From Spirochaetota bacterium (GTDB taxonomy: Bacteria; Spirochaetota; Spirochaetia; Treponematales; Rectinemataceae): 64,000 nucleotides of DNA. The notes under the pieces are model-generated. The model had not been told where the DNA came from. It made no database searches and saw nothing but the letters and a program-made list of their open reading frames with translations. A program made the position numbers and the translations under genes. The stretch spans positions 1 to 64,000 of the forward strand of contig JAJUIB010000011.1 of NCBI GenBank assembly GCA_029265615.1, written 5' to 3'. Position 1 is the stretch's first letter; every line of letters begins with the position of its first letter. This document shows, piece after piece, positions 1-64,000 of this stretch.

Positions 1-1
1 C

Positions 2-91
2 CCGGAGAACCTTAAGCGCATCTGGGCGAAGGGCTATCCGACGCCGCTTAAGGCCAAGCCGGACTACCTCCCAGCCTATGCACGCGCTTAA
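2..91 (+). CDS. 3' end of an unidentified gene (29 residues, partial)
   Basis: An open frame enters from the window edge and ends at TAA (89-91). It encodes a basic, proline- and lysine-containing tail that ends in YLPAYARA. Codon use looks like the neighbouring genes. The piece is too short to assign a family. An 18-bp dispersed repeat and the promoter of the GH13 gene follow it, so it is probably the end of a separate upstream transcription unit. Confidence 0.45.
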   Translation, partial: PENLKRIWAKGYPTPLKAKPDYLPAYARA

Positions 92-123
92 GGAAAGGAT
101 ACACCAAGGTGCCCTATGGAACC

Positions 124-141
124 ACAAGCTTCGTAACACTA
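124..141 (+). repeat. Dispersed 18-bp element, copy 1
   Basis: Exact copy of ACAAGCTTCGTAACACTA. The same 18 bases occur at 21353-21370 (-), 59537-59554 (-), 59937-59954 (+) and 63574-63591 (+). This copy lies between the end of the partial gene and the GH13 promoter, pointing the same way as the GH13 gene. AAGCTT is its palindromic centre. Function unknown. Confidence 0.85.
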
Positions 142-145
142 CATA

Positions 146-177
146 TTGTCCCCTTCTGGCTCATGGAGTAGTATGAT
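146..177 (+). promoter_or_regulatory. Possible sigma-70 promoter of the GH13 gene
   Basis: A -35-like TTGTCC (146-151) is followed after 17 nt by TAGTAT (169-174). TATGAT (172-177) is an alternative -10. The start codon at 214 has GGAGG (204-208) with a 5-nt spacer, so this gene has a normal leader. Confidence 0.4.
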
Positions 178-213
178 TTCAATACATGTGGCTCCCACCC
201 GCTGGAGGTTTCA

Positions 214-3200
214 ATGACCGGAGATGACAGAACGCTCGTCGTTCGGCTTGCGAACATCGAGGGCGAAGGACGACTCGCCGCTATTTGGGGCGACAGAGTC
301 ATGGAGTTCCATGTGTCGCGTCACGCGCGGCGGAAGCTCGGCATCGACGATTCACTCTTCCGATCGACCGGCAACGTGATCATTCCGGACTTTCCCACAG
401 CGCGAAAACTTGCACGAAGTATCAATGAAAAGATAGATGCCGCGCTCCTCCCTGAACGTGCCGTCCGCGCGGGCAGGCTCAATGCGATGGCGTTGATCGA
501 CGAGATTCTCCACGATGTCGCGAGGTTATACCGCGAGCGTGCAGAACGCGAAGCTTTCACCTCCGCGCTCCGAGCCGTCGAATCCGAGCTGGGTAAAGAT
601 GCGCTTGACGAACTGCTTTTCGCGTTTGTGCATGACTTTCCGCCCATTGCCGTATATCGCGGCGAAGTGTCCGAGCGGGCGTGGCTGGCGGCAAAACAGG
701 AAGGGGTGTCGAATCGCGAGCTTGCTCTCGAGGAACTTCTCCTCCTCAGGCTTGCGAACCAAAATCCCGCTTTTGGTCCTTATCGCTTTCTCTTCGATGA
801 CGGTTCGCGGGCCGACGACGCAAAAGGCGAAGAGTCGCTTCCGCACTCGCTCGCCGCACATCCTGCCTATCTAAAATCGATCGACGCGCTGGAGCGCCAC
901 TTCAAGAAGCTTTCGCATTTTGGTCCTGATGATGAGGATCTCGTCACTATGCTCCGGGCCCCCGCGCGCGAATCGCCCTACTCGCTTCCAGGGCAACTTG
1001 ACTTCATCCGCAGGAAATGGGGACTTATTATAGGCGACAAGCTTCTGCGGCTGCTCGGCGGGCTTGATCTCATCCGCGAAGAGGAAAAGCCGCGTTTCCC
1101 CGGCCCGGGACCGACACGGGCGTATGTCTACCGCGGCATGGAAAAGGAGTACGAACGATTCACGCCCGACCGCGACTGGATGCCGAACGTCGTCATGTTG
1201 GCGAAAAGTGTCCTCGTCTGGCTCAACCAGCTCTCCGTCTCCTATGGAAGGCAGATCACGCACCTCAGCGATATCCCCGACGAGGAGCTCGACATCCTAG
1301 CGACACGAGGGTTTAACGCGCTTTGGCTCATAGGTCTCTGGGAACGGAGCCCCGCGAGCGCGGAAATCAAGCGGCGCTGCGGCAACCCCGAAGCGGCGTC
1401 ATCGGCATACTCACTCTATGACTACGAGATCTCAGCCGAGCTCGGCGGATGGCCTGCTCTTGAGAATCTCCGCGCCCGCGCCTGGCGCCGCGGCATCCGC
1501 CTCGGCGCCGACATGGTGCCGAACCATGTCGGCATCGACTCCGCATGGGTGCGCGAACGACCGGAACTCCTCCTCTCGACGCGCGAGTGCCCTTTCCCCG
1601 GTTATTCGTTCGAAGGCGGAGACCTTTCAGGCGACGGACGGATCGAGATAAAGATCGAAGATCACTATTACGACAGAACCGATGCAGCGGTGGTCTTTAG
1701 ACGCCGCGACCGAGCGACAGGACGCGTCGACTATATCTACCACGGAAATGACGGGACCGGCATGGCATGGAACGATACGGCGCAGATCGATTTCCTCAAT
1801 CCGGCGGCCCGCGAGGCGGTCAAGGAACGTATCCTCCACGTCGCGCGGGCGTTTCCGATCATCCGTTTCGACGCGGCGATGGTCTTAGCAAAAAGGCACG
1901 TTAGGCGCCTTTGGTATCCCGAGCCGGGATCGGGCGGGGATATTCCATCGCGCGCGGGACACGCGATGAGCGCAGACGATTTTGAGCGCGCGATGCCCGA
2001 GGAGTTCTGGCGTGAAGTCGTTGATCTGTGCGCACACGAGGCGAACGACACGCTCCTTCTCGCCGAGGCGTTTTGGATGATGGAGGGGTATTTCGTCAGG
2101 ACCCTCGGCATGCACCGCGTGTACAATTCTGCGTTCATGAACATGCTCAAGCGCGAAGAGAACGCAAAATACCGCGAAACAATAAAGAACACCCAGGAAT
2201 TCGACAAAGACATACTCAAGCGTTTTGTCAATTTCATGAACAATCCTGACGAGGAGACAGCGGTCGCACAGTTCGGCAAGGGCGACAAGTATTTCGGCGT
2301 CTGCACGATGATGGCGACGATGCCCGGCCTGCCCATGTTCGGGCACGGACAGGTCGAGGGCTTCGAAGAGAAATACGGCATGGAATACCGCCGCGCCTAT
2401 CGCGACGAGGTTCCAGACCGCGCACTCATCGAACGGCACGAGCGCGAGATATTCCCACTTCTCAAGCGCAGGCACCTCTTCTCGGGTGTCGATGAATTTC
2501 TCCTCTATGACCTCGTGGGTGACGATGGGGTCGTGAACGAGAACGTTTTCGCCTATTCGAACGGTGCAGGTGGCGAGCGGGCGCTCATCGCCTACAACAA
2601 CGCCTATGCGCGCGCGGCGGGACGTATACGGGACTCCTCGCCCTACGCCGAAAAGCTCTCAGGCGGCGGCAAACGCCTTTCGCGCAAACGGCTTGCCGAG
2701 GCTTTCGGGCTTCACGCCGAAGAGGGACGCTTCCTTGTGATGCGCGAACTCCGATCGGGGCTCTGGTTCATAAGGCGCTCGCGCGAGGTATTCGAAAGCG
2801 GCCTCGCGCTCATGCTCGATGGGTATCAGTGCCAGGTATTCATGGACATCTTCGAGGTCCATGATGATGAGCGCGGCTTGTATGCCGCTGCACACGACGC
2901 GCTGGCGGGAGCGGGTACTCCCGACCTTGCCTGGACGATACAGGACATCGTCCTCAAGGATCTCTATGCGGCACTTGCCGCACTTGCAACGCCGGACTAC
3001 TTCGCGCAGGTGGCGAAGCTTGTCCGCGGCGAAGGCGCTTTCCGCGCAGCGGGGGAGCGGAAACGGAGGCTCCGTGCGCTATGTGCCCAGGTCTCGGCAC
3101 CGGCGCTCGAATTCTACACGGTGCTTCGCAAACTCATACACGAAGAAGCCGCGGAAGAAGGGCTTCCTGAAGGGGCTTTGGCGGAGGATGATGCCGCCGC

Positions 3201-3960
3201 CCAGAGCGCACGCGATCGTCTCATGGCCGGCATCGAAGGACTTGCCGCCATCGCCGGTACGGGAACCGCGGAGCAGCCCCTGTCGATACGAAACGGCAAG
3301 ATAGGCGCCTCGGGAAAACCACGCATTGGCCAGGATGCGGAGACGGCATTGCTTCTTGCACGCTTTGCCGCAGGACCGGGTGCCGCCGAGCTTGTGGCTG
3401 TATATCTCATTTTCGATGGCGTGAAAGCACTCGTCGGCGAGGCATCTCCCGGCGAGGAGGCGCGCCGCCTCGTCGAGCGGCTCTGCCTCGACCGCAAGCT
3501 CCGCGAGTCGCTCCGCGCGGCGGGAATCGCCGGCGATGACGCCTATCGCGGCCTTTCCTTCGCGAAGGCGCTCCTCTCGCGGAGCGAGGACTCTGTTCTT
3601 TCGGGTGATGCGGGCGGCCGGGCCTCTGCGCTTTTCCGCGCGCTTACGCGGGAAGAGGAGCTTAGAACACTTGTCGGGGTGAACGTCTTCGAGGGCGTCG
3701 AGTGGTTTGCGAAAGAGCGTTTCGAGGAGCTCGTCGCCCTCGGTGCGCTCTTCGGCGCAGCGGCGCCGGCGCCCCGCTCCATGCGGCGGCCGATGACCAC
3801 CGCGCGGCGTGCCCAGGCCGCCGCGGAAACGGCGCGCGTTCTTCTTGAGGCGGAAGCGGAATCAGGCTATCGCCTTTCGGCCTTGGGCGAAGCACTTGAG
3901 CGCAGAGTGCCTTCGAAAGTGGAGGCGAGCGCAAGACGTAGCGGCAAGGAGGGACGCTAG
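214..3960 (+). CDS. Large GH13 (alpha-amylase family) protein, 1248 aa
   Basis: Probable alpha-glucan-active enzyme of glycoside hydrolase family 13, without a visible signal peptide and therefore probably cytoplasmic. The catalytic barrel lies around residues 300-760. Conserved region I is DMVPNHVG (about 433), region II is IIRFDAAMVLAK with nucleophile Asp553, and region III is LLLAEAFW with acid/base Glu618. Region IV reads FMNNPDE (674-680), so the usual His before the third acidic residue is Pro and Asp679 would be the stabiliser. About 300 N-terminal and 480 C-terminal residues have no domain I recognise. ATG 214 has GGAGG upstream. Whether it hydrolyses or transfers glucosyl units cannot be told from sequence alone. 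The addB-like gene follows after one base. Confidence 0.8.
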   Translation: MTGDDRTLVVRLANIEGEGRLAAIWGDRVMEFHVSRHARRKLGIDDSLFRSTGNVIIPDFPTARKLARSINEKIDAALLPERAVRAGRLNAMALIDEILHDVARLYRERAEREAFTSALRAVESELGKDALDELLFAFVHDFPPIAVYRGEVSERAWLAAKQEGVSNRELALEELLLLRLANQNPAFGPYRFLFDDGSRADDAKGEESLPHSLAAHPAYLKSIDALERHFKKLSHFGPDDEDLVTMLRAPARESPYSLPGQLDFIRRKWGLIIGDKLLRLLGGLDLIREEEKPRFPGPGPTRAYVYRGMEKEYERFTPDRDWMPNVVMLAKSVLVWLNQLSVSYGRQITHLSDIPDEELDILATRGFNALWLIGLWERSPASAEIKRRCGNPEAASSAYSLYDYEISAELGGWPALENLRARAWRRGIRLGADMVPNHVGIDSAWVRERPELLLSTRECPFPGYSFEGGDLSGDGRIEIKIEDHYYDRTDAAVVFRRRDRATGRVDYIYHGNDGTGMAWNDTAQIDFLNPAAREAVKERILHVARAFPIIRFDAAMVLAKRHVRRLWYPEPGSGGDIPSRAGHAMSADDFERAMPEEFWREVVDLCAHEANDTLLLAEAFWMMEGYFVRTLGMHRVYNSAFMNMLKREENAKYRETIKNTQEFDKDILKRFVNFMNNPDEETAVAQFGKGDKYFGVCTMMATMPGLPMFGHGQVEGFEEKYGMEYRRAYRDEVPDRALIERHEREIFPLLKRRHLFSGVDEFLLYDLVGDDGVVNENVFAYSNGAGGERALIAYNNAYARAAGRIRDSSPYAEKLSGGGKRLSRKRLAEAFGLHAEEGRFLVMRELRSGLWFIRRSREVFESGLALMLDGYQCQVFMDIFEVHDDERGLYAAAHDALAGAGTPDLAWTIQDIVLKDLYAALAALATPDYFAQVAKLVRGEGAFRAAGERKRRLRALCAQVSAPALEFYTVLRKLIHEEAAEEGLPEGALAEDDAAAQSARDRLMAGIEGLAAIAGTGTAEQPLSIRNGKIGASGKPRIGQDAETALLLARFAAGPGAAELVAVYLIFDGVKALVGEASPGEEARRLVERLCLDRKLRESLRAAGIAGDDAYRGLSFAKALLSRSEDSVLSGDAGGRASALFRALTREEELRTLVGVNVFEGVEWFAKERFEELVALGALFGAAAPAPRSMRRPMTTARRAQAAAETARVLLEAEAESGYRLSALGEALERRVPSKVEASARRSGKEGR

Positions 3961-3961
3961 C

Positions 3962-6784
3962 TTGTTCGGCGCCATCGACGAGGCGGTAAGGGCCGGCCTC
4001 CGCGACCGCGGCCTTTCATTCGTCTTCCCGAGTGAAGTCGCTGCGGACGCATGGCTCGATCGTGCTCTGCGCATCGGTGCGGTAGATGCGCTTGAAGCAG
4101 AGCGCTTCATTAGCTGGGACAGTTTTAAACGCACGATTTCTGCGGAGGCGGAAGGCAAAAAACCGGCTGACGCCTACATGCGAACCGTTTTTGCCGCCGC
4201 TTTTTTGGCAAAGAACGCGCATGAACCACTTCTTGCCGCCGTCATACCGCGGGCATACGCGAATCTGCACCGGCCTTTCGTCTCATGGATCGTCGGGACG
4301 CTGCCACGGCTCCGCGGTCTTTCCGAGGCGGTGCGGCGGCGCGATGCGGAAGTGAAGCCCGGTTCGGCACTCGCCGACTGGCTTGCACTGCACCGGGCCT
4401 ACGAGGCCTTTCTCGACGAGCACGGTTTGTACGAGCCCCGCTATGTGCCGCAGCGTCTTTGCGCCTCGGGGCGCCGTTTTGCGATCGTCTTTCCTGAGCT
4501 CATAGAGGACTTCGCCGACTACGAAGTCGCGCTTTCCGCATCGGGGTTCGTCTCGCTCCTTAGCGCGCGAGAAGTCGGCGCGGCGCCGCTCAGACTCGCC
4601 GAGCCTGCGTCCGGCCTCGCCGAAGTCCGGATGGTGCTTCGCGCCATTGGACGGGAGTTGGACGGTGGCGCAGACCCTCGCGATTTCGCCATTTCGGTCT
4701 GCGGCCTTGAGTCCTATCGCCCCTATCTCGAGCGCGAGGCAACACTCCTCTCGGTGCCTCTCGATTTTCGCTCTGGTAGGCCCCTTGCCGCGTATCCCGG
4801 AGGAAGGCTTTTCGCCGCAATCGCCGAGGCGGCAAAAAGCGACTTCTCCTTCGAAGCGATGCGCGATCTTCTACTCTCTCCCGCCTGGCCATGGAAACGG
4901 CCCGATCTGAATAGGGCGCTCATCCGCCATGGCGCCGAGCGCTGCATTCGAGCTTCCTGGACGGCGCGATCGGACAAGGGCATGGTGCGTAGAGTCGATG
5001 TCTGGGAAGAAAGCCTCGCGGGCGTCCCCGAGGCAAAACCCGCCCTTGACCACTACCGCGCCGTCAAAGCCGCAGCCACCGCGATGGCCGAGGCGAGGAG
5101 TTTCTCGGCGCTCAAAAAAGCGTATAACGCGTTTCGCGGTTCGCTCATCGCCGATGAAGGCTGGGATGATCTTGCATCGCTCAGCCTCGCGCGCGCGGTG
5201 CGCGAGCTCGACTTTCTCGTCGAAGCAGAATCCGAGGCGGGCTTCGAAATCGAATCGCCGCTTGGACTTTTCCTTGCGTCACTCGCGGCAACGCCCTACG
5301 TCCCGCAAAGCCCTTTCTACACAGGGGTCCCGGTCTATGAGTGGCGCGTGGCCGCAGGCATACACCCGAAGCGTCACTACATACTCGGCGCCTCCGATGA
5401 TGTCGCGGGCGTAACCTACTCGCGCTTCGGATTCCTCACCGAGGATTTTAGGCGCATGCTCTCATGCGCCGACGTCGACGCAACGCCGTGGTTTTTCGCG
5501 GTTTACGCGGCTTCAGGGACAGAGGTCGTGTTCAGCTGCCCGCGTGCGGGCTTTTCCGGCGAATCCCCCCCCCACGGCATTCTTGCTTCCTCTGCAACGG
5601 AGGCCTCCCTAGACACAGATGAGGGCTCTGCCAGTGGGTTACACCACCGCGAAGCCGAGGGCTACGACGCGGAGCGGCGCTGGCTTTCGGGGGGGGGAGA
5701 GCCCCCAAAACGCCTACATTCGGTGCAGGCGCTAGGCCTTGAGCGGGGCTTGTGCCGCTCCCCGCGGCCGCGGCCTAGCGCCCGCGACTCCGGCGACGCG
5801 CCCCCCCTTCTCGGCCCCGCGAACGCAGCAGGCGCGGCGGCACTACTTCGCGACGAGACCGGCATGCTTGTCGTGAGCGCGACGACGATCGACGAATACC
5901 GAGTCTGTCCCTATGCGTTCCTCTATCGCCGTGTTCTCCGCGCCGAGGAGGAGCAGGCGGGGTTTAAATTCGAGGACGCACAGCTCATCGGCGAGGTGTA
6001 CCACGAGGCCTTGCGTCTCTTGTTCACGCGGATACGCGAAGCAGATGGATGCTGGCGCGCCGCGCATGCGGCACTCTACTGCGGCCATCTTGAGTCGTGC
6101 ATCGACAAAGCCCTTGCGACAGTCGCGAAACGACGCGGTCCATTTACAGGAATAGTCCTCGCCGCATACCGCGGTCGCATGCTCCACTACCTTGAACGCT
6201 TCATCGAATGCGAAAGTAGCCGTTTTCCGGAGCTCCTCGTAGGCCCGCTCGAAGAAGAGTTTTCGCTTTCCTATTCCGATTTCCCCGCCTCGGAGGAGGG
6301 GACGGCTACGCAATGCATCCCAGGAGGCGTACGCCTTAAAGGACGCATCGATCGGCTGTCCCTGAAGGATGGCAAGGCCGTCATCGTCGATTATAAAAAA
6401 AGCAGCGTTCCGAGCGCTGCCGAAGTCGCGCTGTGCGAAGACGGATCGCTCGCTAAGGCCCAGCTTCCCGCCTACCTCAGACTCGCCGCCGCTGCAGGCT
6501 ACGAACTTGATTCTGCCTGGTACGTGAGCATTGAAGGAAGCGGTGCATCCCTTTCTCCGGGTGAAGGCAAGTGCGCCTTCGGACCTGAAGCGGACAAGGG
6601 CTATGTCAGCCTCGAGGACTTAGAAGCACACCTTCTCGCCTTCGACCAATTGCTCGGCGAAACTGCCCGTGGCATCGCGGCGGGCGAGTTTCCAGTCGCA
6701 TCGCGCGAGGAGCGGGAGAGGGCGTGCGAAAGTTGCGGCTTCCGCGGCACATGTAGGGAGAGGTATGCAATTAGGTTTGAATGA
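3962..6784 (+). CDS. addB: AddB/RexB-like helicase-nuclease subunit (940 aa)
   Basis: Likely partner of the downstream AddA in a RecBCD-like double-strand-break resection complex. The C-terminal PD-(D/E)XK nuclease is clear: GRIDRL (about 793), VDYKK (about 809) and QLPAYLRLA. The Fe-S type cysteines are one in VCPYAF (about 649) and three at the extreme C terminus in CESCGFRGTC (about 920). No Walker A motif is seen in the N-terminal half, as in RexB-type proteins. I choose TTG 3962 because AAGGAGGG (3946-3953) lies 8 nt upstream. The frame stays open back to 3809, but that part overlaps the GH13 gene. A low-complexity segment at about 5560-5830 contains a C9 and a G9 run in frame. It overlaps addA by 20 nt. 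Confidence 0.8.
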   Translation: MFGAIDEAVRAGLRDRGLSFVFPSEVAADAWLDRALRIGAVDALEAERFISWDSFKRTISAEAEGKKPADAYMRTVFAAAFLAKNAHEPLLAAVIPRAYANLHRPFVSWIVGTLPRLRGLSEAVRRRDAEVKPGSALADWLALHRAYEAFLDEHGLYEPRYVPQRLCASGRRFAIVFPELIEDFADYEVALSASGFVSLLSAREVGAAPLRLAEPASGLAEVRMVLRAIGRELDGGADPRDFAISVCGLESYRPYLEREATLLSVPLDFRSGRPLAAYPGGRLFAAIAEAAKSDFSFEAMRDLLLSPAWPWKRPDLNRALIRHGAERCIRASWTARSDKGMVRRVDVWEESLAGVPEAKPALDHYRAVKAAATAMAEARSFSALKKAYNAFRGSLIADEGWDDLASLSLARAVRELDFLVEAESEAGFEIESPLGLFLASLAATPYVPQSPFYTGVPVYEWRVAAGIHPKRHYILGASDDVAGVTYSRFGFLTEDFRRMLSCADVDATPWFFAVYAASGTEVVFSCPRAGFSGESPPHGILASSATEASLDTDEGSASGLHHREAEGYDAERRWLSGGGEPPKRLHSVQALGLERGLCRSPRPRPSARDSGDAPPLLGPANAAGAAALLRDETGMLVVSATTIDEYRVCPYAFLYRRVLRAEEEQAGFKFEDAQLIGEVYHEALRLLFTRIREADGCWRAAHAALYCGHLESCIDKALATVAKRRGPFTGIVLAAYRGRMLHYLERFIECESSRFPELLVGPLEEEFSLSYSDFPASEEGTATQCIPGGVRLKGRIDRLSLKDGKAVIVDYKKSSVPSAAEVALCEDGSLAKAQLPAYLRLAAAAGYELDSAWYVSIEGSGASLSPGEGKCAFGPEADKGYVSLEDLEAHLLAFDQLLGETARGIAAGEFPVASREERERACESCGFRGTCRERYAIRFE
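5565..5573 (+). repeat. C9 homopolymer tract inside addB-like gene
   Basis: Nine consecutive C in frame, upstream of the nuclease domain. A one-base slip would remove the nuclease and Fe-S region. Most other homopolymer runs in the window are 7 or shorter. Confidence 0.9.
5689..5697 (+). repeat. G9 homopolymer tract inside addB-like gene
   Basis: Nine consecutive G, 115 bp after the C9 tract, also in frame (encodes SGGGE). Same predicted effect of slippage. Confidence 0.9.
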
Positions 6785-9700
6785 AGGGCACGCAGAGCCT
6801 TTACGGCCACGTCGCCACAAGCGCATCGAGGACCTCGAACAGGCGCAGGCCGCCTGCGCCCGATCGCTGGCGAACACGGTCGTCTCCGCGGGAGCGGGAT
6901 CGGGCAAGACGACCGTCCTTGCGGCGCGTTATGTCCATCTCCTTGAGGAGGGAAGGATGCGCGACGGCTCGCGCGTGCGACCGCGCAACGTCCTCGTCCT
7001 TACCTTCACGCGGAAAGCCGCAGCGGAGATGCGGTCACGCATCTACGGGGCGCTCGCGGAGGCGCACCGCGTCGTAAGAGAACGCGGGGAAAGCGAGCTT
7101 GCGCAGCACCTCGAGGATTGTCTTGCAAGCTTTGCCGAGGCCGATATCGGAACCTTCGACGCCTTCGCGGGGAAAATCGCCCGCTCAGGTTCTCCGCGAT
7201 TCGGCCTTGCGCCTGATTTTTCCGTCGACGACGCACGCACGCGCGAAGCGGCCGAAAAGCTCGCACTTGAGTTCCTCATCGAAAAGCGCGAAGAGCCCAC
7301 AATGCGCGATCTTATCGCCGCAAATTCGTTCGAATGGAGCGTCGGCATGCTTACCGAGATTGCAATCGAGCGCATGCCGCTCTCCTCGCCGCCTGATTTC
7401 CTTTCGATGCACGACCGCCAGACCGCGGTGCTCAAGGAAAGGGTTCAGGAGCTTCGTAAAACGCTCCTTGACCAGCGCGAGAGCGTCCTTGAGCTTCCGG
7501 ATAGAGGCGTCACCCCAAAAGTCGCCGAGCTACTTGCGGCGTTCCGCGCCGACCCCTCGGGCGGCCTTATGTGGGATTCGGCGCCGGAGCCCTCCTCGCA
7601 AGACGCAGAGGCCTTCCGACTCTGGCTCACCAAGGTGCTCGATTACAAAAAGCCGGGCTCCAATGTGACATCCGAGGCGGGTAAATTCCTCAACGAGATG
7701 TTCGACGAGTTTCGTAAAACAGCCAACTCCTACCTTGTAGCCGCACAGGCCCTCGAAGACTACCCCCGCTGGCGAGCGCTCTACTCCCTCCTCGACGAGT
7801 TCCGTAGCCGCTGGGATAGCCGCAGGCGGATGGAAAAGATCATGTCGTTCCGCGACACCGCGACCATGGCTCGCGATATCCTCGTCACCGATCCTGAGCT
7901 CCGCGCCCAGTACAAGCGCCTCTACCGTTACATCATGATCGACGAGTTCCAGGACGACGACGAGCTCCAAAAGCGCGTGCTCTTTCTTCTGGCCGAGCAG
8001 GAAACCAGAGATGCCCCCCGCGGGCCCGGTCCCGGGGAGCTCGAACCGGACAAGCTTTTCTTCGTTGGCGACGAAAAGCAGTCTATCTACCTTTTCCGCG
8101 GCGCGGATGTCTCCGTGTTTCGCGCGCTTCCTCAAGAGCTTGGCCCCTCCTCACCCGGTAGCAAGGCCGCGCACCATATCCTTGCGCGGAATTTCAGGAG
8201 CGAGCCTGGCCTCATCGAGCTTATCAACCGCATCTTTGAACGCGTTATGCGGCCCGAATCTGAGTCGGGACCTGCGCCCTATGAAGCAGTGTTCGATCCG
8301 CTCTCCTCTCGGGAGCCGACCCCCGGCGTCACGCCTGAATTCCGCTACCTTGAACTTCCCTACCGCTCCGATACCGCCCCCGAACTCCGGCCTCGCGCGG
8401 AGTGCGAAGCCTGGGCCGTCGCCGAGTTCATCCGCGACGCCGTAGAAAACGGCACGCTCACGGTCGCCGACCGCCACACGGGCAGGGCGCGAAGAGCACG
8501 GTACGAGGACTTTGCGATCCTCTTCCGCGCAACTGGCAAGCAGGTGCATTTTGAAAAGTATCTTCGGCTTCTTTGCGTACCCTACGCCTCGGAAAGCGCC
8601 TGCGGCTTTTTTTCCGAGGCGGTCGCATGCGACTTCTACTACGCGTGGCGGCTTGCGACCCACCCCGAAGACCGGCACGCCCTTGCAGCCTATCTTCTAT
8701 CGCCCTTTGCCGATCTTACCGATGATGCCGTCGTGTCCATCCTCCTCGCACTGAGGAAGGCCGAGGCCGCGAATGAGCCCCTCATCGACCCCTTGAGTCC
8801 CGCCGCCGCGGCACTCTTGCCCGACGAGGCAGCGCGACGCGCACACGAGCGCGGAGCAGCGACCATGGCGGCGCTCAGAGCCATGATCGACCGCGCAAGC
8901 ATCGCGGCAACCGCCTCGTATCTCTGGTACGAAGCCGGCTATCGCGTCGCGCTCCTCTCGAACCCCGCGGCGCAAGCCTTTGAGGAGCACTTCGAACTCA
9001 TCCATTCGCTTGCGGCAAAGGCGGATTCGGAGGGCAAATCCCTTGCCGCCTTTGTCGCCAGCATCGAACCGCTCATCGGCTCACCGGAAAAAACCGACGA
9101 GGCGGACATACCCCGAGAGGACGCCCGCGGCGTCCGCCTCATGACGATCCACAAGGCAAAGGGCCTCGAATTCCCCGTGGTGATTGTGCCGCAGGCGAAC
9201 AACACGGGCCGCGGCGTAGCACGCGGCCTCTGGGCCTGGGATGACAAAGTCGGCCTCACCTTGTCCCTCCCCGATTTCAATGGCGACCCCAAGCGGCGCA
9301 TCGACGTCTTCTTCGAACAGGCGAAGGCATTACAGGAGGCACGCCTCCGCGCCGAGGTGAAGCGCCTCCTCTATGTCGCCCTCACCCGTGCGGAATCGCA
9401 CATCCTCATAACCGCGACCGCGCCGTACAGGGAAGAAAAAAACGCCGCGCGGAGCTTCCGCTCCTTGCTCCTTCCCGCGCTCGGCCTCGAAGCTGATCCG
9501 AAGGCTAAAGAAGCTGCGGCATCGCTCGGCGCCACAGCGGCCATTTCCATCAACTCGCTTGCGACAGACAAGTTGTGCGAACTCGATTCGGGCGCGCGCG
9601 CGGGCCTCATTCCCGAGCGGAGCGAAAAGGACTACGAGTCGCTTCTTAGGCGGAGCCGCGGGCGCGGCCTCGTCGCCCCCCCCCGGGATGCACCGCTCGT

Positions 9701-10466
9701 CGAACGCCGCGCGGCACCGCAACAACTTCCCGTGAGCCAGCTCTCGGCGGCCTATGATGCAGAGATTTCGGCGGGCGGGCCTGCGGGACATGAAAGCGAA
9801 TGCGCGGCGTTGCGGCTCGAAACCGCCCCGGCGCTCCTGCCACCGGAGGGCCTTTCCCCCGGGACCTGGGGCAGTCTCGTCCACCGCATGCTCGAACGAG
9901 CACTGCGACCGAAAGACCAGCGTACGGCGCATGCGGACGACGAGCCTGAACTCCCCCCCAGCCTCGCCGCCGAACTTGAGGCCGCGCTTCCCTCGCCCGC
10001 GGCACGCGACGAGGCGCTCAGCCACGCACACGCGCTCAGCCGCGTGTTTCTCGACTCGCCGCTCGGCCGCCGCGCCCTTGCCGCGCCCGAACGCCTTGTC
10101 GAATGGCCGATCGCGCTCCGCTACTCCCTGTGTGGCGAGACAAGGATCGCTCGCGCCACCATCGACCTTGTCATCATCGAAGCAGATCGGGCCATTATCG
10201 TCGACTACAAAACCGACGCCGAATTCGTGCCTGGCCGCCACCACATGCAGCTCGGCGCCTACCGCCGCGCCGCCGCGGCGATTCTCAGCCGCCCTGTCGA
10301 AGCGCGGCTGTTCTACCTCTATGGAGGAGGCCGCGAGGTCCTCGTCGACGAAAATGCGCCGGGGCTCGAGGCGGCGCCGATTCCCGAAGCGCAGTATTTC
10401 CACTTCAGCTTCCACCGCGACCGTGCCGAGGAAGCGTCCGCGGCCCACGAGGGATCGTATGCGTGA
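6765..10466 (+). CDS. addA: AddA-like UvrD-family helicase-nuclease (1233 aa)
   Basis: Superfamily 1A helicase fused to a RecB-type nuclease, predicted to resect DNA ends together with the overlapping AddB-like protein. Motif I is GAGSGKTT (about 42). Motif II is IDEFQD (Asp393), followed by VGDEKQSIYLFRG (motif III). Motif V is RLMTIHKAKGLEFP and motif VI is LLYVALTRAE (about 866). The C-terminal nuclease has RATIDLV, IVDYKTD (about 1145) and HMQLGAY. Start ATG 6765, inside the end of addB, has AGGGAGAGG just upstream. The frame is open to 6669, but that stretch only overlaps addB. A C9 run at 9676-9684 sits in the linker before the nuclease domain. Confidence 0.87.
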   Translation: MQLGLNEGHAEPLRPRRHKRIEDLEQAQAACARSLANTVVSAGAGSGKTTVLAARYVHLLEEGRMRDGSRVRPRNVLVLTFTRKAAAEMRSRIYGALAEAHRVVRERGESELAQHLEDCLASFAEADIGTFDAFAGKIARSGSPRFGLAPDFSVDDARTREAAEKLALEFLIEKREEPTMRDLIAANSFEWSVGMLTEIAIERMPLSSPPDFLSMHDRQTAVLKERVQELRKTLLDQRESVLELPDRGVTPKVAELLAAFRADPSGGLMWDSAPEPSSQDAEAFRLWLTKVLDYKKPGSNVTSEAGKFLNEMFDEFRKTANSYLVAAQALEDYPRWRALYSLLDEFRSRWDSRRRMEKIMSFRDTATMARDILVTDPELRAQYKRLYRYIMIDEFQDDDELQKRVLFLLAEQETRDAPRGPGPGELEPDKLFFVGDEKQSIYLFRGADVSVFRALPQELGPSSPGSKAAHHILARNFRSEPGLIELINRIFERVMRPESESGPAPYEAVFDPLSSREPTPGVTPEFRYLELPYRSDTAPELRPRAECEAWAVAEFIRDAVENGTLTVADRHTGRARRARYEDFAILFRATGKQVHFEKYLRLLCVPYASESACGFFSEAVACDFYYAWRLATHPEDRHALAAYLLSPFADLTDDAVVSILLALRKAEAANEPLIDPLSPAAAALLPDEAARRAHERGAATMAALRAMIDRASIAATASYLWYEAGYRVALLSNPAAQAFEEHFELIHSLAAKADSEGKSLAAFVASIEPLIGSPEKTDEADIPREDARGVRLMTIHKAKGLEFPVVIVPQANNTGRGVARGLWAWDDKVGLTLSLPDFNGDPKRRIDVFFEQAKALQEARLRAEVKRLLYVALTRAESHILITATAPYREEKNAARSFRSLLLPALGLEADPKAKEAAASLGATAAISINSLATDKLCELDSGARAGLIPERSEKDYESLLRRSRGRGLVAPPRDAPLVERRAAPQQLPVSQLSAAYDAEISAGGPAGHESECAALRLETAPALLPPEGLSPGTWGSLVHRMLERALRPKDQRTAHADDEPELPPSLAAELEAALPSPAARDEALSHAHALSRVFLDSPLGRRALAAPERLVEWPIALRYSLCGETRIARATIDLVIIEADRAIIVDYKTDAEFVPGRHHMQLGAYRRAAAAILSRPVEARLFYLYGGGREVLVDENAPGLEAAPIPEAQYFHFSFHRDRAEEASAAHEGSYA
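9676..9684 (+). repeat. C9 homopolymer tract inside addA-like gene
   Basis: Nine consecutive C in the linker between helicase and nuclease domains. Slippage would yield an AddA without its nuclease domain. A C7 run follows at 9953-9959. Confidence 0.9.
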
Positions 10467-12129
10467 AAGGATCCCGCAGGCGCAGAGCGAAGATAGCGAA
10501 GAATCGCCCACGGATGCCGAACTCCGTGACGCTTTCGCCGACCAGCTCATCCTCGTCGAGATCGGCCGCGATCTCATCGCCGAAAAGGATCCCGATCTGC
10601 TTCTCGGCCGCATACTCGACGCATGCCGCGCGATCACGGGCGCAGATGCGGGTTCGATCTTCCTCTGCGAAGCGGGGGAACGCGGCCCCCTCCTTCGCTT
10701 CAAGCACGCCCACACTTTTTCACGCCCTTCGACCCTGGAGGAATTCGCCATTCCGCGCGACGAACGCTCTATAGCGGGCTATGTCTCGCTATCGGGCGAG
10801 GTCCTCAATATCGCCGACGCATACGCCCTCCCAGCAGACCGACCGTACCGCTTCAACGCCGGCTACGACGCCGCTTCGGGGTACCGTACGAAGAGCATGC
10901 TCGTGGCCCCCATGCGCGGCAGACGGGGCGACATCATCGGCGTCATCCAGCTCATCAACTCAAAGGAAACCGCCGAGGCGCAGACGCGGTGCAGGGGGCG
11001 CGACATAGCCGACTCGGTCAGGCTGGAAACGCCTGAAGACTTTGAACGAAAAGTCGTGCCCTTCGCACGGCGGTACGAAGCGCTTATCCTTGCCGTCGCG
11101 AACCAGGCGGCCATCGCACTTGAGAACGCGCGCATGGTTCGAAGCATCGAGGAGCAGTTTGCATCCTTCGTCCGAGCCTCGATCGCCGCGATCGAATCGC
11201 GCGACCCCGCGACAAGCGGCCATTCCGAACGCGTCGCCCGACTGGCGACGGCGCTCATGCGCGCAGTGGATGCGGAGCGCGAAGGGCGCTATGCGGCCTG
11301 CTCCTTTGGCAAGGAAGAGCTCCTTGAGCTTGAGTATGCGGGCTTGCTCCACGATTTCGGCAAAGTCTACCTCGATCCGCGCATCTTCGCAAAAGCGAAA
11401 AAGCTCTTCGACCGCGACTTCGACTGTCTGCTCTGGCGCCTCAAGTACCTCGGGGTGCGGACGGAGCTTTCCTTTACACGGCGCGAAGCCGCTGCGCTCG
11501 AGCAAGGCCGCCCCCTCGAAGCCGCGAATGCGCGCGAAAAGGCCGCAGAGGCGGTGCGCCGTCTCATTGAAGCGCTCGACCTCGTCAGAGCGCTCAACGA
11601 GCCGCGCGAAATGAACACCGATCCCAGCGCAACAATCGAGCGCCTTCTCGCCCTCGCGCCTTTGCCCGAAAGCGCCGCGGATATCGACGGAACGCCCCTG
11701 CCGCTCCTCACCGAGGAGGAGCGCCGCAATTTCGCCATTCTCCGCGGCACGCTCAACGATGAAGAGCGCCGCGCAATCCAGGATCACGTGCGCTACACGA
11801 GCCTTTTCGTCGAGCGCATACCCTGGCCACCCGAGCTCGCCGGCATTCCCGAGTTTTGCGCGAAGCACCATGAGCTTCTCGACGGTTCAGGCTATCCCGA
11901 GGGGCTCAAAGCGGACCGCATCCCACTTCAGGCCCGTATGCTCACCATTGCCGACATCTATGACGCCCTGGCCGCCCGCGATAGACCGTATAAAAAAGCG
12001 CTTCCCTTCGACACTGTGAAGCGCATTCTCATGGAGGAGGCAGACTGTGGCAGACTCGACGGAGAACTCGTACGCCTTTTCTATGCGCATGAATGCTGGC
12101 GGGCGGCGGGGGCCTGGCGCGATGGCTAA
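10459..12129 (+). CDS. GAF-HD-GYP protein, probable cyclic-di-GMP phosphodiesterase (556 aa)
   Basis: The N-terminal half (about 25-235) is a GAF sensor domain. The C-terminal half is an HD-GYP domain with SGHSERVARLA, LLHDFGKVYLDP (HD pair), KHHELLDGSGYPEG (HD-GYP signature) and IADIYDALAARDRPYK. Such proteins hydrolyse c-di-GMP, with GAF modulation. A stretch of about 100 residues is inserted between the HD pair and the GYP loop. ATG 10459 overlaps the addA stop codon by 8 nt, with GAGGG upstream, so it is probably co-transcribed with addBA. No transmembrane segment is seen. Confidence 0.83.
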   Translation: MRERIPQAQSEDSEESPTDAELRDAFADQLILVEIGRDLIAEKDPDLLLGRILDACRAITGADAGSIFLCEAGERGPLLRFKHAHTFSRPSTLEEFAIPRDERSIAGYVSLSGEVLNIADAYALPADRPYRFNAGYDAASGYRTKSMLVAPMRGRRGDIIGVIQLINSKETAEAQTRCRGRDIADSVRLETPEDFERKVVPFARRYEALILAVANQAAIALENARMVRSIEEQFASFVRASIAAIESRDPATSGHSERVARLATALMRAVDAEREGRYAACSFGKEELLELEYAGLLHDFGKVYLDPRIFAKAKKLFDRDFDCLLWRLKYLGVRTELSFTRREAAALEQGRPLEAANAREKAAEAVRRLIEALDLVRALNEPREMNTDPSATIERLLALAPLPESAADIDGTPLPLLTEEERRNFAILRGTLNDEERRAIQDHVRYTSLFVERIPWPPELAGIPEFCAKHHELLDGSGYPEGLKADRIPLQARMLTIADIYDALAARDRPYKKALPFDTVKRILMEEADCGRLDGELVRLFYAHECWRAAGAWRDG

Positions 12130-12223
12130 GGCCCTTGCCTACAACCCGCCGTGGAGGCGCATCCTTCGTGCGACAGCACACCGCCTCGTTGTTGTTGCAT
12201 GGCTTGGGCACTTTGGTTTAGGA

Positions 12224-12229
12224 TATATT
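12224..12229 (+). promoter_or_regulatory. -10-like TATATT, 5 nt before the chrA start
   Basis: TATATT ends 5 nt before ATG 12235. There is no Shine-Dalgarno sequence in the usual window and no convincing -35. The transcript start would fall on the ATG, so the mRNA may be leaderless. Confidence 0.35.
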
Positions 12230-12234
12230 CCCAT

Positions 12235-12798
12235 ATGAATCACAAAAATGGGGAAAAATCCCAAAATCCGCGACCCTGGGAGCTCTTTCGCGTGTTCTTT
12301 GGTATTTCGAGCCTCACCATCGGCGGCGGCTATGCGATGGTTCCCGTTATCGGCTCGGCGCTTGAGCGGCGCGGCTGGACGACGGAAGAGGAATTCTATG
12401 AACTCTTTGCCGTCGCCCAATCCTTTCCCGGCCCCCTTGCGCTAACGACAGCAGCCATAGCCGGCAAGAACCTGGCAGGTCCGCGCGGAGCGGCTGCGGG
12501 CGTCGCCGGCGTCATACTTCCCCCTTTTGGCATTATTGTCGCGGTCGCAGCCCTGCTTGGCCGCTTCGGCGAAGAGCCCCATCTTCGCGCATTTCTTGCG
12601 GGCGCGGGGGCGACCGTGCCCGGCCTCGTCGCCGCGATGCTTGTGAAACTCGCAAAGGGACGCAAATGGACCTGGGTCCGCGCGCTTGAGACGCTTGGCC
12701 TCTTTCTTGCGCTCATACTGGTGCCCCGTGCAAGCCTTCCGCTCTTTCTGGGAGGCGTTGTCATCCTGTACCTCCTGGAGCGGCGATGGAATTCCTAG
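12235..12798 (+). CDS. chrA: Chromate transporter, N-terminal-type half (CHR family, 187 aa)
   Basis: Half-size CHR-family membrane protein. Features are the early SSLTIGGGYAMVPVI motif, the AVAQSFPGPLALTTA motif and several hydrophobic segments. It probably pairs with the next, overlapping gene to give one anion/chromate transporter. I choose the start at MNHKNGEK (ATG 12235), because the family begins about 20 residues before the GGG motif. The frame is open to 12151 without support. A -10-like hexamer lies directly upstream. Substrate is inferred from family only; a true chromate role is not shown. Confidence 0.8.
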   Translation: MNHKNGEKSQNPRPWELFRVFFGISSLTIGGGYAMVPVIGSALERRGWTTEEEFYELFAVAQSFPGPLALTTAAIAGKNLAGPRGAAAGVAGVILPPFGIIVAVAALLGRFGEEPHLRAFLAGAGATVPGLVAAMLVKLAKGRKWTWVRALETLGLFLALILVPRASLPLFLGGVVILYLLERRWNS

Positions 12799-13310
12799 CC
12801 CTCGTCTGGACCTTTTTCAAAATTGGCGTCATCTCATTCGGCGGCGGTTGGACCGTTGTCGGTCTCATCAAAGCGGAAACGGTTCCACGCTGGATCGACG
12901 AAGCGGGTTTTTCCTCGCTGCTCGCGATCGCCCAGGCGACGCCCGGGCCCGTGGCCCTCAACGCCGCAACGATGGTCGGATGGCGCACCTTCGGCCTTCC
13001 GGGCGCTATTGCAGCCACGCTTGCCGTCATCGCCTTTCCCCTCCTTGCGATAACCGGAGCGGGAGTCATAGGCAAGCGCCTCAGGCTCGACCCCATCGCC
13101 CTTAAAACGGCGCTCAAAACCGGCACCCTCGCAATGATGGCGATGACCCTCTACTATTTGCTCCCCGCACCACCCTTCGATCCCATCTTGCTCGGCATCG
13201 GTCTCGTCTCCTTCGTGCTTGTCGCCTTCACCAAAGTGAATCCGCTCTTGGTCATCCTGGGCGCAGGAGCGGTGAAAACGGTCATCGAGGCGCTGCAAAT
13301 GCACGTCTAG
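12786..13310 (+). CDS. chrA: Chromate transporter, second half (CHR family, 174 aa)
   Basis: Second half-size CHR protein with the matching ISFGGGWTVVGLI and AIAQATPGPVALNAA motifs. It is predicted to form the other half of the transporter encoded by the preceding gene. The two genes overlap by 13 nt, so translation is probably coupled; GGAG lies 5-8 nt before ATG 12786. The last hydrophobic segments (LLPAPPFDPILLGIGLVSFV and after) match a six-segment half. Two-gene CHR systems are known as short-chain ChrA pairs. Confidence 0.8.
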   Translation: MEFLALVWTFFKIGVISFGGGWTVVGLIKAETVPRWIDEAGFSSLLAIAQATPGPVALNAATMVGWRTFGLPGAIAATLAVIAFPLLAITGAGVIGKRLRLDPIALKTALKTGTLAMMAMTLYYLLPAPPFDPILLGIGLVSFVLVAFTKVNPLLVILGAGAVKTVIEALQMHV

Positions 13311-13313
13311 CGC

Positions 13314-13341
13314 TTGCGCGAGACGTAAAATAGCCTATACT
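13314..13341 (+). promoter_or_regulatory. Possible promoter of the GGDEF-EAL gene
   Basis: TTGCGC (13314-13319), 16-nt spacer, TATACT (13336-13341). The ATG is at 13360, giving a leader of about 12 nt with no clear Shine-Dalgarno sequence. Confidence 0.4.
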
Positions 13342-13359
13342 GGAAAAAAGCGAGCCCGT

Positions 13360-15414
13360 ATGAACAACGAGCGCATTCTGATCGCGGAGGACGAAAAGAT
13401 CATCGCCCTCGACCTGCAGCGCCGCCTCGAGCGCTTTGGGTATTCCGTTGTGGGCATGGCGAGCGAAGGCAGCGAAGCGGTTGCGACCACCCGCGAGACC
13501 CTGCCGGACATCGTCCTCATGGACATCCAGCTTGCAGGCCCCATGGACGGCATCGATGCCGCGATCACGATCAAAAACGAGCTCGGCATCCCCGTCATTT
13601 TCATCACCGCCTACGCCGACGAAAAGACGCTCGAGCGCGCCAAAGAAGTCGAGCCCGCGGGCTACATCCTCAAGCCTTTTAAAGAGCGCGAGCTCTACAC
13701 GGTGATCGACATCGCGCTCTACAAGAGCGCCATCGAAAAGAAGCTCAGAAAGCAGGAGCGCCTTTTTTCCGCAATCCTTCACTCGATCAACGACGGCATC
13801 ATCGCCACCGACGTCGACCTTCGGGTCAGCTTCATGAATCCCGTCGCGGAGGACATAGTCGGCTGGCGCGAGGCCGAGGCGAAGGGCAAACGGATCACGG
13901 AGGTGCTCACCCTCCTCGACGCGCGGGCCCGCAAGGACATACTCGCCGATGAACCGCCACCTGTCGCATCCCGGCCCCGGTTTTTTAGCGAGATCGCGAT
14001 CCGCAACGCCGCCGGCCAATCGCTCGTGGTCGACGGATCCCTCACCCGTATCCATGAGCGGGAAAACAGCACCGAAGGCTTCGTACTCGCCATCCGCGAC
14101 ATATCCGAGCTCAAGCGCATGTCGGAGACGATCAACTACCAGGCGAGCCACGACAGCCTCACGGGCCTTTCGAATCGCGAAGAGTTTTCTTACAAACTCA
14201 ACGAGATACTGCGGAGCCTCAAGAACTCGGGCGCGCGGCACGCGCTCATCGTCATCGATGTTGACCGCTTCAAGGCGGTCAACGACAGTTACGGCGCGCT
14301 CGCAGGCGACGAGCTTTTACGGCAGATAGCCGCACACATCCAGGCGAACATCTCGCGTCGCGACATCTCTGCGCGCATCGGCGGCGACGAATTCGCCATT
14401 ATTCTCATGGACTGCGAGCTTGAAGACGGCATCAACGTCGCGAAGCGCCTCCAGGATGCGGTACAGGCCCGCAAATTCGTCTGGCAGACCGGCGTTTTCC
14501 CGGTCACCCTCTCGATCGGCGTCGTCCCCCTCACCAACGAAAGCGAGGACAGCCACGGCATCCTCGCCGCCGCCGATGACGCCTGCCACCTTTCCAAGGA
14601 AGAAGGCGGCAATAAAATCAACATTTTCCACCTCAAGGACGACACCTTCCAGAAACGGCGCGGCGAGATGGAGTGGATCACCAAGATAAACCGCGCCGCG
14701 GAAGACAACCGCTTCCTTCTTTACCACCAGCCGATCGCGCCGCTCGATCCGAGAATGGATGGCACCGCAAAAACCGAGATTCTTCTCCGCCTCGTCAATG
14801 ATGACGGTAGCATCGCGAGTCCCGGCCACTTCATCCCCGCGGCAGAGCGCTACAACCTTATGCCGCTCATCGATCGCTGGGTCATTCGCCACTCATTCGC
14901 CGCCTACAGCACGCTGGTTGAACGCGGCTCGCCCCTTGCAGGCGGCATTCTGTCAATCAACCTTTCGGGCCCCTCGATTCTCGACGAATCGCTCATCGAG
15001 CTCATCGTGCAGGAAACCGCGGCGCACGGTCTTGATCCTTCGCGCTTCTGCTTCGAAATCACCGAGACGGCGGCGATCCAAAACCTCTCCTATGCAAGCC
15101 GCTTCATGGGGCGCCTCAAGGATCAGGGCTTCACCTTCGCCCTCGACGACTTCGGTTCCGGCTTCTCGTCCTTCGGCTACCTCAAAAACCTCCCCGTCGA
15201 TTACCTCAAAATCGACGGCTCCCTCGTCCAGGGCATCGAGGACTCGAAGGTCTCCTACACCATGGTTGAGTCGATCAACGCAGTCGGCCATGTGATGGGC
15301 ATCAAAACGATCGCCGAATTCGTTAAAAACCCCGAGATCAAGGCGAAGCTCGCGGAGATCGGCGTCGACTACGCCCAGGGATACGAAATCGCCCAGCCAG
15401 AGCCACTCCTCTAA
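13360..15414 (+). CDS. REC-PAS-GGDEF-EAL cyclic-di-GMP signalling protein (684 aa)
   Basis: Response-regulator receiver (1-125) with phosphoacceptor Asp55 in LMDIQLA and the switch/loop Lys in LKPF. A PAS domain follows (about 130-255), then a GGDEF domain with an intact IGGDEF signature (diguanylate cyclase) and an EAL-type phosphodiesterase domain. The EAL signature reads EILLRL, keeping the catalytic Glu. Other EAL landmarks are present: SINLS, ITETAA, DDFGSGFSS and KTIAEFV. Both activities therefore look possible. No cognate kinase is adjacent. The protein has no membrane segment and is probably cytosolic. The 3' end runs into a 49-bp repeat after 13 nt. Confidence 0.87.
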   Translation: MNNERILIAEDEKIIALDLQRRLERFGYSVVGMASEGSEAVATTRETLPDIVLMDIQLAGPMDGIDAAITIKNELGIPVIFITAYADEKTLERAKEVEPAGYILKPFKERELYTVIDIALYKSAIEKKLRKQERLFSAILHSINDGIIATDVDLRVSFMNPVAEDIVGWREAEAKGKRITEVLTLLDARARKDILADEPPPVASRPRFFSEIAIRNAAGQSLVVDGSLTRIHERENSTEGFVLAIRDISELKRMSETINYQASHDSLTGLSNREEFSYKLNEILRSLKNSGARHALIVIDVDRFKAVNDSYGALAGDELLRQIAAHIQANISRRDISARIGGDEFAIILMDCELEDGINVAKRLQDAVQARKFVWQTGVFPVTLSIGVVPLTNESEDSHGILAAADDACHLSKEEGGNKINIFHLKDDTFQKRRGEMEWITKINRAAEDNRFLLYHQPIAPLDPRMDGTAKTEILLRLVNDDGSIASPGHFIPAAERYNLMPLIDRWVIRHSFAAYSTLVERGSPLAGGILSINLSGPSILDESLIELIVQETAAHGLDPSRFCFEITETAAIQNLSYASRFMGRLKDQGFTFALDDFGSGFSSFGYLKNLPVDYLKIDGSLVQGIEDSKVSYTMVESINAVGHVMGIKTIAEFVKNPEIKAKLAEIGVDYAQGYEIAQPEPLL

Positions 15415-15427
15415 ATCCGAGGGGGCA

Positions 15428-15476
15428 CAAGGCGTACTTAGGATGCGCTAAGCCGCGTGCCAAGCGCGAGGCCCGC
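15428..15476. repeat. 49-bp perfect repeat, copy 1
   Basis: Identical over 49 bp to 18946-18994, with a further matching CGAGGGGG just before it except for two bases. Read on the minus strand it contains the last codons of CrcB and their stop. It lies between the convergent GGDEF-EAL and barrel-protein genes. An inner CTTAG-N6-CTAAG inverted repeat could form a small hairpin. Confidence 0.85.
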
Positions 15477-15552
15477 AACACGCGCCCCTGCACAAAAAAT
15501 CGGCGGGGCGCATGCGGCACCGCCGACAGTGAGCGCCCTCGACTCCAAAGCC

Positions 15553-16455
15553 CTAATTAAGACTCAAACGCAAGCCGGCGCCGAGCGAGAATCCCGTTGT
15601 GGCATCGAGGCTCCAGGATACACCAAGGGGGAGCGCAATCTCGCCAAGCGAACATCGGCCAAGAGTGAGGGCCACCTCGCCTTCGACTGTCGCGGAAAAG
15701 AGCGAGAAATCCGCAAGGCTCGCCTCAAGACTCGCCTCGAGACGCATCGCAATGCGGCTGCCTACGGCGCCATAGAACGAGGCAAAGGCAGGAAGCGCCT
15801 CTGTCACAATGCCATCGGATGCAGTGATACGTTTGTAGCCTGCACCCATCGTCACCGCAAGCGGCAAGCCGGGATACCACGAGGACCCGATGCTCGGCGT
15901 GATTGCCAAAGAACTCGATCCATCGGCCGCAATCTCCCAGGCAATGTCGCATGAAGGCTTTATGAGCAGCTCCCCCGCCGCAACCGACGCAGCTAGCCGT
16001 CCACCCCACTCAAGATAGCCAGAAGCCCCCGAATCGTAGCGCACCCGCGGGGCAAGCTCGATGGATGCGCTACTACCGTTGACCGTGAACAATAGACCAG
16101 CGCCGGCAAGTGCTCCAGCATCAGTACGGCTACGATATCCGCCCCCTTCAAGCGAAGCGAGCGCGACGAATCCGCCTGAACCGGCAGAAAATTCAATGCG
16201 TGCGCTTCCCATACCCGTTGCCACACCATCCGCGGCATAGGCCGCCTCGCCCGACCCCGAGAGTCTCAAAGCCGAATCCGCACCAAGCGCTTCAAGAGCG
16301 GAGCTCGCCGCCGCGCGCCCGAATCCGCCGCCAATCTCGCCATAGCCACCGCCCGCCTCGATCGCGGCCGAAAAGCGCGGCACCGCTCCGCCAAGCGTCG
16401 CCGCAAGCGCAGCGAACGCGACGCCCACTATAATCTTCTTCCCTCGCATGATCAT
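15553..16455 (-). CDS. Signal-peptide, beta-barrel-like envelope protein (300 aa)
   Basis: The N terminus is a signal sequence (MIMRGKK, then VGVAFAALAATLGGA). The mature part is rich in Gly, Ser and Ala with alternating hydrophobic residues and many short strand-like segments. It ends in a strand-like GLRLSLN, as outer-membrane barrels often do. I do not recognise the family. It is the last gene of the ECF sigma operon. Its ATG overlaps the preceding stop, with GGAGG 5 nt upstream, so it is translationally coupled. An outer-membrane location is inferred from composition only. Confidence 0.6.
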   Translation of the reverse strand: MIMRGKKIIVGVAFAALAATLGGAVPRFSAAIEAGGGYGEIGGGFGRAAASSALEALGADSALRLSGSGEAAYAADGVATGMGSARIEFSAGSGGFVALASLEGGGYRSRTDAGALAGAGLLFTVNGSSASIELAPRVRYDSGASGYLEWGGRLAASVAAGELLIKPSCDIAWEIAADGSSSLAITPSIGSSWYPGLPLAVTMGAGYKRITASDGIVTEALPAFASFYGAVGSRIAMRLEASLEASLADFSLFSATVEGEVALTLGRCSLGEIALPLGVSWSLDATTGFSLGAGLRLSLN

Positions 16456-17174
16456 CGCAACCTCCGTTCAAGTTCGCGCTCGAGTCCCGCAAGCGCTACG
16501 CCCGACTCGAATATGTCGATCATGGCGCGCGCGATTCTCTCACTCGACTGCCCACGGGCGCGCCACTGGGCAAAGAGCCCCTGCAGGGAGGAAAAGCGCT
16601 CGCGGCGCATCGAGCTTCTCACAAGCGCAAGCGCAAGTTCTTGGGATAGCGCCGCATCAAGTCCATGACGAACCCTCAAGCCGAGGAGCGTCGATTCCGC
16701 AGCGAAAGCGCGACGCGCGCCTTCTTCCCCCGGACCGGCGACATCAAGACTCGCCGCGAGCGCGGAGGAGGAGGTGCCTGCGCGCAGAAGGATACTCCCC
16801 TCGGATAAAAGTGATGCTCGTGCACCATCGGACAGTTTGCGGGGCATAAGTAGCTGTACAAGCACGCCGAGCCGCACTGCCTCTTCTTCAAGCGCGGCAG
16901 CAAGACGCTCGGGCGGGATTCGCTTGCTCACCCCTTCTTTAAGACGCTCGAAAAGCGGCCCGAGCGGCACACCTGTCGCCAGGACGGCCTGAGCCGTCGT
17001 CAGCACCCGCTCACGCACCGCCACGTAGGCACGGGCCTCGGGCGCTACGTCAAACCATTCACTGAGCGCGGAAGCGCTTGTACCGCCCAGCGCCTCCGCG
17101 TGCAGATGCGGAGCCGCGACGAACGAGAGAGCCGTCGCAAGGACCAACACCCACGCACGTCCGGCTCGACGCAT
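16452..17174 (-). CDS. Secreted helical protein of unknown function (240 aa)
   Basis: Signal peptide (MRRAGRAWVLVLATALSFVA, cleavage near HAEA), then a mostly alpha-helical, Arg/Leu/Glu-rich protein with no cysteine and no motif I recognise. It lies fourth in the ECF sigma operon. Its ATG overlaps the stop of the preceding gene by one base (TGATG), with GGGAG upstream. It is probably periplasmic. Repeated short LL/LAxxL helices could mediate protein interaction, but no function can be named. Confidence 0.6.
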   Translation of the reverse strand: MRRAGRAWVLVLATALSFVAAPHLHAEALGGTSASALSEWFDVAPEARAYVAVRERVLTTAQAVLATGVPLGPLFERLKEGVSKRIPPERLAAALEEEAVRLGVLVQLLMPRKLSDGARASLLSEGSILLRAGTSSSALAASLDVAGPGEEGARRAFAAESTLLGLRVRHGLDAALSQELALALVRSSMRRERFSSLQGLFAQWRARGQSSERIARAMIDIFESGVALAGLERELERRLR

Positions 17175-17665
17175 CAGTGACGTCTCCCGGAGCCGCCTTC
17201 GTAGCGACCGCTCACCGAGCCCTTGCCCGCACGCTCACAGAGCCCAAGTTCGCTCCGGGTTCGCGTGCGTAGCTCGAGGGCAAGAGCGAGGCGTTCCGCT
17301 TCGCCGCCATCGCGGCTTCTCGTTTCAAGACGCATCCGCTGCCTGAGTTGCGAGGCAACCGCCTGGGCACTCTCGCCGAAGCGAAGCGCACGTTCGGCGC
17401 GATAGGCGTATGCGTAAGCATAACGCGCAGCATCCACAGCCTGAAGCTCGCGCCAGGCGCTCTGCCCCGCAGCCAAGGCAAGCTTCAGCGCAAGGGGCGA
17501 GGGCGTAAACCCTGCCGCACGCACTTCTGCTTCGTAGGCGACCTTAAACGCATCCCCTTCAGTTCCGAAATTTTCCTGCGCGCCCGCAAGTGTTACCGTA
17601 GCGCCCAGGAGCACAACAAAAGTCAGGCCGACTTTACCCGCACATCGTACTGCTCCATGCCTCAT
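17174..17665 (-). CDS. Secreted small protein of unknown function (163 aa)
   Basis: Signal peptide (hydrophobic VGLTFVVLLGATVTLAGA, likely cleaved before QENFG). It is followed by an Ala/Arg/Glu-rich helical domain that includes a tyrosine-rich YAYAYAYRAERAL stretch and a basic, glycine-rich tail (SGRYEGGSGRRH). No family recognised. AAGGAG lies 8 nt before ATG 17665. It lies third in the ECF sigma operon, directly after the anti-sigma gene, and so is a candidate periplasmic partner of the anti-sigma sensor domain. Confidence 0.6.
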   Translation of the reverse strand: MRHGAVRCAGKVGLTFVVLLGATVTLAGAQENFGTEGDAFKVAYEAEVRAAGFTPSPLALKLALAAGQSAWRELQAVDAARYAYAYAYRAERALRFGESAQAVASQLRQRMRLETRSRDGGEAERLALALELRTRTRSELGLCERAGKGSVSGRYEGGSGRRH

Positions 17666-17682
17666 AGAGCCTCTCCTTCGTG

Positions 17683-18303
17683 TCAGAGCTTGAGCAGACT
17701 GCTCTCGCCGCCGAATCCATCTTGGACGGTTTCAAGCCCGGCGGGATCAGGTATCCATCGTTCTCCGTCAACGACGAAGTTGTATGCATAGAGCCTGCCC
17801 TTTCGAAGTCGCACCTCAAGCTCCCAGGGACCTCCCGCGCGGGGGCGCGAAAGAGTCCACCCCGCCGGGTCCCAGCCATTGAAATCACCCGCGACGGAGA
17901 CCGTTCCGGCCTCCGGCGCCGCGAGTACAAATCGGACCGTGACGGTCTGCGCCTCCCCTCCACGGGCTGCGAACCCGAGCCCGGCCAGCGCGCAGACGAG
18001 GGCTGCCGCCGCGGCAATCCACAGCGTCCGCCGTCGACCTTCAGGCCAGGCCGCAGGCCGTAGTATCGGCCGGAACGGGAGACCAGCCATCACCGCATCC
18101 ACAAACGGCGCAGGAGGAACCGGTGCCGCTCCTGCGGACGGCAGCGCATCGCGCTCGAGGAGGGCGAGTAGTGCGCCCCACGTGTTTGCGCAGGATCCGC
18201 AGGAAAAGACGTGTTCGCGCAGGTCCTCGAGCTCCTGCGCGCCGATTCCGCCCCCCGCCGTCCATGCATCGATGGCGGCCTTGGCATCATCACAGTCCAT
18301 CAT
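17683..18303 (-). CDS. Anti-sigma factor with zinc finger, one TM segment and CBM48-like domain (206 aa)
   Basis: The N-terminal ZAS zinc-finger signature is HVFSCGSC (His31-x3-Cys35-x2-Cys38), typical of zf-HC2 anti-sigma factors that hold an ECF sigma factor. One membrane helix follows (about 92-113: TLWIAAAAALVCALAGLGF). The C-terminal domain (about 118-206) resembles the glycogen-binding/isoamylase N-domain fold (CBM48/AMPK-beta): VSVAGDFNGWDP, then W, then LYAYNFVVDGERW. Topology predicts this domain in the periplasm, where it could sense an alpha-glucan or similar ligand. It lies 23 nt after the ECF gene, with GGGAGG upstream. Sigma/anti-sigma pairing is inferred from adjacency. Confidence 0.8.
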   Translation of the reverse strand: MMDCDDAKAAIDAWTAGGGIGAQELEDLREHVFSCGSCANTWGALLALLERDALPSAGAAPVPPAPFVDAVMAGLPFRPILRPAAWPEGRRRTLWIAAAAALVCALAGLGFAARGGEAQTVTVRFVLAAPEAGTVSVAGDFNGWDPAGWTLSRPRAGGPWELEVRLRKGRLYAYNFVVDGERWIPDPAGLETVQDGFGGESSLLKL

Positions 18304-18326
18304 ATGCGTATACCTCCCGCGGGGCC

Positions 18327-18902
18327 CTACGGTTGCTGGATTTCGAAAAAATCTTTGAGTCTTGTCCGTGCGCGAAAAAGCCGGGATTTCACCGCTTCCT
18401 CAGAAATGCCAAGGATGCGGGCGACATCGGCGACCGGGAGCCCGCCATAGTAGTAAAGTTCGACGACGGCGCGCAGTTCGCGCGGCAAGAGCGCGAGGGC
18501 GTGAAGTAGCGATTCCGAAACGAGGCCACGTTCAGCCTCGCGAAGGGGATCACGGAGGTCTGCGCCGACAACATCGCTCGCCGCCGAGGACGCGGCCTTT
18601 TTTAGGCGCTCGCGCTCGCTCCTTGCGCGCGCGGAACGGGTCCGAACGCAGTTTGCGGCTATGCCGAACAGCCAGGCGGGGAAACTCTCCCCAAGGCGGA
18701 AGCGCGGGAGAAAGCGGTAAGCACGGAGCAGGACCTCTTGTGCGACGTCCTCTCCTTCCTCGAGTGAGCCAAGCCGGGCAGCACAGAAGCGCCGAAGGCG
18801 CTCGCCATAGCGCTCGACAATGCCCCGAAAGGCTTCGCGCTCGCCACCGAGGACGCGATGCACGAGGTGAAGATCATCTTCGTCATATTCCGTGCCACGC
18901 AT
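18327..18902 (-). CDS. ECF-type RNA polymerase sigma factor (about 191 aa)
   Basis: Sigma-70 family, ECF group. Region 2 has GEREAFRGIVERYGERL, EDVAQEVLLRAYRFLPRF and SFPAWLFGIAANCVRT. Region 4 has LPRELRAVVELYYYGG, ADVARILGISEEAVKSRLFRAR. It heads the operon with the CBM48-type anti-sigma factor and three exported proteins, so it probably directs an envelope response and may autoregulate. ATG 18902 (MRGTEYDEDD) fits a -10-like TATCAT (18910-18915) 7 nt upstream; ATG 18911 is an alternative start. No consensus -35 is seen, as expected for a self-recognised ECF promoter. Confidence 0.83.
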   Translation of the reverse strand: MRGTEYDEDDLHLVHRVLGGEREAFRGIVERYGERLRRFCAARLGSLEEGEDVAQEVLLRAYRFLPRFRLGESFPAWLFGIAANCVRTRSARARSERERLKKAASSAASDVVGADLRDPLREAERGLVSESLLHALALLPRELRAVVELYYYGGLPVADVARILGISEEAVKSRLFRARTRLKDFFEIQQP

Positions 18903-18945
18903 CCCCACCATGATAGCGCGGCTTCTGCGGGACTGCGAGGGGGTG

Positions 18946-18994
18946 CAAGGCGTACTTAGGATGCGCTAAGCCGCGTGCCAAGCGCGAGGCCCGC
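18946..18994. repeat. 49-bp perfect repeat, copy 2 (overlaps crcB 3' end)
   Basis: Same 49 bp as 15428-15476. This copy encodes the last 12 residues and stop of CrcB and extends 10 bp beyond it, upstream of the ECF sigma gene. Confidence 0.85.
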
Positions 18995-19348
18995 CACAAG
19001 GCCGAGCGCCGCAAGCGCAAGCCCACCGAGGTTGTCGAGAGCAATGTTCGCAAGCGCCTTTCCGAAAGCGCCACGGCGGAGGAGATCGATGGTTTCGTAG
19101 GCGTAGCTTGAAAACGTGGTGAGCCCTCCGAGAAAGCCCACGACCGCAAGCGGCTTAAGCCGTCGGCCGCCGACCTCCCGTTCCACCAGGCCGAGCGTGA
19201 GGCCGATTAGAAAGCATCCTGCATAGTTGACGATGAGCGTTCCGAAGGGAAAGGCTGCGCCGAAAACACGCGCCGAAAGACGAGAAATGAGCCAGCGGCA
19301 GGAGGCGCCGAGACCTCCCCCCAAAAACACATACACGATGTCGTGCAT
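18956..19348 (-). CDS. crcB: Fluoride exporter CrcB/Fluc (130 aa)
   Basis: Small four-helix membrane protein that exports fluoride as a dual-topology dimer. Diagnostic segments are FLGGGLGASCRWLIS, FPFGTLIVNYAGCFLIG and GFLGGLTTFSSYAYET (the TTFSS motif). Length matches the family. I place the start at MHDIVYVF (ATG 19348). Upstream codons to 19456 read through but add no conserved sequence, and a TATACT lies exactly 6 nt before this ATG. Its last codons lie within the 49-bp repeat. No fluoride riboswitch is recognised upstream. Confidence 0.88.
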   Translation of the reverse strand: MHDIVYVFLGGGLGASCRWLISRLSARVFGAAFPFGTLIVNYAGCFLIGLTLGLVEREVGGRRLKPLAVVGFLGGLTTFSSYAYETIDLLRRGAFGKALANIALDNLGGLALAALGLVAGLALGTRLSAS

Positions 19349-19354
19349 GATCGT

Positions 19355-19360
19355 AGTATA
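19355..19360 (-). promoter_or_regulatory. -10 element TATACT, 6 nt before crcB start
   Basis: On the minus strand TATACT is followed by six bases and then ATG 19348. No Shine-Dalgarno fits between, so a leaderless crcB mRNA is predicted. The -35 region is weak. Confidence 0.5.
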
Positions 19361-19496
19361 GCGGGAATCAAAGGAGGGAGGGAAGCATCGTGCAGAAACA
19401 GCGGGCACGCCCGTCTTGGAAATTGTCACGCCGTAGCGGGCAGGGCTCGCCCCCATCCACGCCCCATGCGAGGGCCGACTTCACCGCATCGTGATG

Positions 19497-19521
19497 AAAA
19501 AGGCCGCCTTGCAAGGCGGCC
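19497..19521 (-). terminator. Rho-independent terminator of rpmB
   Basis: Perfect 20-bp palindrome (19502-19521, centre TTGCAA) followed on the minus strand by five T. It lies 48 nt beyond the rpmB stop. Confidence 0.8.
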
Positions 19522-19568
19522 CTTCGTGTGACGGGGCAGGATCGATCATGATCCGCCTGCGCAAAGAC

Positions 19569-19760
19569 TCAGACGACTTTGGCGACCTTGCCGGCCTTAA
19601 GACACCGGGTGCAGATCTTCACCGTCTTGACCTTGCCGTCAACCTCGGCCCGCATCTCAAGAAGATTGGGGAACCAGGTCCGACGAGTCCGGTTCTTCGC
19701 GTGGGAGACGGTATTTCCAAAGATCGTGCCCTTACCGCAAATCTCGCATTTTCTCGACAT
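19569..19760 (-). CDS. rpmB: 50S ribosomal protein L28 (63 aa)
   Basis: Large-subunit ribosomal protein L28. It begins [12 protein letters not shown] and contains [15 protein letters not shown] and [11 protein letters not shown]. The two CxxC pairs (CEIC and CTRC) make it the zinc-binding form. ATG 19760 has GGAG 7 nt upstream; a GTG one codon earlier is less likely. It is a monocistronic unit with its own promoter (19790-19818) and terminator. Confidence 0.95.
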
Positions 19761-19789
19761 CACATGACTCCGATCGGAATAGTAAGGCG

Positions 19790-19818
19790 ATACTAGCAGG
19801 ATTCGGCTCCTGTGTAAA
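19790..19818 (-). promoter_or_regulatory. Promoter of rpmB
   Basis: Minus strand: TTTACA (19813-19818), 17-nt spacer, TAGTAT (19790-19795). The start codon is 29 nt beyond the -10, leaving room for the GGAG ribosome-binding site, so this is a leadered gene. Confidence 0.55.
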
Positions 19819-19849
19819 GCCCCGCCCCGGCATGTTTTCTTCGCGGCCT

Positions 19850-21214
19850 TCAGCCGCGGCGACCCGGCATGCCAGGGAGGCCCCCCTGGCCCATCATCCG
19901 GGCCATCTCCGCCATCTGGCCCTTGTTCTTTACCATTTTCTTCATCATAAGACGGGTTTTCTCGAATTTCTTAAGGAGCCGATTGACATCGGCAACCGAG
20001 GTGCCCGAGCCCTTGGCGATTCGCGCACGCCGTTTGGGACCAATGATAAGAAAGTTCGCCCGCTCCTTTTTCGTCATCGAAAGGAGGATCGCCTCTTCAT
20101 ATTTCATGCCCGCCTCGTCCAGCCGCTCCTCGTCGATTTGGCCGGCCAGCCCTGGAATCAGATCAAGCATGGATTTCATCGAGCCCATCTTTTTCACTTT
20201 ACGGATCTGTTCAAGATAATCCTCAAGCGTGAACGACTCGGTCGCCATCTTTCGCTCGAGCTCGACCGCCTCAGCCTGGTCATAGGCGGCTTGGGCCTTT
20301 TCGACAAGACTGACGATGTCGCCCATGCCGAGGATGCGCGAGGCGACGCGGTCGGGATAAAACGGCTCTAGGCCCTCGGGTTTTTCAGAGACACCGACGA
20401 ACTTGACCGGCTTTCCGGTGACAGAGCGCAAGGACAAGGCGGCGCCGCCCCGTGCGTCGGAATCGAACTTCGAAAGGATGACACCGGTGATGCCGATCTT
20501 CTCATCGAAGGTTTTGGCGATGTCGGCGGCCGCTTGACCAGTCATCGCGTCCGCGACAAGCAGGGACTCGTCGGGACGCACCGTGTCGCGCACCCGAACG
20601 AGTTCGGCCATCATCGCTTCGTCCACCTGGAGACGGCCGGTCGTGTCGACAATGAGCGTATCGAAGAGTTCGCGCCGCGCCTTAGCGAGGGCGGCCGCGG
20701 CGACGCGCACTGGATCGGTCGCCCCCGCTTCCCTGTACACCTCGACGCCGATCTGGGCGCCGAGAACGGCAAGCTGCTCGACCGCAGCGGGGCGCACGAG
20801 GTCGCAGGCTGCAAGGAGCACCTTGCGGCCCTCTGCCTTAAGGCGGTGGGCGAGCTTCGCGGCGCTCGTCGTCTTACCTGAGCCCTGAAGTCCGAGGAGA
20901 AGAACGACGCTCGTCGCATCCCTTCCCTTGAGGACAAGATCCTGCCTGCCTTCGCCCAGAAGGGCGACCAGCTTATCGTGGACGATCTTGATGAATTGCT
21001 GGCCGGGTTCGACCGACCGTAAAACCTTTTCGCCTTTCGCCTCTTCCAGCGTCGAGTTGACAAAGCGTCGCACGACACGCAGATTGACGTCCGCTTCGAG
21101 GAGGGCGATCTTGATCTGTTCGACTGCATCCTCGACGTTCTTATCGGTGATGGTCGATTTTCCGGCGATCGAGCGGACGACGTCGCCGAGCTTCTGACTG
21201 ATCTTCTCGAGCAT
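19850..21214 (-). CDS. ffh: Signal recognition particle protein Ffh (454 aa)
   Basis: SRP54 GTPase that binds 4.5S RNA and signal sequences and docks to FtsY for membrane targeting. The N domain starts [13 protein letters not shown]. The G domain has [15 protein letters not shown] (P loop), DTTGRLQVD and [11 protein letters not shown]. The methionine-rich M domain has [31 protein letters not shown] and a [12 protein letters not shown] tail. Start at ATG 21214, with GAGG 5 nt upstream; ten further codons upstream are open but unsupported. I do not see an SRP RNA gene beside it. Confidence 0.96.
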
Positions 21215-21352
21215 GAGAACCTCGTTTGGGCGATCGCAACGCAAGTGGTTCGCGTTGGGATGGGGGTTAGGCGCCTTGAGCTCCGGACGGGGGCGTCAGC
21301 GGGCGCCCCGCGGAACGGGGTGTAAGTATGGCTCAGGGGGGGATGCCTCGTC

Positions 21353-21370
21353 TAGTGTTACGAAGCTTGT
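21353..21370 (-). repeat. Dispersed 18-bp element, copy 2
   Basis: Exact copy on the minus strand, 139 nt upstream of ffh and pointing toward it. The surrounding 218-bp gap (21215-21432) also holds GC-rich inverted repeats (for example CCCCG-N5-CGGGG), but no RNA gene I can recognise. Confidence 0.85.
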
Positions 21371-21432
21371 GGTAGCGATACGGCACAAGGCACGCGCAAG
21401 CACACCCCAACAAAATCAATTACAATAAATAC

Positions 21433-21999
21433 TTACAAAACACCCTTTAGCCCCACCTCGGCCGCGACAGCACGGAGGGCTTCGATCGTTTCCGCGATAA
21501 GTTCGTCGAGGCTGATGCCGAGCATCTGGGCGCCTTTTTCGATCACGTCGCGGCGCACGCCCGCGGCAAATGCCGCCGAACCCCACTTCTTTTTTACCGA
21601 CGTGACCTCGAGGTCAAGAACGCTCTTCGAGGGCCGGACATAGGCGCATGCGGCAATAAAGCCGGTGAGCTCGTCTACCGCAAAGAGCACGCGCTCCATG
21701 AGTAGCACGGGTTCGATGTCGGTACAGATGCCAAAGCCATGACACTCGACGGCGCGGATAAAGTGTTCAGGATAGCCGGCGCCCGAGAGAATTGGCCGCG
21801 CATGCTTGAGGTGTTCTTCCGGGTGAGACTGGTAGTCGATGTCGTGAAGCAGGCCGACGAGGCCCCAGTACTCAGGATCCTCGCCTCGCTTGGCAGCGAA
21901 GTGACGCATGGCAGCCTCCACCGCGAGGGCATGGCGGAACAGGGACTCGTCGTTGTTGTGCTCCCGCCAAAGGCGGATCGCTTCGTCGCGGCTCTGCAT
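21433..21999 (-). CDS. HD-domain phosphohydrolase (188 aa)
   Basis: HD superfamily metal-dependent hydrolase of the HDIG type. Landmarks are LFRHALAVEAAMRHFA (first His), GLLHDIDYQSHPEEH (HD pair), AVECHGFG and VLFAVDELTGFIAACAYVRP (the last Asp). Related proteins are usually annotated as HDIG or HAD-like hydrolases and the substrate is unknown. ATG 21999 (MQSRDEA) has GGAGG 5 nt upstream; an earlier start at 22017 is not supported. TATACT (22033-22038, minus strand) is a likely -10. It is followed by ffh across a 218-bp gap and is probably a separate unit. Confidence 0.78.
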   Translation of the reverse strand: MQSRDEAIRLWREHNNDESLFRHALAVEAAMRHFAAKRGEDPEYWGLVGLLHDIDYQSHPEEHLKHARPILSGAGYPEHFIRAVECHGFGICTDIEPVLLMERVLFAVDELTGFIAACAYVRPSKSVLDLEVTSVKKKWGSAAFAAGVRRDVIEKGAQMLGISLDELIAETIEALRAVAAEVGLKGVL

Positions 22000-22032
22000 A
22001 GTATCCTCCACTCGCAATAATCAGGGAGAATA

Positions 22033-22038
22033 GTATAC
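22033..22038 (-). promoter_or_regulatory. -10-like TATACT upstream of the HD hydrolase
   Basis: TATACT on the minus strand, 33 nt before ATG 21999. It leaves room for the GGAGG ribosome-binding site. The -35 is not convincing. Confidence 0.35.
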
Positions 22039-22122
22039 CCGAACGGCGCGGAAAGCCAGACGAGCTTTCCATGGCAAAAGTCCTGAACCGGGCTCTCTGC
22101 GTACCGCAGTGGCCGCATGGGC

Positions 22123-22162
22123 AAAAAAAAACGGTATGCCTGGACGTCAGTATGCATACCGT
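22123..22162 (-). terminator. Rho-independent terminator of the lepB-pbp-maf operon
   Basis: Minus strand: perfect 9-bp stem (arms 22154-22162 and 22131-22139, ACGGTATGC) with a 14-nt loop, followed by a run of T (complement of 22123-22131). It lies 95 nt beyond the maf stop codon. Confidence 0.85.
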
Positions 22163-22256
22163 TGGTAGAGGTCACCCTCTGGATTTATTCTCGACCGCGC
22201 GGCGCGAAACCTTAGAAAAAAGCGAATCGGTCACAGCGGAGCTCGCCGTCGATGTT

Positions 22257-24137
22257 CTACCCTGCGCATGCGTCATCGCTTAAGCTTTCCCTCTCGAGCG
22301 CGGCGCGGTGAAGCGCGGCGCGGTGATAGTGCACAGAATCGACAACACTGCGGTAAATTGCGCGGGAGTGTTCAAGACTCTCCGCAAGGCTCTCCGCGCG
22401 GCGCCCGAGTAGCTCCTCGAGGGGAGGCAGGAGGAACCCGACAACATCGCGCGCGTTGCTACCAAGAACCAGGGCGTCGGCATGATTGAGACGATCGAGG
22501 GCAGGTCGAGGGTCTCCGCCATGGCCGAGCTGTGTGAGCGCTTCCTCGGCCGCGGCAAGGCCTGTGCGGGCAGCCTCCTCGACAGCCGCGATGGCGGCAA
22601 GCAAAGCGCGTCGGCCTTCCGCAAGCCGCGCAGTCGCCTCTGCGGCGCCTTGGGCCGTGGTAGTTCCGTCTTCGACAACCTTTAGGAGCCGGCGCTCGAT
22701 CTCCTTGCGGCAGGGCGGTAGCGACAATAGCTCATCGAGAGCCGCATAGGGCATGCCGGGAATGGCGCGCCCCCGAAGAGCGAGACTCCATGTTGGCGGA
22801 GACTCGGCCCGCGCCAAACGGCTCTCGAACCACCAGGCGTACAGCGCCATGCGCTTGTCGCTCCGGATAAGGCCGCCAGAATTGTCAGGCACCATCGTGG
22901 GATCGGCGCCAAACAGTGCAGCGGCCAGCGCATTCTCCGCGGGCCTGAGCCTTGAGCCAGCGGCAAGGGCGCGCTGCTCGAACAGACTTGCGCGGGCATG
23001 GGTAGCGCCTCCCGGGAAGCCTAAATCGAGTCCCGCCATATAAATCCGCCCGGCACCGAGGATACGGCACAGGTCCCAGGCGCTCGTTGCGACGGAACCG
23101 CCTGCGCCGAGCGTACCCTTTGGACCCACCACTTCTTCTATCGCGCGCCCGAGGGGGAACAAGCTACCGCCGAGAAAGGCAGCGCGGCAGGGGAAGCGAA
23201 ACACTGCAGGCCAGGCCGCCGACTCGGTGACGAGAATGGACGACGGGGCGGCAAGCCCCTCAAGGTGGCGCCAATTCCAGTACTGCGGATCGACGACCAC
23301 GAGGAAGTCGGGCTCGACGCCGTGCACGAGGATACTCCGGAGCGCGGTGTCGACCGCGACGAGGATGCAACGCTCGCGAAGCCTATCAAGGTGCGGCAAT
23401 AGAGCATCGAGGCTCGGTCCCGCCGCAAGGACGAGGGCTGGCAAGCCGCTCAAGCGATCCGCAAGCGTCGCGACACCGGGAAGTTTAGCGATCCAGGCAA
23501 GGTTTTTTGCAAGGTTGTCAACCCAGAGGCGCCCAAAGCGGCGGAGGGTGTTTTCGTTGATGCGCTCCTTGGCGGCAAAGCGATCAGCCGCGGCGCGTGC
23601 GCGCGCATACCAGCCCGGTTGCGCGGCCTCCTCGGCAACGAGCGGTAGCACGGCGAGACGGCGGGCGCCCGAAAGCTCAAGGGCAACAAGGAGCCCCTCT
23701 GGTTCGCCTCCCACGACAAAGCCAAGGCGGTCGTCGGCAAGCAGAGGCCGTAGATCGCGGAGCGAAAGGGCGGCGCGGAGCATGCCCGCGTCGGCCTCAC
23801 ACACAACGAGACGCTCAGGACCTCCCCGCGCTCGGCAGGCTTCCGCAAGATATCCAAGCCCAAAGCCCAAAAGAACAGCGGTGTCCACTGCGGGCGAAAG
23901 ACTCGCTACAAGCCGGGACGCCTCGGCGCGCGGATCATAGGCGGAATGGAGTGCGCGTCCCCCAAGTCGCGCGCTGGGCTCCCCCTGCCGCGACCAGGCA
24001 AGTTCGAGGGGGGGCGTTTCGGCCGCCTCGACCTCATGCGCAAGAGCGGGAAAGCGCGCGGCGAGAACGCACAGGTTTGCCGCAAGGGTCGCTTCATGAT
24101 AGCACGGCAGAGGAGTGTGCAAAGTGCCTATATCCAT
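22257..24137 (-). CDS. DUF115/Maf-type motility accessory factor (626 aa)
   Basis: Member of the MptE-like/Maf family, whose characterised members transfer nonulosonic acids to flagellin. The central domain is clear: NENTLRRFGRLWVDNLAKN, LVLAAGPSLDALLPHL, VDTALRSILVHGVEPDFLVVVD, GSVATSAWDLCRILGAGRIYMAGLDLGFPGG. The N-terminal part has a Rossmann-like VLLGFGLGYLAEAC. The C-terminal 180 residues are helical. It is the last gene of an operon after lepB and a class B PBP; ATG 24137 overlaps the PBP stop by one base (TGATG). A role in flagellin glycosylation is inferred from family. No flagellar gene is in the window. Confidence 0.82.
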   Translation of the reverse strand: MDIGTLHTPLPCYHEATLAANLCVLAARFPALAHEVEAAETPPLELAWSRQGEPSARLGGRALHSAYDPRAEASRLVASLSPAVDTAVLLGFGLGYLAEACRARGGPERLVVCEADAGMLRAALSLRDLRPLLADDRLGFVVGGEPEGLLVALELSGARRLAVLPLVAEEAAQPGWYARARAAADRFAAKERINENTLRRFGRLWVDNLAKNLAWIAKLPGVATLADRLSGLPALVLAAGPSLDALLPHLDRLRERCILVAVDTALRSILVHGVEPDFLVVVDPQYWNWRHLEGLAAPSSILVTESAAWPAVFRFPCRAAFLGGSLFPLGRAIEEVVGPKGTLGAGGSVATSAWDLCRILGAGRIYMAGLDLGFPGGATHARASLFEQRALAAGSRLRPAENALAAALFGADPTMVPDNSGGLIRSDKRMALYAWWFESRLARAESPPTWSLALRGRAIPGMPYAALDELLSLPPCRKEIERRLLKVVEDGTTTAQGAAEATARLAEGRRALLAAIAAVEEAARTGLAAAEEALTQLGHGGDPRPALDRLNHADALVLGSNARDVVGFLLPPLEELLGRRAESLAESLEHSRAIYRSVVDSVHYHRAALHRAALERESLSDDACAG

Positions 24138-26014
24138 CACTCGAGCTCCAGCGTGATTTCCATACCGCTCGTGATGGGAGAACCGGGGGCGGGGCGTTGA
24201 CGGACAACGTAGCCTTCTCCCTCGATCCTGACGCTGAGATCAGTGCGTTCAAGGAGCGGAAGAAGAAGGCGCTTGGGCGTCCCGCGAAGATCGGGCATCG
24301 CTTCACCGATGGTCGCGGCTGCAAGGCGGGGGAGCGCGATTGTCCCGGAATGAGGCACGGCAGGACTCTCGCCGCGGGGCAGATCGGACAAAGCAAGCAC
24401 GGCTTCGGCGGCCTCGCGGATCACGGGGGCGGCTATACGACCGCCATAGTAGGACTCGCCCTTCGGCTTCACGATCGCAAGGTACAGCACCAGCGCAGGA
24501 TCCTCCGCGGGCAGGATGGCAAGCGTCGAGGCGATAAAGTCCGTCTCCGAGTAGCGCCGTGTGGCACGATCGGCCATTTGCGCGGTGCCGGTTTTCACGG
24601 CCATGCGCAGGTCCTGCACCTTAGCGCGATGGCCGGTGCCGCCCAGACCCGAAGCACGTTCCATCGCACCGAGTATTGCGCGCGCGTTTTCCGCAGAGAC
24701 GACGCGCCGCACCGTCTGGGGCGTATTTTCGTAGACAAGACTTCCATCGGCAGAAAGCACCTTGCGCACGGCAATGGGCTTAAGGAGGACGCCGCCGTTC
24801 GCGATGGCGGTGGCGGCGGCGAACATCTGTACCGCGGTGACAAGCACCTCCTGCCCCATCGCGATCGTGGGTTTCGACCTGAGCGACCAGGCTTCGGGTC
24901 GGCGCAGCAGCCCCGGACTCTCGCCTGCCAGAGCGATCCCTGTTCGAGAGCCGAAGCCAAACGCGGCAAGGCGCTCGTAGAAGTCGAGGGATTGCACCGT
25001 GTCCGCGGCATACCCCGCACCCGAGTTGCAGGAGAGTTCGAGGATGCGCTCAAGATTGACGGCACCGTGTGCACCGAGGCACTTGATCCTGATCTCCTCG
25101 CCGTTCGCCGTTGTCCGATGGTAGGCGCCGTCACAGGTAAAGGTGGTATTCGTGCTCATGCCACCCAGATCGAGCACAGCGGCCATCGAGAAGACCTTAA
25201 AGACCGACCCGGGTTCGTAGGCATAGGTCGCCGGGAAATCGGTCCAGGATTCCGCCGGGGACGCGTAATACTCATTGGGATCGAAATCAGGGAGCGCCAC
25301 ATAGGCGAGAAGCTCGCCACTTCGCGCATCGCCCGCGAGAAGCATGAGCGATTCCGCCCCCGTGCTCGCCATCGCCTTCCGCGCTATCTCTTCGAGGGCG
25401 TACTGGATCGCCGTATCAATCGCAAGGACAACCGTATTGCCGCGCACGCGGCGGGAGCCGTCCGCGGGAGCCGCCGCGGGGCTCGGCGACAGATCCGCCT
25501 CGTACTTGTGCTCGACGCCCGCAAGACCGCGGTTTCCGTCACCCACAAAGCCCACAAGGTGCGAGGCGAGGCGCTTTTCAGGATAAATCCGGCCCGCAAC
25601 CTTCTCGACGACAATGCCCGCAAAGGCGCCCGTCGCCTTCGCGTCCTGGATGGTCCGCGCGACCTGGGGGGCAACCCGTTTCTTAACATAGAAAAAGTCG
25701 CTTGCGCCCTTTTCGTACTTCTCTTGCAGTTCGGCCTCGGAGAGTTCGAGTACTGCGGCAAGGCGCGGTAGGTCAGCGGCAAATTCCGCGGCCTTCGTTT
25801 CCGGCCGCCACACGGCGACATTGTAGAGCGCGCTATCCATAGCAAGAAGACGCCCCGTGCGGTCAACGATCGGGCCACGCTCGGTCTCGAACGCGACACG
25901 GGACTGAACGGTCTCGCGCTCCGAGGCAAGAACCGCATAGCGCCCGATCAGGGCGAGAGCCGCGGCGGCGAACGTGCCAGCGACCGTCCAGTAGCGCAGC
26001 TGCTTTTTATTCAT
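24137..26014 (-). CDS. Class B penicillin-binding protein with PASTA domain (FtsI/Pbp-like, 625 aa)
   Basis: Monofunctional peptidoglycan transpeptidase. One N-terminal membrane helix (WTVAGTFAAAALALIGRYAV) is followed by a dimerisation domain (FETERGPIVDRTGRLLA). The transpeptidase carries the SxxK motif EPGSVFKVF, the SxN motif LSCNSG and the KTGTAQ motif. A single C-terminal PASTA-like domain (EAMPDLRGTPKRLLLPLLE to the end) would bind peptidoglycan. The architecture is that of FtsI or SpoVD. It overlaps lepB upstream by 4 nt and maf downstream by 1 nt, linking wall synthesis and motility genes in one transcript. Confidence 0.88.
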   Translation of the reverse strand: MNKKQLRYWTVAGTFAAAALALIGRYAVLASERETVQSRVAFETERGPIVDRTGRLLAMDSALYNVAVWRPETKAAEFAADLPRLAAVLELSEAELQEKYEKGASDFFYVKKRVAPQVARTIQDAKATGAFAGIVVEKVAGRIYPEKRLASHLVGFVGDGNRGLAGVEHKYEADLSPSPAAAPADGSRRVRGNTVVLAIDTAIQYALEEIARKAMASTGAESLMLLAGDARSGELLAYVALPDFDPNEYYASPAESWTDFPATYAYEPGSVFKVFSMAAVLDLGGMSTNTTFTCDGAYHRTTANGEEIRIKCLGAHGAVNLERILELSCNSGAGYAADTVQSLDFYERLAAFGFGSRTGIALAGESPGLLRRPEAWSLRSKPTIAMGQEVLVTAVQMFAAATAIANGGVLLKPIAVRKVLSADGSLVYENTPQTVRRVVSAENARAILGAMERASGLGGTGHRAKVQDLRMAVKTGTAQMADRATRRYSETDFIASTLAILPAEDPALVLYLAIVKPKGESYYGGRIAAPVIREAAEAVLALSDLPRGESPAVPHSGTIALPRLAAATIGEAMPDLRGTPKRLLLPLLERTDLSVRIEGEGYVVRQRPAPGSPITSGMEITLELE

Positions 26015-26445
26015 TCCCGGCCGCCACCCGCCTCAAAGAGTATCACCCGTCCCATGATCGACTCAATCGGCACCGGGCCATAGTCCCGCGAATCGAGAGA
26101 CTCTTCACGATTGTCTCCAAGCAGAAAGACCGCGCCTGCATCGACCCGCGCAACACGTTTCACGACAAGAAATCCGTCCTGCGGCCGTGCCGCGATGACC
26201 ACATCGCCGGGGTGCGGCTTTCTCCATCGGACAAGGTAGCTCCGCCCTCCCACCGCGGGCCAAGGCACGCGAAGGCCGTAGGCGCAGCGGATGACCGCGA
26301 CAGGTTCGCCAGAGGAAAGCGTCGGAAGCATCGAGCGTCCCTCGACGAGCGCGAGGTCGATTATGCACCATTTGACGGCAAGCGCGACGCCGAAGGCGAG
26401 AAGAATGGCGGCGCCCGGCCGCGGTGGCCTTCCGTGAGCTCCCAT
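26011..26445 (-). CDS. lepB: Signal peptidase I (144 aa)
   Basis: Membrane-bound Ser/Lys leader peptidase. It has one N-terminal helix (AAILLAFGVALAVKW), the Ser motif VEGRSMLPTL, the Lys motif FLVVKRVARV and the box-E motif FLLGDNREESLDSRDYGPV. It is short for the family but has all catalytic boxes. I choose ATG 26445. A strong promoter (TCGACA-17-TATAGT, 26458-26486) leaves a leader of only about 6 nt, so the longer open frame to 26517 lies upstream of transcription. It is first gene of the lepB-pbp-maf operon, divergent from the M23 peptidase gene. Confidence 0.86.
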   Translation of the reverse strand: MGAHGRPPRPGAAILLAFGVALAVKWCIIDLALVEGRSMLPTLSSGEPVAVIRCAYGLRVPWPAVGGRSYLVRWRKPHPGDVVIAARPQDGFLVVKRVARVDAGAVFLLGDNREESLDSRDYGPVPIESIMGRVILFEAGGGRE

Positions 26446-26457
26446 AGACAGGCGGTA

Positions 26458-26486
26458 ACTATAATGCCAGCCGCCTTCCGTGTCGA
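26458..26486. promoter_or_regulatory. Divergent promoter with overlapping -10 elements (lepB / M23 peptidase)
   Basis: Minus strand: TCGACA (26481-26486), 17-nt spacer, TATAGT (26458-26463). Plus strand: TATAAT (26460-26465) overlaps the minus -10 by four bases, with no clear -35. The predicted starts leave about 6 nt of leader for lepB and about 8 nt for the GTG at 26480. Confidence 0.6.
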
Positions 26487-27742
26487 TAAACCTAGTAGCC
26501 GCCATGGAAAGCATCATAACCGGACAGAAAGTCGCTCGGCGACGTCCTTACACGCCCATCGTCCCCCCGCCCCGGGCCGCACGCGGGCTTTTTGCGCGTG
26601 GCACGCGGGTCGTGGCAAAAGGCGCATCCCTCCCTTTGGGAGGAAGGCAAAGCAGCGCCGATTTTTTCCTCGTCGAGGGAGCGCGACCGGCGGCAGCCCC
26701 GCCTCAGGCGGTGTTCCGTGGAGCCCGTCCCCGCCTCGCGCCCCTCGCCGCCGACAGCACCGCGGCTGAAGGCTCCGTCAAAGCGCCGCCCAGTCGCACA
26801 CAGCGGCGAAGGATCGCCTTCGTCGCAGGAGGGGGACTTGCACTCGTCGCACTTGCCGCACTCATCGCGTTCATCTTTGCGCCGCCCGCCTTCCCCGCAA
26901 TCGCAGGTGAGCTCCTTCCCGGGGACTCGAGCGTCGACGCCCTCCTTTTCGCCTTTGCATCGCCTGAGCTTGCGGATCCGCCCGAAGACAGTGACCTTGC
27001 GATGCCGCCCCTCCCCAAAACCCTCGAGGTCAAGAGCTATACCGTCAAAACAGGCGATTCCATCGGCGCGATCGCCAAGCGTTTCGGTCTTACCATCGAC
27101 ACCCTCGTCGCGATGAACGGTCTTAAAAGCGCGCGGGCGCTCCGTGTCGGCGCCGAACTCCGCGTACCCAATATGGACGGCATCGTACACGTCGTCGGTA
27201 AGGGCGACACGCTCGCCTCAATCGCCGCGCGCTATAAGATCGGCCTTACCGCGCTCGCCGACGTTAATGACCTCGGGAGCGCCATGCTCAAAACGGGACA
27301 GAGCATTTTCATCCCCGGCGCGCGGCTTCCAGCGGAAACACTCAAGCAGTTTTATGGCACGAGCGTCATTTGGCCCATCCGTGGCTCGATATCGTCGTAC
27401 TACGGGTACCGCGCCGACCCCTTTTCGGGGGCCCGCCGTTTCCACGCGGCAATCGACATTGTCGCACCCCCGGGCACACCGGTCAAAGCGCCCATGGCTG
27501 GACGCGTCGCGGACACCGGGTACAACGGCATCTACGGCAACTACATCATCATGTCGCATGCCGACGGCTACCAGACGCTCTATGGTCACCTCTCGGAATA
27601 CCAGGTAAAGGTCGGGCAAACGATCGCGCAGGGCGCAGTGATCGGTCTTGTCGGCAACACCGGGTACAGCACGGGACCGCATCTTCATTTTGGCATGTTC
27701 AAAAACGGATCTCCCGTCAACCCGATGAAGATGCTCAAATGA
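26480..27742 (+). CDS. LysM-LysM-M23 peptidoglycan endopeptidase (420 aa from GTG, 412 from ATG 26504)
   Basis: Wall-remodelling LytM-type protein. A basic N-terminal cytoplasmic region is followed by a membrane anchor (IAFVAGGGLALVALAALIAF, about 113-132). Two LysM repeats follow (SYTVKTGDSIGAIAKRFGLT and VHVVGKGDTLASIAARYKIG). The C-terminal M23 metallopeptidase has RRFHAAIDI (His and Asp zinc ligands, with Ala replacing the usual Gly) and GPHLHFG. GTG 26480 or ATG 26504 could be the start; neither has a Shine-Dalgarno, and the divergent TATAAT is only 14 nt before the GTG. It probably acts on the periplasmic wall. Confidence 0.85.
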   Translation: MSINLVAAMESIITGQKVARRRPYTPIVPPPRAARGLFARGTRVVAKGASLPLGGRQSSADFFLVEGARPAAAPPQAVFRGARPRLAPLAADSTAAEGSVKAPPSRTQRRRIAFVAGGGLALVALAALIAFIFAPPAFPAIAGELLPGDSSVDALLFAFASPELADPPEDSDLAMPPLPKTLEVKSYTVKTGDSIGAIAKRFGLTIDTLVAMNGLKSARALRVGAELRVPNMDGIVHVVGKGDTLASIAARYKIGLTALADVNDLGSAMLKTGQSIFIPGARLPAETLKQFYGTSVIWPIRGSISSYYGYRADPFSGARRFHAAIDIVAPPGTPVKAPMAGRVADTGYNGIYGNYIIMSHADGYQTLYGHLSEYQVKVGQTIAQGAVIGLVGNTGYSTGPHLHFGMFKNGSPVNPMKMLK

Positions 27743-27810
27743 GAGAATGCGCCGCTTGATACGCTCCGCCGCGGAGAGTATCGTAAGACAGCATCCCACC
27801 GGAGGACATC

Positions 27811-27939
27811 GTGCGTAAATTCGTCATTGGGCTCGTCGCCGTGCTTGCCCTTTTCGTCTTCATCCAGAGCTATTCGAACGTCGAGGCTCCGCAAAAACCC
27901 GGCAGCATGACCGAGGCGCGCGTTCAGATCATTCCCTGA
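27811..27939 (+). CDS. Small single-pass membrane peptide (42 aa)
   Basis: GTG-initiated frame with GGAGG 5 nt upstream (27801-27805). It encodes a basic N terminus, one hydrophobic helix (FVIGLVAVLALFVFIQSY) and a short polar tail ending VQIIP. A strong terminator follows 28 nt after the stop, which supports a real gene. It lies 68 nt after the M23 peptidase gene and is probably co-transcribed. No family is recognised. It could be a small regulator of wall enzymes, but that is only a guess from position. Confidence 0.6.
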   Translation: MRKFVIGLVAVLALFVFIQSYSNVEAPQKPGSMTEARVQIIP

Positions 27940-27967
27940 AGCTCAAACACGCCTCCTCACCTCTTTA

Positions 27968-27990
27968 AGCCGCCTTGCGCGGCTTTTTTT
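27968..27990 (+). terminator. Rho-independent terminator after the small membrane peptide
   Basis: AGCCGC (27968-27973) pairs with GCGGCT (27979-27984) over a 5-nt loop and is followed by seven T. Confidence 0.8.
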
Positions 27991-28041
27991 GTCCCACCGC
28001 ACAAAATCGATCCCCCTTTGTCTGTATACTTTTGTATAGCC

Positions 28042-28063
28042 CAAAGTCGCCGCTTTGTGCACA
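28042..28063. promoter_or_regulatory. Inverted repeats upstream of the sigma gene promoter
   Basis: CAAAG-N6-CTTTG (28042-28057) overlaps the palindrome TGTGCACA (28056-28063), about 105 nt upstream of the -24/-12 element. The distance suits an enhancer-type activator site, but no known operator is recognised. The 27991-28161 stretch is AT-richer than the surroundings and has no gene. Confidence 0.3.
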
Positions 28064-28161
28064 GGCGTAGACGGCTCGACGACCAGCGTCACCATGCCGC
28101 GAGAAGCGCTTACATTTTTTGTTTATAAGAAAACGACTTAACAACAAAGAAGGGAAAATAT

Positions 28162-28190
28162 CTGACTTGGCATGAAAATTGCTTTATAAT
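28162..28190 (+). promoter_or_regulatory. Overlapping sigma-54 (-24/-12) and sigma-70 promoter elements
   Basis: TGGCATG-AAAA-TTGCT (28168-28183) matches the sigma-54 consensus TGGCACG-N4-TTGCW at all but one base, with exactly 10 nt between GG and GC. Interleaved with it, CTGACT (28162-28167), 17 nt and a perfect TATAAT (28185-28190) form a sigma-70-type promoter. Either start leaves only about 8-12 nt before ATG 28206. Confidence 0.6.
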
Positions 28191-28205
28191 TAGCGGAGCA
28201 CTGAG

Positions 28206-29045
28206 ATGAACAGTACACATGATAGCGAGAACCGCGAAGATCTCCTCCGCTCATACTATAGCGCGATCAAACGTGTTCCTCTTTTGAGTGCCGAGGAAGA
28301 GCGCGAGCTTGCTCGAAAGATCGCAAATGGGGACGAAAGTGCGCGACGCCGCCTCATCGAGGCGAACCTGAGGCTCGTGGTCAAAATCGCGCGCGGCTTC
28401 GTCACCGCCGATATGCCCCTCGTCGATCTCATCCAGGAAGGAAATGTCGGCCTCATAAAGGCCGCCGAAAAGTTCGACGGTGAACGCAATGTCCGTTTCT
28501 CAACCTACGCGTCCTGGTGGATCAAGCAGTCGATCACGCGGGCCCTCGTCAATAGTCGGCGCGCCATTCGGCTTCCGCACCGAAAGGAGGAGCTCCTGCG
28601 CCGCATTCAGCGCGCCTATAACACGCTGACGCAGATGCTCCAGCGGGAGCCAAGCTCCGCCGAAATCGCGCGCGAGCTCGCCATTCCGGAAAGCGAGATC
28701 GAAGCGGTGCTGGGGATGTCGAGTGCGCTCGTCTCGCTGGAAACGGACGGCGACGAGGACACAGGCTCCGTCATCGATGTGTACGAAGATTACACCTACA
28801 GCCCCGACTGCCGGCTTCTTAAGGACTGCGCTCGAGAGGAGGTGGTGCGCATGCTCGAATTGCTCCTCGAAAAGGAGCGGCACATCCTCATGTGCCGGTT
28901 TGAGTTTTTAGGCGGAGAAAAGTACACGCTCAAGCGCATCGGCACCGAGCTCGGCATTTCGCCCGAAACGGTGCGCCAGATAGAAAAGCGTGCGCTAAAA
29001 AAACTCCGTGATTCTACCCCAGCGAGCCTGAGTTACGAGGTCTGA
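28206..29045 (+). CDS. RpoS-like/group 2 sigma-70 factor (279 aa)
   Basis: Sigma-70 family protein without region 1.1. Region 1.2 includes LLRSYYSAIKRVPLLSAEEE. Region 2 has LVVKIARGFVTADMPLVDLI, EGNVGLIKAAEKFD and RFSTYASWWIKQSITRA (2.3-2.4). Region 3 has PHRKEELLRRIQRAYNTL. Region 4 has YTLKRIGTELGISPETVRQI. Size and layout match alternative sigma factors such as RpoS rather than the housekeeping factor. GGAG (28195-28198) is 7 nt before ATG. Its promoter has a good sigma-54 signature, as known for rpoS in Borrelia. Which stress or growth signal it serves is unknown. Confidence 0.85.
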   Translation: MNSTHDSENREDLLRSYYSAIKRVPLLSAEEERELARKIANGDESARRRLIEANLRLVVKIARGFVTADMPLVDLIQEGNVGLIKAAEKFDGERNVRFSTYASWWIKQSITRALVNSRRAIRLPHRKEELLRRIQRAYNTLTQMLQREPSSAEIARELAIPESEIEAVLGMSSALVSLETDGDEDTGSVIDVYEDYTYSPDCRLLKDCAREEVVRMLELLLEKERHILMCRFEFLGGEKYTLKRIGTELGISPETVRQIEKRALKKLRDSTPASLSYEV

Positions 29046-29067
29046 TTTCCCCCGCCAGAGGGCGCTC

Positions 29068-29096
29068 TTGCCGAGTGTCGCGGAGCGGGGTATAGT
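29068..29096 (+). promoter_or_regulatory. Promoter of the deacetylase-tsaD unit
   Basis: TTGCCG (29068-29073), 17-nt spacer, TATAGT (29091-29096). The GTG start at 29105 is 8 nt beyond the -10, so the mRNA would begin within about 2 nt of the start codon. Confidence 0.5.
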
Positions 29097-29104
29097 CGGC
29101 CAGC

Positions 29105-30235
29105 GTGCCGACAAAGAAATCGAAATCAAGAACGCCGAAGTCTCGTCCGCCCAGCCTGACAACGGGGCCCGCGCTTGCCGCGGGCTTTGTTCTTGCGGCT
29201 CTTGGACTTGGGCTCGTGCTCAGCCTCATCCCTGGGGGCTCCCGGGCGGTCGCCCCCAGGGAAGCGCCCGAACCCGCAGCAGCAGCAGAAGAACCACGCT
29301 CTGCGCAGTCGCAACCCGTGGATGACGCGCCGCACGGCCCGTCTCCCCCCCTCATGGCGAGCGACGAATCCCAGGCCGAAGCGCTTGCCGCAGAAGCGCA
29401 GCGACTATCCCGTCGTGCACCGGCGTCCACGGCCCCCCAAACCCGCGAGTCTCCCCCTGTAGGCCGCGCGCCGCGAGAAGTGGCTCGTCATGCAACCTAC
29501 CGCCCCGACGCCCTGGCCCCGCGCAGGCCAACGCGGCCCGTCGCGCCTTCGAAACGCCTCGTCATCGTCATCGATGACGTCGGTTACAACCTGAACGAAC
29601 TCAAAGCCTTTCTCGCCCTGCCGTTTCCACTCACCTTCGCGGTGTTGCCGGGCCTGCCGCACAGCCGGGAAGCGGCAACGCGCATCCTTGCGGCAGGACA
29701 AGAGCTCATCCTCCACCAGCCTATGGAGGCGCTCGGCGGCCAGAACCCCGGTCCGGGGGCGATCCGCCTCCGCGACAGTCCAGAAAAGGCGGCGCGCATC
29801 CTCGCGTCAAATCTCGACACCTTGCCGGGCGCAAAAGGCTTCAACAACCACATGGGCTCGGCAGTCACCCGGCGCGCCGATATCATGCTGGCCCTCGTGG
29901 CGCTTGCAAAAAAGCGGGGAATTTACTACCTTGATTCACTCACCGCTCCCGATACGGCGACTGCGCAGGCCGCCGCGAAGGCGCGAATCAGATACTGGGA
30001 GCGAGACGTGTTCCTCGACAACAGCCCCGACCGCGCCTCGATCCTCCGCGCCATCGATGAGGGAAAAAAGAAGGCGGAACAGGGTGGCACCGCGGTGATG
30101 ATAGGTCACGTCTGGTCTGCCGAGCTTGCGCAGACGCTTGCGGACCTTTATCCCGAACTCATCGCCGAAGGTTTTTCGCTCTCGACGATCTCCCGGATCA
30201 TGATCGAAGAAGCCGATGAAAATTCTGGGAATTGA
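29105..30235 (+). CDS. Divergent polysaccharide deacetylase family protein (376 aa)
   Basis: Belongs to the divergent polysaccharide deacetylase (DUF610) family, often found next to wall-hydrolase genes. A basic N terminus and one membrane helix (AAGFVLAALGLGLVLSL) are followed by a long Pro/Ala/Ser-rich linker (about 45-140). The catalytic-like domain has RLVIVIDDVGYN, LPFPLTFAVLPG, ELILHQPME, GFNNHMGSA, YYLDSLT and MIGHVW. The start is GTG 29105. There is no Shine-Dalgarno, and a -10 element 8 nt upstream predicts a leaderless transcript. It is likely anchored in the inner membrane with the domain in the periplasm. It overlaps tsaD by 20 nt. Confidence 0.8.
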   Translation: MPTKKSKSRTPKSRPPSLTTGPALAAGFVLAALGLGLVLSLIPGGSRAVAPREAPEPAAAAEEPRSAQSQPVDDAPHGPSPPLMASDESQAEALAAEAQRLSRRAPASTAPQTRESPPVGRAPREVARHATYRPDALAPRRPTRPVAPSKRLVIVIDDVGYNLNELKAFLALPFPLTFAVLPGLPHSREAATRILAAGQELILHQPMEALGGQNPGPGAIRLRDSPEKAARILASNLDTLPGAKGFNNHMGSAVTRRADIMLALVALAKKRGIYYLDSLTAPDTATAQAAAKARIRYWERDVFLDNSPDRASILRAIDEGKKKAEQGGTAVMIGHVWSAELAQTLADLYPELIAEGFSLSTISRIMIEEADENSGN

Positions 30236-31223
30236 GTCCTCCTGCGACGAATGCGCCGCCGCCGTCGTCGAAGACGGGCGGTGGATACGTTCCGACGTCG
30301 TCGCCACGCAAATACCCTTCCATGCGCGATTTCAGGGTGTCGTTCCCGAGATCGCAAGCCGCAAGCACGCCGAGTGGATCTACGGCGTCGTCGAAAAGGC
30401 ACTCGACGATGCCGAGATCGCACCCGCGGCGATCGACGGAATCGCCGTAACTGCCCGGCCGGGCCTCACTGGCTCCCTGCTTGTTGGTCTACAGTTCGCA
30501 AAGGGCATGGCGTATGCGCTCGACAAGCCCCTCATCGGGGTCAATCACATCCTCGCCCACCTTTATGCGCCTCAGCTTGAGACGCCGGTCGACTACCCCT
30601 TTCTCGGGCTCCTCGTCTCGGGGGGGCACTCAATCATCTGCCGCTGCGACGACTTCGACCGCATCGAAGTGCTTGGCACAACGATCGATGACGCAGTGGG
30701 AGAAGCTTTCGACAAGGTCGCCAAGCACTACGGCTTCGGCTACCCGGGCGGCGCGGTCATCGACGCCCTGGCCGAGCGTGGCGACGAAACCGCCTTCGCA
30801 TTTCCGAAGCCCTCGCTCCACAAGGGAGAGCATCGCTACGATGTTTCCTACTCGGGGCTGAAAACCGCGGTGATCCACCAGCTCGAGCAGTACCGCAGGC
30901 CCGGAGCCGAGGCCAGCCCCGAGAACATTGCCGCTTCGTTCCGAAAGGCCGCGGTCGATATTCTCCTTGCGCGACTCTTTCGCGCAATCGAGGACACAGG
31001 CCTTACAACGATTGTCGCAGGCGGCGGTGTCGCGGCAAACGCCTATCTCAGGCGCAGTCTTGCCGCGCATGCGGAACTCGATGTGCGGTTTCCACCGCTC
31101 AAACTCTGCGGCGACAACGGCGCCATGATCGCCGGTATCGGGTTCCGGTATCTTGCGCGGGGCGAACGCTCCAGCTTCGACCTCAACGCGGCGGCCCGCG
31201 TGCCGCTCTTTCGCCGAAAATAG
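30216..31223 (+). CDS. tsaD: tRNA N6-threonylcarbamoyladenosine synthase subunit TsaD (335 aa)
   Basis: ASKHA-fold enzyme that, with TsaB and TsaE, transfers threonylcarbamoyl to A37 of ANN-decoding tRNAs. It starts MKILGIESSCDE. Metal ligands are His111 and His115 in VNHILAHLYA and the Asp in CGDNGAMIA. Other signatures are RPGLTGSLLVG, LLVSGGHS, YPGGAVIDALAE and VAGGGVAANAYLR. Length is normal. The ATG lies inside the deacetylase gene with a weak GAAG upstream, so translation is probably coupled. Confidence 0.95.
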   Translation: MKILGIESSCDECAAAVVEDGRWIRSDVVATQIPFHARFQGVVPEIASRKHAEWIYGVVEKALDDAEIAPAAIDGIAVTARPGLTGSLLVGLQFAKGMAYALDKPLIGVNHILAHLYAPQLETPVDYPFLGLLVSGGHSIICRCDDFDRIEVLGTTIDDAVGEAFDKVAKHYGFGYPGGAVIDALAERGDETAFAFPKPSLHKGEHRYDVSYSGLKTAVIHQLEQYRRPGAEASPENIAASFRKAAVDILLARLFRAIEDTGLTTIVAGGGVAANAYLRRSLAAHAELDVRFPPLKLCGDNGAMIAGIGFRYLARGERSSFDLNAAARVPLFRRK

Positions 31224-31357
31224 TCCTCCTGCAGAACTCAACCTTCCGCGGCGGCTTCACGCTCCCGCAGGCATAGAAGCCTGAGCTCGCCACTCAAGCG
31301 GCGTGCCGCTCAAGCGCCCCGCCCAGGTGGATGGCGTAGACATGCCGGGAGGCACCA

Positions 31358-32089
31358 ATGCACCGCTCCACCTCTGTAGCCGCGTCCCCTCCGCGCATCG
31401 GGCGGAGGCGAGGCTACGCCGCCATACGTTCTGCGGCCTTCGGCATCGCCGCATGCTACGCCGTCTGGGTGGGCGCTGTCCCGGGAAACGCCGCCCCGAA
31501 GGCATCCGTGGCTCCGCCGCTCCCCGCGGCGCCCAGCCGTCCCTTCTATGTCGAGGTGGCGGTTGGCCCCTTCCTCGGCCTTGATCGGCTTGTCCGTGGC
31601 CTCGAGGCGCATCTGGAACTAGGACTGCTCCCCCGCAGTAGCGGAGGCCTTGGGGCGGGGACGCGCCTCGGCGCAGCCTACGACACAGCACTCGGTGCCC
31701 TCGCAGGCCGTGTCGAGTGCCGCGCGCGGCTCGGCGCCGATCTGGCCCTTGTCGTCGGCGCCGAGTTCCCCGCTGGGACACTCGCCCGCGCCGAAGCCAC
31801 AAGTGGAGCGCAGATCCTGCTCAAACCGGTCGAGCCTCTCTCGCGCTTCGGGCTCGAGGCGGCGCTCTTTGCCCGCGAGCCGCGGCACCCAGGCGAGCCG
31901 CGCCTTACGCTTGCGGCGGAATTCTCCTACACCGCGTACAGGCCGCTCGGCCTTGTGGGCGGAACAGCGGAGCGGCGGGCGCTTGCCGAGGCGCGCGCCG
32001 CACAGGGGGCCTTTGAGGCAGGATTCCGCCTCGTACTCGGCCTGCGCGCCGCATGGGGAGCGGGGAGCGCAAGGCGCTCCCCGCCTTGA
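31358..32089 (+). CDS. Signal-peptide, barrel-like envelope protein (243 aa)
   Basis: A long basic N terminus and hydrophobic stretch (AAFGIAACYAVWVGAVPG, cleavage near GNAA) act as signal peptide. The mature part has alternating strand-like segments (YVEVAVGPFLGL, LEAHLELGLLP, GLEAALFAREP, RLTLAAEFSYTAYRP) and a GFRLVLGLRAAW near its end, resembling a small outer-membrane barrel. No family is recognised. GGAGG lies 6 nt before ATG. The final codons form part of a perfect 10-bp hairpin (32060-32084). A 134-nt gap with no visible feature separates it from tsaD. Confidence 0.55.
   Translation: MHRSTSVAASPPRIGRRRGYAAIRSAAFGIAACYAVWVGAVPGNAAPKASVAPPLPAAPSRPFYVEVAVGPFLGLDRLVRGLEAHLELGLLPRSSGGLGAGTRLGAAYDTALGALAGRVECRARLGADLALVVGAEFPAGTLARAEATSGAQILLKPVEPLSRFGLEAALFAREPRHPGEPRLTLAAEFSYTAYRPLGLVGGTAERRALAEARAAQGAFEAGFRLVLGLRAAWGAGSARRSPP
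32060..32084 (+). terminator. GC hairpin at the end of the barrel-like gene
   Basis: Perfect 10-bp stem GCGGGGAGCG / CGCTCCCCGC with a 5-nt loop, overlapping the last codons. A second hairpin follows (GAAGGGC-GTAT-GCCCTTC, 32102-32119). Neither has a T-run, so termination would need Rho, or the structures protect the 3' end. Confidence 0.4.
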
Positions 32090-32165
32090 CAGACGAACGG
32101 GGAAGGGCGTATGCCCTTCGCACAAATTCCCGGACCCATACCCATTCGCCGCGGTGAACGGGAAC

Positions 32166-32354
32166 ATGCTCGAAGACAAAAAAGCGCTACGCACCTGTCA
32201 TTTCGCGATAGGGCATAATTACGATGAGAATGCGCCGGCCCTCATCCACCTCGACGGCCTTGTGACGAGGCTCACCATCGTTGCGATCGACCGCATGGAG
32301 GCACGGCAGACCATCGAACGGGACGGCGGCTCCTCATCTAGCCCAAAGAGGTAG
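32166..32354 (+). CDS. Possible small ORF (62 aa), unassigned
   Basis: An open frame starts with ATG after a poor ribosome-binding site (CGGGAAC). It encodes MLEDKKALRTCHFAIGHN and continues through a hydrophobic LVTRLTIVAID to a Ser/Lys/Arg tail. It has no match to a family I know. Base use is less biased than in the flanking genes. It could be a small protein or chance, in a 756-bp stretch between the barrel-like gene and rsgA. Confidence 0.25.
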   Translation: MLEDKKALRTCHFAIGHNYDENAPALIHLDGLVTRLTIVAIDRMEARQTIERDGGSSSSPKR

Positions 32355-32430
32355 AACGCGCGTTGCACGGCGGCCACGGCACGAATGGCCGCCAGATACG
32401 GGAAAAAACAGTTATACGCATCACGGCTAC

Positions 32431-32460
32431 TTTACATGCCGCGTTTTACCGCGTTATTGT
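32431..32460 (+). promoter_or_regulatory. Possible promoter in the gap before rsgA
   Basis: TTTACA (32431-32436), 18-nt spacer, TATTGT (32455-32460). It would drive a transcript through the small 32558 frame toward rsgA. Confidence 0.3.
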
Positions 32461-32557
32461 ATCCTTGGAGGGCGCCAATGGGGCGTCCCCCAGCGGGCCC
32501 TCACGAGGTCAGCCGGATCCGCCGATCCGAATCCCGACACCGCACGAGGAGGACGTC

Positions 32558-32611
32558 ATGGATAGACAGGTTGCCGCCGCCATCGGACTCCGGAGCGATC
32601 GGGTGCAGTAA
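32558..32611 (+). CDS. Possible leader peptide (17 aa)
   Basis: ATG preceded by a very strong GAGGAGG (32546-32552) with a 5-nt spacer. It encodes MDRQVAAAIGLRSDRVQ and stops at TAA. The same frame is open further upstream, so this could be the tail of a longer frame. It lies 235 nt before rsgA. The strong ribosome-binding site in an otherwise gene-poor gap is the only support. Confidence 0.25.
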   Translation: MDRQVAAAIGLRSDRVQ

Positions 32612-32845
32612 GGCCGCGCGCACGGCACTTCATCTGCGGAAATTCCCCTCCGTTACAATCCCGTTCCTCCGCTCGTTCGGTGCGTCGAAGGGCCTTAGAC
32701 ATCGGCCTTGCATATTCGCGTCCCCTTTTCGGACACGAATGGCCACAAGGCGCCGAATTTCGGTAGAGTCAAACCGAATCACCAGGACAAGGGCATACGC
32801 GAAGCGCGTATCCCTTATGTCCGCGATGCAAAACGGTACTACAGC

Positions 32846-34027
32846 ATGTTCCACATTCACGTTGAATTTGATGACCATGACGGCGCCCCGCGCCGCGACC
32901 CGCTTAAAGATTTCGGCTTCGACGAACACTTCCTCGCCGCGTATCTTTCAATCGCGGAACCGGGCGAAACGCCCGCGCGTGTGGTCGAGGTGCGGCGCGG
33001 CTCCGTCAAGGCAGTGACCCGTGACCGCGATGGCGGCCTTGCCGAGGTGGAAGCGCAGCCGACAGGCCGCCTCCTCCATGAGGCAGAGTCTCAAGCCGCC
33101 CTACCCGCGGTGGGGGACTGGGTTGTGCTCAAAGGCGCAGTCGAGGACATCGCCAGGGGCGTCGCAGGCGTCCGCCCGATACGGGCAGTTCTGCCCCGGC
33201 GGAGCGCCTTCGCGCGGCGCGCCGCCGACTCGGACGAGGAGCGAGCCGAGGCGCAGATCATCGCCGCCAATGTAGATACGGCCTTCATCGTTACCGCGGC
33301 AGGGCGCGACTGGAACCCACGCCGCGTTGAGCGATACACCACGCTCGCCTACGAGGCGGGGGTCGAACCTGTGCTCGTCATCACGAAGGCCGATCTTGCC
33401 ACCCACGCGGAAGAGATGCGTCTCGAAGCCGAGGGCCTTGCACCGGGGCTCTCCGTCCTCCTCGTCTGCGCTCCTGAGCGAAGGGGTCTCGATGACCTTG
33501 CACCCTGGCTCAAGCCCGGCAAAACCGTCGTGCTCCTCGGCTCTTCGGGCGCAGGGAAGTCGACCCTCCTCAACGCACTCGCTGGAGAAACACGTGCCGC
33601 GACCGGTGCGGTTCGCGAGGACGACGAACGGGGACGGCACACGACGACGGCGCGTGAGCTCTACAAACTGCCGTCGGGCGCCCTCGTCATCGACACACCC
33701 GGCATCCGTGAGGTCGGCCTCTACGCCGCGAGCGAGTCGCTCGCGGAAACCTTCGCCGACGTGGAAAAACTCGCGGCCCTGTGCCGTTTCCGCGACTGCT
33801 CCCACGGTTCGGAGCCTGGCTGTGCAGTCCGCGCGGCGCTCCTTACAGGCGAGCTAGACGAGGGACGCTTTGCGGGCTGGCAAAAGCTCAACCGCGAAAT
33901 ACGCTATCTTGAGACAAGGGACGACGCACGCGCGGCGGCCGAACGCGATGCGCAGTGGAAGGCGATCAACAGGTCGATGCGCGGCTATTCGAAGGAGCGA
34001 CGCTCCATCCAGGGCCGCTCGCGATGA
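32846..34027 (+). CDS. rsgA: Ribosome small-subunit GTPase RsgA (393 aa)
   Basis: Circularly permuted GTPase that checks late 30S assembly. An N-terminal extension (about 1-35, rich in His and Asp) precedes the OB fold (GDWVVLKG). The permuted motifs follow in order: VLVITKAD (G4), GSSGAGKSTLLNALAG (G1), RHTTTARELY (G2) and VIDTPGIREV (G3). The zinc knuckle is CRFRDCSHGSEPGC. I place the start at ATG 32846 (MFHIHVEFDD), since the family N-terminal region begins just after it. The frame is open to 32708. No Shine-Dalgarno is visible at 32846. Confidence 0.9.
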   Translation: MFHIHVEFDDHDGAPRRDPLKDFGFDEHFLAAYLSIAEPGETPARVVEVRRGSVKAVTRDRDGGLAEVEAQPTGRLLHEAESQAALPAVGDWVVLKGAVEDIARGVAGVRPIRAVLPRRSAFARRAADSDEERAEAQIIAANVDTAFIVTAAGRDWNPRRVERYTTLAYEAGVEPVLVITKADLATHAEEMRLEAEGLAPGLSVLLVCAPERRGLDDLAPWLKPGKTVVLLGSSGAGKSTLLNALAGETRAATGAVREDDERGRHTTTARELYKLPSGALVIDTPGIREVGLYAASESLAETFADVEKLAALCRFRDCSHGSEPGCAVRAALLTGELDEGRFAGWQKLNREIRYLETRDDARAAAERDAQWKAINRSMRGYSKERRSIQGRSR

Positions 34028-34033
34028 TCGTTG

Positions 34034-34054
34034 CCTACAGCGCCACGCTGTAGG
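34034..34054. terminator. Bidirectional hairpin between convergent rsgA and histidine kinase genes
   Basis: Perfect 9-bp stem CCTACAGCG / CGCTGTAGG with a 3-nt loop, lying between the two stop codons. No T-run on either strand. Confidence 0.55.
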
Positions 34055-34058
34055 TGGG

Positions 34059-35735
34059 TTAGGGCACAAAGCGGATCACGAACCGCGCGCCCGGCGGGCC
34101 CTCGACGGAAAGCTCGCCTCGGAGCTGCCCCACGAGCGAGGTGACAAGCGAAAGGCCAAGGCTCCGCGAAGCCCCGGGCTCGAAGCCGGGCGGAAGCCCG
34201 CGCCCTTCGTCCTCCACGACGAGCGCGCAACTCTCACGTCGGTCCTCGAAGCGGATGCGTATCGCGCCGCCTAAGCCTTGGGGATACGCATACTTGAGCG
34301 CATTCGTGAGGAGCTCGACCGCGATAAGACCGCAGGGAACAGCAAGCGCGGTGGGTAGCTCGCGCTCGGCTATGTCACAGGTTATGCGAATTCCGCGCGC
34401 GCCCGGATCAAAGCCATCCGACAGGACGGCGACAAGGCTTTCGAGGTACCCGCGCATGCCAATCGCAGCGATCGTGTCCGAGCGGTAGAGCTGCTCATGG
34501 ACGAGCGCCATCGCCTGAACACGATTCTGGCACTCGAGAAAGAGCGCCGCGACGCGTTCGTCCTCCACCGCGCCGGCCTGGAGTCTCAGGATGCTCGAAA
34601 CCACCTGCAGGTTGTTCTTGACGCGGTGGTGCACCTCCTTAAGAAGCACGTCCTTTTCCGCAAGCGAGCGTTTAAGCCGCTCCTCCGCTTCGCGCATCGC
34701 GTCCTCTCGCTCGGCGACGCGGCGCTCCATCTCCTCGAAGGCGGCGACCGCGCGCCCGAGTTCTTCGAACTCGCCCTCTGATGACGATACAGACTCGATG
34801 GGCGCGGCGGCGACACGGCCTGCGGCCGCAACCAGGCGAGAAAGGCCCGCCTCCACCGCGGCGACACCGCGGAGCGCCGTGATGACGCCGAACCCAATCG
34901 ACGCGGCGAAGACAAGCGCGAATATGGCGAGGAACTCGCTCCCAACCCCGCGCGCCGACTTAGGCGTGCGCGCAAGGCCGACGTACCAGCCGCTTGCGCC
35001 AAGCCGAGCGAAGTGAGCGCGGTAGCGCTCGCCCTCGATCTCGATCTCGCCGCCGCCTGAGCGCTCGGCGATGGCGCGGAGCTCCACTGGATCGAGGGTG
35101 GCTCGCTCAACCGCCTTCCGATAGTCGGGGTGGGCGATCACGACCCCGCGCGCATCGACGATAAGCCCGAGGGCTCCCTCGGGCAGGCCGGCGCGGGCGA
35201 GAGCGCCCGACAGTTCGGCGAGGGACAAAAATCCGACAATGCGACGGTCGGCGAGATTCACGGAGAGCGTCACCGTGGGATTACCCGAATAGATGGAGAC
35301 GAAGCCTTGCGAAAGCGCCACGCCGTTCGTCCGCACCTCATCGCGATACGCGGCCTGGCCCGCCATGTCCATCCCGACAAAGCGCTCGTCGTAGGGGGCG
35401 ATCTCGAGAATGCGCCCCTCGGCGGACAGCATCTGGATCATGTCGAACTCAGGAAAAAACGCGGCAAGATAGCGGATCGCCCCGCCTCCGCCTGAGCGCG
35501 CTTCGACGACTGCGGCATAGCGCAGGGCACGCGAGGCCCGCTCAAGGAAGGACTCGACCCGGTCGGCAAGCGATTGAAGAAACACCGCGCCGAGCGCGTC
35601 GCTGTACGAGGCGGAAAGCGCCCTGAGGGCGAGGGCCCCTCCTGCACCGAGCACAAGGGCGGGAATGAACGCGGAGGCAATGGCGACCGCAAGGAAATAC
35701 GAGCGGAGGCGCCGTCTCGCAGTCCTTCTCCTCAT
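34059..35735 (-). CDS. Membrane histidine kinase, HisKA_2 type with extracellular sensor (558 aa)
   Basis: Two membrane helices (YFLAVAIASAFIPALVLGAG and FLAIFALVFAASIGFGVITA) flank a periplasmic dCache-like sensor of about 240 residues. A HAMP-like and coiled-coil segment follows. The phosphoacceptor region is LLKEVHHRVKNNLQVVSSIL, the HisKA_2/HWE-related type. The ATPase domain has VELLTNALKYAYP, VVEDEGRGLPPG and SLGLSLVTSLV. ATG 35735 overlaps the stop of the upstream binding-protein gene (ATGA), so the pair is co-translated. No response regulator is adjacent. Confidence 0.85.
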   Translation of the reverse strand: MRRRTARRRLRSYFLAVAIASAFIPALVLGAGGALALRALSASYSDALGAVFLQSLADRVESFLERASRALRYAAVVEARSGGGGAIRYLAAFFPEFDMIQMLSAEGRILEIAPYDERFVGMDMAGQAAYRDEVRTNGVALSQGFVSIYSGNPTVTLSVNLADRRIVGFLSLAELSGALARAGLPEGALGLIVDARGVVIAHPDYRKAVERATLDPVELRAIAERSGGGEIEIEGERYRAHFARLGASGWYVGLARTPKSARGVGSEFLAIFALVFAASIGFGVITALRGVAAVEAGLSRLVAAAGRVAAAPIESVSSSEGEFEELGRAVAAFEEMERRVAEREDAMREAEERLKRSLAEKDVLLKEVHHRVKNNLQVVSSILRLQAGAVEDERVAALFLECQNRVQAMALVHEQLYRSDTIAAIGMRGYLESLVAVLSDGFDPGARGIRITCDIAERELPTALAVPCGLIAVELLTNALKYAYPQGLGGAIRIRFEDRRESCALVVEDEGRGLPPGFEPGASRSLGLSLVTSLVGQLRGELSVEGPPGARFVIRFVP

Positions 35736-36859
35736 GGCGCGTGGGCCTCGACGACAAAGCGCCCAGCGCGGACGCGGAACACCCACTGCTCGCGCCGCGC
35801 CACCCCGCCGGAAGAAAAGGCGATGTCCCCCTGAAGTCCATGGTAGGGCGAACCTGCGACAATAGCCTGGGCAAGGGTGGGGCCTCCCCTGCCGCCCGAG
35901 CGGGTAAGCGCCGACGCGGCGACAAGGACCGCCTCGTAACCGAGATACGCCGCGAAAGGGGGATTCTGTTCGAAGCGCGCGCGATATGCGCGGCGGAAGC
36001 GTTCCGACTCAGGCGTAGCGGCTTCCTCGTCGACGTCATTGACAAAGGTCGCTCCCTCGATGGTGGAGCCGCCATTCATGAGGAATTCGGGTGACATCGC
36101 CCAGTTAGCGCAGTAGAGACGCCGTTTCAAGCCCAAAAGGGCAAGCCGTTGCGCAATGAGGGCGGCATCAAGCGCATCCGCCGCGATCACAACGAGGTCG
36201 GTGTCACAGCCCGAAAGCGCCTCGGCGGCGATAAGCGGCGAGGCGACGCCGCCGCTTGTAAATGCTAGGCGGGTCGTGATGGAGCCACCCGCTTTGGCGA
36301 ATTCCTCGGCAAAGCGGAGCATCCACCGCTCGGCGAATACGCGGTTCGCCACATCGTAGACCAGTGCGGCGCGCCCGCCTGGTATATCCGCCGCCGCACA
36401 GCGCGCGAGTGAACGAGCTTCAGCGTCGGAAGGGCTACCGAGAAGGAAAATACAACCTGGCCCTGAAAGGAGAGCCGAAGAGCTTGCATAAGGCGAAATG
36501 AGGGGGATGCCGCGCGCGCAAAGCACATCGAGCGCAGCGAGCGTCGGCGTGCTCGTCACAGAGCCGATCACGAGCGCGACGCCCCTATCGCCGAAATAGG
36601 CGGCGTTCGTCCGCGCTGCACGCGGCTCTCCGCGGTCATCACGGACTATAAGGGCAAGCTGGCGTCCGGCTATCCTGCCCTGAGCGTTGCACTCCTCGGC
36701 GGCAAGCGTCGCACCGTTTCTGATCGCAACCCCCGTCTCCGCCATGCGGCCCGAAAGCTGAAGACTGAGGCCTATCTCGAGCTTTCGCGCGGCGCAACCA
36801 CTCAATAGTAGAGATAGCGAGGCGGCAAAAAGGACCAGGACTTTTTCGATTTTCGCCAT
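35732..36859 (-). CDS. Periplasmic substrate-binding lipoprotein, branched-chain amino acid (LivJ) type (375 aa)
   Basis: Lipoprotein signal sequence with lipobox LLLSGC, then a type I periplasmic-binding fold (Peripla_BP_6). Characteristic stretches are EIGLSLQLSGRMAETGVAIR NG-type start, ALVIGSVTSTPTLAAL, GIPLISPYASSSALL, DTDLVVIAADALDAA and PFAAYLGYEAV. No ABC permease or ATPase gene is nearby; the next gene in the transcript is a sensor kinase. It may therefore serve as ligand-sensing partner rather than transport component. ATG 36859 is 7 nt beyond a CATAAT element; GGAGG is only 2 nt before it, too close for normal use. Confidence 0.8.
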   Translation of the reverse strand: MAKIEKVLVLFAASLSLLLSGCAARKLEIGLSLQLSGRMAETGVAIRNGATLAAEECNAQGRIAGRQLALIVRDDRGEPRAARTNAAYFGDRGVALVIGSVTSTPTLAALDVLCARGIPLISPYASSSALLSGPGCIFLLGSPSDAEARSLARCAAADIPGGRAALVYDVANRVFAERWMLRFAEEFAKAGGSITTRLAFTSGGVASPLIAAEALSGCDTDLVVIAADALDAALIAQRLALLGLKRRLYCANWAMSPEFLMNGGSTIEGATFVNDVDEEAATPESERFRRAYRARFEQNPPFAAYLGYEAVLVAASALTRSGGRGGPTLAQAIVAGSPYHGLQGDIAFSSGGVARREQWVFRVRAGRFVVEAHAP

Positions 36860-36866
36860 GACCTCC

Positions 36867-36895
36867 ATTATGAGACGCAAGGTCACATGGCGCAA
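36867..36895 (-). promoter_or_regulatory. Promoter of the binding-protein/kinase operon
   Basis: Minus strand: TTGCGC (36890-36895), 17-nt spacer, CATAAT (36867-36872), 7 nt before ATG 36859. The -35 lies next to the U-tract of the upstream gpsA terminator. Confidence 0.45.
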
Positions 36896-36896
36896 C

Positions 36897-36937
36897 AAAA
36901 AAGCGCCGCGGGCCGGGCTTGACCCTCCCCGCGGCGC
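36897..36937 (-). terminator. Rho-independent terminator of the ndk-pepF-gpsA operon
   Basis: Minus strand: GCGCCGCGGG (36928-36937) pairs with CCCGCGGCGC (36903-36912), 15-nt loop, followed by six T. It lies 54 nt past the gpsA stop. Confidence 0.8.
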
Positions 36938-36991
36938 GACAGGGGCGGCTTTCGAGCGGTGCCGTAGCTAGGGCGAAGTCGCCGCAGCGCG

Positions 36992-38104
36992 CTAACAATC
37001 CACACGGAACACGCCGCCTTCGCTTTCGGCCGCCCGGCCGACGGGGCCAAGATACTCCTCGAGAAAGGCAAGCGGTTCGGTTTCCCGGTTGAGAATGCGG
37101 TACACCCCGTCCATGATGGGAAGCTCGAGCTTCCGCGCCGCGGCGAGCGCCCGCACCTGAGCGGAGGCAACCGCACCCTCAGGCAGATAGCCGAGTTCGC
37201 CGATCCGCGCGACAAGGTCGTCGATGCCCGCAAACCGCGAAAGCACGCCCTTTTCGACGATGTCGCGCCCGAAGCGGCGATTTCTGCCGTGCATCGAGCG
37301 GCAGGTAACGTCAAGATCGCCGACGCCTGCGAGCGAGGTAAACGTCTCGGGGTGGCTTGCGCCGAGAGCGCGCCCGAGGATTTGCATCTCGTTGAGGCCA
37401 GCCGCGAGCAGGAGGGATTCCGTATTGTCGCCAAAAAGCCCGGCCGCGGGCGCGCCCCCCGCCCCGGAGGCGAAGGCGTCAAGCATGCCGAAGGCGATGG
37501 CGACGACGTTTTTCGTCGCTGCGCAGGCCTGCACGCCAACCGCATCGAGCGAGGGATAGACGAGGACGCGGCTCCCGCGGAAGAGTTCCCGCGTGCGGAT
37601 CGCATTGCGCCCGCTTGCGCTCGCCGCGACAAGGCCGGTGACACGTCCCCGCGAAACCTCCTCCGCGTGACTCGGGCCGGAGAGGTAGACAAGCTGGTCG
37701 CGATAGCGGCCGGGAAGCCGCTCCTCGAGCGCCTCAAGAATGAGACGGGGACCACGCGGGCCGGGGATAAAGCCCTTTGTCACAACGATGACGAGCGGAT
37801 CCCCCTCCATGAGGACCGGAGCGGGGATTATAGAGCGCACAACGCCCATGAGATAAGGCGAAGGCACGGCGAGCACGACGACCTCGCGGTCGCGTAGCGC
37901 CTTAAGGGGATCCGTGGTCACCGCAAGCGAGACGGGAAGGCGCACGCCGGGCAGAAAGGCCGTGTTTTCGCGCCGCTTTTGGATTGCATCGGCAAGTTCG
38001 GGCTCGCGGCACCAGAGGATGACATCGTGGCCGAGCTCGGCAAGCACCTTGGCGAGGGCGGTGCCCCAGCCACCCGAGCCGATGACGCTGATGCGCTCGC
38101 TCAT
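36992..38104 (-). CDS. gpsA: NAD(P)-dependent glycerol-3-phosphate dehydrogenase (370 aa)
   Basis: Cytosolic enzyme that reduces dihydroxyacetone phosphate to sn-glycerol 3-phosphate for phospholipid synthesis. The Rossmann motif is VIGSGGWGTALAKVL. Further family blocks are WCREPELADAI, VLAVPSPYL, TKGF, YLSGPSHAEEV, TKNVVAIAFGMLDAF with the catalytic Lys, and LAGVGDLDVTCRS. It is slightly longer than the 330-340 residues usual for the family. ATG 38104 overlaps the pepF stop by one base (TGATG). Confidence 0.95.
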   Translation of the reverse strand: MSERISVIGSGGWGTALAKVLAELGHDVILWCREPELADAIQKRRENTAFLPGVRLPVSLAVTTDPLKALRDREVVVLAVPSPYLMGVVRSIIPAPVLMEGDPLVIVVTKGFIPGPRGPRLILEALEERLPGRYRDQLVYLSGPSHAEEVSRGRVTGLVAASASGRNAIRTRELFRGSRVLVYPSLDAVGVQACAATKNVVAIAFGMLDAFASGAGGAPAAGLFGDNTESLLLAAGLNEMQILGRALGASHPETFTSLAGVGDLDVTCRSMHGRNRRFGRDIVEKGVLSRFAGIDDLVARIGELGYLPEGAVASAQVRALAAARKLELPIMDGVYRILNRETEPLAFLEEYLGPVGRAAESEGGVFRVDC

Positions 38105-39930
38105 CACACGCCCCTTTCCGCGCCGACGAGGCGCTCGAACTCTTCGACCTCGGCCGAAAATACATCGAGGCCGCTCTGCCAGAACTCGCGACGCTCGATG
38201 TCGAAACCCGCGGATCGCGTGATCTCCACCGCGCTCGCGCTTCCCGTACCCGCAAGTAGCTCGCGATAGGCGGCGGCGAAGGCCGGGCCTTCGCGCTCGT
38301 ATCGGGCGTAGAGTGCAAGGCCGAACAGAAGGCCGAACGCGTAAGGAAAGTTGTAGAACGAAAGCTCAGGCCGGTAGTAATGGCCCTTCGCCGCCCACAT
38401 GTAGGGATGTAGACGCTCAGGATCGAGGCCGTCGCCATAGGTGCGCCGCTGGGCATCGAGCATGAGGGCGCACAACTCCTCCGCAGAAAGCTCGCCCCTC
38501 TCCCGACGCTCGAAGACGGCGCTCTCGAAAAGGTAGCGGGAAAGTATGTCGCAGATAACCTGACAGCCGTCCTGAAGGTGCATTTCGAGGAGCGAAAGCC
38601 GTTCCTGAGGGGGGGCCGTTCTGGCCGCCTCGCGCATGACAATCGTCTCGGCGAAAATCGACGCCGTCTCGGCGAGGGTCATCGGATACTGCGTGAGCTG
38701 ATGAGGCTTCGCCTTGATGCACTCGTGGTGCCATGCGTGACCGAGCTCGTGTGCAACCGTCGTGAGCGAGGAGAAGGAACCGTCGAAATTGCACAGCACG
38801 CGCGCCGCCTTCGCGTCGGGGAAATCAATGCAGTAAGCGCCACCCACCTTGCCCTCGCGCGGTTCGGCGTCGATCCAGCTCTCGCGCAGTGCCCGCCGCG
38901 CGAATTCGCCCATCGCGGGGTCGAAGGCGCCGAACTTTTCAGCGATTGATGCGAGGGCTTCGCTGAACTCGAATCGGCCGCCAGAGGCGCCCTCCACACC
39001 CACGGGCGCGAAGAGGTCATGAAAGGCGAGAACAGGAAGTCCGATAGCGCGGGCCTTTGCCTTGAGGTAGCGCCGCCAGACCGGTAACGAGCCCTCCATG
39101 GCGGATACGAGGGCGTCGAGCGTTGCGCGCGTTATGCGCGATTGCTCCATGCTCTTGTCGATGGCACTAGCCCAGCCGCGGCACTTGTTCAGGGTGACCG
39201 TAAAGCCCTTAACGCCATTGAGCGCCGCGGCCATCGGAATCTCGACCGTCTTCCATGCCTCGAGTTCGAGCCGCCAGGCCTTCTCGCGCACCCCGCGGTC
39301 AGCGTCGTAAGCAAGGTTCCTGAGCTCGACGACCGTCTTGCGCTCGCCCGTGCGCTCGTCCCAGAGCGCCGATGCGTTCGAGGAAATAGATTCTTGGAGA
39401 CGTGCCCAGGCGTCGCCGCCCGAACGCATAAGGTCTTCCGCAAGATCCTCGAGCTCAGGCGCCATCTGCTTCGATTGCCAGAAGAGCTCCTCGCGCACAT
39501 GGAACGCAAAGGGCGCGATGCGGGCATCGGCCTCAGGACCCCATGCGAGCGCCTCAACCTCCGCCCGCCGCGCGGCGAGCGCGTTCCGGAAGCGTACCCC
39601 GGCACGCTTGAGCGGAAGCGCGAGCTCCTCGATGGCGTTCATCTCTGCCACGGCGCGGGAATCGCGTGTCGCGGTCGAATAGCGCGCGTAGGCGTAGGAG
39701 GCGAGCGTTTCGTAGCGTGAACCAGCCTCCGCCTCGAGCTTAAGAGCCTCAGCCAGCCAGTCGGCGAACATCCTGAGGGGCGAACCATGAGGCGGCGGAG
39801 CGCCATAGTGCTTAAGAAGCCTCGCCGCGATGTGCGAAAGCCCCTCCTTGGCCGCCGCGTACTCAGGCGCGTCGAACCCCGGATACACGGACGTAAGGTC
39901 CCAGCGGGGCAATGCCTCAGATCCAGCCAT
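38104..39930 (-). CDS. pepF: Oligoendopeptidase F-type M3 metallopeptidase (608 aa)
   Basis: Zinc metallopeptidase of family M3 that cleaves oligopeptides in the cytosol. It starts MAGSEALPRWDLTSVYPGF, typical of PepF. The zinc-binding motif is VAHELGHAWHHE, and the third ligand lies in the ETASIFAE stretch. GHYYRPELSFYNFPYAFG is a typical C-terminal block. The start is ATG 39930, with AAGGA 8 nt upstream; this overlaps the end of ndk by 14 nt. It is the middle gene of ndk-pepF-gpsA. Confidence 0.92.
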   Translation of the reverse strand: MAGSEALPRWDLTSVYPGFDAPEYAAAKEGLSHIAARLLKHYGAPPPHGSPLRMFADWLAEALKLEAEAGSRYETLASYAYARYSTATRDSRAVAEMNAIEELALPLKRAGVRFRNALAARRAEVEALAWGPEADARIAPFAFHVREELFWQSKQMAPELEDLAEDLMRSGGDAWARLQESISSNASALWDERTGERKTVVELRNLAYDADRGVREKAWRLELEAWKTVEIPMAAALNGVKGFTVTLNKCRGWASAIDKSMEQSRITRATLDALVSAMEGSLPVWRRYLKAKARAIGLPVLAFHDLFAPVGVEGASGGRFEFSEALASIAEKFGAFDPAMGEFARRALRESWIDAEPREGKVGGAYCIDFPDAKAARVLCNFDGSFSSLTTVAHELGHAWHHECIKAKPHQLTQYPMTLAETASIFAETIVMREAARTAPPQERLSLLEMHLQDGCQVICDILSRYLFESAVFERRERGELSAEELCALMLDAQRRTYGDGLDPERLHPYMWAAKGHYYRPELSFYNFPYAFGLLFGLALYARYEREGPAFAAAYRELLAGTGSASAVEITRSAGFDIERREFWQSGLDVFSAEVEEFERLVGAERGV

Positions 39931-40366
39931 CGTTTCCGTCCTTCCAGTCAATGATTTCCTCAGGCTTGAAAAAAAGCCCTATCTCCCGCTCGGCGCTCGC
40001 GACCGAGTCCGATGCGTGAATGATGTTGAGTCCCGTGTGCATTGCGTAGTCGCCCCGGATTGTTCCGGGAGCCGCCTCTTCGGCCTTTGTGGAACCACAG
40101 AGTTTGCGGAGCATGGAGATCGCGGCGTCGCCCTCGAGCACCATCGCGACGACAGGGCCGCTCGTGATGTATGCGACAAGCTCGTCGAAAAAGGGCTTGC
40201 CGCGATGCTCCTCGTAGTGGGCTTCTGCGAGGGCGCGCGGTATACGCATGAGTTTCGCCGCGATGATATCGAAGCCCTTGCGTTCGATACGGGAGATGAT
40301 CTCGCCCGCGATTCTCCGGGAGAGAACGCCGGGCTTCAGCATGGTGAAGGTTCGCTCGATCGCCAT
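39917..40366 (-). CDS. ndk: Nucleoside diphosphate kinase (149 aa)
   Basis: Transfers the gamma phosphate of ATP to NDPs through a phosphohistidine. It starts MAIERTFTMLKPGVLSR. The active-site His is in GDYAMHTGLNIIHASDS (the segment containing HASDS), and ASAEREIGLFF follows. Normal length. ATG 40366 has AAGGAGG 6 nt upstream. It is the first gene of the ndk-pepF-gpsA unit. It is back-to-back with the divergent 40446 gene; the two start codons are 79 nt apart. Confidence 0.95.
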   Translation of the reverse strand: MAIERTFTMLKPGVLSRRIAGEIISRIERKGFDIIAAKLMRIPRALAEAHYEEHRGKPFFDELVAYITSGPVVAMVLEGDAAISMLRKLCGSTKAEEAAPGTIRGDYAMHTGLNIIHASDSVASAEREIGLFFKPEEIIDWKDGNDGWI

Positions 40367-40405
40367 ACCAGCCTCCTTCACGCGCATCCTAGCATGCGCC
40401 CACCC

Positions 40406-40434
40406 TTGTCGCCACCTGTCCTGCGCGGCATACT
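40406..40434 (+). promoter_or_regulatory. Promoter of the 40446 gene
   Basis: TTGTCG (40406-40411), 17-nt spacer, CATACT (40429-40434), 11 nt before ATG 40446. The leader would be about 5 nt, with no Shine-Dalgarno. Confidence 0.45.
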
Positions 40435-40445
40435 CTTCCCTGAAA

Positions 40446-41537
40446 ATGAATGCAGAATTCCATTACTACGTCGTCTATGCGCTCTGCCTCCGCGCAAATT
40501 TCAACGCCGACGAGGCGCTCCGCATCGCGCGATCTTCGCAATTCGTGGACGAGGCGACACGGCTGTTCGAAGTGGACGACGGCCGCAGCCCCTATCGCGC
40601 GATCGTAACCCAGGACTACAGCTTCTGGGACGGGCGGGTCGCGAATGAGGTCTACCTTCCCTTTCACTTTCTTCCCGGCGATCCTGCGCGCACGCAGAGC
40701 GAGCGGGTAGATGGGCTTGCCTCGCCATTCGCTGCGAGCCCCGATTCGCCGCTCTCCAAAGAGCTCCTTGTCGAAGCGCTGAAGACGCATAACCCCTTCA
40801 GGATCGGCATAGCCCTTCACGCGTACGCCGATAGCTTCGCGCACCAGCACTTTTCGGGCCGACGAGAGGAGGCCAACACGGCCGACCCGGGCTCGCCCCT
40901 TCCACCCGTCGGGCACCTCCAGGCGCAAAGGCGCCCCGACGAAGCGCTCTGCCGCTGGATCGATCCCCGCCTTTCACCGCCCTACACCTTGGTCGACAAT
41001 CGCGCGCGCTTCCTCGCGGCGGTGCGAAAAATATACCGCTACCTCCGAACCTACCAGCGCCTTCCCTTCACGGATGAGGACACCGTCACAAGCGAATTTG
41101 CATGGCTCTGGCGAGGCGAGCCCCCCGCGGAAGCCCCCCTCCACGCGGCAGGTAGCCTTGGCGTCCTCGGTGCGGCAGCGAAAGCCGCCGCACGCGCCGC
41201 GCTCGGCGAGACGGCGGCGCGCGGTCGGGCTGCGCGGTCGCGGCACGACGATTTCATCATCGAATTCGGCATCCCGCCCCACGAGCGCGGCGCATGGTTC
41301 CGCGAAGCGGGGCTCGGCATGCTCGCCGCCGAGCCCGCCTCCGCGCTCGAAGCGGGCTACGACCGGCTTACATGGCTTGGCGAGCGCGTGCGCGCGCAGG
41401 ATGAACCACGGCGGCTCTCCTCGGGCGGCCACTTTGAAGGTTCCGATCTCCACCAGTGGTACGAGGCGGCGCGCGCCCATCGCGAAGCGGCGCGCCGCGC
41501 GCTCCGCGGCCTGGGGATCCCGGAGGTTGCAGAATGA
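40446..41537 (+). CDS. DUF6765-like protein of unknown function (363 aa)
   Basis: It starts MNAEFHYYVVYALCLRANF and has ARSSQFVDEATRLFEV and a His/Asp-rich IALHAYADSFAHQHFSG motif that looks like a metal site (compare zinc-dependent phospholipase C folds). From memory this resembles the DUF6765 group seen in spirochaetes and clostridia, whose function is not known; the assignment is tentative. The C-terminal third has more His/Trp residues (GGHFEGSDLHQWYE). There is no signal peptide. The ATG is preceded by a near-leaderless promoter; the frame is open to 40248 but overlaps ndk on the other strand. Confidence 0.6.
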   Translation: MNAEFHYYVVYALCLRANFNADEALRIARSSQFVDEATRLFEVDDGRSPYRAIVTQDYSFWDGRVANEVYLPFHFLPGDPARTQSERVDGLASPFAASPDSPLSKELLVEALKTHNPFRIGIALHAYADSFAHQHFSGRREEANTADPGSPLPPVGHLQAQRRPDEALCRWIDPRLSPPYTLVDNRARFLAAVRKIYRYLRTYQRLPFTDEDTVTSEFAWLWRGEPPAEAPLHAAGSLGVLGAAAKAAARAALGETAARGRAARSRHDDFIIEFGIPPHERGAWFREAGLGMLAAEPASALEAGYDRLTWLGERVRAQDEPRRLSSGGHFEGSDLHQWYEAARAHREAARRALRGLGIPEVAE

Positions 41538-41576
41538 GCATTATGCGAAATCGCGCAAAAAGAGCACAAGGCCTCT

Positions 41577-42491
41577 ATGCGTAAGGCCATTTTCCCCGCT
41601 GCGTTCCTTGCGCTCTTAACCGCCTGCGCAGCACGCATCCCCTACGCGACGCCCGATGACCCGCTCCGTTGCCTTGCGCCAGACGCGGTGCTCTATGCGC
41701 GGCTCTCGGCGCCCTCCATCCGCGACTTCGCGGGCGTCCTCCTCGCCCCCGAGGAGGCGCGATCGCTCGCCGCCCTCCTTGAGCGGAGTTCCGCGCTCGC
41801 CCTCGGCCTCCTCGCCGCAGCGCCCGCGGAGGCGAAGGGCCGCCCTGGACAGGCTGCCGGGCGGCCGCCCTTCGAGGCGGCGTTTCTCGGAAACTATCCC
41901 TTTCGCTCCGCGAGCGTCGCCCTCGCGGGCAGACGCGAGTGGAAGCGCGATGGACGCGGCCTTGTGAACGAGGCCGCGGGATTGCGGGTCGCCTTCCCCG
42001 GCCCGACGATGGTCCTCGTCACGTCAGGGCCCATCGAGCCGCTCATTGACCGCCTCATCGCGCCCGGCCCCTCGCCCATCCCCGCCGAATTTGCGCCCCT
42101 TGCGGAAGAGGACCTTGTCCTCTACGCTCCGCGGCCCTTTCAGACCCTTGCCGCGGCGGCCTTCGGCGAAAGCCTTGGCGTACCGGCGCTGGGCCTCATT
42201 GTCGCAGCGCGGCGCATCGCGGCGGATCCGGCCCCGGCCGACTATGAGCTCTCCGTCGCGTTTCTCATGCCCGATGCGAATGCGGCCCGCGTTTATCGCG
42301 GCGCGGCGCGGCTCGCCTGGTACGCCCTCTCCCGCGCCCTGTTCACGGAAAGCGCCAAATCCCTAAGCGGCGCGGAGCTCAAACAGGAAGGCCGCTTCAT
42401 CGCGGCGACCGGACTCCGCACCAGCGCCGCGGAACTTTCCGCGGCGTTTTCGGCGCTCACGGGCTACGCAGGCGGAAGCAGGGCGCGCTAA
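41577..42491 (+). CDS. Putative lipoprotein of unknown function (304 aa)
   Basis: Signal sequence with a lipobox-like LLTAC (MRKAIFPAAFLALLTACAAR) predicts a membrane-anchored lipoprotein. The mature part begins IPYATPDDPLRCLAPDAVLYARLS and contains FLGNYPFRSASVALAGRREW and PTMVLVTSGPIEPLIDRL. I do not recognise a family. It follows the DUF6765-like gene by 39 nt and is probably co-transcribed, with a weak AAGG before the ATG. It ends 6 nt from the convergent hydrolase gene, with no terminator in between. Confidence 0.6.
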   Translation: MRKAIFPAAFLALLTACAARIPYATPDDPLRCLAPDAVLYARLSAPSIRDFAGVLLAPEEARSLAALLERSSALALGLLAAAPAEAKGRPGQAAGRPPFEAAFLGNYPFRSASVALAGRREWKRDGRGLVNEAAGLRVAFPGPTMVLVTSGPIEPLIDRLIAPGPSPIPAEFAPLAEEDLVLYAPRPFQTLAAAAFGESLGVPALGLIVAARRIAADPAPADYELSVAFLMPDANAARVYRGAARLAWYALSRALFTESAKSLSGAELKQEGRFIAATGLRTSAAELSAAFSALTGYAGGSRAR

Positions 42492-42497
42492 AACGCC

Positions 42498-43856
42498 TTA
42501 CTCGGGCAACACCGCACCGTCCATGCGCATATAGGAGGCGTCCGGCGCCTCGCCGCGCGCGAACTGCGCAATAAGCGTCGCAAGCCCCTCGGCCAGGGGA
42601 TATCCCGGCTCGCTGAACGAGCGGTAATTTTCCTCGAGATCGGCAGGCACCTCTTTGAGGACATGATTCATGCCGGGAAGAACGACGGCGGGAGCCTCGG
42701 GACGCGCCGCCGCGAGGAGGGAAAATTCGGCAAGCGTCACCTGGACATCGCGGTTTCCCTGCACGAGGAGGAGCGGCGTCCGGACGCCAGCGAGCGCGCG
42801 AATGAGATCGTGGCGGAACCAGGAGCCAAGGTACTTTTGAAAACTCGGCCGAAAAAAGTCGGCAAGATAGGGCGAGGGATGCTCGTAGCGTTCGCCGCGC
42901 TCGATCGCCCCGAGAATAGCGGCGGCTTCCGCGCGTTCTTCCTCGGGCGCATCGGCGAGCGCCTCGTCAAGAACCTCGCGGGCATTCTTGCCGGTCGCAC
43001 AGAGGAGGGCGAGCCCCGCGGGCGCCGCCTCGCCCCGCGCCTCGAGGCCCTGCGACGCGACAGCGGCGATCAGTGCGCCTTCGGCATGGCCGACAAGCGT
43101 GACGCGGGAAAACCGCGCATCCTGAGTCACCGCGCGATAAACGGTCGCGCAATCCTCGATGTAGTCGTCGAAGGACAGCTCTTCCTCCGAGCGGACCAAG
43201 GGGTAACTTTCACCCGCCCCGCGTTTGTCGTACCGGAGCGTCGCGACCCCCTCATCCTTGAGTGCGCGAGCAAGGAGCGCCAGGGCGTCGTTTTTTCCGG
43301 GTACATTGTAGTTATTGCCGTCGCGGTCGGTGCTCCCCGCCCCCGCCACCAGGATACAGAGCGGGAATGGCCCAGCCCCCTCCGGCACAAGGAGGCTTCC
43401 TCTGAGCTCGCCGCCCTTCACTGCAAGGGAAAACGGCTCACCCCGCTCATGAGGCTCAGGCGCAGGCCTGAGCGTATACGCCCCCACCCGCTCACCGCGC
43501 AGGCTCACCGCGCCCGCAAAGACAAGCTCGCCTTCGTCCCCCCTGCTCAGCGTGCCCTCGAAACGCGGCGCGGCTTCACCGCTTCCCAGCAAAAAGCCGA
43601 AGCGGCCCCCCTCGCGATAAAAGCTCGGAAGCGGATATCCGTACAGGCCTTCGGCGGGTAAATCGAGTAGCGCACCGCCTGAGAAGACGCGGAGCACAAG
43701 GGCTTCGCGTGCACCCGCGCTTTCAAACAGGCCCTCATAGCGGCCATCGGGGAGTAACCATTCATGAGATGAAATGGTAACATCATCAGATGAAACCACC
43801 AAGGGGGCCACAAGGAGTGTTACGAAGATTGTGAGACGAAGTAGCCAGGAACGCAT
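42498..43856 (-). CDS. Secreted alpha/beta-hydrolase-fold protein with altered nucleophile (452 aa)
   Basis: A signal peptide (WLLRLTIFVTLLVAPLVV) is followed by an N-terminal beta-rich domain of about 120 residues. The hydrolase domain has PLCILVAGAGSTDRDGN (oxyanion region), LRYDKRGAGES and FSRVTLVGHAEGALIAAVAS. The nucleophile elbow is GHAEG, so the expected Ser is Ala258. Later conserved elements are present: LLLVQGNRDVQV (acid) and LPGMNHVLKEV (His). It resembles secreted S33-type hydrolases of the EstD/YkfD kind, but may be catalytically dead. ATG 43856 has no Shine-Dalgarno. The signal-peptide codons contain a 16/18 match to the dispersed repeat. Confidence 0.75.
   Translation of the reverse strand: MRSWLLRLTIFVTLLVAPLVVSSDDVTISSHEWLLPDGRYEGLFESAGAREALVLRVFSGGALLDLPAEGLYGYPLPSFYREGGRFGFLLGSGEAAPRFEGTLSRGDEGELVFAGAVSLRGERVGAYTLRPAPEPHERGEPFSLAVKGGELRGSLLVPEGAGPFPLCILVAGAGSTDRDGNNYNVPGKNDALALLARALKDEGVATLRYDKRGAGESYPLVRSEEELSFDDYIEDCATVYRAVTQDARFSRVTLVGHAEGALIAAVASQGLEARGEAAPAGLALLCATGKNAREVLDEALADAPEEERAEAAAILGAIERGERYEHPSPYLADFFRPSFQKYLGSWFRHDLIRALAGVRTPLLLVQGNRDVQVTLAEFSLLAAARPEAPAVVLPGMNHVLKEVPADLEENYRSFSEPGYPLAEGLATLIAQFARGEAPDASYMRMDGAVLPE
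43815..43832 (-). repeat. Degenerate copy of the 18-bp element (16/18)
   Basis: Matches the core at 16 of 18 bases and lies in the signal-peptide codons of the alpha/beta-hydrolase gene. Could be chance in hydrophobic codons or a decayed copy. A second partial match (15/16) is at 62463-62478 inside the GPH transporter gene. Confidence 0.35.
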
Positions 43857-43879
43857 AGCACTACGCAAAAAAGAGCGAC

Positions 43880-44515
43880 TCAGCGGGCGCCCGCAAGCGC
43901 CGCATCAAAACGCTCGAGCACGAGCGAAGGTTCGCCGACGCCGTCGATAGTGACGAGCCTGCCACGCGCGCCATACCATGCGATGAGCGGCTCGGTCTGT
44001 CTGCGATAGGTCTCAAGGCGGGTGCGGATCGCACTCTCTTGGTCATCGTCCCGGGTGTACACTTCACCACCGCAGGCATCGCAGAGGCCTGCGACCTTGG
44101 GCGGCATGCTGCGGATGTTGTAGATTTTGCCGCAGGCGCGGCAGACGCGCCGAGTTGACAGGCGCGCAACCACCACATCGTCCGCCACCTCGAAATTGAC
44201 CACCTGATCCGCGGGGGCGAAGGATTCAAGCGCCTCGGCCTGGGGTATGGTGCGCGGGAATCCGTCGAGTATCCAGCCAGAGCGCGCGTCGGGGGCGGCA
44301 AGGCGCTCGCGCACGAGGGCGATGGTGAGTTCATCGGGGACAAGTCCGCCCGACGCGAGAATGCCCTGCACCTTTACGCCAAGCGCGGTGCCTTCCTTGA
44401 CGGCGGCGCGAAAAAGGTCGCCCGTAGAGATGTGGGGGATCTTCAGCTTCTCGACGGCGAGGTCGGCGAGGGTGCCCTTGCCGGCTCCAGGGGGGCCGAG
44501 GAATATCAGTTTCAT
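43880..44515 (-). CDS. adk: Adenylate kinase, zinc-LID type (211 aa)
   Basis: Interconverts ATP + AMP and 2 ADP. P loop FLGPPGAGKGTLADL, AMP-binding IPHISTGDLFRAAV, and GWILDGFPRTIPQAEAL. The LID domain carries four cysteines (CRACGKIYNI and CDACGG), so it binds zinc. Normal length. GGAG lies 7 nt before ATG 44515. It ends with a GCGGGCGCCCGC palindrome in the last codons and a T-run shortly after the stop, possibly a weak terminator. Confidence 0.95.
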   Translation of the reverse strand: MKLIFLGPPGAGKGTLADLAVEKLKIPHISTGDLFRAAVKEGTALGVKVQGILASGGLVPDELTIALVRERLAAPDARSGWILDGFPRTIPQAEALESFAPADQVVNFEVADDVVVARLSTRRVCRACGKIYNIRSMPPKVAGLCDACGGEVYTRDDDQESAIRTRLETYRRQTEPLIAWYGARGRLVTIDGVGEPSLVLERFDAALAGAR

Positions 44516-44606
44516 GCCTCACTCCTTGTAGAGTAGCTTGTCCGACAATAGCGGATTGCCACGTGCCTCGAGAAGGGGGCGTCGCGTGACGGGGGGCCGC
44601 GTACGT

Positions 44607-45617
44607 TCAAATCGCGTATTCGGGCCCTTCATCTTCGGGACGGACCGCCCAGGGTCGATTCATCGCATAGCGGAACAGGAGTTCAAGCCGCGCGAGCACC
44701 GCATCTGCGGGAAAAACGATGGTGAGCGCCCCCCGCGTGCGAAAGTCGGTGCTCGAGGGCATGGCGAGGCTCTTTTCATCGACCGCAAAGGAGAGTCCCC
44801 GGGAAGCATAGACGTTGGCCGCGCGAGCGAGTTCGGCTTCGCGGCGGCGGAGGCTCCTTTGCACGGTCTCGGAGTCGTTCGCATACCGTAGCTCGGCGCG
44901 AGGGACGACAAAGGCGCCACAGTGAAAGTCAACGCCGTGTCGCGTCGCGGCGGCGCGCCAGGACGCAATGTCCGCATCAAGGTACCGGAGTGCCAGGGCG
45001 AGCGCATCGGAACCAAGGAGATGGGTGAGCTCGAGGCGCCGTCCTGCACTGAGGGCAATAATCCGTTCGACGATGCCGATCGTATCGGCCCCCGCGCCGA
45101 TGTCGAGGGGAGCAATCAGGGGTGAAAAAACGCCCTCAAGCTGTAGGCGAAGGAGTTCGAAGCGGAACTCGTAGTCGGTTTTGCGCGGCTTGCGCGGATC
45201 GGGGGCCCCCTCGGGGACGACAAGCACAATGTCCGACGTGCTGCGGTCTGATGCCAAGAACTGAAGCGCCGCCGCAAGGTGTGTCATCTGAAAGGGATCG
45301 AAGCTACCGATAAAGACGCCGATGCGGAGGGTCGCGCTATGTCCGCGGAATTGCCGACCGGCGCGCGGCGGAGGAAGGGGTGCAAGTCGGCCCGATGAAA
45401 CTTTCGCGTCGATGCGCGAAAGGGAGTCCTCAAAAAGCGCGGCATAGCGGCGGAACTCATCACGGGCGTCCTCGCCGAGAAAAGGACGTGCATCGAGGTC
45501 GGCAAACACGCGATGCACGCGCCGCGCAACGCGCATAACGAGGCGGCTTGCGTAGACGGGAGGAGGGGTCCCGGCGGCAGGAAGCCGCCGATAAAGGCCT
45601 AGGGCGATGCGCGACAC
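44607..45617 (-). CDS. NadD-like nucleotidyltransferase (336 aa)
   Basis: Nucleotidylyltransferase of the NMNAT/cytidylyltransferase superfamily. It has GVFIGSFDPFQMTHLAAALQ (residues about 98-117) and MPSSTDFRTRGAL near the end, matching the family SxTxxR block. The HxGH motif reads QMTH, so only the second His remains. An N-terminal extension of about 95 residues is unusual for NadD. The activity may be on nicotinate mononucleotide or another substrate. I choose GTG 45617 over ATG 45671, because TATACT lies exactly 6 nt before the GTG and the longer form would start upstream of that promoter. Confidence 0.65.
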   Translation of the reverse strand: MSRIALGLYRRLPAAGTPPPVYASRLVMRVARRVHRVFADLDARPFLGEDARDEFRRYAALFEDSLSRIDAKVSSGRLAPLPPPRAGRQFRGHSATLRIGVFIGSFDPFQMTHLAAALQFLASDRSTSDIVLVVPEGAPDPRKPRKTDYEFRFELLRLQLEGVFSPLIAPLDIGAGADTIGIVERIIALSAGRRLELTHLLGSDALALALRYLDADIASWRAAATRHGVDFHCGAFVVPRAELRYANDSETVQRSLRRREAELARAANVYASRGLSFAVDEKSLAMPSSTDFRTRGALTIVFPADAVLARLELLFRYAMNRPWAVRPEDEGPEYAI

Positions 45618-45623
45618 ACTTTC

Positions 45624-45687
45624 AGTATAGCGGTACAACCTCAGACGGCAAGCCGCGGTAGACAGGTCCATGAGTTTCCGCTATACA
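45624..45687. promoter_or_regulatory. Back-to-back leaderless promoters (NadD-like / HAD gene)
   Basis: Minus: TTGCCG (45646-45651), 16-nt spacer, TATACT (45624-45629), 6 nt, GTG 45617. Plus: TAGACA (45659-45664), 17-nt spacer, TATACA (45682-45687), 6 nt, GTG 45694. The two -35 boxes are 7 bp apart. Both predicted starts fall on the first base of a GTG. Confidence 0.6.
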
Positions 45688-45693
45688 AGATTC

Positions 45694-46374
45694 GTGAGCA
45701 TTAAATCGGTCGCATTCGACATCGACGGCACCTTGTATTCTGCGGGCCGCTTCAATCTCCAGATGGTTCCATTTGGGCTCAGGCACCTCCGCTTCATGGT
45801 GGCCTTCGCGGCAACGCGCCGCGAACTCCATAGGCGGGCGATTGCGGCGACCTCTTCTGAGGAGGGCCGCGGGCGCGCCGCCTTCCGCCGCGAACAGGCG
45901 GCCATTCTCGCCTCGAAGCTCGGCCTTACGCCTGAAGAAGCGGAAGCGACGGCGGAGGCGGTGATCTATGGCGAACTTGAACGCTGCTTCGAGCGAGTGC
46001 GCCCCTTCCCTGGCGTCAAACCCGCGCTTGAGGCGCTCCGCGCTGGCGGCCTCCGCCTCGCCGCTCTTTCGGACTTTCCTGCGGAGGACAAGCTGAGGCG
46101 CCTCGGGCTCGATGCCTATTTCGAACTTGCACGCACGAGCGAGGATTCAGGCCTTTTGAAACCAGCGGCGGAGCCCTTCCTCGCGCTCGCACGTGAACTC
46201 GGCCTCACCCCCCGCGAGGTCCTCTATGTCGGCAACTCGCTCCGCTACGACCTTGTCGGCGCACGAAACGCCGGCATGCATGTCGCCATACTCACGCGGC
46301 GCCCAGCCCCTGGCGCCACGCTCCGCTTCACCGACTGGCGGGATCTCGTCCGCTTCGCCCTCGATTCTCGATAG
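45694..46374 (+). CDS. HAD-superfamily hydrolase (226 aa)
   Basis: Phosphatase-like HAD protein. Motif I is VAFDIDGTLY at residues 6-15, motif II lies in LRLAALSDFPAED, the Lys of motif III is in GLLKPAAEPF and motif IV is VLYVGNSLRYDLVGARNAG. A helical cap lies between motifs I and II. The substrate is unknown. GTG 45694 gives the standard distance from the N terminus to motif I. The ATG at 45670 would lie inside the promoter spacer. A leaderless transcript is predicted. Confidence 0.85.
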   Translation: MSIKSVAFDIDGTLYSAGRFNLQMVPFGLRHLRFMVAFAATRRELHRRAIAATSSEEGRGRAAFRREQAAILASKLGLTPEEAEATAEAVIYGELERCFERVRPFPGVKPALEALRAGGLRLAALSDFPAEDKLRRLGLDAYFELARTSEDSGLLKPAAEPFLALARELGLTPREVLYVGNSLRYDLVGARNAGMHVAILTRRPAPGATLRFTDWRDLVRFALDSR

Positions 46375-46381
46375 ATTTTTC

Positions 46382-46409
46382 TTGACTTCCACAAGGGACG
46401 CACTAGACT
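46382..46409 (+). promoter_or_regulatory. Promoter of the hydrogenase operon
   Basis: TTGACT (46382-46387, 5/6 match), 16-nt spacer, TAGACT (46404-46409). The first gene starts at 46484 with GGAGG, so the leader is about 68 nt. Confidence 0.55.
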
Positions 46410-46483
46410 CAGCTTCGTAAGGACAGGCAAGGACCGCCGCGTCGCACCTCGACTTGAGCACCGGTTCGCTGCGAGGAGGCTCT

Positions 46484-47002
46484 ATGCCATCGACGGCGAA
46501 GGTTCAAGGGGAGATTCCCAGTCTTGAGGATCTCATCGAACGGCACCGGGACAAGCCAGGAGGGCTCCTCGCCATCCTGGAAGCCGCGCAGGAGGCCGAA
46601 CGCCTCCGCTATCTGTCCGAAGACAGCCTGCGCCACATCGCCCGCAGGATGGGCATCCCCCTCGCGGAGCTCTATTCGGTCGCCACCTTTTACTCCTTTT
46701 TCAATCTGAAGCCCCAAGGCCTCCATACCATCGTCGTCTGCCGCGGCACCGCATGTCATACGCGCGGATCCCGTGAGCTCCTCGACGCAGCCCTCTCCCT
46801 CCTCGGCATCGCCGAATTCCGCGAGGATGAGGAAACCTCGGCGACCACGGCCGATGGTTTTGCATCGATCCGCACCGTCGCCTGTTTCGGTCAGTGCGCC
46901 CTGGCACCCGTCGTGATGATCGACGGCGCGATAAAATCGCGCATGACCGTCGGCAAGTTGGCGAGCGCAATCGAGCGGCTCAGGAAGGGAGGTGTGGCGT
47001 GA
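46484..47002 (+). CDS. NuoE/HndA-like [2Fe-2S] subunit of NAD(P)-linked hydrogenase (172 aa)
   Basis: Thioredoxin-fold [2Fe-2S] protein of the NuoE/HydC family. An N-terminal helical bundle (GLLAILEAAQEAERLRYLSE) precedes the cluster Cys motifs CRGTACHTRGS (Cys-x4-Cys) and ACFGQCALAP (Cys-x3-Cys). It passes electrons between the flavin subunit and the hydrogenase subunit. ATG 46484 has GGAGG 5 nt upstream. The stop overlaps the GTG start of the next gene. It is the first gene of a three-gene [FeFe]-hydrogenase operon. Confidence 0.9.
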   Translation: MPSTAKVQGEIPSLEDLIERHRDKPGGLLAILEAAQEAERLRYLSEDSLRHIARRMGIPLAELYSVATFYSFFNLKPQGLHTIVVCRGTACHTRGSRELLDAALSLLGIAEFREDEETSATTADGFASIRTVACFGQCALAPVVMIDGAIKSRMTVGKLASAIERLRKGGVA

Positions 47003-50000
47003 GCGGCGGTACAAGGGACGGACAGCGGGCCATGGCCGAAATCGATGAGCTGCGGCGCAAAGGGCTCGCCCGCCTCAAGCCGGAACGCCCCTTCATCTCG
47101 GTTGGCATGGGCACCTGCGGCATCGGCAACGGAGCGGAGTATCTCTTCGCCGCGCTCCGGGAGGCGATCGATGCCCGGGGTCTCGACATCGCGACACGGC
47201 GCGTGGGCTGTTTCGGCTACTGCGCAGCCGAACCGCTTGCGATGGCCCATCGCCCGGGCATGCCCCTCCTCCTTTTTACCGAAGTGAAGCCCGCAGACGC
47301 TGCCCGCCTCGTCGAAGGGCTCTGTGCGGACTCAGCCTTCGACCGGCTCGCCCGCAAAGCCGCGGCGAAGATCGAGGCCTGGGACTTCCGCACCGCGAAG
47401 ATCGAATTCGGCGAAGGGTACCCCGCCCTCCCCGCATGGAACGAGCTTCCATTTTTCAAGGGGCAGGTAAAACTTGTCCTCAGAGATGCGGGAATCATCG
47501 ATCCAGAAAGCCTTGAGGAGTACCTCGCCGCGGGCGGCTATTCAGGCTGCGCCAAGGCGATTTCCTCCATGGCCCCGGAAGCAGTCGTCGCAGAGGTTGC
47601 GAAGGCACGCCTCCGCGGCCGCGGTGGGGCAGGATTTCCGACGGCGCGCAAATGGGAACTCATGCGCGCGGCGGAAGGCGAGCGGAAATACATCGTCTGC
47701 AACGCCGACGAGGGAGACCCCGGCGCCTACATGAACCGCAACGAAATCGAATCGGACCCCTTCGCGCTCATCGAAGGCATGACCATCGGCGCCTACGCGA
47801 TGGGCGCCACACAGGGCCTCATCTACGTGCGCGCGGAGTACCCCCTTGCCGTACGCCGCCTTGCGCTCGCCATCGATGCCGCGCGCGCGCAAGGTCTCCT
47901 CGGACAGCGCATCCTCGGCACAGACTTCTCCTTCGACCTCGACATCGCAACGGGCGCGGGCGCCTTCGTCTGCGGCGAGGAGACGGCGCTCATCGCGAGC
48001 GCCGAGGGCAAGGCGGGCCGTCCCTTGCCGCGGCCGCCCTTCCCCGCCCAACGCGGCCTCTACGGCTGCCCCACGAATATCAACAACGTGGAGACGTGGT
48101 GCGACATCCCCCTCATCCTCGCGCGGGGCGGCGACTGGTTCGCGAGCTTCGGCACGGCGACAAGCGCAGGCACAAAGGTTTTTTCACTGGTCGGCAAGGC
48201 GAAGAACTCGGGACTCGTCGAACTCCCTCTCGGGACGCCGCTTGACGCGGTGGTCTATGGCATGGGTGCCGGCGCGGGGCCGGGGAAGCGTGTCAAGGCG
48301 GTCCAGTCGGGAGGCCCCTCGGGTGGCTGCATCCCCGCCACACTCTTCAAAACACCTATCGATTACGAAGCCCTCGCGAAGGCCGGCGCGATCATGGGTT
48401 CAGGCGGCATGGTGGTGATGGACCAGGACAACTGCATGGTCGACGTCGCCCGCTACTTCATCGGCTTCACCGCGGGTGAGTCCTGCGGCAAATGCGCCCC
48501 CTGCCGCGAAGGGCTTGCGCAGATGAAGCGCATCCTCGACATGGTCGCGCGAGGCGAGGCGGAGGAGGCGGACCTTGCCACGCTCGAGGAACTCGCCTGT
48601 GTCGTGCGCGACGCGGCGCTCTGCGGCCTCGGCCAGACCGCGGCCAATCCGGTGCTCACGACGCTCAGGTACTTCCGTGACGAGTATCTAAGGCACATCC
48701 GCGAGCGGCGATGCGCCGCGGGAGCCTGCGAACGGCTTTACCTCGCCCTCTGCGAGAACTCCTGCCCGCTCCACATGAACATCCCCGGCTACCTCCAGCT
48801 CCTCAAGGAAAATCGCATTGAAGAAGCCTTCGAGCTCACGCTCCGGGAGAACCCACTCCCGGGGACGCTCGGCCGCATCTGCCACTTCCACTGCCGCATG
48901 CGTTGCCGGCGCGAGCAGCTCGACGAACCCGTCTCCCCGGGGGAGATACACCGCTACCTTGCCGACGCGATGTACAAGATGGGCCGGGAGCGCGTCGTTT
49001 ACGCGCGCCTCATCAAGGAGAAGCGCGAAGCGACGGGGAAGCGGGTGTCGATTGTCGGCGCAGGCCCCGCAGGGCTCGCGGCAGCGTTCTGGCTCACGCG
49101 GCTCGGCCACGATGTAACGTTATACGACGCAGCATCCGATGCCGGGGGCATACCGCGCTGGGGCATACCTGCCTATCGCCTCCCCAAAGCCATCCTCGCT
49201 AAGGAGGTAGGGCTCGTGAAGCGGCTCGGAGCGCGGTTCGTGCCCAACACCCGCATCGGACGGGACATTCCGTGGAGCGCTCTTGCAAAGGAGAGCGACG
49301 CCATTCTCGTCGCAGCGGGCGCCACCGAAGACATCGCCCTGGGCGTCCCCGGTGAGGGCCTCGACGGTGTCACCGCAGGCTATCGCTTCCTCGAGGAGCT
49401 GAGCCGCGGCGAAAGAAAATCCGCGCCACACGAACTCATCGTCATAGGTGGGGGAAATTCCGCGATCGACGCGGCAAGGACGGCGCTCCGCCTCGGCTCG
49501 CGCGTGACGGTCGCCTACCGGCGCTCGAAGGCGGACATGCCGGCGAACGCAGAGGAACTTGCAGGCGCGGCAGAGGAGGGCGTCGCCATTCTCCCGATGG
49601 TGCAACCCATGGAGTTCGTGGCGGGATCAGGTGGCCACGTGCGCGCGGTGCGGTTTATGCGGATGCGGCCTGGTACGGTCGACGCGTCGGGAAGGCCCGC
49701 GCCCGAGCAGACAGGCGAAATCCTCGAAATCCCCTGTGACGGGGTCATCGTGGCCGCAGGGGAGCGCGTGGGCCAACTCGGTCTCGAGGAGCTCGGCGTC
49801 GCGATCGAAGGGGACGGCAGGATCAAGGTCGATCCGCTCACAATGGCGACCTCTACCCCCCGCGTCTACGCTGCCGGCGACGTCGTGACGGGTCCCTCGA
49901 CCGCTGCCGAAGCCATGGGCCAGGCACGAATCGCGGCGGCGTCAATCGACGGTGCGCTTTCGGGCGAGGATCGCTTTGAGTCGCTCTTCCGGCGCTTCGA

Positions 50001-50253
50001 CTACGGCATGGAAATGCCCTCGAAGCCGAGGCCGGGACGCATGACACGCGCACAGAAGCTCCCCGTTGCGGATCGGATCCGGAGCTTCGCGGAGATATCG
50101 CTCGGCTACACGGGCGAAGCGGCGCACGCGGAAGCGGAACGCTGTCTCCGCTGCGACCTGCGCGAGGGGGCGCGGCCGCCTTACGGATTCGCTGAACTTA
50201 AGGCCCGCACAGACGGCGCGCGCGCATCGGGCTCGGCAAGGAGCGCGAAATGA
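46999..50253 (+). CDS. NuoF/HydB-like flavoprotein fused to a GltD/NfnB-like domain (1084 aa)
   Basis: Multidomain electron-transfer subunit. Order: [2Fe-2S] thioredoxin-like domain (VGMGTCGIGNGAEY, GCFGYCAAEP); NuoF core with FMN/NADH site RGRGGAGFPTARKWE (about 205), FVCGEETALIASAEG and cluster motif CGKCAPCREG (about 495); then, in one chain, a GltD-type module: a Cys-rich Fe-S domain (CENSCPLHMNIPGYLQLL, CHFHCRMRCRRE), FAD site VSIVGAGPAGLAAAFWL (about 685), second dinucleotide site IVIGGGNSAIDAART (about 817) and VYAAGDVVTGPST. The GTG start overlaps the preceding stop, with GGGAGGT upstream. The fusion suggests a second pyridine-nucleotide (possibly NADPH) port on a bifurcating hydrogenase. 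Confidence 0.88.
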   Translation: MSGGTRDGQRAMAEIDELRRKGLARLKPERPFISVGMGTCGIGNGAEYLFAALREAIDARGLDIATRRVGCFGYCAAEPLAMAHRPGMPLLLFTEVKPADAARLVEGLCADSAFDRLARKAAAKIEAWDFRTAKIEFGEGYPALPAWNELPFFKGQVKLVLRDAGIIDPESLEEYLAAGGYSGCAKAISSMAPEAVVAEVAKARLRGRGGAGFPTARKWELMRAAEGERKYIVCNADEGDPGAYMNRNEIESDPFALIEGMTIGAYAMGATQGLIYVRAEYPLAVRRLALAIDAARAQGLLGQRILGTDFSFDLDIATGAGAFVCGEETALIASAEGKAGRPLPRPPFPAQRGLYGCPTNINNVETWCDIPLILARGGDWFASFGTATSAGTKVFSLVGKAKNSGLVELPLGTPLDAVVYGMGAGAGPGKRVKAVQSGGPSGGCIPATLFKTPIDYEALAKAGAIMGSGGMVVMDQDNCMVDVARYFIGFTAGESCGKCAPCREGLAQMKRILDMVARGEAEEADLATLEELACVVRDAALCGLGQTAANPVLTTLRYFRDEYLRHIRERRCAAGACERLYLALCENSCPLHMNIPGYLQLLKENRIEEAFELTLRENPLPGTLGRICHFHCRMRCRREQLDEPVSPGEIHRYLADAMYKMGRERVVYARLIKEKREATGKRVSIVGAGPAGLAAAFWLTRLGHDVTLYDAASDAGGIPRWGIPAYRLPKAILAKEVGLVKRLGARFVPNTRIGRDIPWSALAKESDAILVAAGATEDIALGVPGEGLDGVTAGYRFLEELSRGERKSAPHELIVIGGGNSAIDAARTALRLGSRVTVAYRRSKADMPANAEELAGAAEEGVAILPMVQPMEFVAGSGGHVRAVRFMRMRPGTVDASGRPAPEQTGEILEIPCDGVIVAAGERVGQLGLEELGVAIEGDGRIKVDPLTMATSTPRVYAAGDVVTGPSTAAEAMGQARIAAASIDGALSGEDRFESLFRRFDYGMEMPSKPRPGRMTRAQKLPVADRIRSFAEISLGYTGEAAHAEAERCLRCDLREGARPPYGFAELKARTDGARASGSARSAK

Positions 50254-52037
50254 ACGAACCCATTGTCCTCACCATTGATGGCCGCGAGATAGCCGTCCCG
50301 GCGGGCTCGGGCCTCCTCGAAGCCTGCGCGGCGGCGGGCGCGCGCGTGCCCACGCTTTGCCACCTCGAAGGTATTTCGTCCAACGCTTCCTGTGGAATCT
50401 GCGTCGTCGAGGTCGAAGGGGCCCGCGCGCTCGTCCGCGCCTGCGTGACCGCCGCACAGGCCGGCATGCGGGTGCAGACGGCGAGCGAGCGCGTCATGCG
50501 CGCCCGCCGTGCAATCGTCGAGCTCCTCCTCGCAAACCACCCCGCGGACTGCCTTCTGTGCGTACGAAACGGTAGCTGCGAGCTCCAGGCAATCGCGGAA
50601 ACGCTCGGTCCGCGGAAGCGCCGCTTTTCGCCGACGCGGCCGCAGGGCTACGCCGACGCGACAAGCCCCGGCATCGTGCGCGATCCTGCAAAGTGTATCC
50701 TCTGCGGCCGCTGCGTCGCGGTGTGCCGCGAAACGCAAACGGTCGCGGCCATACACTTCGCCGGCCGCGGTGCAAGGACGCGCGTCGCCTCGTTCATGGA
50801 TCGCGGCCTTGCCGAAAGCCCCTGCGTGCAGTGTGGCCAGTGCTCGGTGGTCTGCCCGACGGGCGCGATCACCGAGCGGGACGACACGCAGGCCGTGAGC
50901 GCCGCACTCGCCGACCCGAGTCTTTTCGTCGTGGTCCAGACCGCGCCCGCCATTCGAGCGAGCCTCGGCGAGGCCCTCGGCCTCGAACCCGGCGCCCTCG
51001 TCACCGGCAGGATGATTGCGGCGCTCCGCCGCCTCGGCTTCGACCGCGTCTTCGACACGCAGTTCGCGGCGGACCTCACCATCATGGAGGAGGGCAGCGA
51101 GCTCCTTGAGCGCCTCGAACACGGCGGCGCACTCCCGATGATCACGAGTTGCTCTCCCGGCTGGATAAACTTCATCGAAACCTTCTACCCCGCGCTCCTC
51201 CCCCACCTGTCGAGTTGTAAGAGCCCCCAGCAGATGTTCGGGGCTATCGCGAAGACCTATTACGCGGACAAGGCGGGCATCGCGCCCGAATCGATGCGGG
51301 TAGTCTCGATCATGCCCTGCACTGCGAAAAAGGGCGAGGCGGCGCGGCTGGGCATGAACAGCGCTTGTACGTGGTGGCGCGACAAAGGGCACACCTCCCC
51401 CGGCTATCCTGACGTCGACTGGGCACTCACCACCCGCGAGCTTGCGCGCATGATTCGCGCGGCGGGCATCGACATGGCGGCACTTCCCGAGGAAGACTTC
51501 GACGATCCGCTCGGCCTGAGCACGGGCGCAGCGACGATTTTCGGCACAACAGGCGGCGTCATGGAGGCGGCCCTTCGCACCGTGTGCGAGCGGCTAAACG
51601 GCGCGCCGCTTCCTACACTGGAGTTCACGCCCCTCAGGGGAGTTACGGGCATTAAAGAGGCTCTTGTCGCGGCGGGTGGCAGGGAGCTTCAAGTCGCGGT
51701 TGCGCACACGCTCGGAAATGCGCGCATCCTCCTTGAGTCCATCGCCCGCGGTGACAGCCCCTATGCGTTCATCGAGGTGATGAGCTGCCCCGGCGGCTGC
51801 GTGGGCGGCGGAGGGCAACCCTTCCGACAACGCGAGACGCATAGGGGCGATCCCGGTCTCGAGGCGCGGAAGCGCGCTCTCTACCGCGAGGACGAGCGGC
51901 TTGGTATCAGAAAATCGCACGAAAACAAGGCGGTCGCCGCGCTCTACGACGAATTCTTAGGTACGCCGCTTGGAACCCTTTCCCACAAGCTCCTCCATAC
52001 AAACTATGCCCCGCGGGAAGGAGGATCGGGTTCCTAG
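50250..52037 (+). CDS. hydA: [FeFe]-hydrogenase catalytic subunit, multimeric group A3 type (595 aa)
   Basis: Produces or consumes H2 at the H-cluster. N-terminal [2Fe-2S] domain (CHLEGISSNASCGICVVEV), His/Cys [4Fe-4S] motif HPADCLLCVRNGSCEL, two [4Fe-4S] motifs (CILCGRCVAVC and CVQCGQCSVVCP), then the H-domain: L1 TSCSPGW (about 297), L2 MPCTAKKGEA, L3 EVMSCPGGCVGGGGQP. The small-subunit-like tail is present (ENKAVAALYDEFLG, HKLLHTNY). L1 has Ser where many enzymes have the second Cys. ATG overlaps the previous stop (ATGA), with AAGGAG upstream. No hydEFG maturase genes are in the window. The stop codon overlaps that of dnaE on the other strand. Confidence 0.93.
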   Translation: MNEPIVLTIDGREIAVPAGSGLLEACAAAGARVPTLCHLEGISSNASCGICVVEVEGARALVRACVTAAQAGMRVQTASERVMRARRAIVELLLANHPADCLLCVRNGSCELQAIAETLGPRKRRFSPTRPQGYADATSPGIVRDPAKCILCGRCVAVCRETQTVAAIHFAGRGARTRVASFMDRGLAESPCVQCGQCSVVCPTGAITERDDTQAVSAALADPSLFVVVQTAPAIRASLGEALGLEPGALVTGRMIAALRRLGFDRVFDTQFAADLTIMEEGSELLERLEHGGALPMITSCSPGWINFIETFYPALLPHLSSCKSPQQMFGAIAKTYYADKAGIAPESMRVVSIMPCTAKKGEAARLGMNSACTWWRDKGHTSPGYPDVDWALTTRELARMIRAAGIDMAALPEEDFDDPLGLSTGAATIFGTTGGVMEAALRTVCERLNGAPLPTLEFTPLRGVTGIKEALVAAGGRELQVAVAHTLGNARILLESIARGDSPYAFIEVMSCPGGCVGGGGQPFRQRETHRGDPGLEARKRALYREDERLGIRKSHENKAVAALYDEFLGTPLGTLSHKLLHTNYAPREGGSGS

Positions 52038-55000
52038 TCCCGCCAGGCCTCGACCACTCCGCGCACCCCGCACAGCCGCGCGATCACATCCTCGGCGGGC
52101 GAGCAGCTGATCTGCGGGTTTGCGCGGACGATCGCCTCGCGCCCGCCTTCCGCCGAGGGGACGTGGAAAAACACGGCGCAGGATCCTGCGGATTCAAAAA
52201 GCGCGTCGCGAAGGTCGTAGAGCTCGTCTTCGGACGCGATGCCCGGCACAAGGCGGATGTGCACCTCCCTCCACGACTTATCCTTGAGGCTCGCAGGGTC
52301 GGCGATGTCCTCAACCTTGAAGCTCGGGGCGGAGCGCGAAAGGTCGATCTTGCCGCGCAGACAGAGCACCTTGTCGACGACGAAGCTCGGGCGGAACCGC
52401 TCGAGCGTGTCAGAAAACACGACGATCTCAATCGAGCCCGAATAATCCTCGACCGCGCCGAAGGCCATCTTCTTGCCGTTCTTTGTGATGATCTCGCGGA
52501 ACTCTTTGAGCATCGCAACGAGGGTGTAAAGCTTATCGGGGCTCGAGCGCTCGGGATGGCCTAGGTCAAGGTCGGAGCAGCGCTCCCAGGTCTTCCGGAA
52601 CTCGTCCATCGGGTGTCCCGAAAAATAAAACCCGAGAAGTTCCTTTTCGCGCTCAAGAAGCTCCTGGCGCGAAAATTCCTCGGCGGATTCGAATGCGAAG
52701 GGCGGGAATTCCTCCTCGACGCAGGACTCGAAAAGGCTCGCCTGGCCGTATGCCCCCGCCTCCTCTTTGTTCGCCGCATACTCCACCGCACGCTCGATGT
52801 TCTGGACGAGCTCACGCCGGGAGTGTCCGAATCGGTCGAAACAGCCTGAGAGGACAAGGCACTCGAGCGTCTTTTTGTTCATCGCGCCCGTGCCGATCCG
52901 CTCGACAAAGTCCATAAAGTCCCGGTATGGCCCCTTGGCCGCGCGCTCCGCGACGATGGCCGAGGCGAGCCCGTCGCCGACCCCTTTGATGCCGAGGAAG
53001 CCGTAAACGATCTTGCCGTCAGAAACCGTAAAATACGCCTCCGAACTGTTCACGTCAGGCGGCTGTATCTCGAGTCCCATCGAGCGCGCCTCGCCGATGT
53101 ACTCGGTGAGTTTGTCGGTGTTGGTAATCTCGTTCGTGAGGTTCGCCGCCATGAACTCGGCGGGGTAGTTCGCCTTGAGGTAGGCGGTGCGGTAGGCGAC
53201 GACCGAGTAGGCAGCCGCATGCGACTTATTGAAACCGTAGCCAGCGAAGGGGATGAGTATCTCGAAAATGCGATCGGCGTCCTCCGCCTTGAAGCCGTTC
53301 TTCACCGCACCGGCTATGAATTTCTCCTTTTCCTTCACCATGACCTCGACCTTCTTCTTGCCCATGGCACGGCGAAGGAGGTCCGCCTGACCCAGGCTGT
53401 AGCCGCCAATCCGCTGGGCGACCTGCATGACCTGTTCCTGGTAGACAATGACGCCGTAGGTCTCCTTGAGGATGGGCTCGAGACAGGGATCGGGATAGGT
53501 GATGGGTTGGCGGCCCCACTTGGAATCGATGAACTGAGGGATGTACGCCATGGGACCGGGGCGGTAGAGCGCATTGAGGGCGATGAGGTCCTCGATGCAG
53601 GAGGGCTTCGCCTGCTTGAGGATACCCTGCATGCCCGAGGACTCGAACTGGAAGACCGAAGTGCTCTTCCCCTCGCCGAGAAGCTCGAAGGTCTTCTTAT
53701 CATCCTCTGGAATGCGCTCCTCGTCGAGGTCGATACCGCGTTTCCGCACGAGGTCGATCGTGTTCTTGATGAGCGTGAGGGTTTTGAGACCGAGGAAGTC
53801 CATCTTGACGAGACCGCATTTCTCGAGAAGGTCCATCGTGTACTGGGTCGCGACGATGCCGGTCTTGGGGTCTTTGAAGAGCGGCACATAGTCAGTGAGC
53901 TCGGTCTTGCCGATCACGATGCCCGCCGCATGAAAACTCGTGTGGCGGTTCTTGTTCTCGAGCTTCGCGGCGATCTCAAAGAGCGTCTTGTAGCGCGGAT
54001 CCTCGGCGAGCGTCTTGAGCTTCGGCTCGAGCTCAAATGCCTTTTTAAGCGTCATTTTCGGATCCTCGGGCACGAGCTTCGCTATCTCGTTCGACTCCGC
54101 AAAGCTTATGTCGAGGGCGCGGGCGACATCCTTGATGACGGCCTTGGCCTTGAGCGTGCCGAAGGTGACGATCTGTCCGACACGCTCGGCCCCGTACTTG
54201 CGCGTGACGTACTCGATCACCTCGCCACGGCGCTCGAAGCAGAAATCGACATCGAAGTCGGGCATCGAAATACGCTCTGGATTGAGGAAGCGCTCAAAGA
54301 GGAGCTTGTAGCGAATCGGGTCGATGTCGGTGATACGGAGCGCATAGGCGACGATTGAGCCGGCGCCCGAGCCGCGTCCCGGGCCGACCGGGATACCGTG
54401 CTCCTTAGCCCAGTTGATGAAGTCCCAGACGATGAGGAAGTAGCCGGTGAACTGCATCTTGATGATAACCGAGAGCTCGTACTCGGCGCGCTCGAGCACC
54501 TCGGGCGTCGGATTCGGATACCGTTTCCTGAGGCCCTCCATCGTGAGATGACGGAGGTAGGCCTCTGGCCCTGCGAAGCCCTCGGGAATTTCGTAGTCGG
54601 GAAGGAGCGGTCCGGGATAGGGCAGCTCGAGCCGCACCATTTCATTCACTTTGAGCGTATTCGAAAGTGCCTCGGGGATCTCGGCAAACAGGGCGGCCAT
54701 CTCCGCAGGAGTTTTCATGTAGAACTCGGAGCCGGGGAAGCGCATGCGACCTGAATCGGCGATCTTGCGGTTCGTCCCGATGCAGAGGAGCGCGTCATGA
54801 GCCGCGGCGTCTTCGCGGTCGAGATAGTGCATGTCGTTCGTCGCGATGAGGGGGATGCCCGTCTTTCGCGCGAGAGCGACGAGCGCGCGGTTCACCGTCC
54901 GCTGTTCGGGGATGCCGTGATCCTGCAGTTCGAGATAGAAGTGATCCTTGCCGAGGAGTTCGGCGTAAAAAAGCGCCTTCCGCTCGGCCTCCGCCTCCTT

Positions 55001-55453
55001 GCCCATAAGAATGAGCGAGGGGATCTCCCCGCCGAGACAGGCCGAGCCTCCTATAAGCCCCCGCGCGTGCGCGGCAAGAAGCTCGTCGTCGATCCGCGGT
55101 TTGTAGTAGTAGCCCTCGGTATAAGAGGCAGAGGAAAGCTTAAGGAGGTTCGCATAGCCTTCCGCGTCGCGGGCGAGAAGCACGAGATGCCAGTACTTGT
55201 TGCCATTCTCGGTGCCGGTTTTTTCGCGCCGGGATCCTCCCGCGACATAGAACTCCGAGCCGACGATGGGGTTGATCCCCGCATCCTTGCAGGTGTCGTA
55301 GAACTTGACCGCCCCGAACATGTTGCCGTGGTCGGTGAGGGCGAGGCCGGGCATGCCCAGGGCCTTGGCCTTGGCGACCATCGCGCCCACGCTTGCCGCG
55401 CCGTCAAGCAGGGAGAAATCCGAGTGGTTGTGGAGGTGGACGAATTCCGGCAT
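52034..55453 (-). CDS. dnaE: DNA polymerase III alpha subunit (1139 aa)
   Basis: Replicative C-family polymerase. The N-terminal PHP domain begins MPEFVHLHNHSDFSLLDGA. The polymerase core has GPGRGSGAGSIVAYALRITD (catalytic palm) and PDFDVDFCFERR (catalytic Asp residues), followed by the finger region YQEQVMQVAQRIGGY. The C-terminal part has an HhH region and an OB fold (FGAVEDYSGSIEIVVFSD). I place the start at ATG 55453, not the 72-nt-longer frame. A TATACT lies exactly 6 nt upstream (55460-55465), predicting a leaderless mRNA, and no ribosome-binding site is present. Confidence 0.96.
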   Translation of the reverse strand: MPEFVHLHNHSDFSLLDGAASVGAMVAKAKALGMPGLALTDHGNMFGAVKFYDTCKDAGINPIVGSEFYVAGGSRREKTGTENGNKYWHLVLLARDAEGYANLLKLSSASYTEGYYYKPRIDDELLAAHARGLIGGSACLGGEIPSLILMGKEAEAERKALFYAELLGKDHFYLELQDHGIPEQRTVNRALVALARKTGIPLIATNDMHYLDREDAAAHDALLCIGTNRKIADSGRMRFPGSEFYMKTPAEMAALFAEIPEALSNTLKVNEMVRLELPYPGPLLPDYEIPEGFAGPEAYLRHLTMEGLRKRYPNPTPEVLERAEYELSVIIKMQFTGYFLIVWDFINWAKEHGIPVGPGRGSGAGSIVAYALRITDIDPIRYKLLFERFLNPERISMPDFDVDFCFERRGEVIEYVTRKYGAERVGQIVTFGTLKAKAVIKDVARALDISFAESNEIAKLVPEDPKMTLKKAFELEPKLKTLAEDPRYKTLFEIAAKLENKNRHTSFHAAGIVIGKTELTDYVPLFKDPKTGIVATQYTMDLLEKCGLVKMDFLGLKTLTLIKNTIDLVRKRGIDLDEERIPEDDKKTFELLGEGKSTSVFQFESSGMQGILKQAKPSCIEDLIALNALYRPGPMAYIPQFIDSKWGRQPITYPDPCLEPILKETYGVIVYQEQVMQVAQRIGGYSLGQADLLRRAMGKKKVEVMVKEKEKFIAGAVKNGFKAEDADRIFEILIPFAGYGFNKSHAAAYSVVAYRTAYLKANYPAEFMAANLTNEITNTDKLTEYIGEARSMGLEIQPPDVNSSEAYFTVSDGKIVYGFLGIKGVGDGLASAIVAERAAKGPYRDFMDFVERIGTGAMNKKTLECLVLSGCFDRFGHSRRELVQNIERAVEYAANKEEAGAYGQASLFESCVEEEFPPFAFESAEEFSRQELLEREKELLGFYFSGHPMDEFRKTWERCSDLDLGHPERSSPDKLYTLVAMLKEFREIITKNGKKMAFGAVEDYSGSIEIVVFSDTLERFRPSFVVDKVLCLRGKIDLSRSAPSFKVEDIADPASLKDKSWREVHIRLVPGIASEDELYDLRDALFESAGSCAVFFHVPSAEGGREAIVRANPQISCSPAEDVIARLCGVRGVVEAWRD

Positions 55454-55459
55454 GGGAGG

Positions 55460-55465
55460 AGTATA
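55460..55465 (-). promoter_or_regulatory. -10 element TATACT, 6 nt before dnaE start
   Basis: TATACT-CCTCCC-ATG on the minus strand. The intervening bases are pyrimidine-rich and cannot act as a Shine-Dalgarno. The -35 is weak. Confidence 0.5.
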
Positions 55466-55614
55466 GCCTCTCGGGAGCCAGAGGAGGAAGTGGCACGCGT
55501 AAAAGCGCCGTCCCCCCGCCGCCACGACAGGGTTCGCACATCAGAAAATATACACAATACATATAAGCGATACGGCCTGCACCCTGCGGCCGTGCAAACT
55601 CAGCCGGATCCTCG

Positions 55615-55620
55615 TATACT
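55615..55620 (+). promoter_or_regulatory. -10-like TATACT upstream of cheD
   Basis: TATACT, 21 nt before GTG 55642. The start would be about 55627, so the AAGGAG site (55628-55633) would sit at the very 5' end of the mRNA. The stretch before it (55540-55575) is AT-rich. Confidence 0.4.
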
Positions 55621-55641
55621 TATCGACAAGGAGCGAACGCC

Positions 55642-56232
55642 GTGGCGTACAAAACCCCAGCACACCTTGAGCGGGTCAATGTCCAACCGGGTGCCAGGTA
55701 TGCATCGGCGAAGCCCGTCCTCATTTCGACCCTCCTCGGTTCCTGCATCGCCGCCTGCCTCTACGATGAAGCGGCGGCAGTCGCGGGCCTCAACCACTTT
55801 CTCCTTGCCGCCCCGCGCTATGCGCGGAGCATGCCGATCACCCATACCGACGCCGGGCGCTACGGCATCAACGCCATGGAACTTCTCATCAACGACATGG
55901 TGCATCTCGGCGCGTCGCGAAAACGGCTCAAGGCGAAGGTGTTCGGCGGCGCCTCGGTCATCGGCACCCCGCGCGACAATTTTCTCTGCGTAAGCGAGGT
56001 CAATCAGCGTTTTATACGCGAATACCTCGCCACCGAGGCGATTCCCCTCGTTTCTGAGGACTTAGGCGGCGACCGCGGGCGCCTTGTCTACTTTCATACC
56101 GACACCTTCAAGGTCTTCCGCCGCTACATCGAACGGAGTCGTCTCGGCTCCGTCGAGGCGCTCGAACACGAATTCTGGAAAGATCGCATCGAAAAACCCG
56201 AGCGCGAAGAGGGCGAGGTCATCCTTTTCTGA
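55642..56232 (+). CDS. cheD: Chemoreceptor glutamine deamidase CheD (196 aa)
   Basis: Deamidates Gln residues on methyl-accepting chemotaxis proteins and can partner with CheC. Catalytic Cys35 is in LLGSCIAACLYD and His52 in VAGLNHFLL; the Thr/Ser region is PITHTDAGRYG. AKVFGGASVIG is a conserved block. An extra C-terminal tail of about 35 acidic residues is present. GTG 55642 has AAGGAG 8 nt upstream. No cheC, cheB or MCP gene is adjacent; the next gene is a TPR-HD-GYP protein with its own promoter. Confidence 0.9.
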   Translation: MAYKTPAHLERVNVQPGARYASAKPVLISTLLGSCIAACLYDEAAAVAGLNHFLLAAPRYARSMPITHTDAGRYGINAMELLINDMVHLGASRKRLKAKVFGGASVIGTPRDNFLCVSEVNQRFIREYLATEAIPLVSEDLGGDRGRLVYFHTDTFKVFRRYIERSRLGSVEALEHEFWKDRIEKPEREEGEVILF

Positions 56233-56317
56233 ACGCCGCCGCCCCCTGCGCCGCCCCGTGCGCCGCCCCCTGGCAGGCTCCGCGCGCAGCTCGATCCCTC
56301 CGAATACATGTCCTGCG

Positions 56318-56346
56318 TTGAGAGTTTTCACTTTCCGTGCTAAAGT
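56318..56346 (+). promoter_or_regulatory. Promoter of the TPR-HD-GYP gene
   Basis: TTGAGA (56318-56323, 5/6 match), 17-nt spacer, TAAAGT (56341-56346), then 7 nt to ATG 56354. A leaderless or nearly leaderless mRNA is predicted. Confidence 0.55.
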
Positions 56347-56353
56347 GCCGAGC

Positions 56354-58081
56354 ATGAGCCCCGAGGTCTTCGGCGTCGCCGCCGTCCCACATCCGCCGAC
56401 GTCGAAGTCGCCGCGCATGGAGGAACTCAAACACCCCTATGCCGCGGCCGAGGCCGCGCTACGGAGCGATCCTGCGAGCGCCCGCGAAAACGCGCTCGCC
56501 CACGCCGCGGAGGCGGAAGCGCTCGGCGAGGGCGCTCTTGCGGCCTATGGCCTCTTCATCGCCGGCTGGGCATCGCTCCAGCTCGGCGACATCTCGCTCG
56601 CCCTCGCCGAATTGGAACGGAGCCAGGCCCTCGCCATCCGTAGCGGCGCCCCGGCGGCGCTCAAAATCCGCATCAAAAACGGGATCGGCATGGCGCTCCA
56701 CCAACGGGGACGCTACGCAGAGGCCGATCGCGCACTCGACCGGGCGCTCGCCGCGGCGCGCCGCCTCGGCGACGAGGCCGTCATCCTCCGCTGTCTCATC
56801 AACTACGGGTTTGTAAAGACCGAGGCGGGCCGCCACGAGGACGCCCTCGCCTTTTTTACCGAAGCGCACGAAATTGCCGTAAGCGCCGGATCGGGATCCC
56901 GTGGTCTCGAGGCGGCACCCGTCACCCTTGGCAACCTCGGCCTTGCGCTCCGGCGCCTTGGCCGCCTTGAGGAGTCCCTCGAACGCCTTGACGAGGCGAG
57001 CAAGCTCGCCCGCACACGCGGCGACCTTATCGGCCTCGCCCACGCGCTCTGTAGCAGAGGGGAGACCCTCCTCCTCATGGACCGCGGCGACGACGCGGAG
57101 GACGATCTAGCCGAAGCCCTTGGCATCTGCCTCCGCATCGGCGCAAACCTCGCAGGCGTCCGCACGGCCGCGGTGCTCGCAAAGCGCAACCTTGACCAGG
57201 GCGCCCTTGACGAGGCCGAGGCGGTCATCGCGGAGTGGCTCCCCCGCGCGGCCTCGGGCGACTCGCTTCGCCATGCAGAGCTTGTCCGCCTCAAGGGGCG
57301 CCTTCTTTCACTCCGCGGCCGCTGGCAGGAGGCCTATGAGGCAAGCGAGCTTGCCGGAGAACTCGAACGCCGGGTCGGCCTTTACCCTGCAACCGCCGCG
57401 GCGCTCGACGTCGACTGCGGGCGTTATGCGCGTAAAACGCGCCGCCTTGAAGAGCGCGTCGAGGGCTGGAGCGAAGCCGTCACCCTCACCCTCGCCGCCC
57501 TCATCGAAGCGAAAGACGCCCCGACCGGCCGCCACGTCGACCGCGCCGCAGAGATCGCACGCCGTCTGGGCGAATACCTCATCGCGACCCACAGCATACC
57601 CCGCCTCGATGCGCCCCTTCTCGATGCGATCGTCCGCTCGGCCCCGCTCCACGACATCGGCAAAATCGCCGTACCCGATTCCATACTCGGCAAACCCGGC
57701 CCCCTCGACCCTGAGGAGCGCGAGCTCATGCAGCATCACGTCATCGTCGGCAAGGCACTCCTCCTCGATGCCGCGATGCGTGTCCGCTTCGAACCCCGCG
57801 TCAAGGTCGCCGCAGAGATCGCCGGCTACCACCACGAGCGCTGGGACGGGCAGGGCTATCCCGAGGGGCGGTCCGGTGAGGCGATCCCGCTTCCCGCACG
57901 CATCGTCGCCGTCGCCGACGTCTATGATGCTATCCGCTCGGAGCGCCCCTACAAGCCCGCCTATGCACGCGAGGTCGCCGCCGACTACATTCGCGATAAC
58001 GCCGGTCGTCATTTTGATCCGCGTATTGTCCGCGCCTTCCTTGATATCGAAGCCGACATAGCCGCGCTTTACACCCCGTGA
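56354..58081 (+). CDS. TPR-HD-GYP protein, probable cyclic-di-GMP phosphodiesterase (575 aa)
   Basis: The N-terminal two thirds (about 30-340) is a series of TPR-like helical repeats (for example GIGMALHQRGRYAEADRALD and LGNLGLALRRLGRLEESLER), a protein-interaction scaffold. The C-terminal HD-GYP domain has APLHDIGKIAVPDSIL (His433-Asp434), MQHHVIVGKAL, YHHERWDGQGYPEG and VADVYDAIRSERPYKP, so it is predicted active on c-di-GMP. There is no membrane segment. ATG 56354 follows a good promoter by 7 nt. It follows cheD, suggesting a motility link. Confidence 0.85.
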   Translation: MSPEVFGVAAVPHPPTSKSPRMEELKHPYAAAEAALRSDPASARENALAHAAEAEALGEGALAAYGLFIAGWASLQLGDISLALAELERSQALAIRSGAPAALKIRIKNGIGMALHQRGRYAEADRALDRALAAARRLGDEAVILRCLINYGFVKTEAGRHEDALAFFTEAHEIAVSAGSGSRGLEAAPVTLGNLGLALRRLGRLEESLERLDEASKLARTRGDLIGLAHALCSRGETLLLMDRGDDAEDDLAEALGICLRIGANLAGVRTAAVLAKRNLDQGALDEAEAVIAEWLPRAASGDSLRHAELVRLKGRLLSLRGRWQEAYEASELAGELERRVGLYPATAAALDVDCGRYARKTRRLEERVEGWSEAVTLTLAALIEAKDAPTGRHVDRAAEIARRLGEYLIATHSIPRLDAPLLDAIVRSAPLHDIGKIAVPDSILGKPGPLDPEERELMQHHVIVGKALLLDAAMRVRFEPRVKVAAEIAGYHHERWDGQGYPEGRSGEAIPLPARIVAVADVYDAIRSERPYKPAYAREVAADYIRDNAGRHFDPRIVRAFLDIEADIAALYTP

Positions 58082-58118
58082 TGCTGTTTCAATAAACAAA
58101 ACGCGGCGCTTTCCATTC

Positions 58119-58147
58119 TTGTCCAGTACCTGAAACGAGTATATGAT
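58119..58147 (+). promoter_or_regulatory. Promoter of the aminotransferase gene
   Basis: TTGTCC (58119-58124), 17-nt spacer, TATGAT (58142-58147). The start at 58184 has GGAG upstream, so this unit has a normal leader. Confidence 0.5.
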
Positions 58148-58183
58148 GGGTTAGCCCGCACGAAGTTCACAAGGAGCGTTCTC

Positions 58184-59539
58184 ATGGCCATGAGCCTCGC
58201 CGATCTTGGCACCTCGGTTCTAAAAACGGAATACGCAGTCCGCGGCCCCATCGTCGCACGTGCCCAGGAGCTCGAGCGCGCCGGCAAAAAAATCATCTAC
58301 TGCAACATCGGCAACCCCCAGGCCCTCGAGCAAAAGCCCCTCACCTACCTCCGCCAGGTTCTTGCGCTCGCCGCCTGGCCCGAGCTCATGGAAACGGCCT
58401 CCGCCGTCTTTCCGGTCGATGCCGTCGCTACCGCCCGTGCATTCCTCGCAGGGTCCAAGCATGGCCTCGGCGCATATTCAGAGTCAAAAGGCGTCCGGTT
58501 TGTCCGCGAGGCGGTCGCCGAGTTCATCGCTCGCCGGGACGGCATCGCCGCCGACCCCGAGGCGATCTATCTCACCGACGGCGCCTCCAAAGGCGTCCAA
58601 ACCGCCTTGCGCCTCCTCATCGCCAAGCCGAGCGACGGCATCATGATCCCCATCCCCCAGTACCCCCTTTATTCCGCCACCATCACCCTCTATGAGGGCA
58701 GGCAGGTCCACTACTACCTCGATGAGGCGAACGATTGGAAACTCTCCCGCAAAATGCTCGAGGATTCCTACGACGGCGCCATCTCCGCCGGCACCCGCGT
58801 CAAGGCGATCTGCGTCATCAACCCCGGCAATCCCACCGGCTCCGTCCTCGACCGCGCTAACGTCCAGATGATCCTCGAGTTCGCGCGGGAAAAGGGCATC
58901 GCCGTGCTCGCCGACGAGGTATACCAGGAAAACGTCTATCGCGCAGGCGAGCGCTTTGTCTCGTTTGCCCGTGTCCTCGAAGAGGAAGGCATGAAGGACG
59001 TTTCGCTCTTCAGCTTTCACTCCTGCTCGAAGGGCTTCCTCGGCGAATGCGGCCTCCGCGGCGGCTATTTCGAAATCCGCAACATCCCCGCCGACGTCGC
59101 GGCTCAGATCACTAAACTCCAGTCGGTCTCCCTATGTTCAAACCTCCCCGGCCAGCTCGCCACCTACATCCTTGTCAGACCGCCGCGCGAGGGCGAAGCC
59201 TCGTTTGCGCTCTATGCCAAGGAACGCGACGCGATTCTCGGCGCGCTTAAGGAACGGGCCGCCCTCCTCGCCGAGGGACTCAACAAAATCCCGGGCGTCG
59301 AATGCAACGCCGTCGCCGGCGCGATGTATGCCTTTCCGAAAATCAGCCTCCCTGCAGGCCGGACGGACGAGGAGTACTGCATGGCCCTCCTCGAGGCGAC
59401 GGGCATCTGCGTCGTACCGGGCTCGGGGTTCGGACAGCTACCGGGCACGGCGCACTTTCGCACGACTATTCTGCCTCCCACCGAACGCATCAAAGATGTC
59501 GTTCGCCTCTTCGCCGAATTCCACGGAAGCTATCGGTAG
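58184..59539 (+). CDS. Alanine aminotransferase-like class I PLP enzyme (451 aa)
   Basis: Fold-type I PLP enzyme resembling the glutamate-pyruvate (alanine) transaminase group. VRGPIVARAQELERAGKKII, YCNIGNPQALEQKPLTYLRQ, LTDGASKGVQTAL, ICVINPGNPTGSVL, LADEVYQENVY and the Lys region SFHSCSKGFLGECGLRGGY are typical. It interconverts pyruvate/alanine with glutamate/2-oxoglutarate if the assignment holds. GGAG lies 9 nt before ATG. The TAG stop codon is the first three bases of an 18-bp dispersed repeat copy. The parvulin gene follows by 49 nt. Confidence 0.88.
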   Translation: MAMSLADLGTSVLKTEYAVRGPIVARAQELERAGKKIIYCNIGNPQALEQKPLTYLRQVLALAAWPELMETASAVFPVDAVATARAFLAGSKHGLGAYSESKGVRFVREAVAEFIARRDGIAADPEAIYLTDGASKGVQTALRLLIAKPSDGIMIPIPQYPLYSATITLYEGRQVHYYLDEANDWKLSRKMLEDSYDGAISAGTRVKAICVINPGNPTGSVLDRANVQMILEFAREKGIAVLADEVYQENVYRAGERFVSFARVLEEEGMKDVSLFSFHSCSKGFLGECGLRGGYFEIRNIPADVAAQITKLQSVSLCSNLPGQLATYILVRPPREGEASFALYAKERDAILGALKERAALLAEGLNKIPGVECNAVAGAMYAFPKISLPAGRTDEEYCMALLEATGICVVPGSGFGQLPGTAHFRTTILPPTERIKDVVRLFAEFHGSYR

Positions 59540-59554
59540 TGTTACGAAGCTTGT
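59537..59554 (-). repeat. Dispersed 18-bp element, copy 3
   Basis: Exact copy on the minus strand. It supplies the stop codon of the aminotransferase gene and lies 34 nt before the parvulin ATG. It forms an inverted pair with copy 4. Confidence 0.85.
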
Positions 59555-59588
59555 GAACACCGCCCCCGCGGCGAAAAAGGAGATCCCC

Positions 59589-59867
59589 ATGGAGATGCGA
59601 GCGAGTCACATCCTCGTAAAGGATCGGGCCCTTGCCCAGCAACTACTCATCAAGATCAAGCAAGGGGCGAATTTCGAAAGCCTTGCGCGCGAATTTTCTA
59701 CCTGCCCCTCGAAATCCGCAGGGGGCGATCTTGGCTGGTTTGGCCCTGGGAAAATGGTCAGTGCCTTCGAGTACGCATGCACGCAGCTCGGGGTTGGGTC
59801 GGTGTCTGATATCGTACAGACGCAGTTCGGTTACCACATCATCAAACTGACCGGTCGGCGGGATTAA
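59589..59867 (+). CDS. Small parvulin-type peptidyl-prolyl isomerase (92 aa)
   Basis: Single-domain rotamase of the PpiC/parvulin family. MEMRASHILVKDRALAQQLL, FESLAREFSTCPS, GGDLGWFGPGKMVSAFE and VQTQFGYHIIKLTGR are the standard blocks. No signal peptide, so it is cytosolic. The start is ATG 59589, with AAGGAG 8 nt upstream. The gene is bracketed by two inverted copies of the 18-bp element (59537-59554 and 59937-59954). Confidence 0.93.
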   Translation: MEMRASHILVKDRALAQQLLIKIKQGANFESLAREFSTCPSKSAGGDLGWFGPGKMVSAFEYACTQLGVGSVSDIVQTQFGYHIIKLTGRRD

Positions 59868-59888
59868 CCGGTCCGAGCATCCGCCCCC

Positions 59889-59931
59889 CGCGCCGAGCCG
59901 TCCCTGGCGGCTCGGCGCGCGCCGCCAGGGA
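59889..59931. terminator. Two mutually exclusive GC hairpins between parvulin and SpoIIE genes
   Basis: Stem A: 12 bp, 59889-59900 with 59908-59919, 7-nt loop. Stem B: 10 bp, 59901-59910 with 59922-59931. They share bases 59908-59910, so full pairing of one excludes the other. They lie between two convergent genes, with no T-run. Termination is likely but not proven. Confidence 0.5.
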
Positions 59932-59934
59932 CTA

Positions 59935-62082
59935 CTACAAGCTTCGTAACACTACAACAACGGTAAGATCGTCGCGAAACGCCGCATCCCCCATAAACGC
60001 CACAAGGTCGCCGAGCACCGCATCAAGCAGTTGCCGTGCCGATTTCATGGGCGCACGGGCGATGCTCGCGGCCAGCCTTTCGCGGCCGAAGCGCTCCCCT
60101 GCGGAATTCTGAGCTTCTTCGAGGCAATCGGTAAAGACGAGGAAGGCGTCACCCTCCTCCGGTGCAAAGCGGAGCGCCTGCCACGTGCCATCAAGCCCCT
60201 CGCGCCCAAGCGGAGGGCCGCGAAAATCATCCCCCTTCCGCGGAACAAGCGCTCGAACACTTCCCGAGCCACCCTTTCGATAAAAAATGTCAGGATGCGC
60301 TGCGTTTGCGTACTCGACCCTCCCATCCTGTATCCGGAGGATAGCGCAGGTAAGATACTCATCAACGCCGCCGAGCTCCCGCCCGAGCTCCTCATGAACG
60401 GCGCCGACGACCTCTCCAAGCGGCTTGTTGCCGGAAGCGGCAAAATGACGGGCGAAAACCGAGCGTGCGAGAACGGCAACAAGCCCGGCACCAACGCCGT
60501 GGCCGGAGACGTCGCCTACCACAAGTCCCTCGAGCTTTCCGTCTTCAGCGTAGAAGTCGTAAAAATCGCCCGAAACCGAAGACGCAGGACGATATGCGAC
60601 CGCAATGTCCCACCCATCAACGTGGGGAGGCTCGCCGGAAAAAAGGCCGCGTTGTACACGTTCGGCGAGCTCAAGTTCGCGACGTGCCACCTCCATGGCC
60701 TCGGCGAGTTCGCGTCCTCGGTGCTCGATCTCGCCGCCGAGTTCGCGGCCACGCCTGAGCGCCACTTCGAGTTCACGACTTCGTTCGGCGACCTTGCGTT
60801 CGAGCGAACGGGCAAGCGCTTCGCCTTCGGCGTGAACACGCGCATATCTTGCCGCAAGAACGCTTGCGGCGCCGAGGACTAAGAAGAGAAACGCATACCG
60901 CGCATAGCGCATTTCTCCGCCTGAGTTGACTGCGGCGATATCCACAGCGACGGCAAGTGCGAGGACAAGCGAGCCCATACCGAGCATCCCCGCGGAGGAG
61001 GCTAGTCCAGCGCCGAGCCGCGCCCCAGGCGGCGCCATGCGGGCTTCCTTAAGAGCCGATGGAGCGATAACTGCCGCAAAGACATAGACGACGCCCGCAG
61101 CCGAAGCCGCCTCCCATACGTTATGCGCTACCTCGGGACGGAAGAACATCACAAGTGGCGCAAGCGCAAAAGCGAGGGCGAGGCTGAGCTTCGCAACAAG
61201 GGAGACGCGCCTTCGGAGCGCCTCCTCGAAAAAGAAAAGTAGCGAAGGCAGAATGAGAAACATCGAGACCGAATCGATGTTTCTGAGCACGCGTGTGTCA
61301 TGCACCACGTCCGCGGCAACCCTGGTGCGCGAAAAAAGAAACACCGAAATAATAAGCGTCGCGACGCCATAAACGAGATAGGAGCGCTCTTTGGGTCTCA
61401 TGGCGAAAAGGCCAAAATGGTAAAGGCCGAAAAGAGCGTAAACGCCGATGAGCATGATATCAATGTACTCGAGATCGGTCCGCACAATCCGTGCATAGGC
61501 ATCAATAACAATCGGGCGGCGGCCGGGGAGCCCGGTCCACTCATCGGCAGGGTCTCCGTAGAGCTGGAAGGCTACAACATTCGGCCCGACGCGCAGAAAT
61601 CGTTTGTCAAGCGGGATCAGCGAGTCACGCAGACAACGCATGGCAGCGAATTCGCCATCTTCGCGTAGCTTAAGCTCATCGCGCACGAGAAGTCCGTTGA
61701 GGTAAAGCCGCCAACCCTGACCGGCGCGAGGAACGAGGATGGAGAGCCCCGTTGTGTTGATAAGCGAGAGATCGGCGTTGAAAACAAACGCATAGGTAAA
61801 CATCTCAGGCTTCCGAGGCGAAAGTTCCCACGGTCCCGGTCGGGAATTCCCTGGTAGCGGCAAGTCCCGCACGGCAAGACTTCGGCGCTCGCTCATCGAG
61901 ACGGCAAGCCATTCACCCGTCGCTGGGCTCGGAGGCACGACAACGCTCGAAGGGTCAAAGCCTCGGCGGACATACACAACCGAGTTGTCGAATGTGAGGG
62001 CAGACCGGGCGGGTCCAGCGGCATGAGAAACGCCCGCCATGCAAAGAAAAACTAACACAATCACTGGCGTGCATCGGTGCAT
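59935..62082 (-). CDS. 7TM-DISM sensor with SpoIIE/RsbU-type PP2C phosphatase (715 aa)
   Basis: Signal peptide (VIVLVFLCMAGVSHAAG), then a periplasmic 7TMR-DISM-like beta domain (GWRLYLNGLLVRDE, GPNVVAFQLYGD). About seven membrane helices follow (from IDIMLIGVYALFGLYHFGLF). A coiled coil (SLERKVAERSRELEVALRRG) leads to the PP2C/SpoIIE domain: AERVQRGLFSGEPP, SGDFYDFY, VVGDVSGHGVGAG, DCLEEAQN and FRDDLTVVVVL. It probably dephosphorylates an anti-anti-sigma factor in a partner-switching pathway; none is in the window. ATG 62082 has AAGGGGG upstream, and it lies 11 nt after the GPH transporter gene. Copy 4 of the repeat supplies its C-terminal codons. Confidence 0.85.
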   Translation of the reverse strand: MHRCTPVIVLVFLCMAGVSHAAGPARSALTFDNSVVYVRRGFDPSSVVVPPSPATGEWLAVSMSERRSLAVRDLPLPGNSRPGPWELSPRKPEMFTYAFVFNADLSLINTTGLSILVPRAGQGWRLYLNGLLVRDELKLREDGEFAAMRCLRDSLIPLDKRFLRVGPNVVAFQLYGDPADEWTGLPGRRPIVIDAYARIVRTDLEYIDIMLIGVYALFGLYHFGLFAMRPKERSYLVYGVATLIISVFLFSRTRVAADVVHDTRVLRNIDSVSMFLILPSLLFFFEEALRRRVSLVAKLSLALAFALAPLVMFFRPEVAHNVWEAASAAGVVYVFAAVIAPSALKEARMAPPGARLGAGLASSAGMLGMGSLVLALAVAVDIAAVNSGGEMRYARYAFLFLVLGAASVLAARYARVHAEGEALARSLERKVAERSRELEVALRRGRELGGEIEHRGRELAEAMEVARRELELAERVQRGLFSGEPPHVDGWDIAVAYRPASSVSGDFYDFYAEDGKLEGLVVGDVSGHGVGAGLVAVLARSVFARHFAASGNKPLGEVVGAVHEELGRELGGVDEYLTCAILRIQDGRVEYANAAHPDIFYRKGGSGSVRALVPRKGDDFRGPPLGREGLDGTWQALRFAPEEGDAFLVFTDCLEEAQNSAGERFGRERLAASIARAPMKSARQLLDAVLGDLVAFMGDAAFRDDLTVVVVLRSL
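59937..59954 (+). repeat. Dispersed 18-bp element, copy 4
   Basis: Exact copy. On the minus strand it encodes the last residues (VLRSL) and the first base of the stop codon of the SpoIIE-type phosphatase, 5 nt from the double hairpin. Confidence 0.85.
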
Positions 62083-62093
62083 GGGAAGCCCCC

Positions 62094-63488
62094 TTAGAGT
62101 CCTCGGGCCGCGAGGAGCTTGCGGTTTTCCTCAGCCTTGGCCGCGTTCAATGTGTTGACTGACAAAAAAAGAAAGACACCGATTGCAAGGAATACCGCGG
62201 GAATGAGCGCGGTATGAACCCGAATCCCGGCGACGGCGGCATCTGATCGTGGATCGGTCGCAAAGCCGGTCGCAGCGTGGACAGCCCAAAAACTGAGCGC
62301 CTGAGCAGCATAGGCAAGACGTCCGGCAAATGCGCGGAATCCGAGATAGATGCCATCATCGCGCCGTCCCGTCTTGACCACCACTTCATCGATGACTTCG
62401 GCCATCGCGGGCGTCATCATAAGCCAGAATCCGCCGAACGCGATCCCCCAGCCCAAAAGCGCTGTTACGAAGCCTGTGTAGCTGCGCGCGAAGTAGATTG
62501 GCAGACACAAAATTGACATCGCACTCGCCGATACCGCAAGGAGAACCTGCCGTCCGCGAATGAGCTTGCCAAGCCCGAGCCACACCGGAACCGCGACAAG
62601 GGCACCTGCGAGCATTCCCGCGAAGATAAGCGTCGTGCTCCTCCCTCCGAGCACATAATCGCCAACATAGTGGATGCTCGCCGTCATAGAAAGCGTCGCA
62701 GCCTGATAGCAGAAATAGAGAAGAATAAATGCAAGGAAATCGCGTTCCTTGAGCGCCTGTCGCAATTGGCGCCCAAACGAGGGCGCCTCAGGTCGCGTCC
62801 GCTCCTGCTCGAGGTACCGCGCGATCATTTCGGGCGACTCTCGCGTCCCAGGGAAAAGCGCAAGCGCGGCAAGTACGCCGACGCCCGCAAATATGCCCGC
62901 ATTGAGGAGGTAGGAACCCGCATGCCCGTAGCGTATCACGAAGGTCGGCACAACCGCGCCCGCAGCAACACCCACAACGCCGATCAGCGTGGCGATGCCG
63001 GCAGCCTTACCCCGCACAGACTCCGCACGGAAGCGATCGGGGAAAATCGACTGGTAATTTAGCTCCCAGGTTGAATAGAGCGCGTCATAGAGGCAGATAG
63101 CGACAAGCATCCACACGAACAGAAGCGCTTGGGATCCCCCGTTTATGACGAAGCCGGGCGGCGCAAAAACGAAAACAAACGCGACCGCCGAACTCAAGGT
63201 GCCCACAACGATCCAGGGGAAGCGCCGCCCCCATCGGGACGCGAACCGAGTCGGACGGGCGGTCAAGAAGCCAATGATCGGATCGTTTACCGCATTCCAC
63301 ACCGAGTACAGCACAACCGCCGCGGCCACATAACCCGCAGCAAGACCTATTTCGGTCTCATAGAACTTGAAAACGAGAGCGGCAAATCCCCCTGTAAGGA
63401 ATTCCGCAAGGAATTTGCCGACGCCATAGCTCGCCATGACACCGAGGCCCCCTTGTGCCTCGCCATCCCCCTTTGCCTGCCTTCGCAT
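62094..63488 (-). CDS. GPH-family (sugar:cation symporter, MFS) transporter (464 aa)
   Basis: Twelve-helix transporter of the glycoside-pentoside-hexuronide type. YGVGKFLAEFLTGGFAALVF, VLYSVWNAVNDPIIGFLTAR (the family's N-D-P motif), RWGRRFPWIVVGTL and FPDRFRAESVRGKAAGIATL are typical. It probably imports a sugar or glycoside with Na+ or H+; the substrate is unknown. I take ATG 63488; ATG 63437 (MASYGVG) is a possible alternative. The frame runs back to 63668 through repeat copy 5, but that part is not conserved-looking. It is transcribed with the SpoIIE gene that follows. Confidence 0.8.
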   Translation of the reverse strand: MRRQAKGDGEAQGGLGVMASYGVGKFLAEFLTGGFAALVFKFYETEIGLAAGYVAAAVVLYSVWNAVNDPIIGFLTARPTRFASRWGRRFPWIVVGTLSSAVAFVFVFAPPGFVINGGSQALLFVWMLVAICLYDALYSTWELNYQSIFPDRFRAESVRGKAAGIATLIGVVGVAAGAVVPTFVIRYGHAGSYLLNAGIFAGVGVLAALALFPGTRESPEMIARYLEQERTRPEAPSFGRQLRQALKERDFLAFILLYFCYQAATLSMTASIHYVGDYVLGGRSTTLIFAGMLAGALVAVPVWLGLGKLIRGRQVLLAVSASAMSILCLPIYFARSYTGFVTALLGWGIAFGGFWLMMTPAMAEVIDEVVVKTGRRDDGIYLGFRAFAGRLAYAAQALSFWAVHAATGFATDPRSDAAVAGIRVHTALIPAVFLAIGVFLFLSVNTLNAAKAEENRKLLAARGL

Positions 63489-63573
63489 GGGCCGAGCATA
63501 CCCCGCCCCGCGGCAGACGGCAAGGGCGGCATTGCACGGTGCTAGAGTGCAAACTCGTGGATTGCCTGACACC

Positions 63574-63591
63574 ACAAGCTTCGTAACACTA
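63574..63591 (+). repeat. Dispersed 18-bp element, copy 5
   Basis: Exact copy in the divergent gap between the GPH transporter (86 nt away) and the MFS gene at 63692 (100 nt away), pointing toward the latter. Confidence 0.85.
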
Positions 63592-63691
63592 TGGCGATGC
63601 CTTGCGCGGCGTGAAGAACAAGCGTAGAGTAGCCCCTGTGCAACCGAGTGGTCCTGCGCTGCAGACACCGCCCGGCGAAAGGATTATACCC

Positions 63692-64000
63692 ATGAAGACG
63701 CTCGACCAACAGCGACAGGCAGCCAGAAACGCACGATCCGCCTTTGTCGCCTTCTTTGTGTTTATGCTCCTCCATCAGACCGACAAGCTCCTGATCGGCC
63801 CCCTGCAGGGACAGATCATGGAGGACTTCAAAATAACCTACACTCAATGGGGCCTCATCAATTCAATGGCGATTCTCGTCGGCGCCGTTTTCTACCCCCT
63901 CTGGGGCTGGCTCTACGACCACTACGCCCGCCCCAAGCTTCTCGCCCTCGCATCTTTTATCTGGGGCTGCACCACCTGGCTCAACGCAATAGCGCCCACC
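63692..64000 (+). CDS. MFS transporter, 5' part (runs off the window, 103 codons)
   Basis: ATG 63692 has AAGGA 9 nt upstream. The frame stays open to the window end. It encodes a short polar N terminus, a first membrane helix (AFVAFFVFMLLHQTDKLLIG), then GPLQGQIMEDFKITYTQWGL and a second and third helix with the MFS loop motif PLWGWLYDHYARPKLLALA. This is typical of the major facilitator superfamily. Substrate cannot be judged from this part. Confidence 0.8.
   Translation, partial: MKTLDQQRQAARNARSAFVAFFVFMLLHQTDKLLIGPLQGQIMEDFKITYTQWGLINSMAILVGAVFYPLWGWLYDHYARPKLLALASFIWGCTTWLNAIAPT

Follow-up and report, generated by a model that had tools for sequence, protein, structure and literature searches.

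Gene organization of the locus

In the 64,000-nt window, the whole stretch of DNA that was analysed, five open reading frames run along the minus strand from 18911 to 15553. They encode, in order, an ECF sigma factor (P0002, 18327..18911), an anti-sigma factor (P0001, 17683..18303), a small exported protein (P0003, 17174..17665), an exported all-alpha protein (P0004, 16452..17174), and an exported beta-barrel-like protein (P0005, 15553..16455). The first-pass annotation had described a five-gene operon in which the effectors are encoded together with the sigma/anti-sigma pair, and all five frames were found in place on the minus strand. We regard them as genuine genes because one genome of the same genus contains all five in the same order, with identities of 59% for the anti-sigma factor, 48% for P0003, 49% for P0004, and 51% for P0005. 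The coupled start and stop codons proposed for the operon hold only at its last two junctions, where P0003 and P0004 overlap by 1 nt and P0004 and P0005 by 4 nt, while gaps of 23 nt and 17 nt separate sigma from anti-sigma and anti-sigma from P0003, respectively.

P0002 matches Sigma70_r2 (E=6.6e-13) and Sigma70_r4_2 (E=4.2e-17) in Pfam as well as the sigma70-ECF model TIGR02937 (E=4.8e-24). It contains sigma regions 2 and 4 only, as in ECF factors, and translation may in fact begin at the ATG at 18902. A scan for sigma-70 promoters found nothing. A candidate terminator after P0005 (about 15494-15525) has a stem followed by T6 and is plausible by eye, with a z of -0.66, which is not significant. 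The operon is flanked by a 63-nt direct repeat that has only two copies in the genome, 95% identical, one at 15418..15480 and the other at 18936..18998, at the 3' end of crcB.

A CBM48 domain on the anti-sigma factor

Profile searches, an AF2 model, and Foldseek divide the anti-sigma factor into a ZAS domain, one transmembrane helix, and a periplasmic CBM48 domain. The zf-HC2 match (E=0.0025) is below the Pfam cutoff, while the ZAS zinc-binding motif Hx3Cx2C is present as H31-x3-C35-x2-C38; it is lost or altered in the relatives from Gemmatimonadota, Myxococcota, and Nitrospira. The sole transmembrane segment has its hydropathy maximum at residues 92-115 and forms a helix at about residues 91-113 in the model (17965..18033, minus strand). 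The periplasmic orientation in the first-pass annotation is supported by the RRR that precedes this helix and by the occurrence of the same CBM48 on exported proteins. These other exported CBM48 proteins also show that the domain is not confined to the cytoplasmic amylolytic enzymes in which, according to that annotation, it normally sits.

The CBM48 fold itself was borne out by Pfam, a PDB profile, and the structure model. Residues 119-206 (17686..17949, minus strand) match PF02922 CBM_48 with E=1.6e-7 and 32.0 bits, where the curated cutoff is 22.4. The model has a pLDDT of 88.6 overall and of about 97 across this domain, which is a beta-sandwich of the CBM48 type; Foldseek aligned it with the glycogen-binding domain of AMPK-beta1 (TM 0.89 on the target, rmsd 1.6 A).

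W144 and W183 are the equivalents of AMPK-beta1 W100 and W133, the main glucan-binding tryptophans. Among anti-sigma CBM48s, the W100 equivalent is kept in 76/76 and the W133 equivalent in 66/76, and among CBM48s borne by barrels in 17/17 and 15/17, respectively. These counts come from loci found through P0004 or a whole-protein search, not picked by the CBM48 motif; our first pattern scan used AGDFNGWD, which biases the conservation seen among its hits. These domains do not conserve AMPK Lys126 and conserve Asn150 only in part, and W100 may be partly structural. Carbohydrate sensing by the anti-sigma CBM48 is nonetheless plausible, since both AMPK-type tryptophans are kept together in 66 of the 76 domains.

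P0004 is the constant partner of the CBM48 anti-sigma factor

None of the three exported proteins has a Pfam match, in agreement with their first description as unrecognised. P0004 has an AF2 model made of helices only (pLDDT 88.5), and its family carries the signature GLPxxxLxxKxxEGxAKG. Among solved structures it has no PDB match with E<=0.001, only weak ones to helical-repeat proteins. Its homology to one gene that occupies the P0003 slot elsewhere is weak and is not claimed here. Spy/CpxP-like Metal_resist proteins come after P0004 in one genus.

Whole genomes were searched with P0004 alone as the query, and CBM48 was then sought on the same strand within about 3 kb. The two were linked in 18/18 loci within the family Rectinemataceae and in 20/20 Spirochaetota loci outside it. 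In the loci viewed from other phyla, the linkage held for Gemmatimonadota (30/30), Nitrospirota (19/19), and Myxococcota (8/9), the exception being a myxococcal locus, L249, with a weak P0004 match (E=1.1e-6) and no CBM48 in view. Reversed-sequence decoys gave no matches in the P0004 search. The P0004 family is present in 94 of the 150 sampled Gemmatimonadota genomes (63%) and in 24 of the 118 from Nitrospirota (20%). The core set of sigma factor, CBM48 anti-sigma factor, and P0004 is found in at least four bacterial phyla. It is worth mentioning that the same CBM48 is often found at the C-terminus of an adjacent barrel-like protein in Gemmatimonadota and Myxococcota; in Nitrospira, a separate exported protein has it.

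A survey of neighbourhood conservation, suggested for all three exported genes, thus singled out P0004 as the universal partner, while P0003 and P0005 have homologues in close relatives only, and other genes fill their slots elsewhere. Homologues are in place at L126, L131, L139, and L171 for P0003, and at L126, L128, L131, and L171 for P0005. The latter occupies the barrel slot of the module; it has a signal peptide and a barrel-like sequence with no PDB or Pfam match, and its relatives end in outer-membrane-type C-termini such as SLSAGVKLEF. Barrel-slot proteins of distant phyla match the outer-membrane barrel families SlipAM (E=4.6e-9) and Phenol_MetA_deg (E=8.4e-10). No homology was detectable between the barrel proteins of different phyla; profile comparison found none between P0005 and the Gemmatimonadota or Myxococcota barrels, nor was any found between P0003 and other genes in its slot.

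A candidate sigma-dependent promoter

We found a predicted promoter for the anti-sigma/effector transcript, GCAACC-N17-GTATA, at 18309..18336 on the minus strand. It spans the end of the sigma gene and the sigma/anti-sigma gap, leaving 6 nt between GTAT and the anti-sigma ATG. In the 2.70-Mb genome, GCAACC-N17-GTATM has exactly one match, at the anti-sigma start codon, and the reversed-pattern control has 0. The motif occupies the same place in 25 of 26 loci of the order Treponematales, with GTAT again about 6 nt ahead of the ATG. A spacer of 17 is strongly preferred (31 sites, against 0-2 at each other spacer from 12 to 22). In relatives, the motif also precedes a divergent exported gene or a lipoprotein gene.

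Outside the order, the motif was not found at the anti-sigma gene in 12 Spirochaetota loci, and GCAACC-N17-GTAT is absent from Gemmatimonadota, Nitrospira, and Myxococcales. Other candidate motifs are enriched upstream of sigma in those groups, namely GTGAC-N17-GGTC (10/36) and TTTAC-N16-CGTC (7/8), the latter being weak evidence because its loci come from close relatives.

Given an ECF-type promoter candidate in the sigma/anti-sigma gap, the anti-sigma factor and the effectors probably have their own promoter. Co-transcription with sigma had been proposed, but these genes are probably transcribed from this sigma-dependent promoter, not only together with sigma. Since the motif recurs at the anti-sigma start with GTAT about 6 nt from the ATG, the anti-sigma factor and effectors are probably expressed from a leaderless mRNA under the control of sigma. 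The motif search covered near-exact matches, and on this basis the predicted regulon hardly extends beyond the operon and the divergent exported gene; weaker targets could exist. Sigma appears to drive mainly its own anti-sigma factor and several exported envelope proteins.

A possible envelope-surveillance circuit

The domain content and fold, the linkage of sigma, CBM48 anti-sigma, and P0004 across phyla, and the conserved promoter site were all established by computation. The reading that we somewhat favour is a local envelope-surveillance ECF circuit with a CBM48 sensor. The cytoplasmic ZAS domain would keep sigma at the inner membrane, while the periplasmic CBM48 would monitor either a glycan in the envelope of the cell itself or whether its partner proteins have glycan bound. 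A change in occupancy would make the anti-sigma factor release sigma, probably via stepwise proteolysis, and sigma would then transcribe the leaderless mRNA for the anti-sigma factor, P0003, P0004, and P0005 from GCAACC-N17-GTAT. Synthesis of the anti-sigma factor from its own sigma-driven mRNA would presumably provide negative feedback, and P0004 and the barrel might also take part in the circuit.

A broader form of this proposal, which we hold as a tentative possibility, is trans-envelope signalling in which one glycan-binding domain, CBM48, is present both on an inner-membrane anti-sigma factor and on a barrel in the outer membrane, with the P0004 family as dedicated exported all-alpha proteins that pass on or shape the signal between the two. 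It would extend over Spirochaetota, Gemmatimonadota, Nitrospirota, Myxococcota, and several candidate phyla.

It is also conceivable, though rather unlikely, that CBM48 is a protein-docking module for P0004 or the barrel instead of a sugar sensor, with P0004 as a co-regulator reporting the state of the outer membrane. RseB binds RseA and FecA contacts FecR, and docking would suit the way in which P0004 almost invariably accompanies the CBM48 anti-sigma factor, the CBM48 shared by anti-sigma and barrel in two phyla, which is reminiscent of cell-surface signalling, and the incomplete conservation of glucan-binding residues besides the tryptophans. However, both carbohydrate-type tryptophans are strongly kept, barrels included, and P0004 has no RseB match.

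We consider improbable a nutrient-sensing switch for polysaccharide utilisation, in which alpha-glucans from outside would be recognised by CBM48 and sigma would turn on genes to import or degrade them. A CBM48 domain is typically found in alpha-glucan proteins, and anti-sigma factors bearing carbohydrate-binding modules have that role in RsgI/SigI systems (PMC12203970), but the operons show neither glycosidases nor sugar transporters, the regulon predicted here hardly goes beyond the operon and the divergent exported gene, and a periplasmic domain would meet only small imported glucans. A fortuitous association of an ordinary ECF operon with unrelated exported genes is very improbable: the limited conservation of P0003 and P0005 would allow it for those two genes only, while for P0004 it is refuted by a near-absolute linkage in four phyla, with decoys giving no matches, and the conserved promoter at the anti-sigma start also argues against it.

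Comparison with known systems

No description of such a gene set was found in the literature searched, in keeping with the first-pass annotation. The RseA/RseB/RpoE system likewise combines a membrane anti-sigma factor with a periplasmic domain, an exported third component in the operon, and an envelope output. It differs in that the sensor here is CBM48 and P0004 is all-alpha, and Pfam finds no RseA or RseB domain in the anti-sigma factor, or in P0004 and 31 relatives. With FecI/FecR/FecA, the locus has in common an ECF sigma factor, a single-pass anti-sigma factor, and an adjoining putative outer-membrane protein, and in some phyla a domain type shared by anti-sigma and barrel. In contrast, the shared domain here is CBM48, the locus proteins have no match to the FecR domain, and P0005, having no Pfam match, is not a recognised TonB-dependent receptor. 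FecR-type LIC_12756/LIC_12757 are known in Leptospira (PMC12155086).

The polysaccharide-sensing RsgI/SigI systems of Clostridium thermocellum also have a single-pass anti-sigma factor whose cytoplasmic part binds sigma and whose C-terminus carries a carbohydrate-binding module on the outer side of the membrane (PMC12203970). Those systems are Gram-positive and not ECF, use RsgI_N with CBM3, CBM42, PA14, or GH10, and regulate cellulosome genes, whereas the present one combines an ECF sigma factor, ZAS, and CBM48 in diderm bacteria with envelope proteins as the predicted output; no Pfam match to the RsgI N-terminal domain or a SigI partner was found.

The domain resembles CBM48/AMPK1_CBM (PF16561) of AMPK-beta and CBM_48 (PF02922) in its fold and tryptophans, but it is joined to a bacterial transmembrane anti-sigma factor. 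With this locus it can be tested whether a diderm ECF system senses a glycan of the envelope through an AMPK-type glycogen-binding domain, and the exported P0004 family gains a function-bearing context. With its single predicted promoter and compact operon, the entire circuit can be tested in a heterologous host.

Operon layout and mobility

All five genes that the first-pass annotation had joined in one operon were found in place on the minus strand: the ECF sigma factor P0002 (18911-18327), the anti-sigma factor P0001 (18303-17683), and the exported proteins P0003 (17665-17174), P0004 (17174-16452) and P0005 (16455-15553). Its description of coupled start and stop codons holds only for the last two junctions, because P0003/P0004 and P0004/P0005 overlap by 1 and 4 nt, while gaps of 23 and 17 nt precede the anti-sigma and P0003 genes. 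A 63-nt direct repeat (copies 95% identical; 15418-15480 and 18936-18998) flanks the operon exactly and includes the 3' end of crcB; there is no third copy in the genome (2.70 Mb assembly, completeness 99.88%), and no integrase was seen in the operon. The nearest relative, a Spirochaetaceae bacterium contig of the same genus (loci L006/L126), has different neighbours around the operon and no crcB nearby. This difference and the exact flanking repeat suggest that the operon moved as a unit, by insertion or duplication.

A CBM48 domain on the anti-sigma factor

The proposed CBM48-type domain was borne out by sequence and predicted structure. Residues 119-187 match Pfam CBM_48 above the cutoff (E=1.6e-7), and a profile built from 32 relatives picks up both pullulanase 5ot1 (E=1.4e-13) and AMPK-beta CBM structures (E about 3e-13). 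The AF2 model (pLDDT 88.6 overall, about 97 over the domain) comprises a ZAS-like helical part, a single TM helix (91-113) and a beta domain, and Foldseek ranks the glycogen-binding domain of AMPK-beta1 first among its matches (rmsd 1.6, TM 0.89 on target). At loci selected without the CBM48 motif, anti-sigma copies have equivalents of the AMPK-beta1 residues W100 and W133 (W144 and W183 here) in 76/76 and 66/76 cases, and copies borne on barrels in 17/17 and 15/17; the Lys126 equivalent is not conserved among these copies. The domain is predicted to be periplasmic, as first proposed, since an RRR stretch lies N-terminal to the only TM helix (positive-inside rule), with added support from CBM48 relatives on exported or lipoprotein-like proteins. 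Two more CBM48 genes lie outside sigma operons in this genome (G000:C32:80114-80365 and G000:C44:14299-14460), one a 264-residue open frame with an exported-like start, the other of 105 residues.

P0004 is the invariant partner

Neighbourhood conservation differs among the exported proteins: P0004 is the invariant partner of the CBM48 anti-sigma factor, whereas P0003 and P0005 occur in few relatives. A P0001 search of 30 family genomes gave 18 full anti-sigma loci, all 18 with P0004 directly or one gene downstream, and an iterated profile found homologues in the same position in Nitrospira, Atribacteria, Firestonebacteria, Elusimicrobia, Myxococcales and Gemmatimonadetes. Whole-genome searches with the P0004 alignment alone matched 24/393 Spirochaetota, 94/150 Gemmatimonadota, 10/189 Myxococcota and 24/118 Nitrospirota genomes. 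A CBM48 coding sequence in the same orientation, no more than about 3 kb away, accompanied P0004 at 20/20 Spirochaetota loci outside the family, 30/30 Gemmatimonadota loci, 19/19 Nitrospirota loci viewed and 8/9 further Myxococcota loci viewed. A profile trained on the family alone recovers most of these loci and matched no reversed-sequence decoys.

P0004 has no Pfam match; its confident AF2 model (pLDDT 88.5) contains helices only and matched nothing in the PDB at E<=0.001. Many homologues in Spirochaetota, Nitrospira and Myxococcota carry a low-complexity tail of Gly and charged residues that finishes in a short basic motif (HGKK, PGQQKK, GRGRD); P0004 itself has no such tail. In one genus (L129 7499-8778; likewise L132, L133, L136), exported Metal_resist (Spy/CpxP-like) proteins follow P0004, as does a second sigma factor at L129, L132 and L133. 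Several Gemmatimonadota genomes hold two to five paralogous modules, e.g. G428 (L198, L203, L207-L209).

Variable slots and a proposed circuit

Homologues of P0003 (L126, L131, L139, L171) and P0005 (L126, L128, L131, L171; weaker at L170, L174) give way to different exported proteins at other loci. The barrel slot is occupied in some relatives by proteins with outer-membrane-type C-termini, in Elusimicrobia by a SlipAM barrel and in Nitrospira, upstream, by a Phenol_MetA_deg barrel; in Gemmatimonadota and Myxococcota its occupant is barrel-like and carries CBM48 at the C-terminus. Nitrospira and some Spirochaetota have an additional small CBM48 protein instead of the latter. Barrels of different phyla share no detectable homology, so it is the slot, rather than the protein, that is conserved.

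Domain content, linkage and the promoter site are computed results, and their most economical reading is a membrane-tethered, CBM48-gated sigma circuit. The periplasmic CBM48 would gate a sigma factor held at the membrane, presumably by binding a glycan; release would be proteolytic, and the output would be the anti-sigma factor itself and exported envelope proteins, with feedback and a putative role for P0004. The main rival is that CBM48 docks to P0004 or to a barrel. The closest precedent for such a circuit comes from RsgI anti-sigma factors that bear CBMs (PMC12203970), and a survey of class I anti-sigma domains describes accessory domains as group-specific (PMC7406223). Full-text literature searches returned no description of such a system, in line with the first-pass annotation, though it may already be catalogued as an ECF group.

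Predicted promoter and regulon

The motif GCAACC-N17-GTAT was first found upstream of sigma genes in relatives; when spacers of 12 to 22 were compared across 37 Spirochaetota loci, length 17 gave 31 sites and each other length 0-2. A single exact GCAACC-N17-GTATM site exists in the window genome (18336-18309), separated by 5 nt from the anti-sigma ATG that follows it, and a reversed-pattern control gave none. Across the order, 25/26 sigma/anti-sigma junctions match at >=8/10 positions, in most cases with GTAT and ATG separated by 6 nt. Relative to the sigma stop codon the site shifts between -19 and +17, so it is conserved as DNA and not as a by-product of sigma coding. It was not found at the anti-sigma start in 12 more distant loci. 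The 30 family genomes hold 56 exact sites (25 for the control), 21 at the sigma/anti-sigma locus and 35 elsewhere, so any regulon beyond the locus is predicted to be small at this stringency.

A second site in relatives lies ahead of an exported gene that diverges upstream of sigma; in 4/10 tested this gene encodes a DUF4382 lipoprotein (L131 3548-4396; L174 2788-3663; L176 4013-4861; L184 2039-2872), which offers a candidate regulator for DUF4382. The window has no such gene, its operon lying behind crcB. A TATACT-like element directly precedes the sigma start in many relatives (e.g. L135, L141, L184), with TATCAT as its equivalent here (within 18911-18925); like the predicted anti-sigma transcript, the sigma mRNA may thus be leaderless, in its case with a housekeeping promoter. 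Other ECF-like motifs are enriched upstream of sigma at L010-L018 and in Gemmatimonadota (TTTAC-N16-CGTC; GTGAC-N17-GGTC), suggesting lineage-specific promoter recognition.
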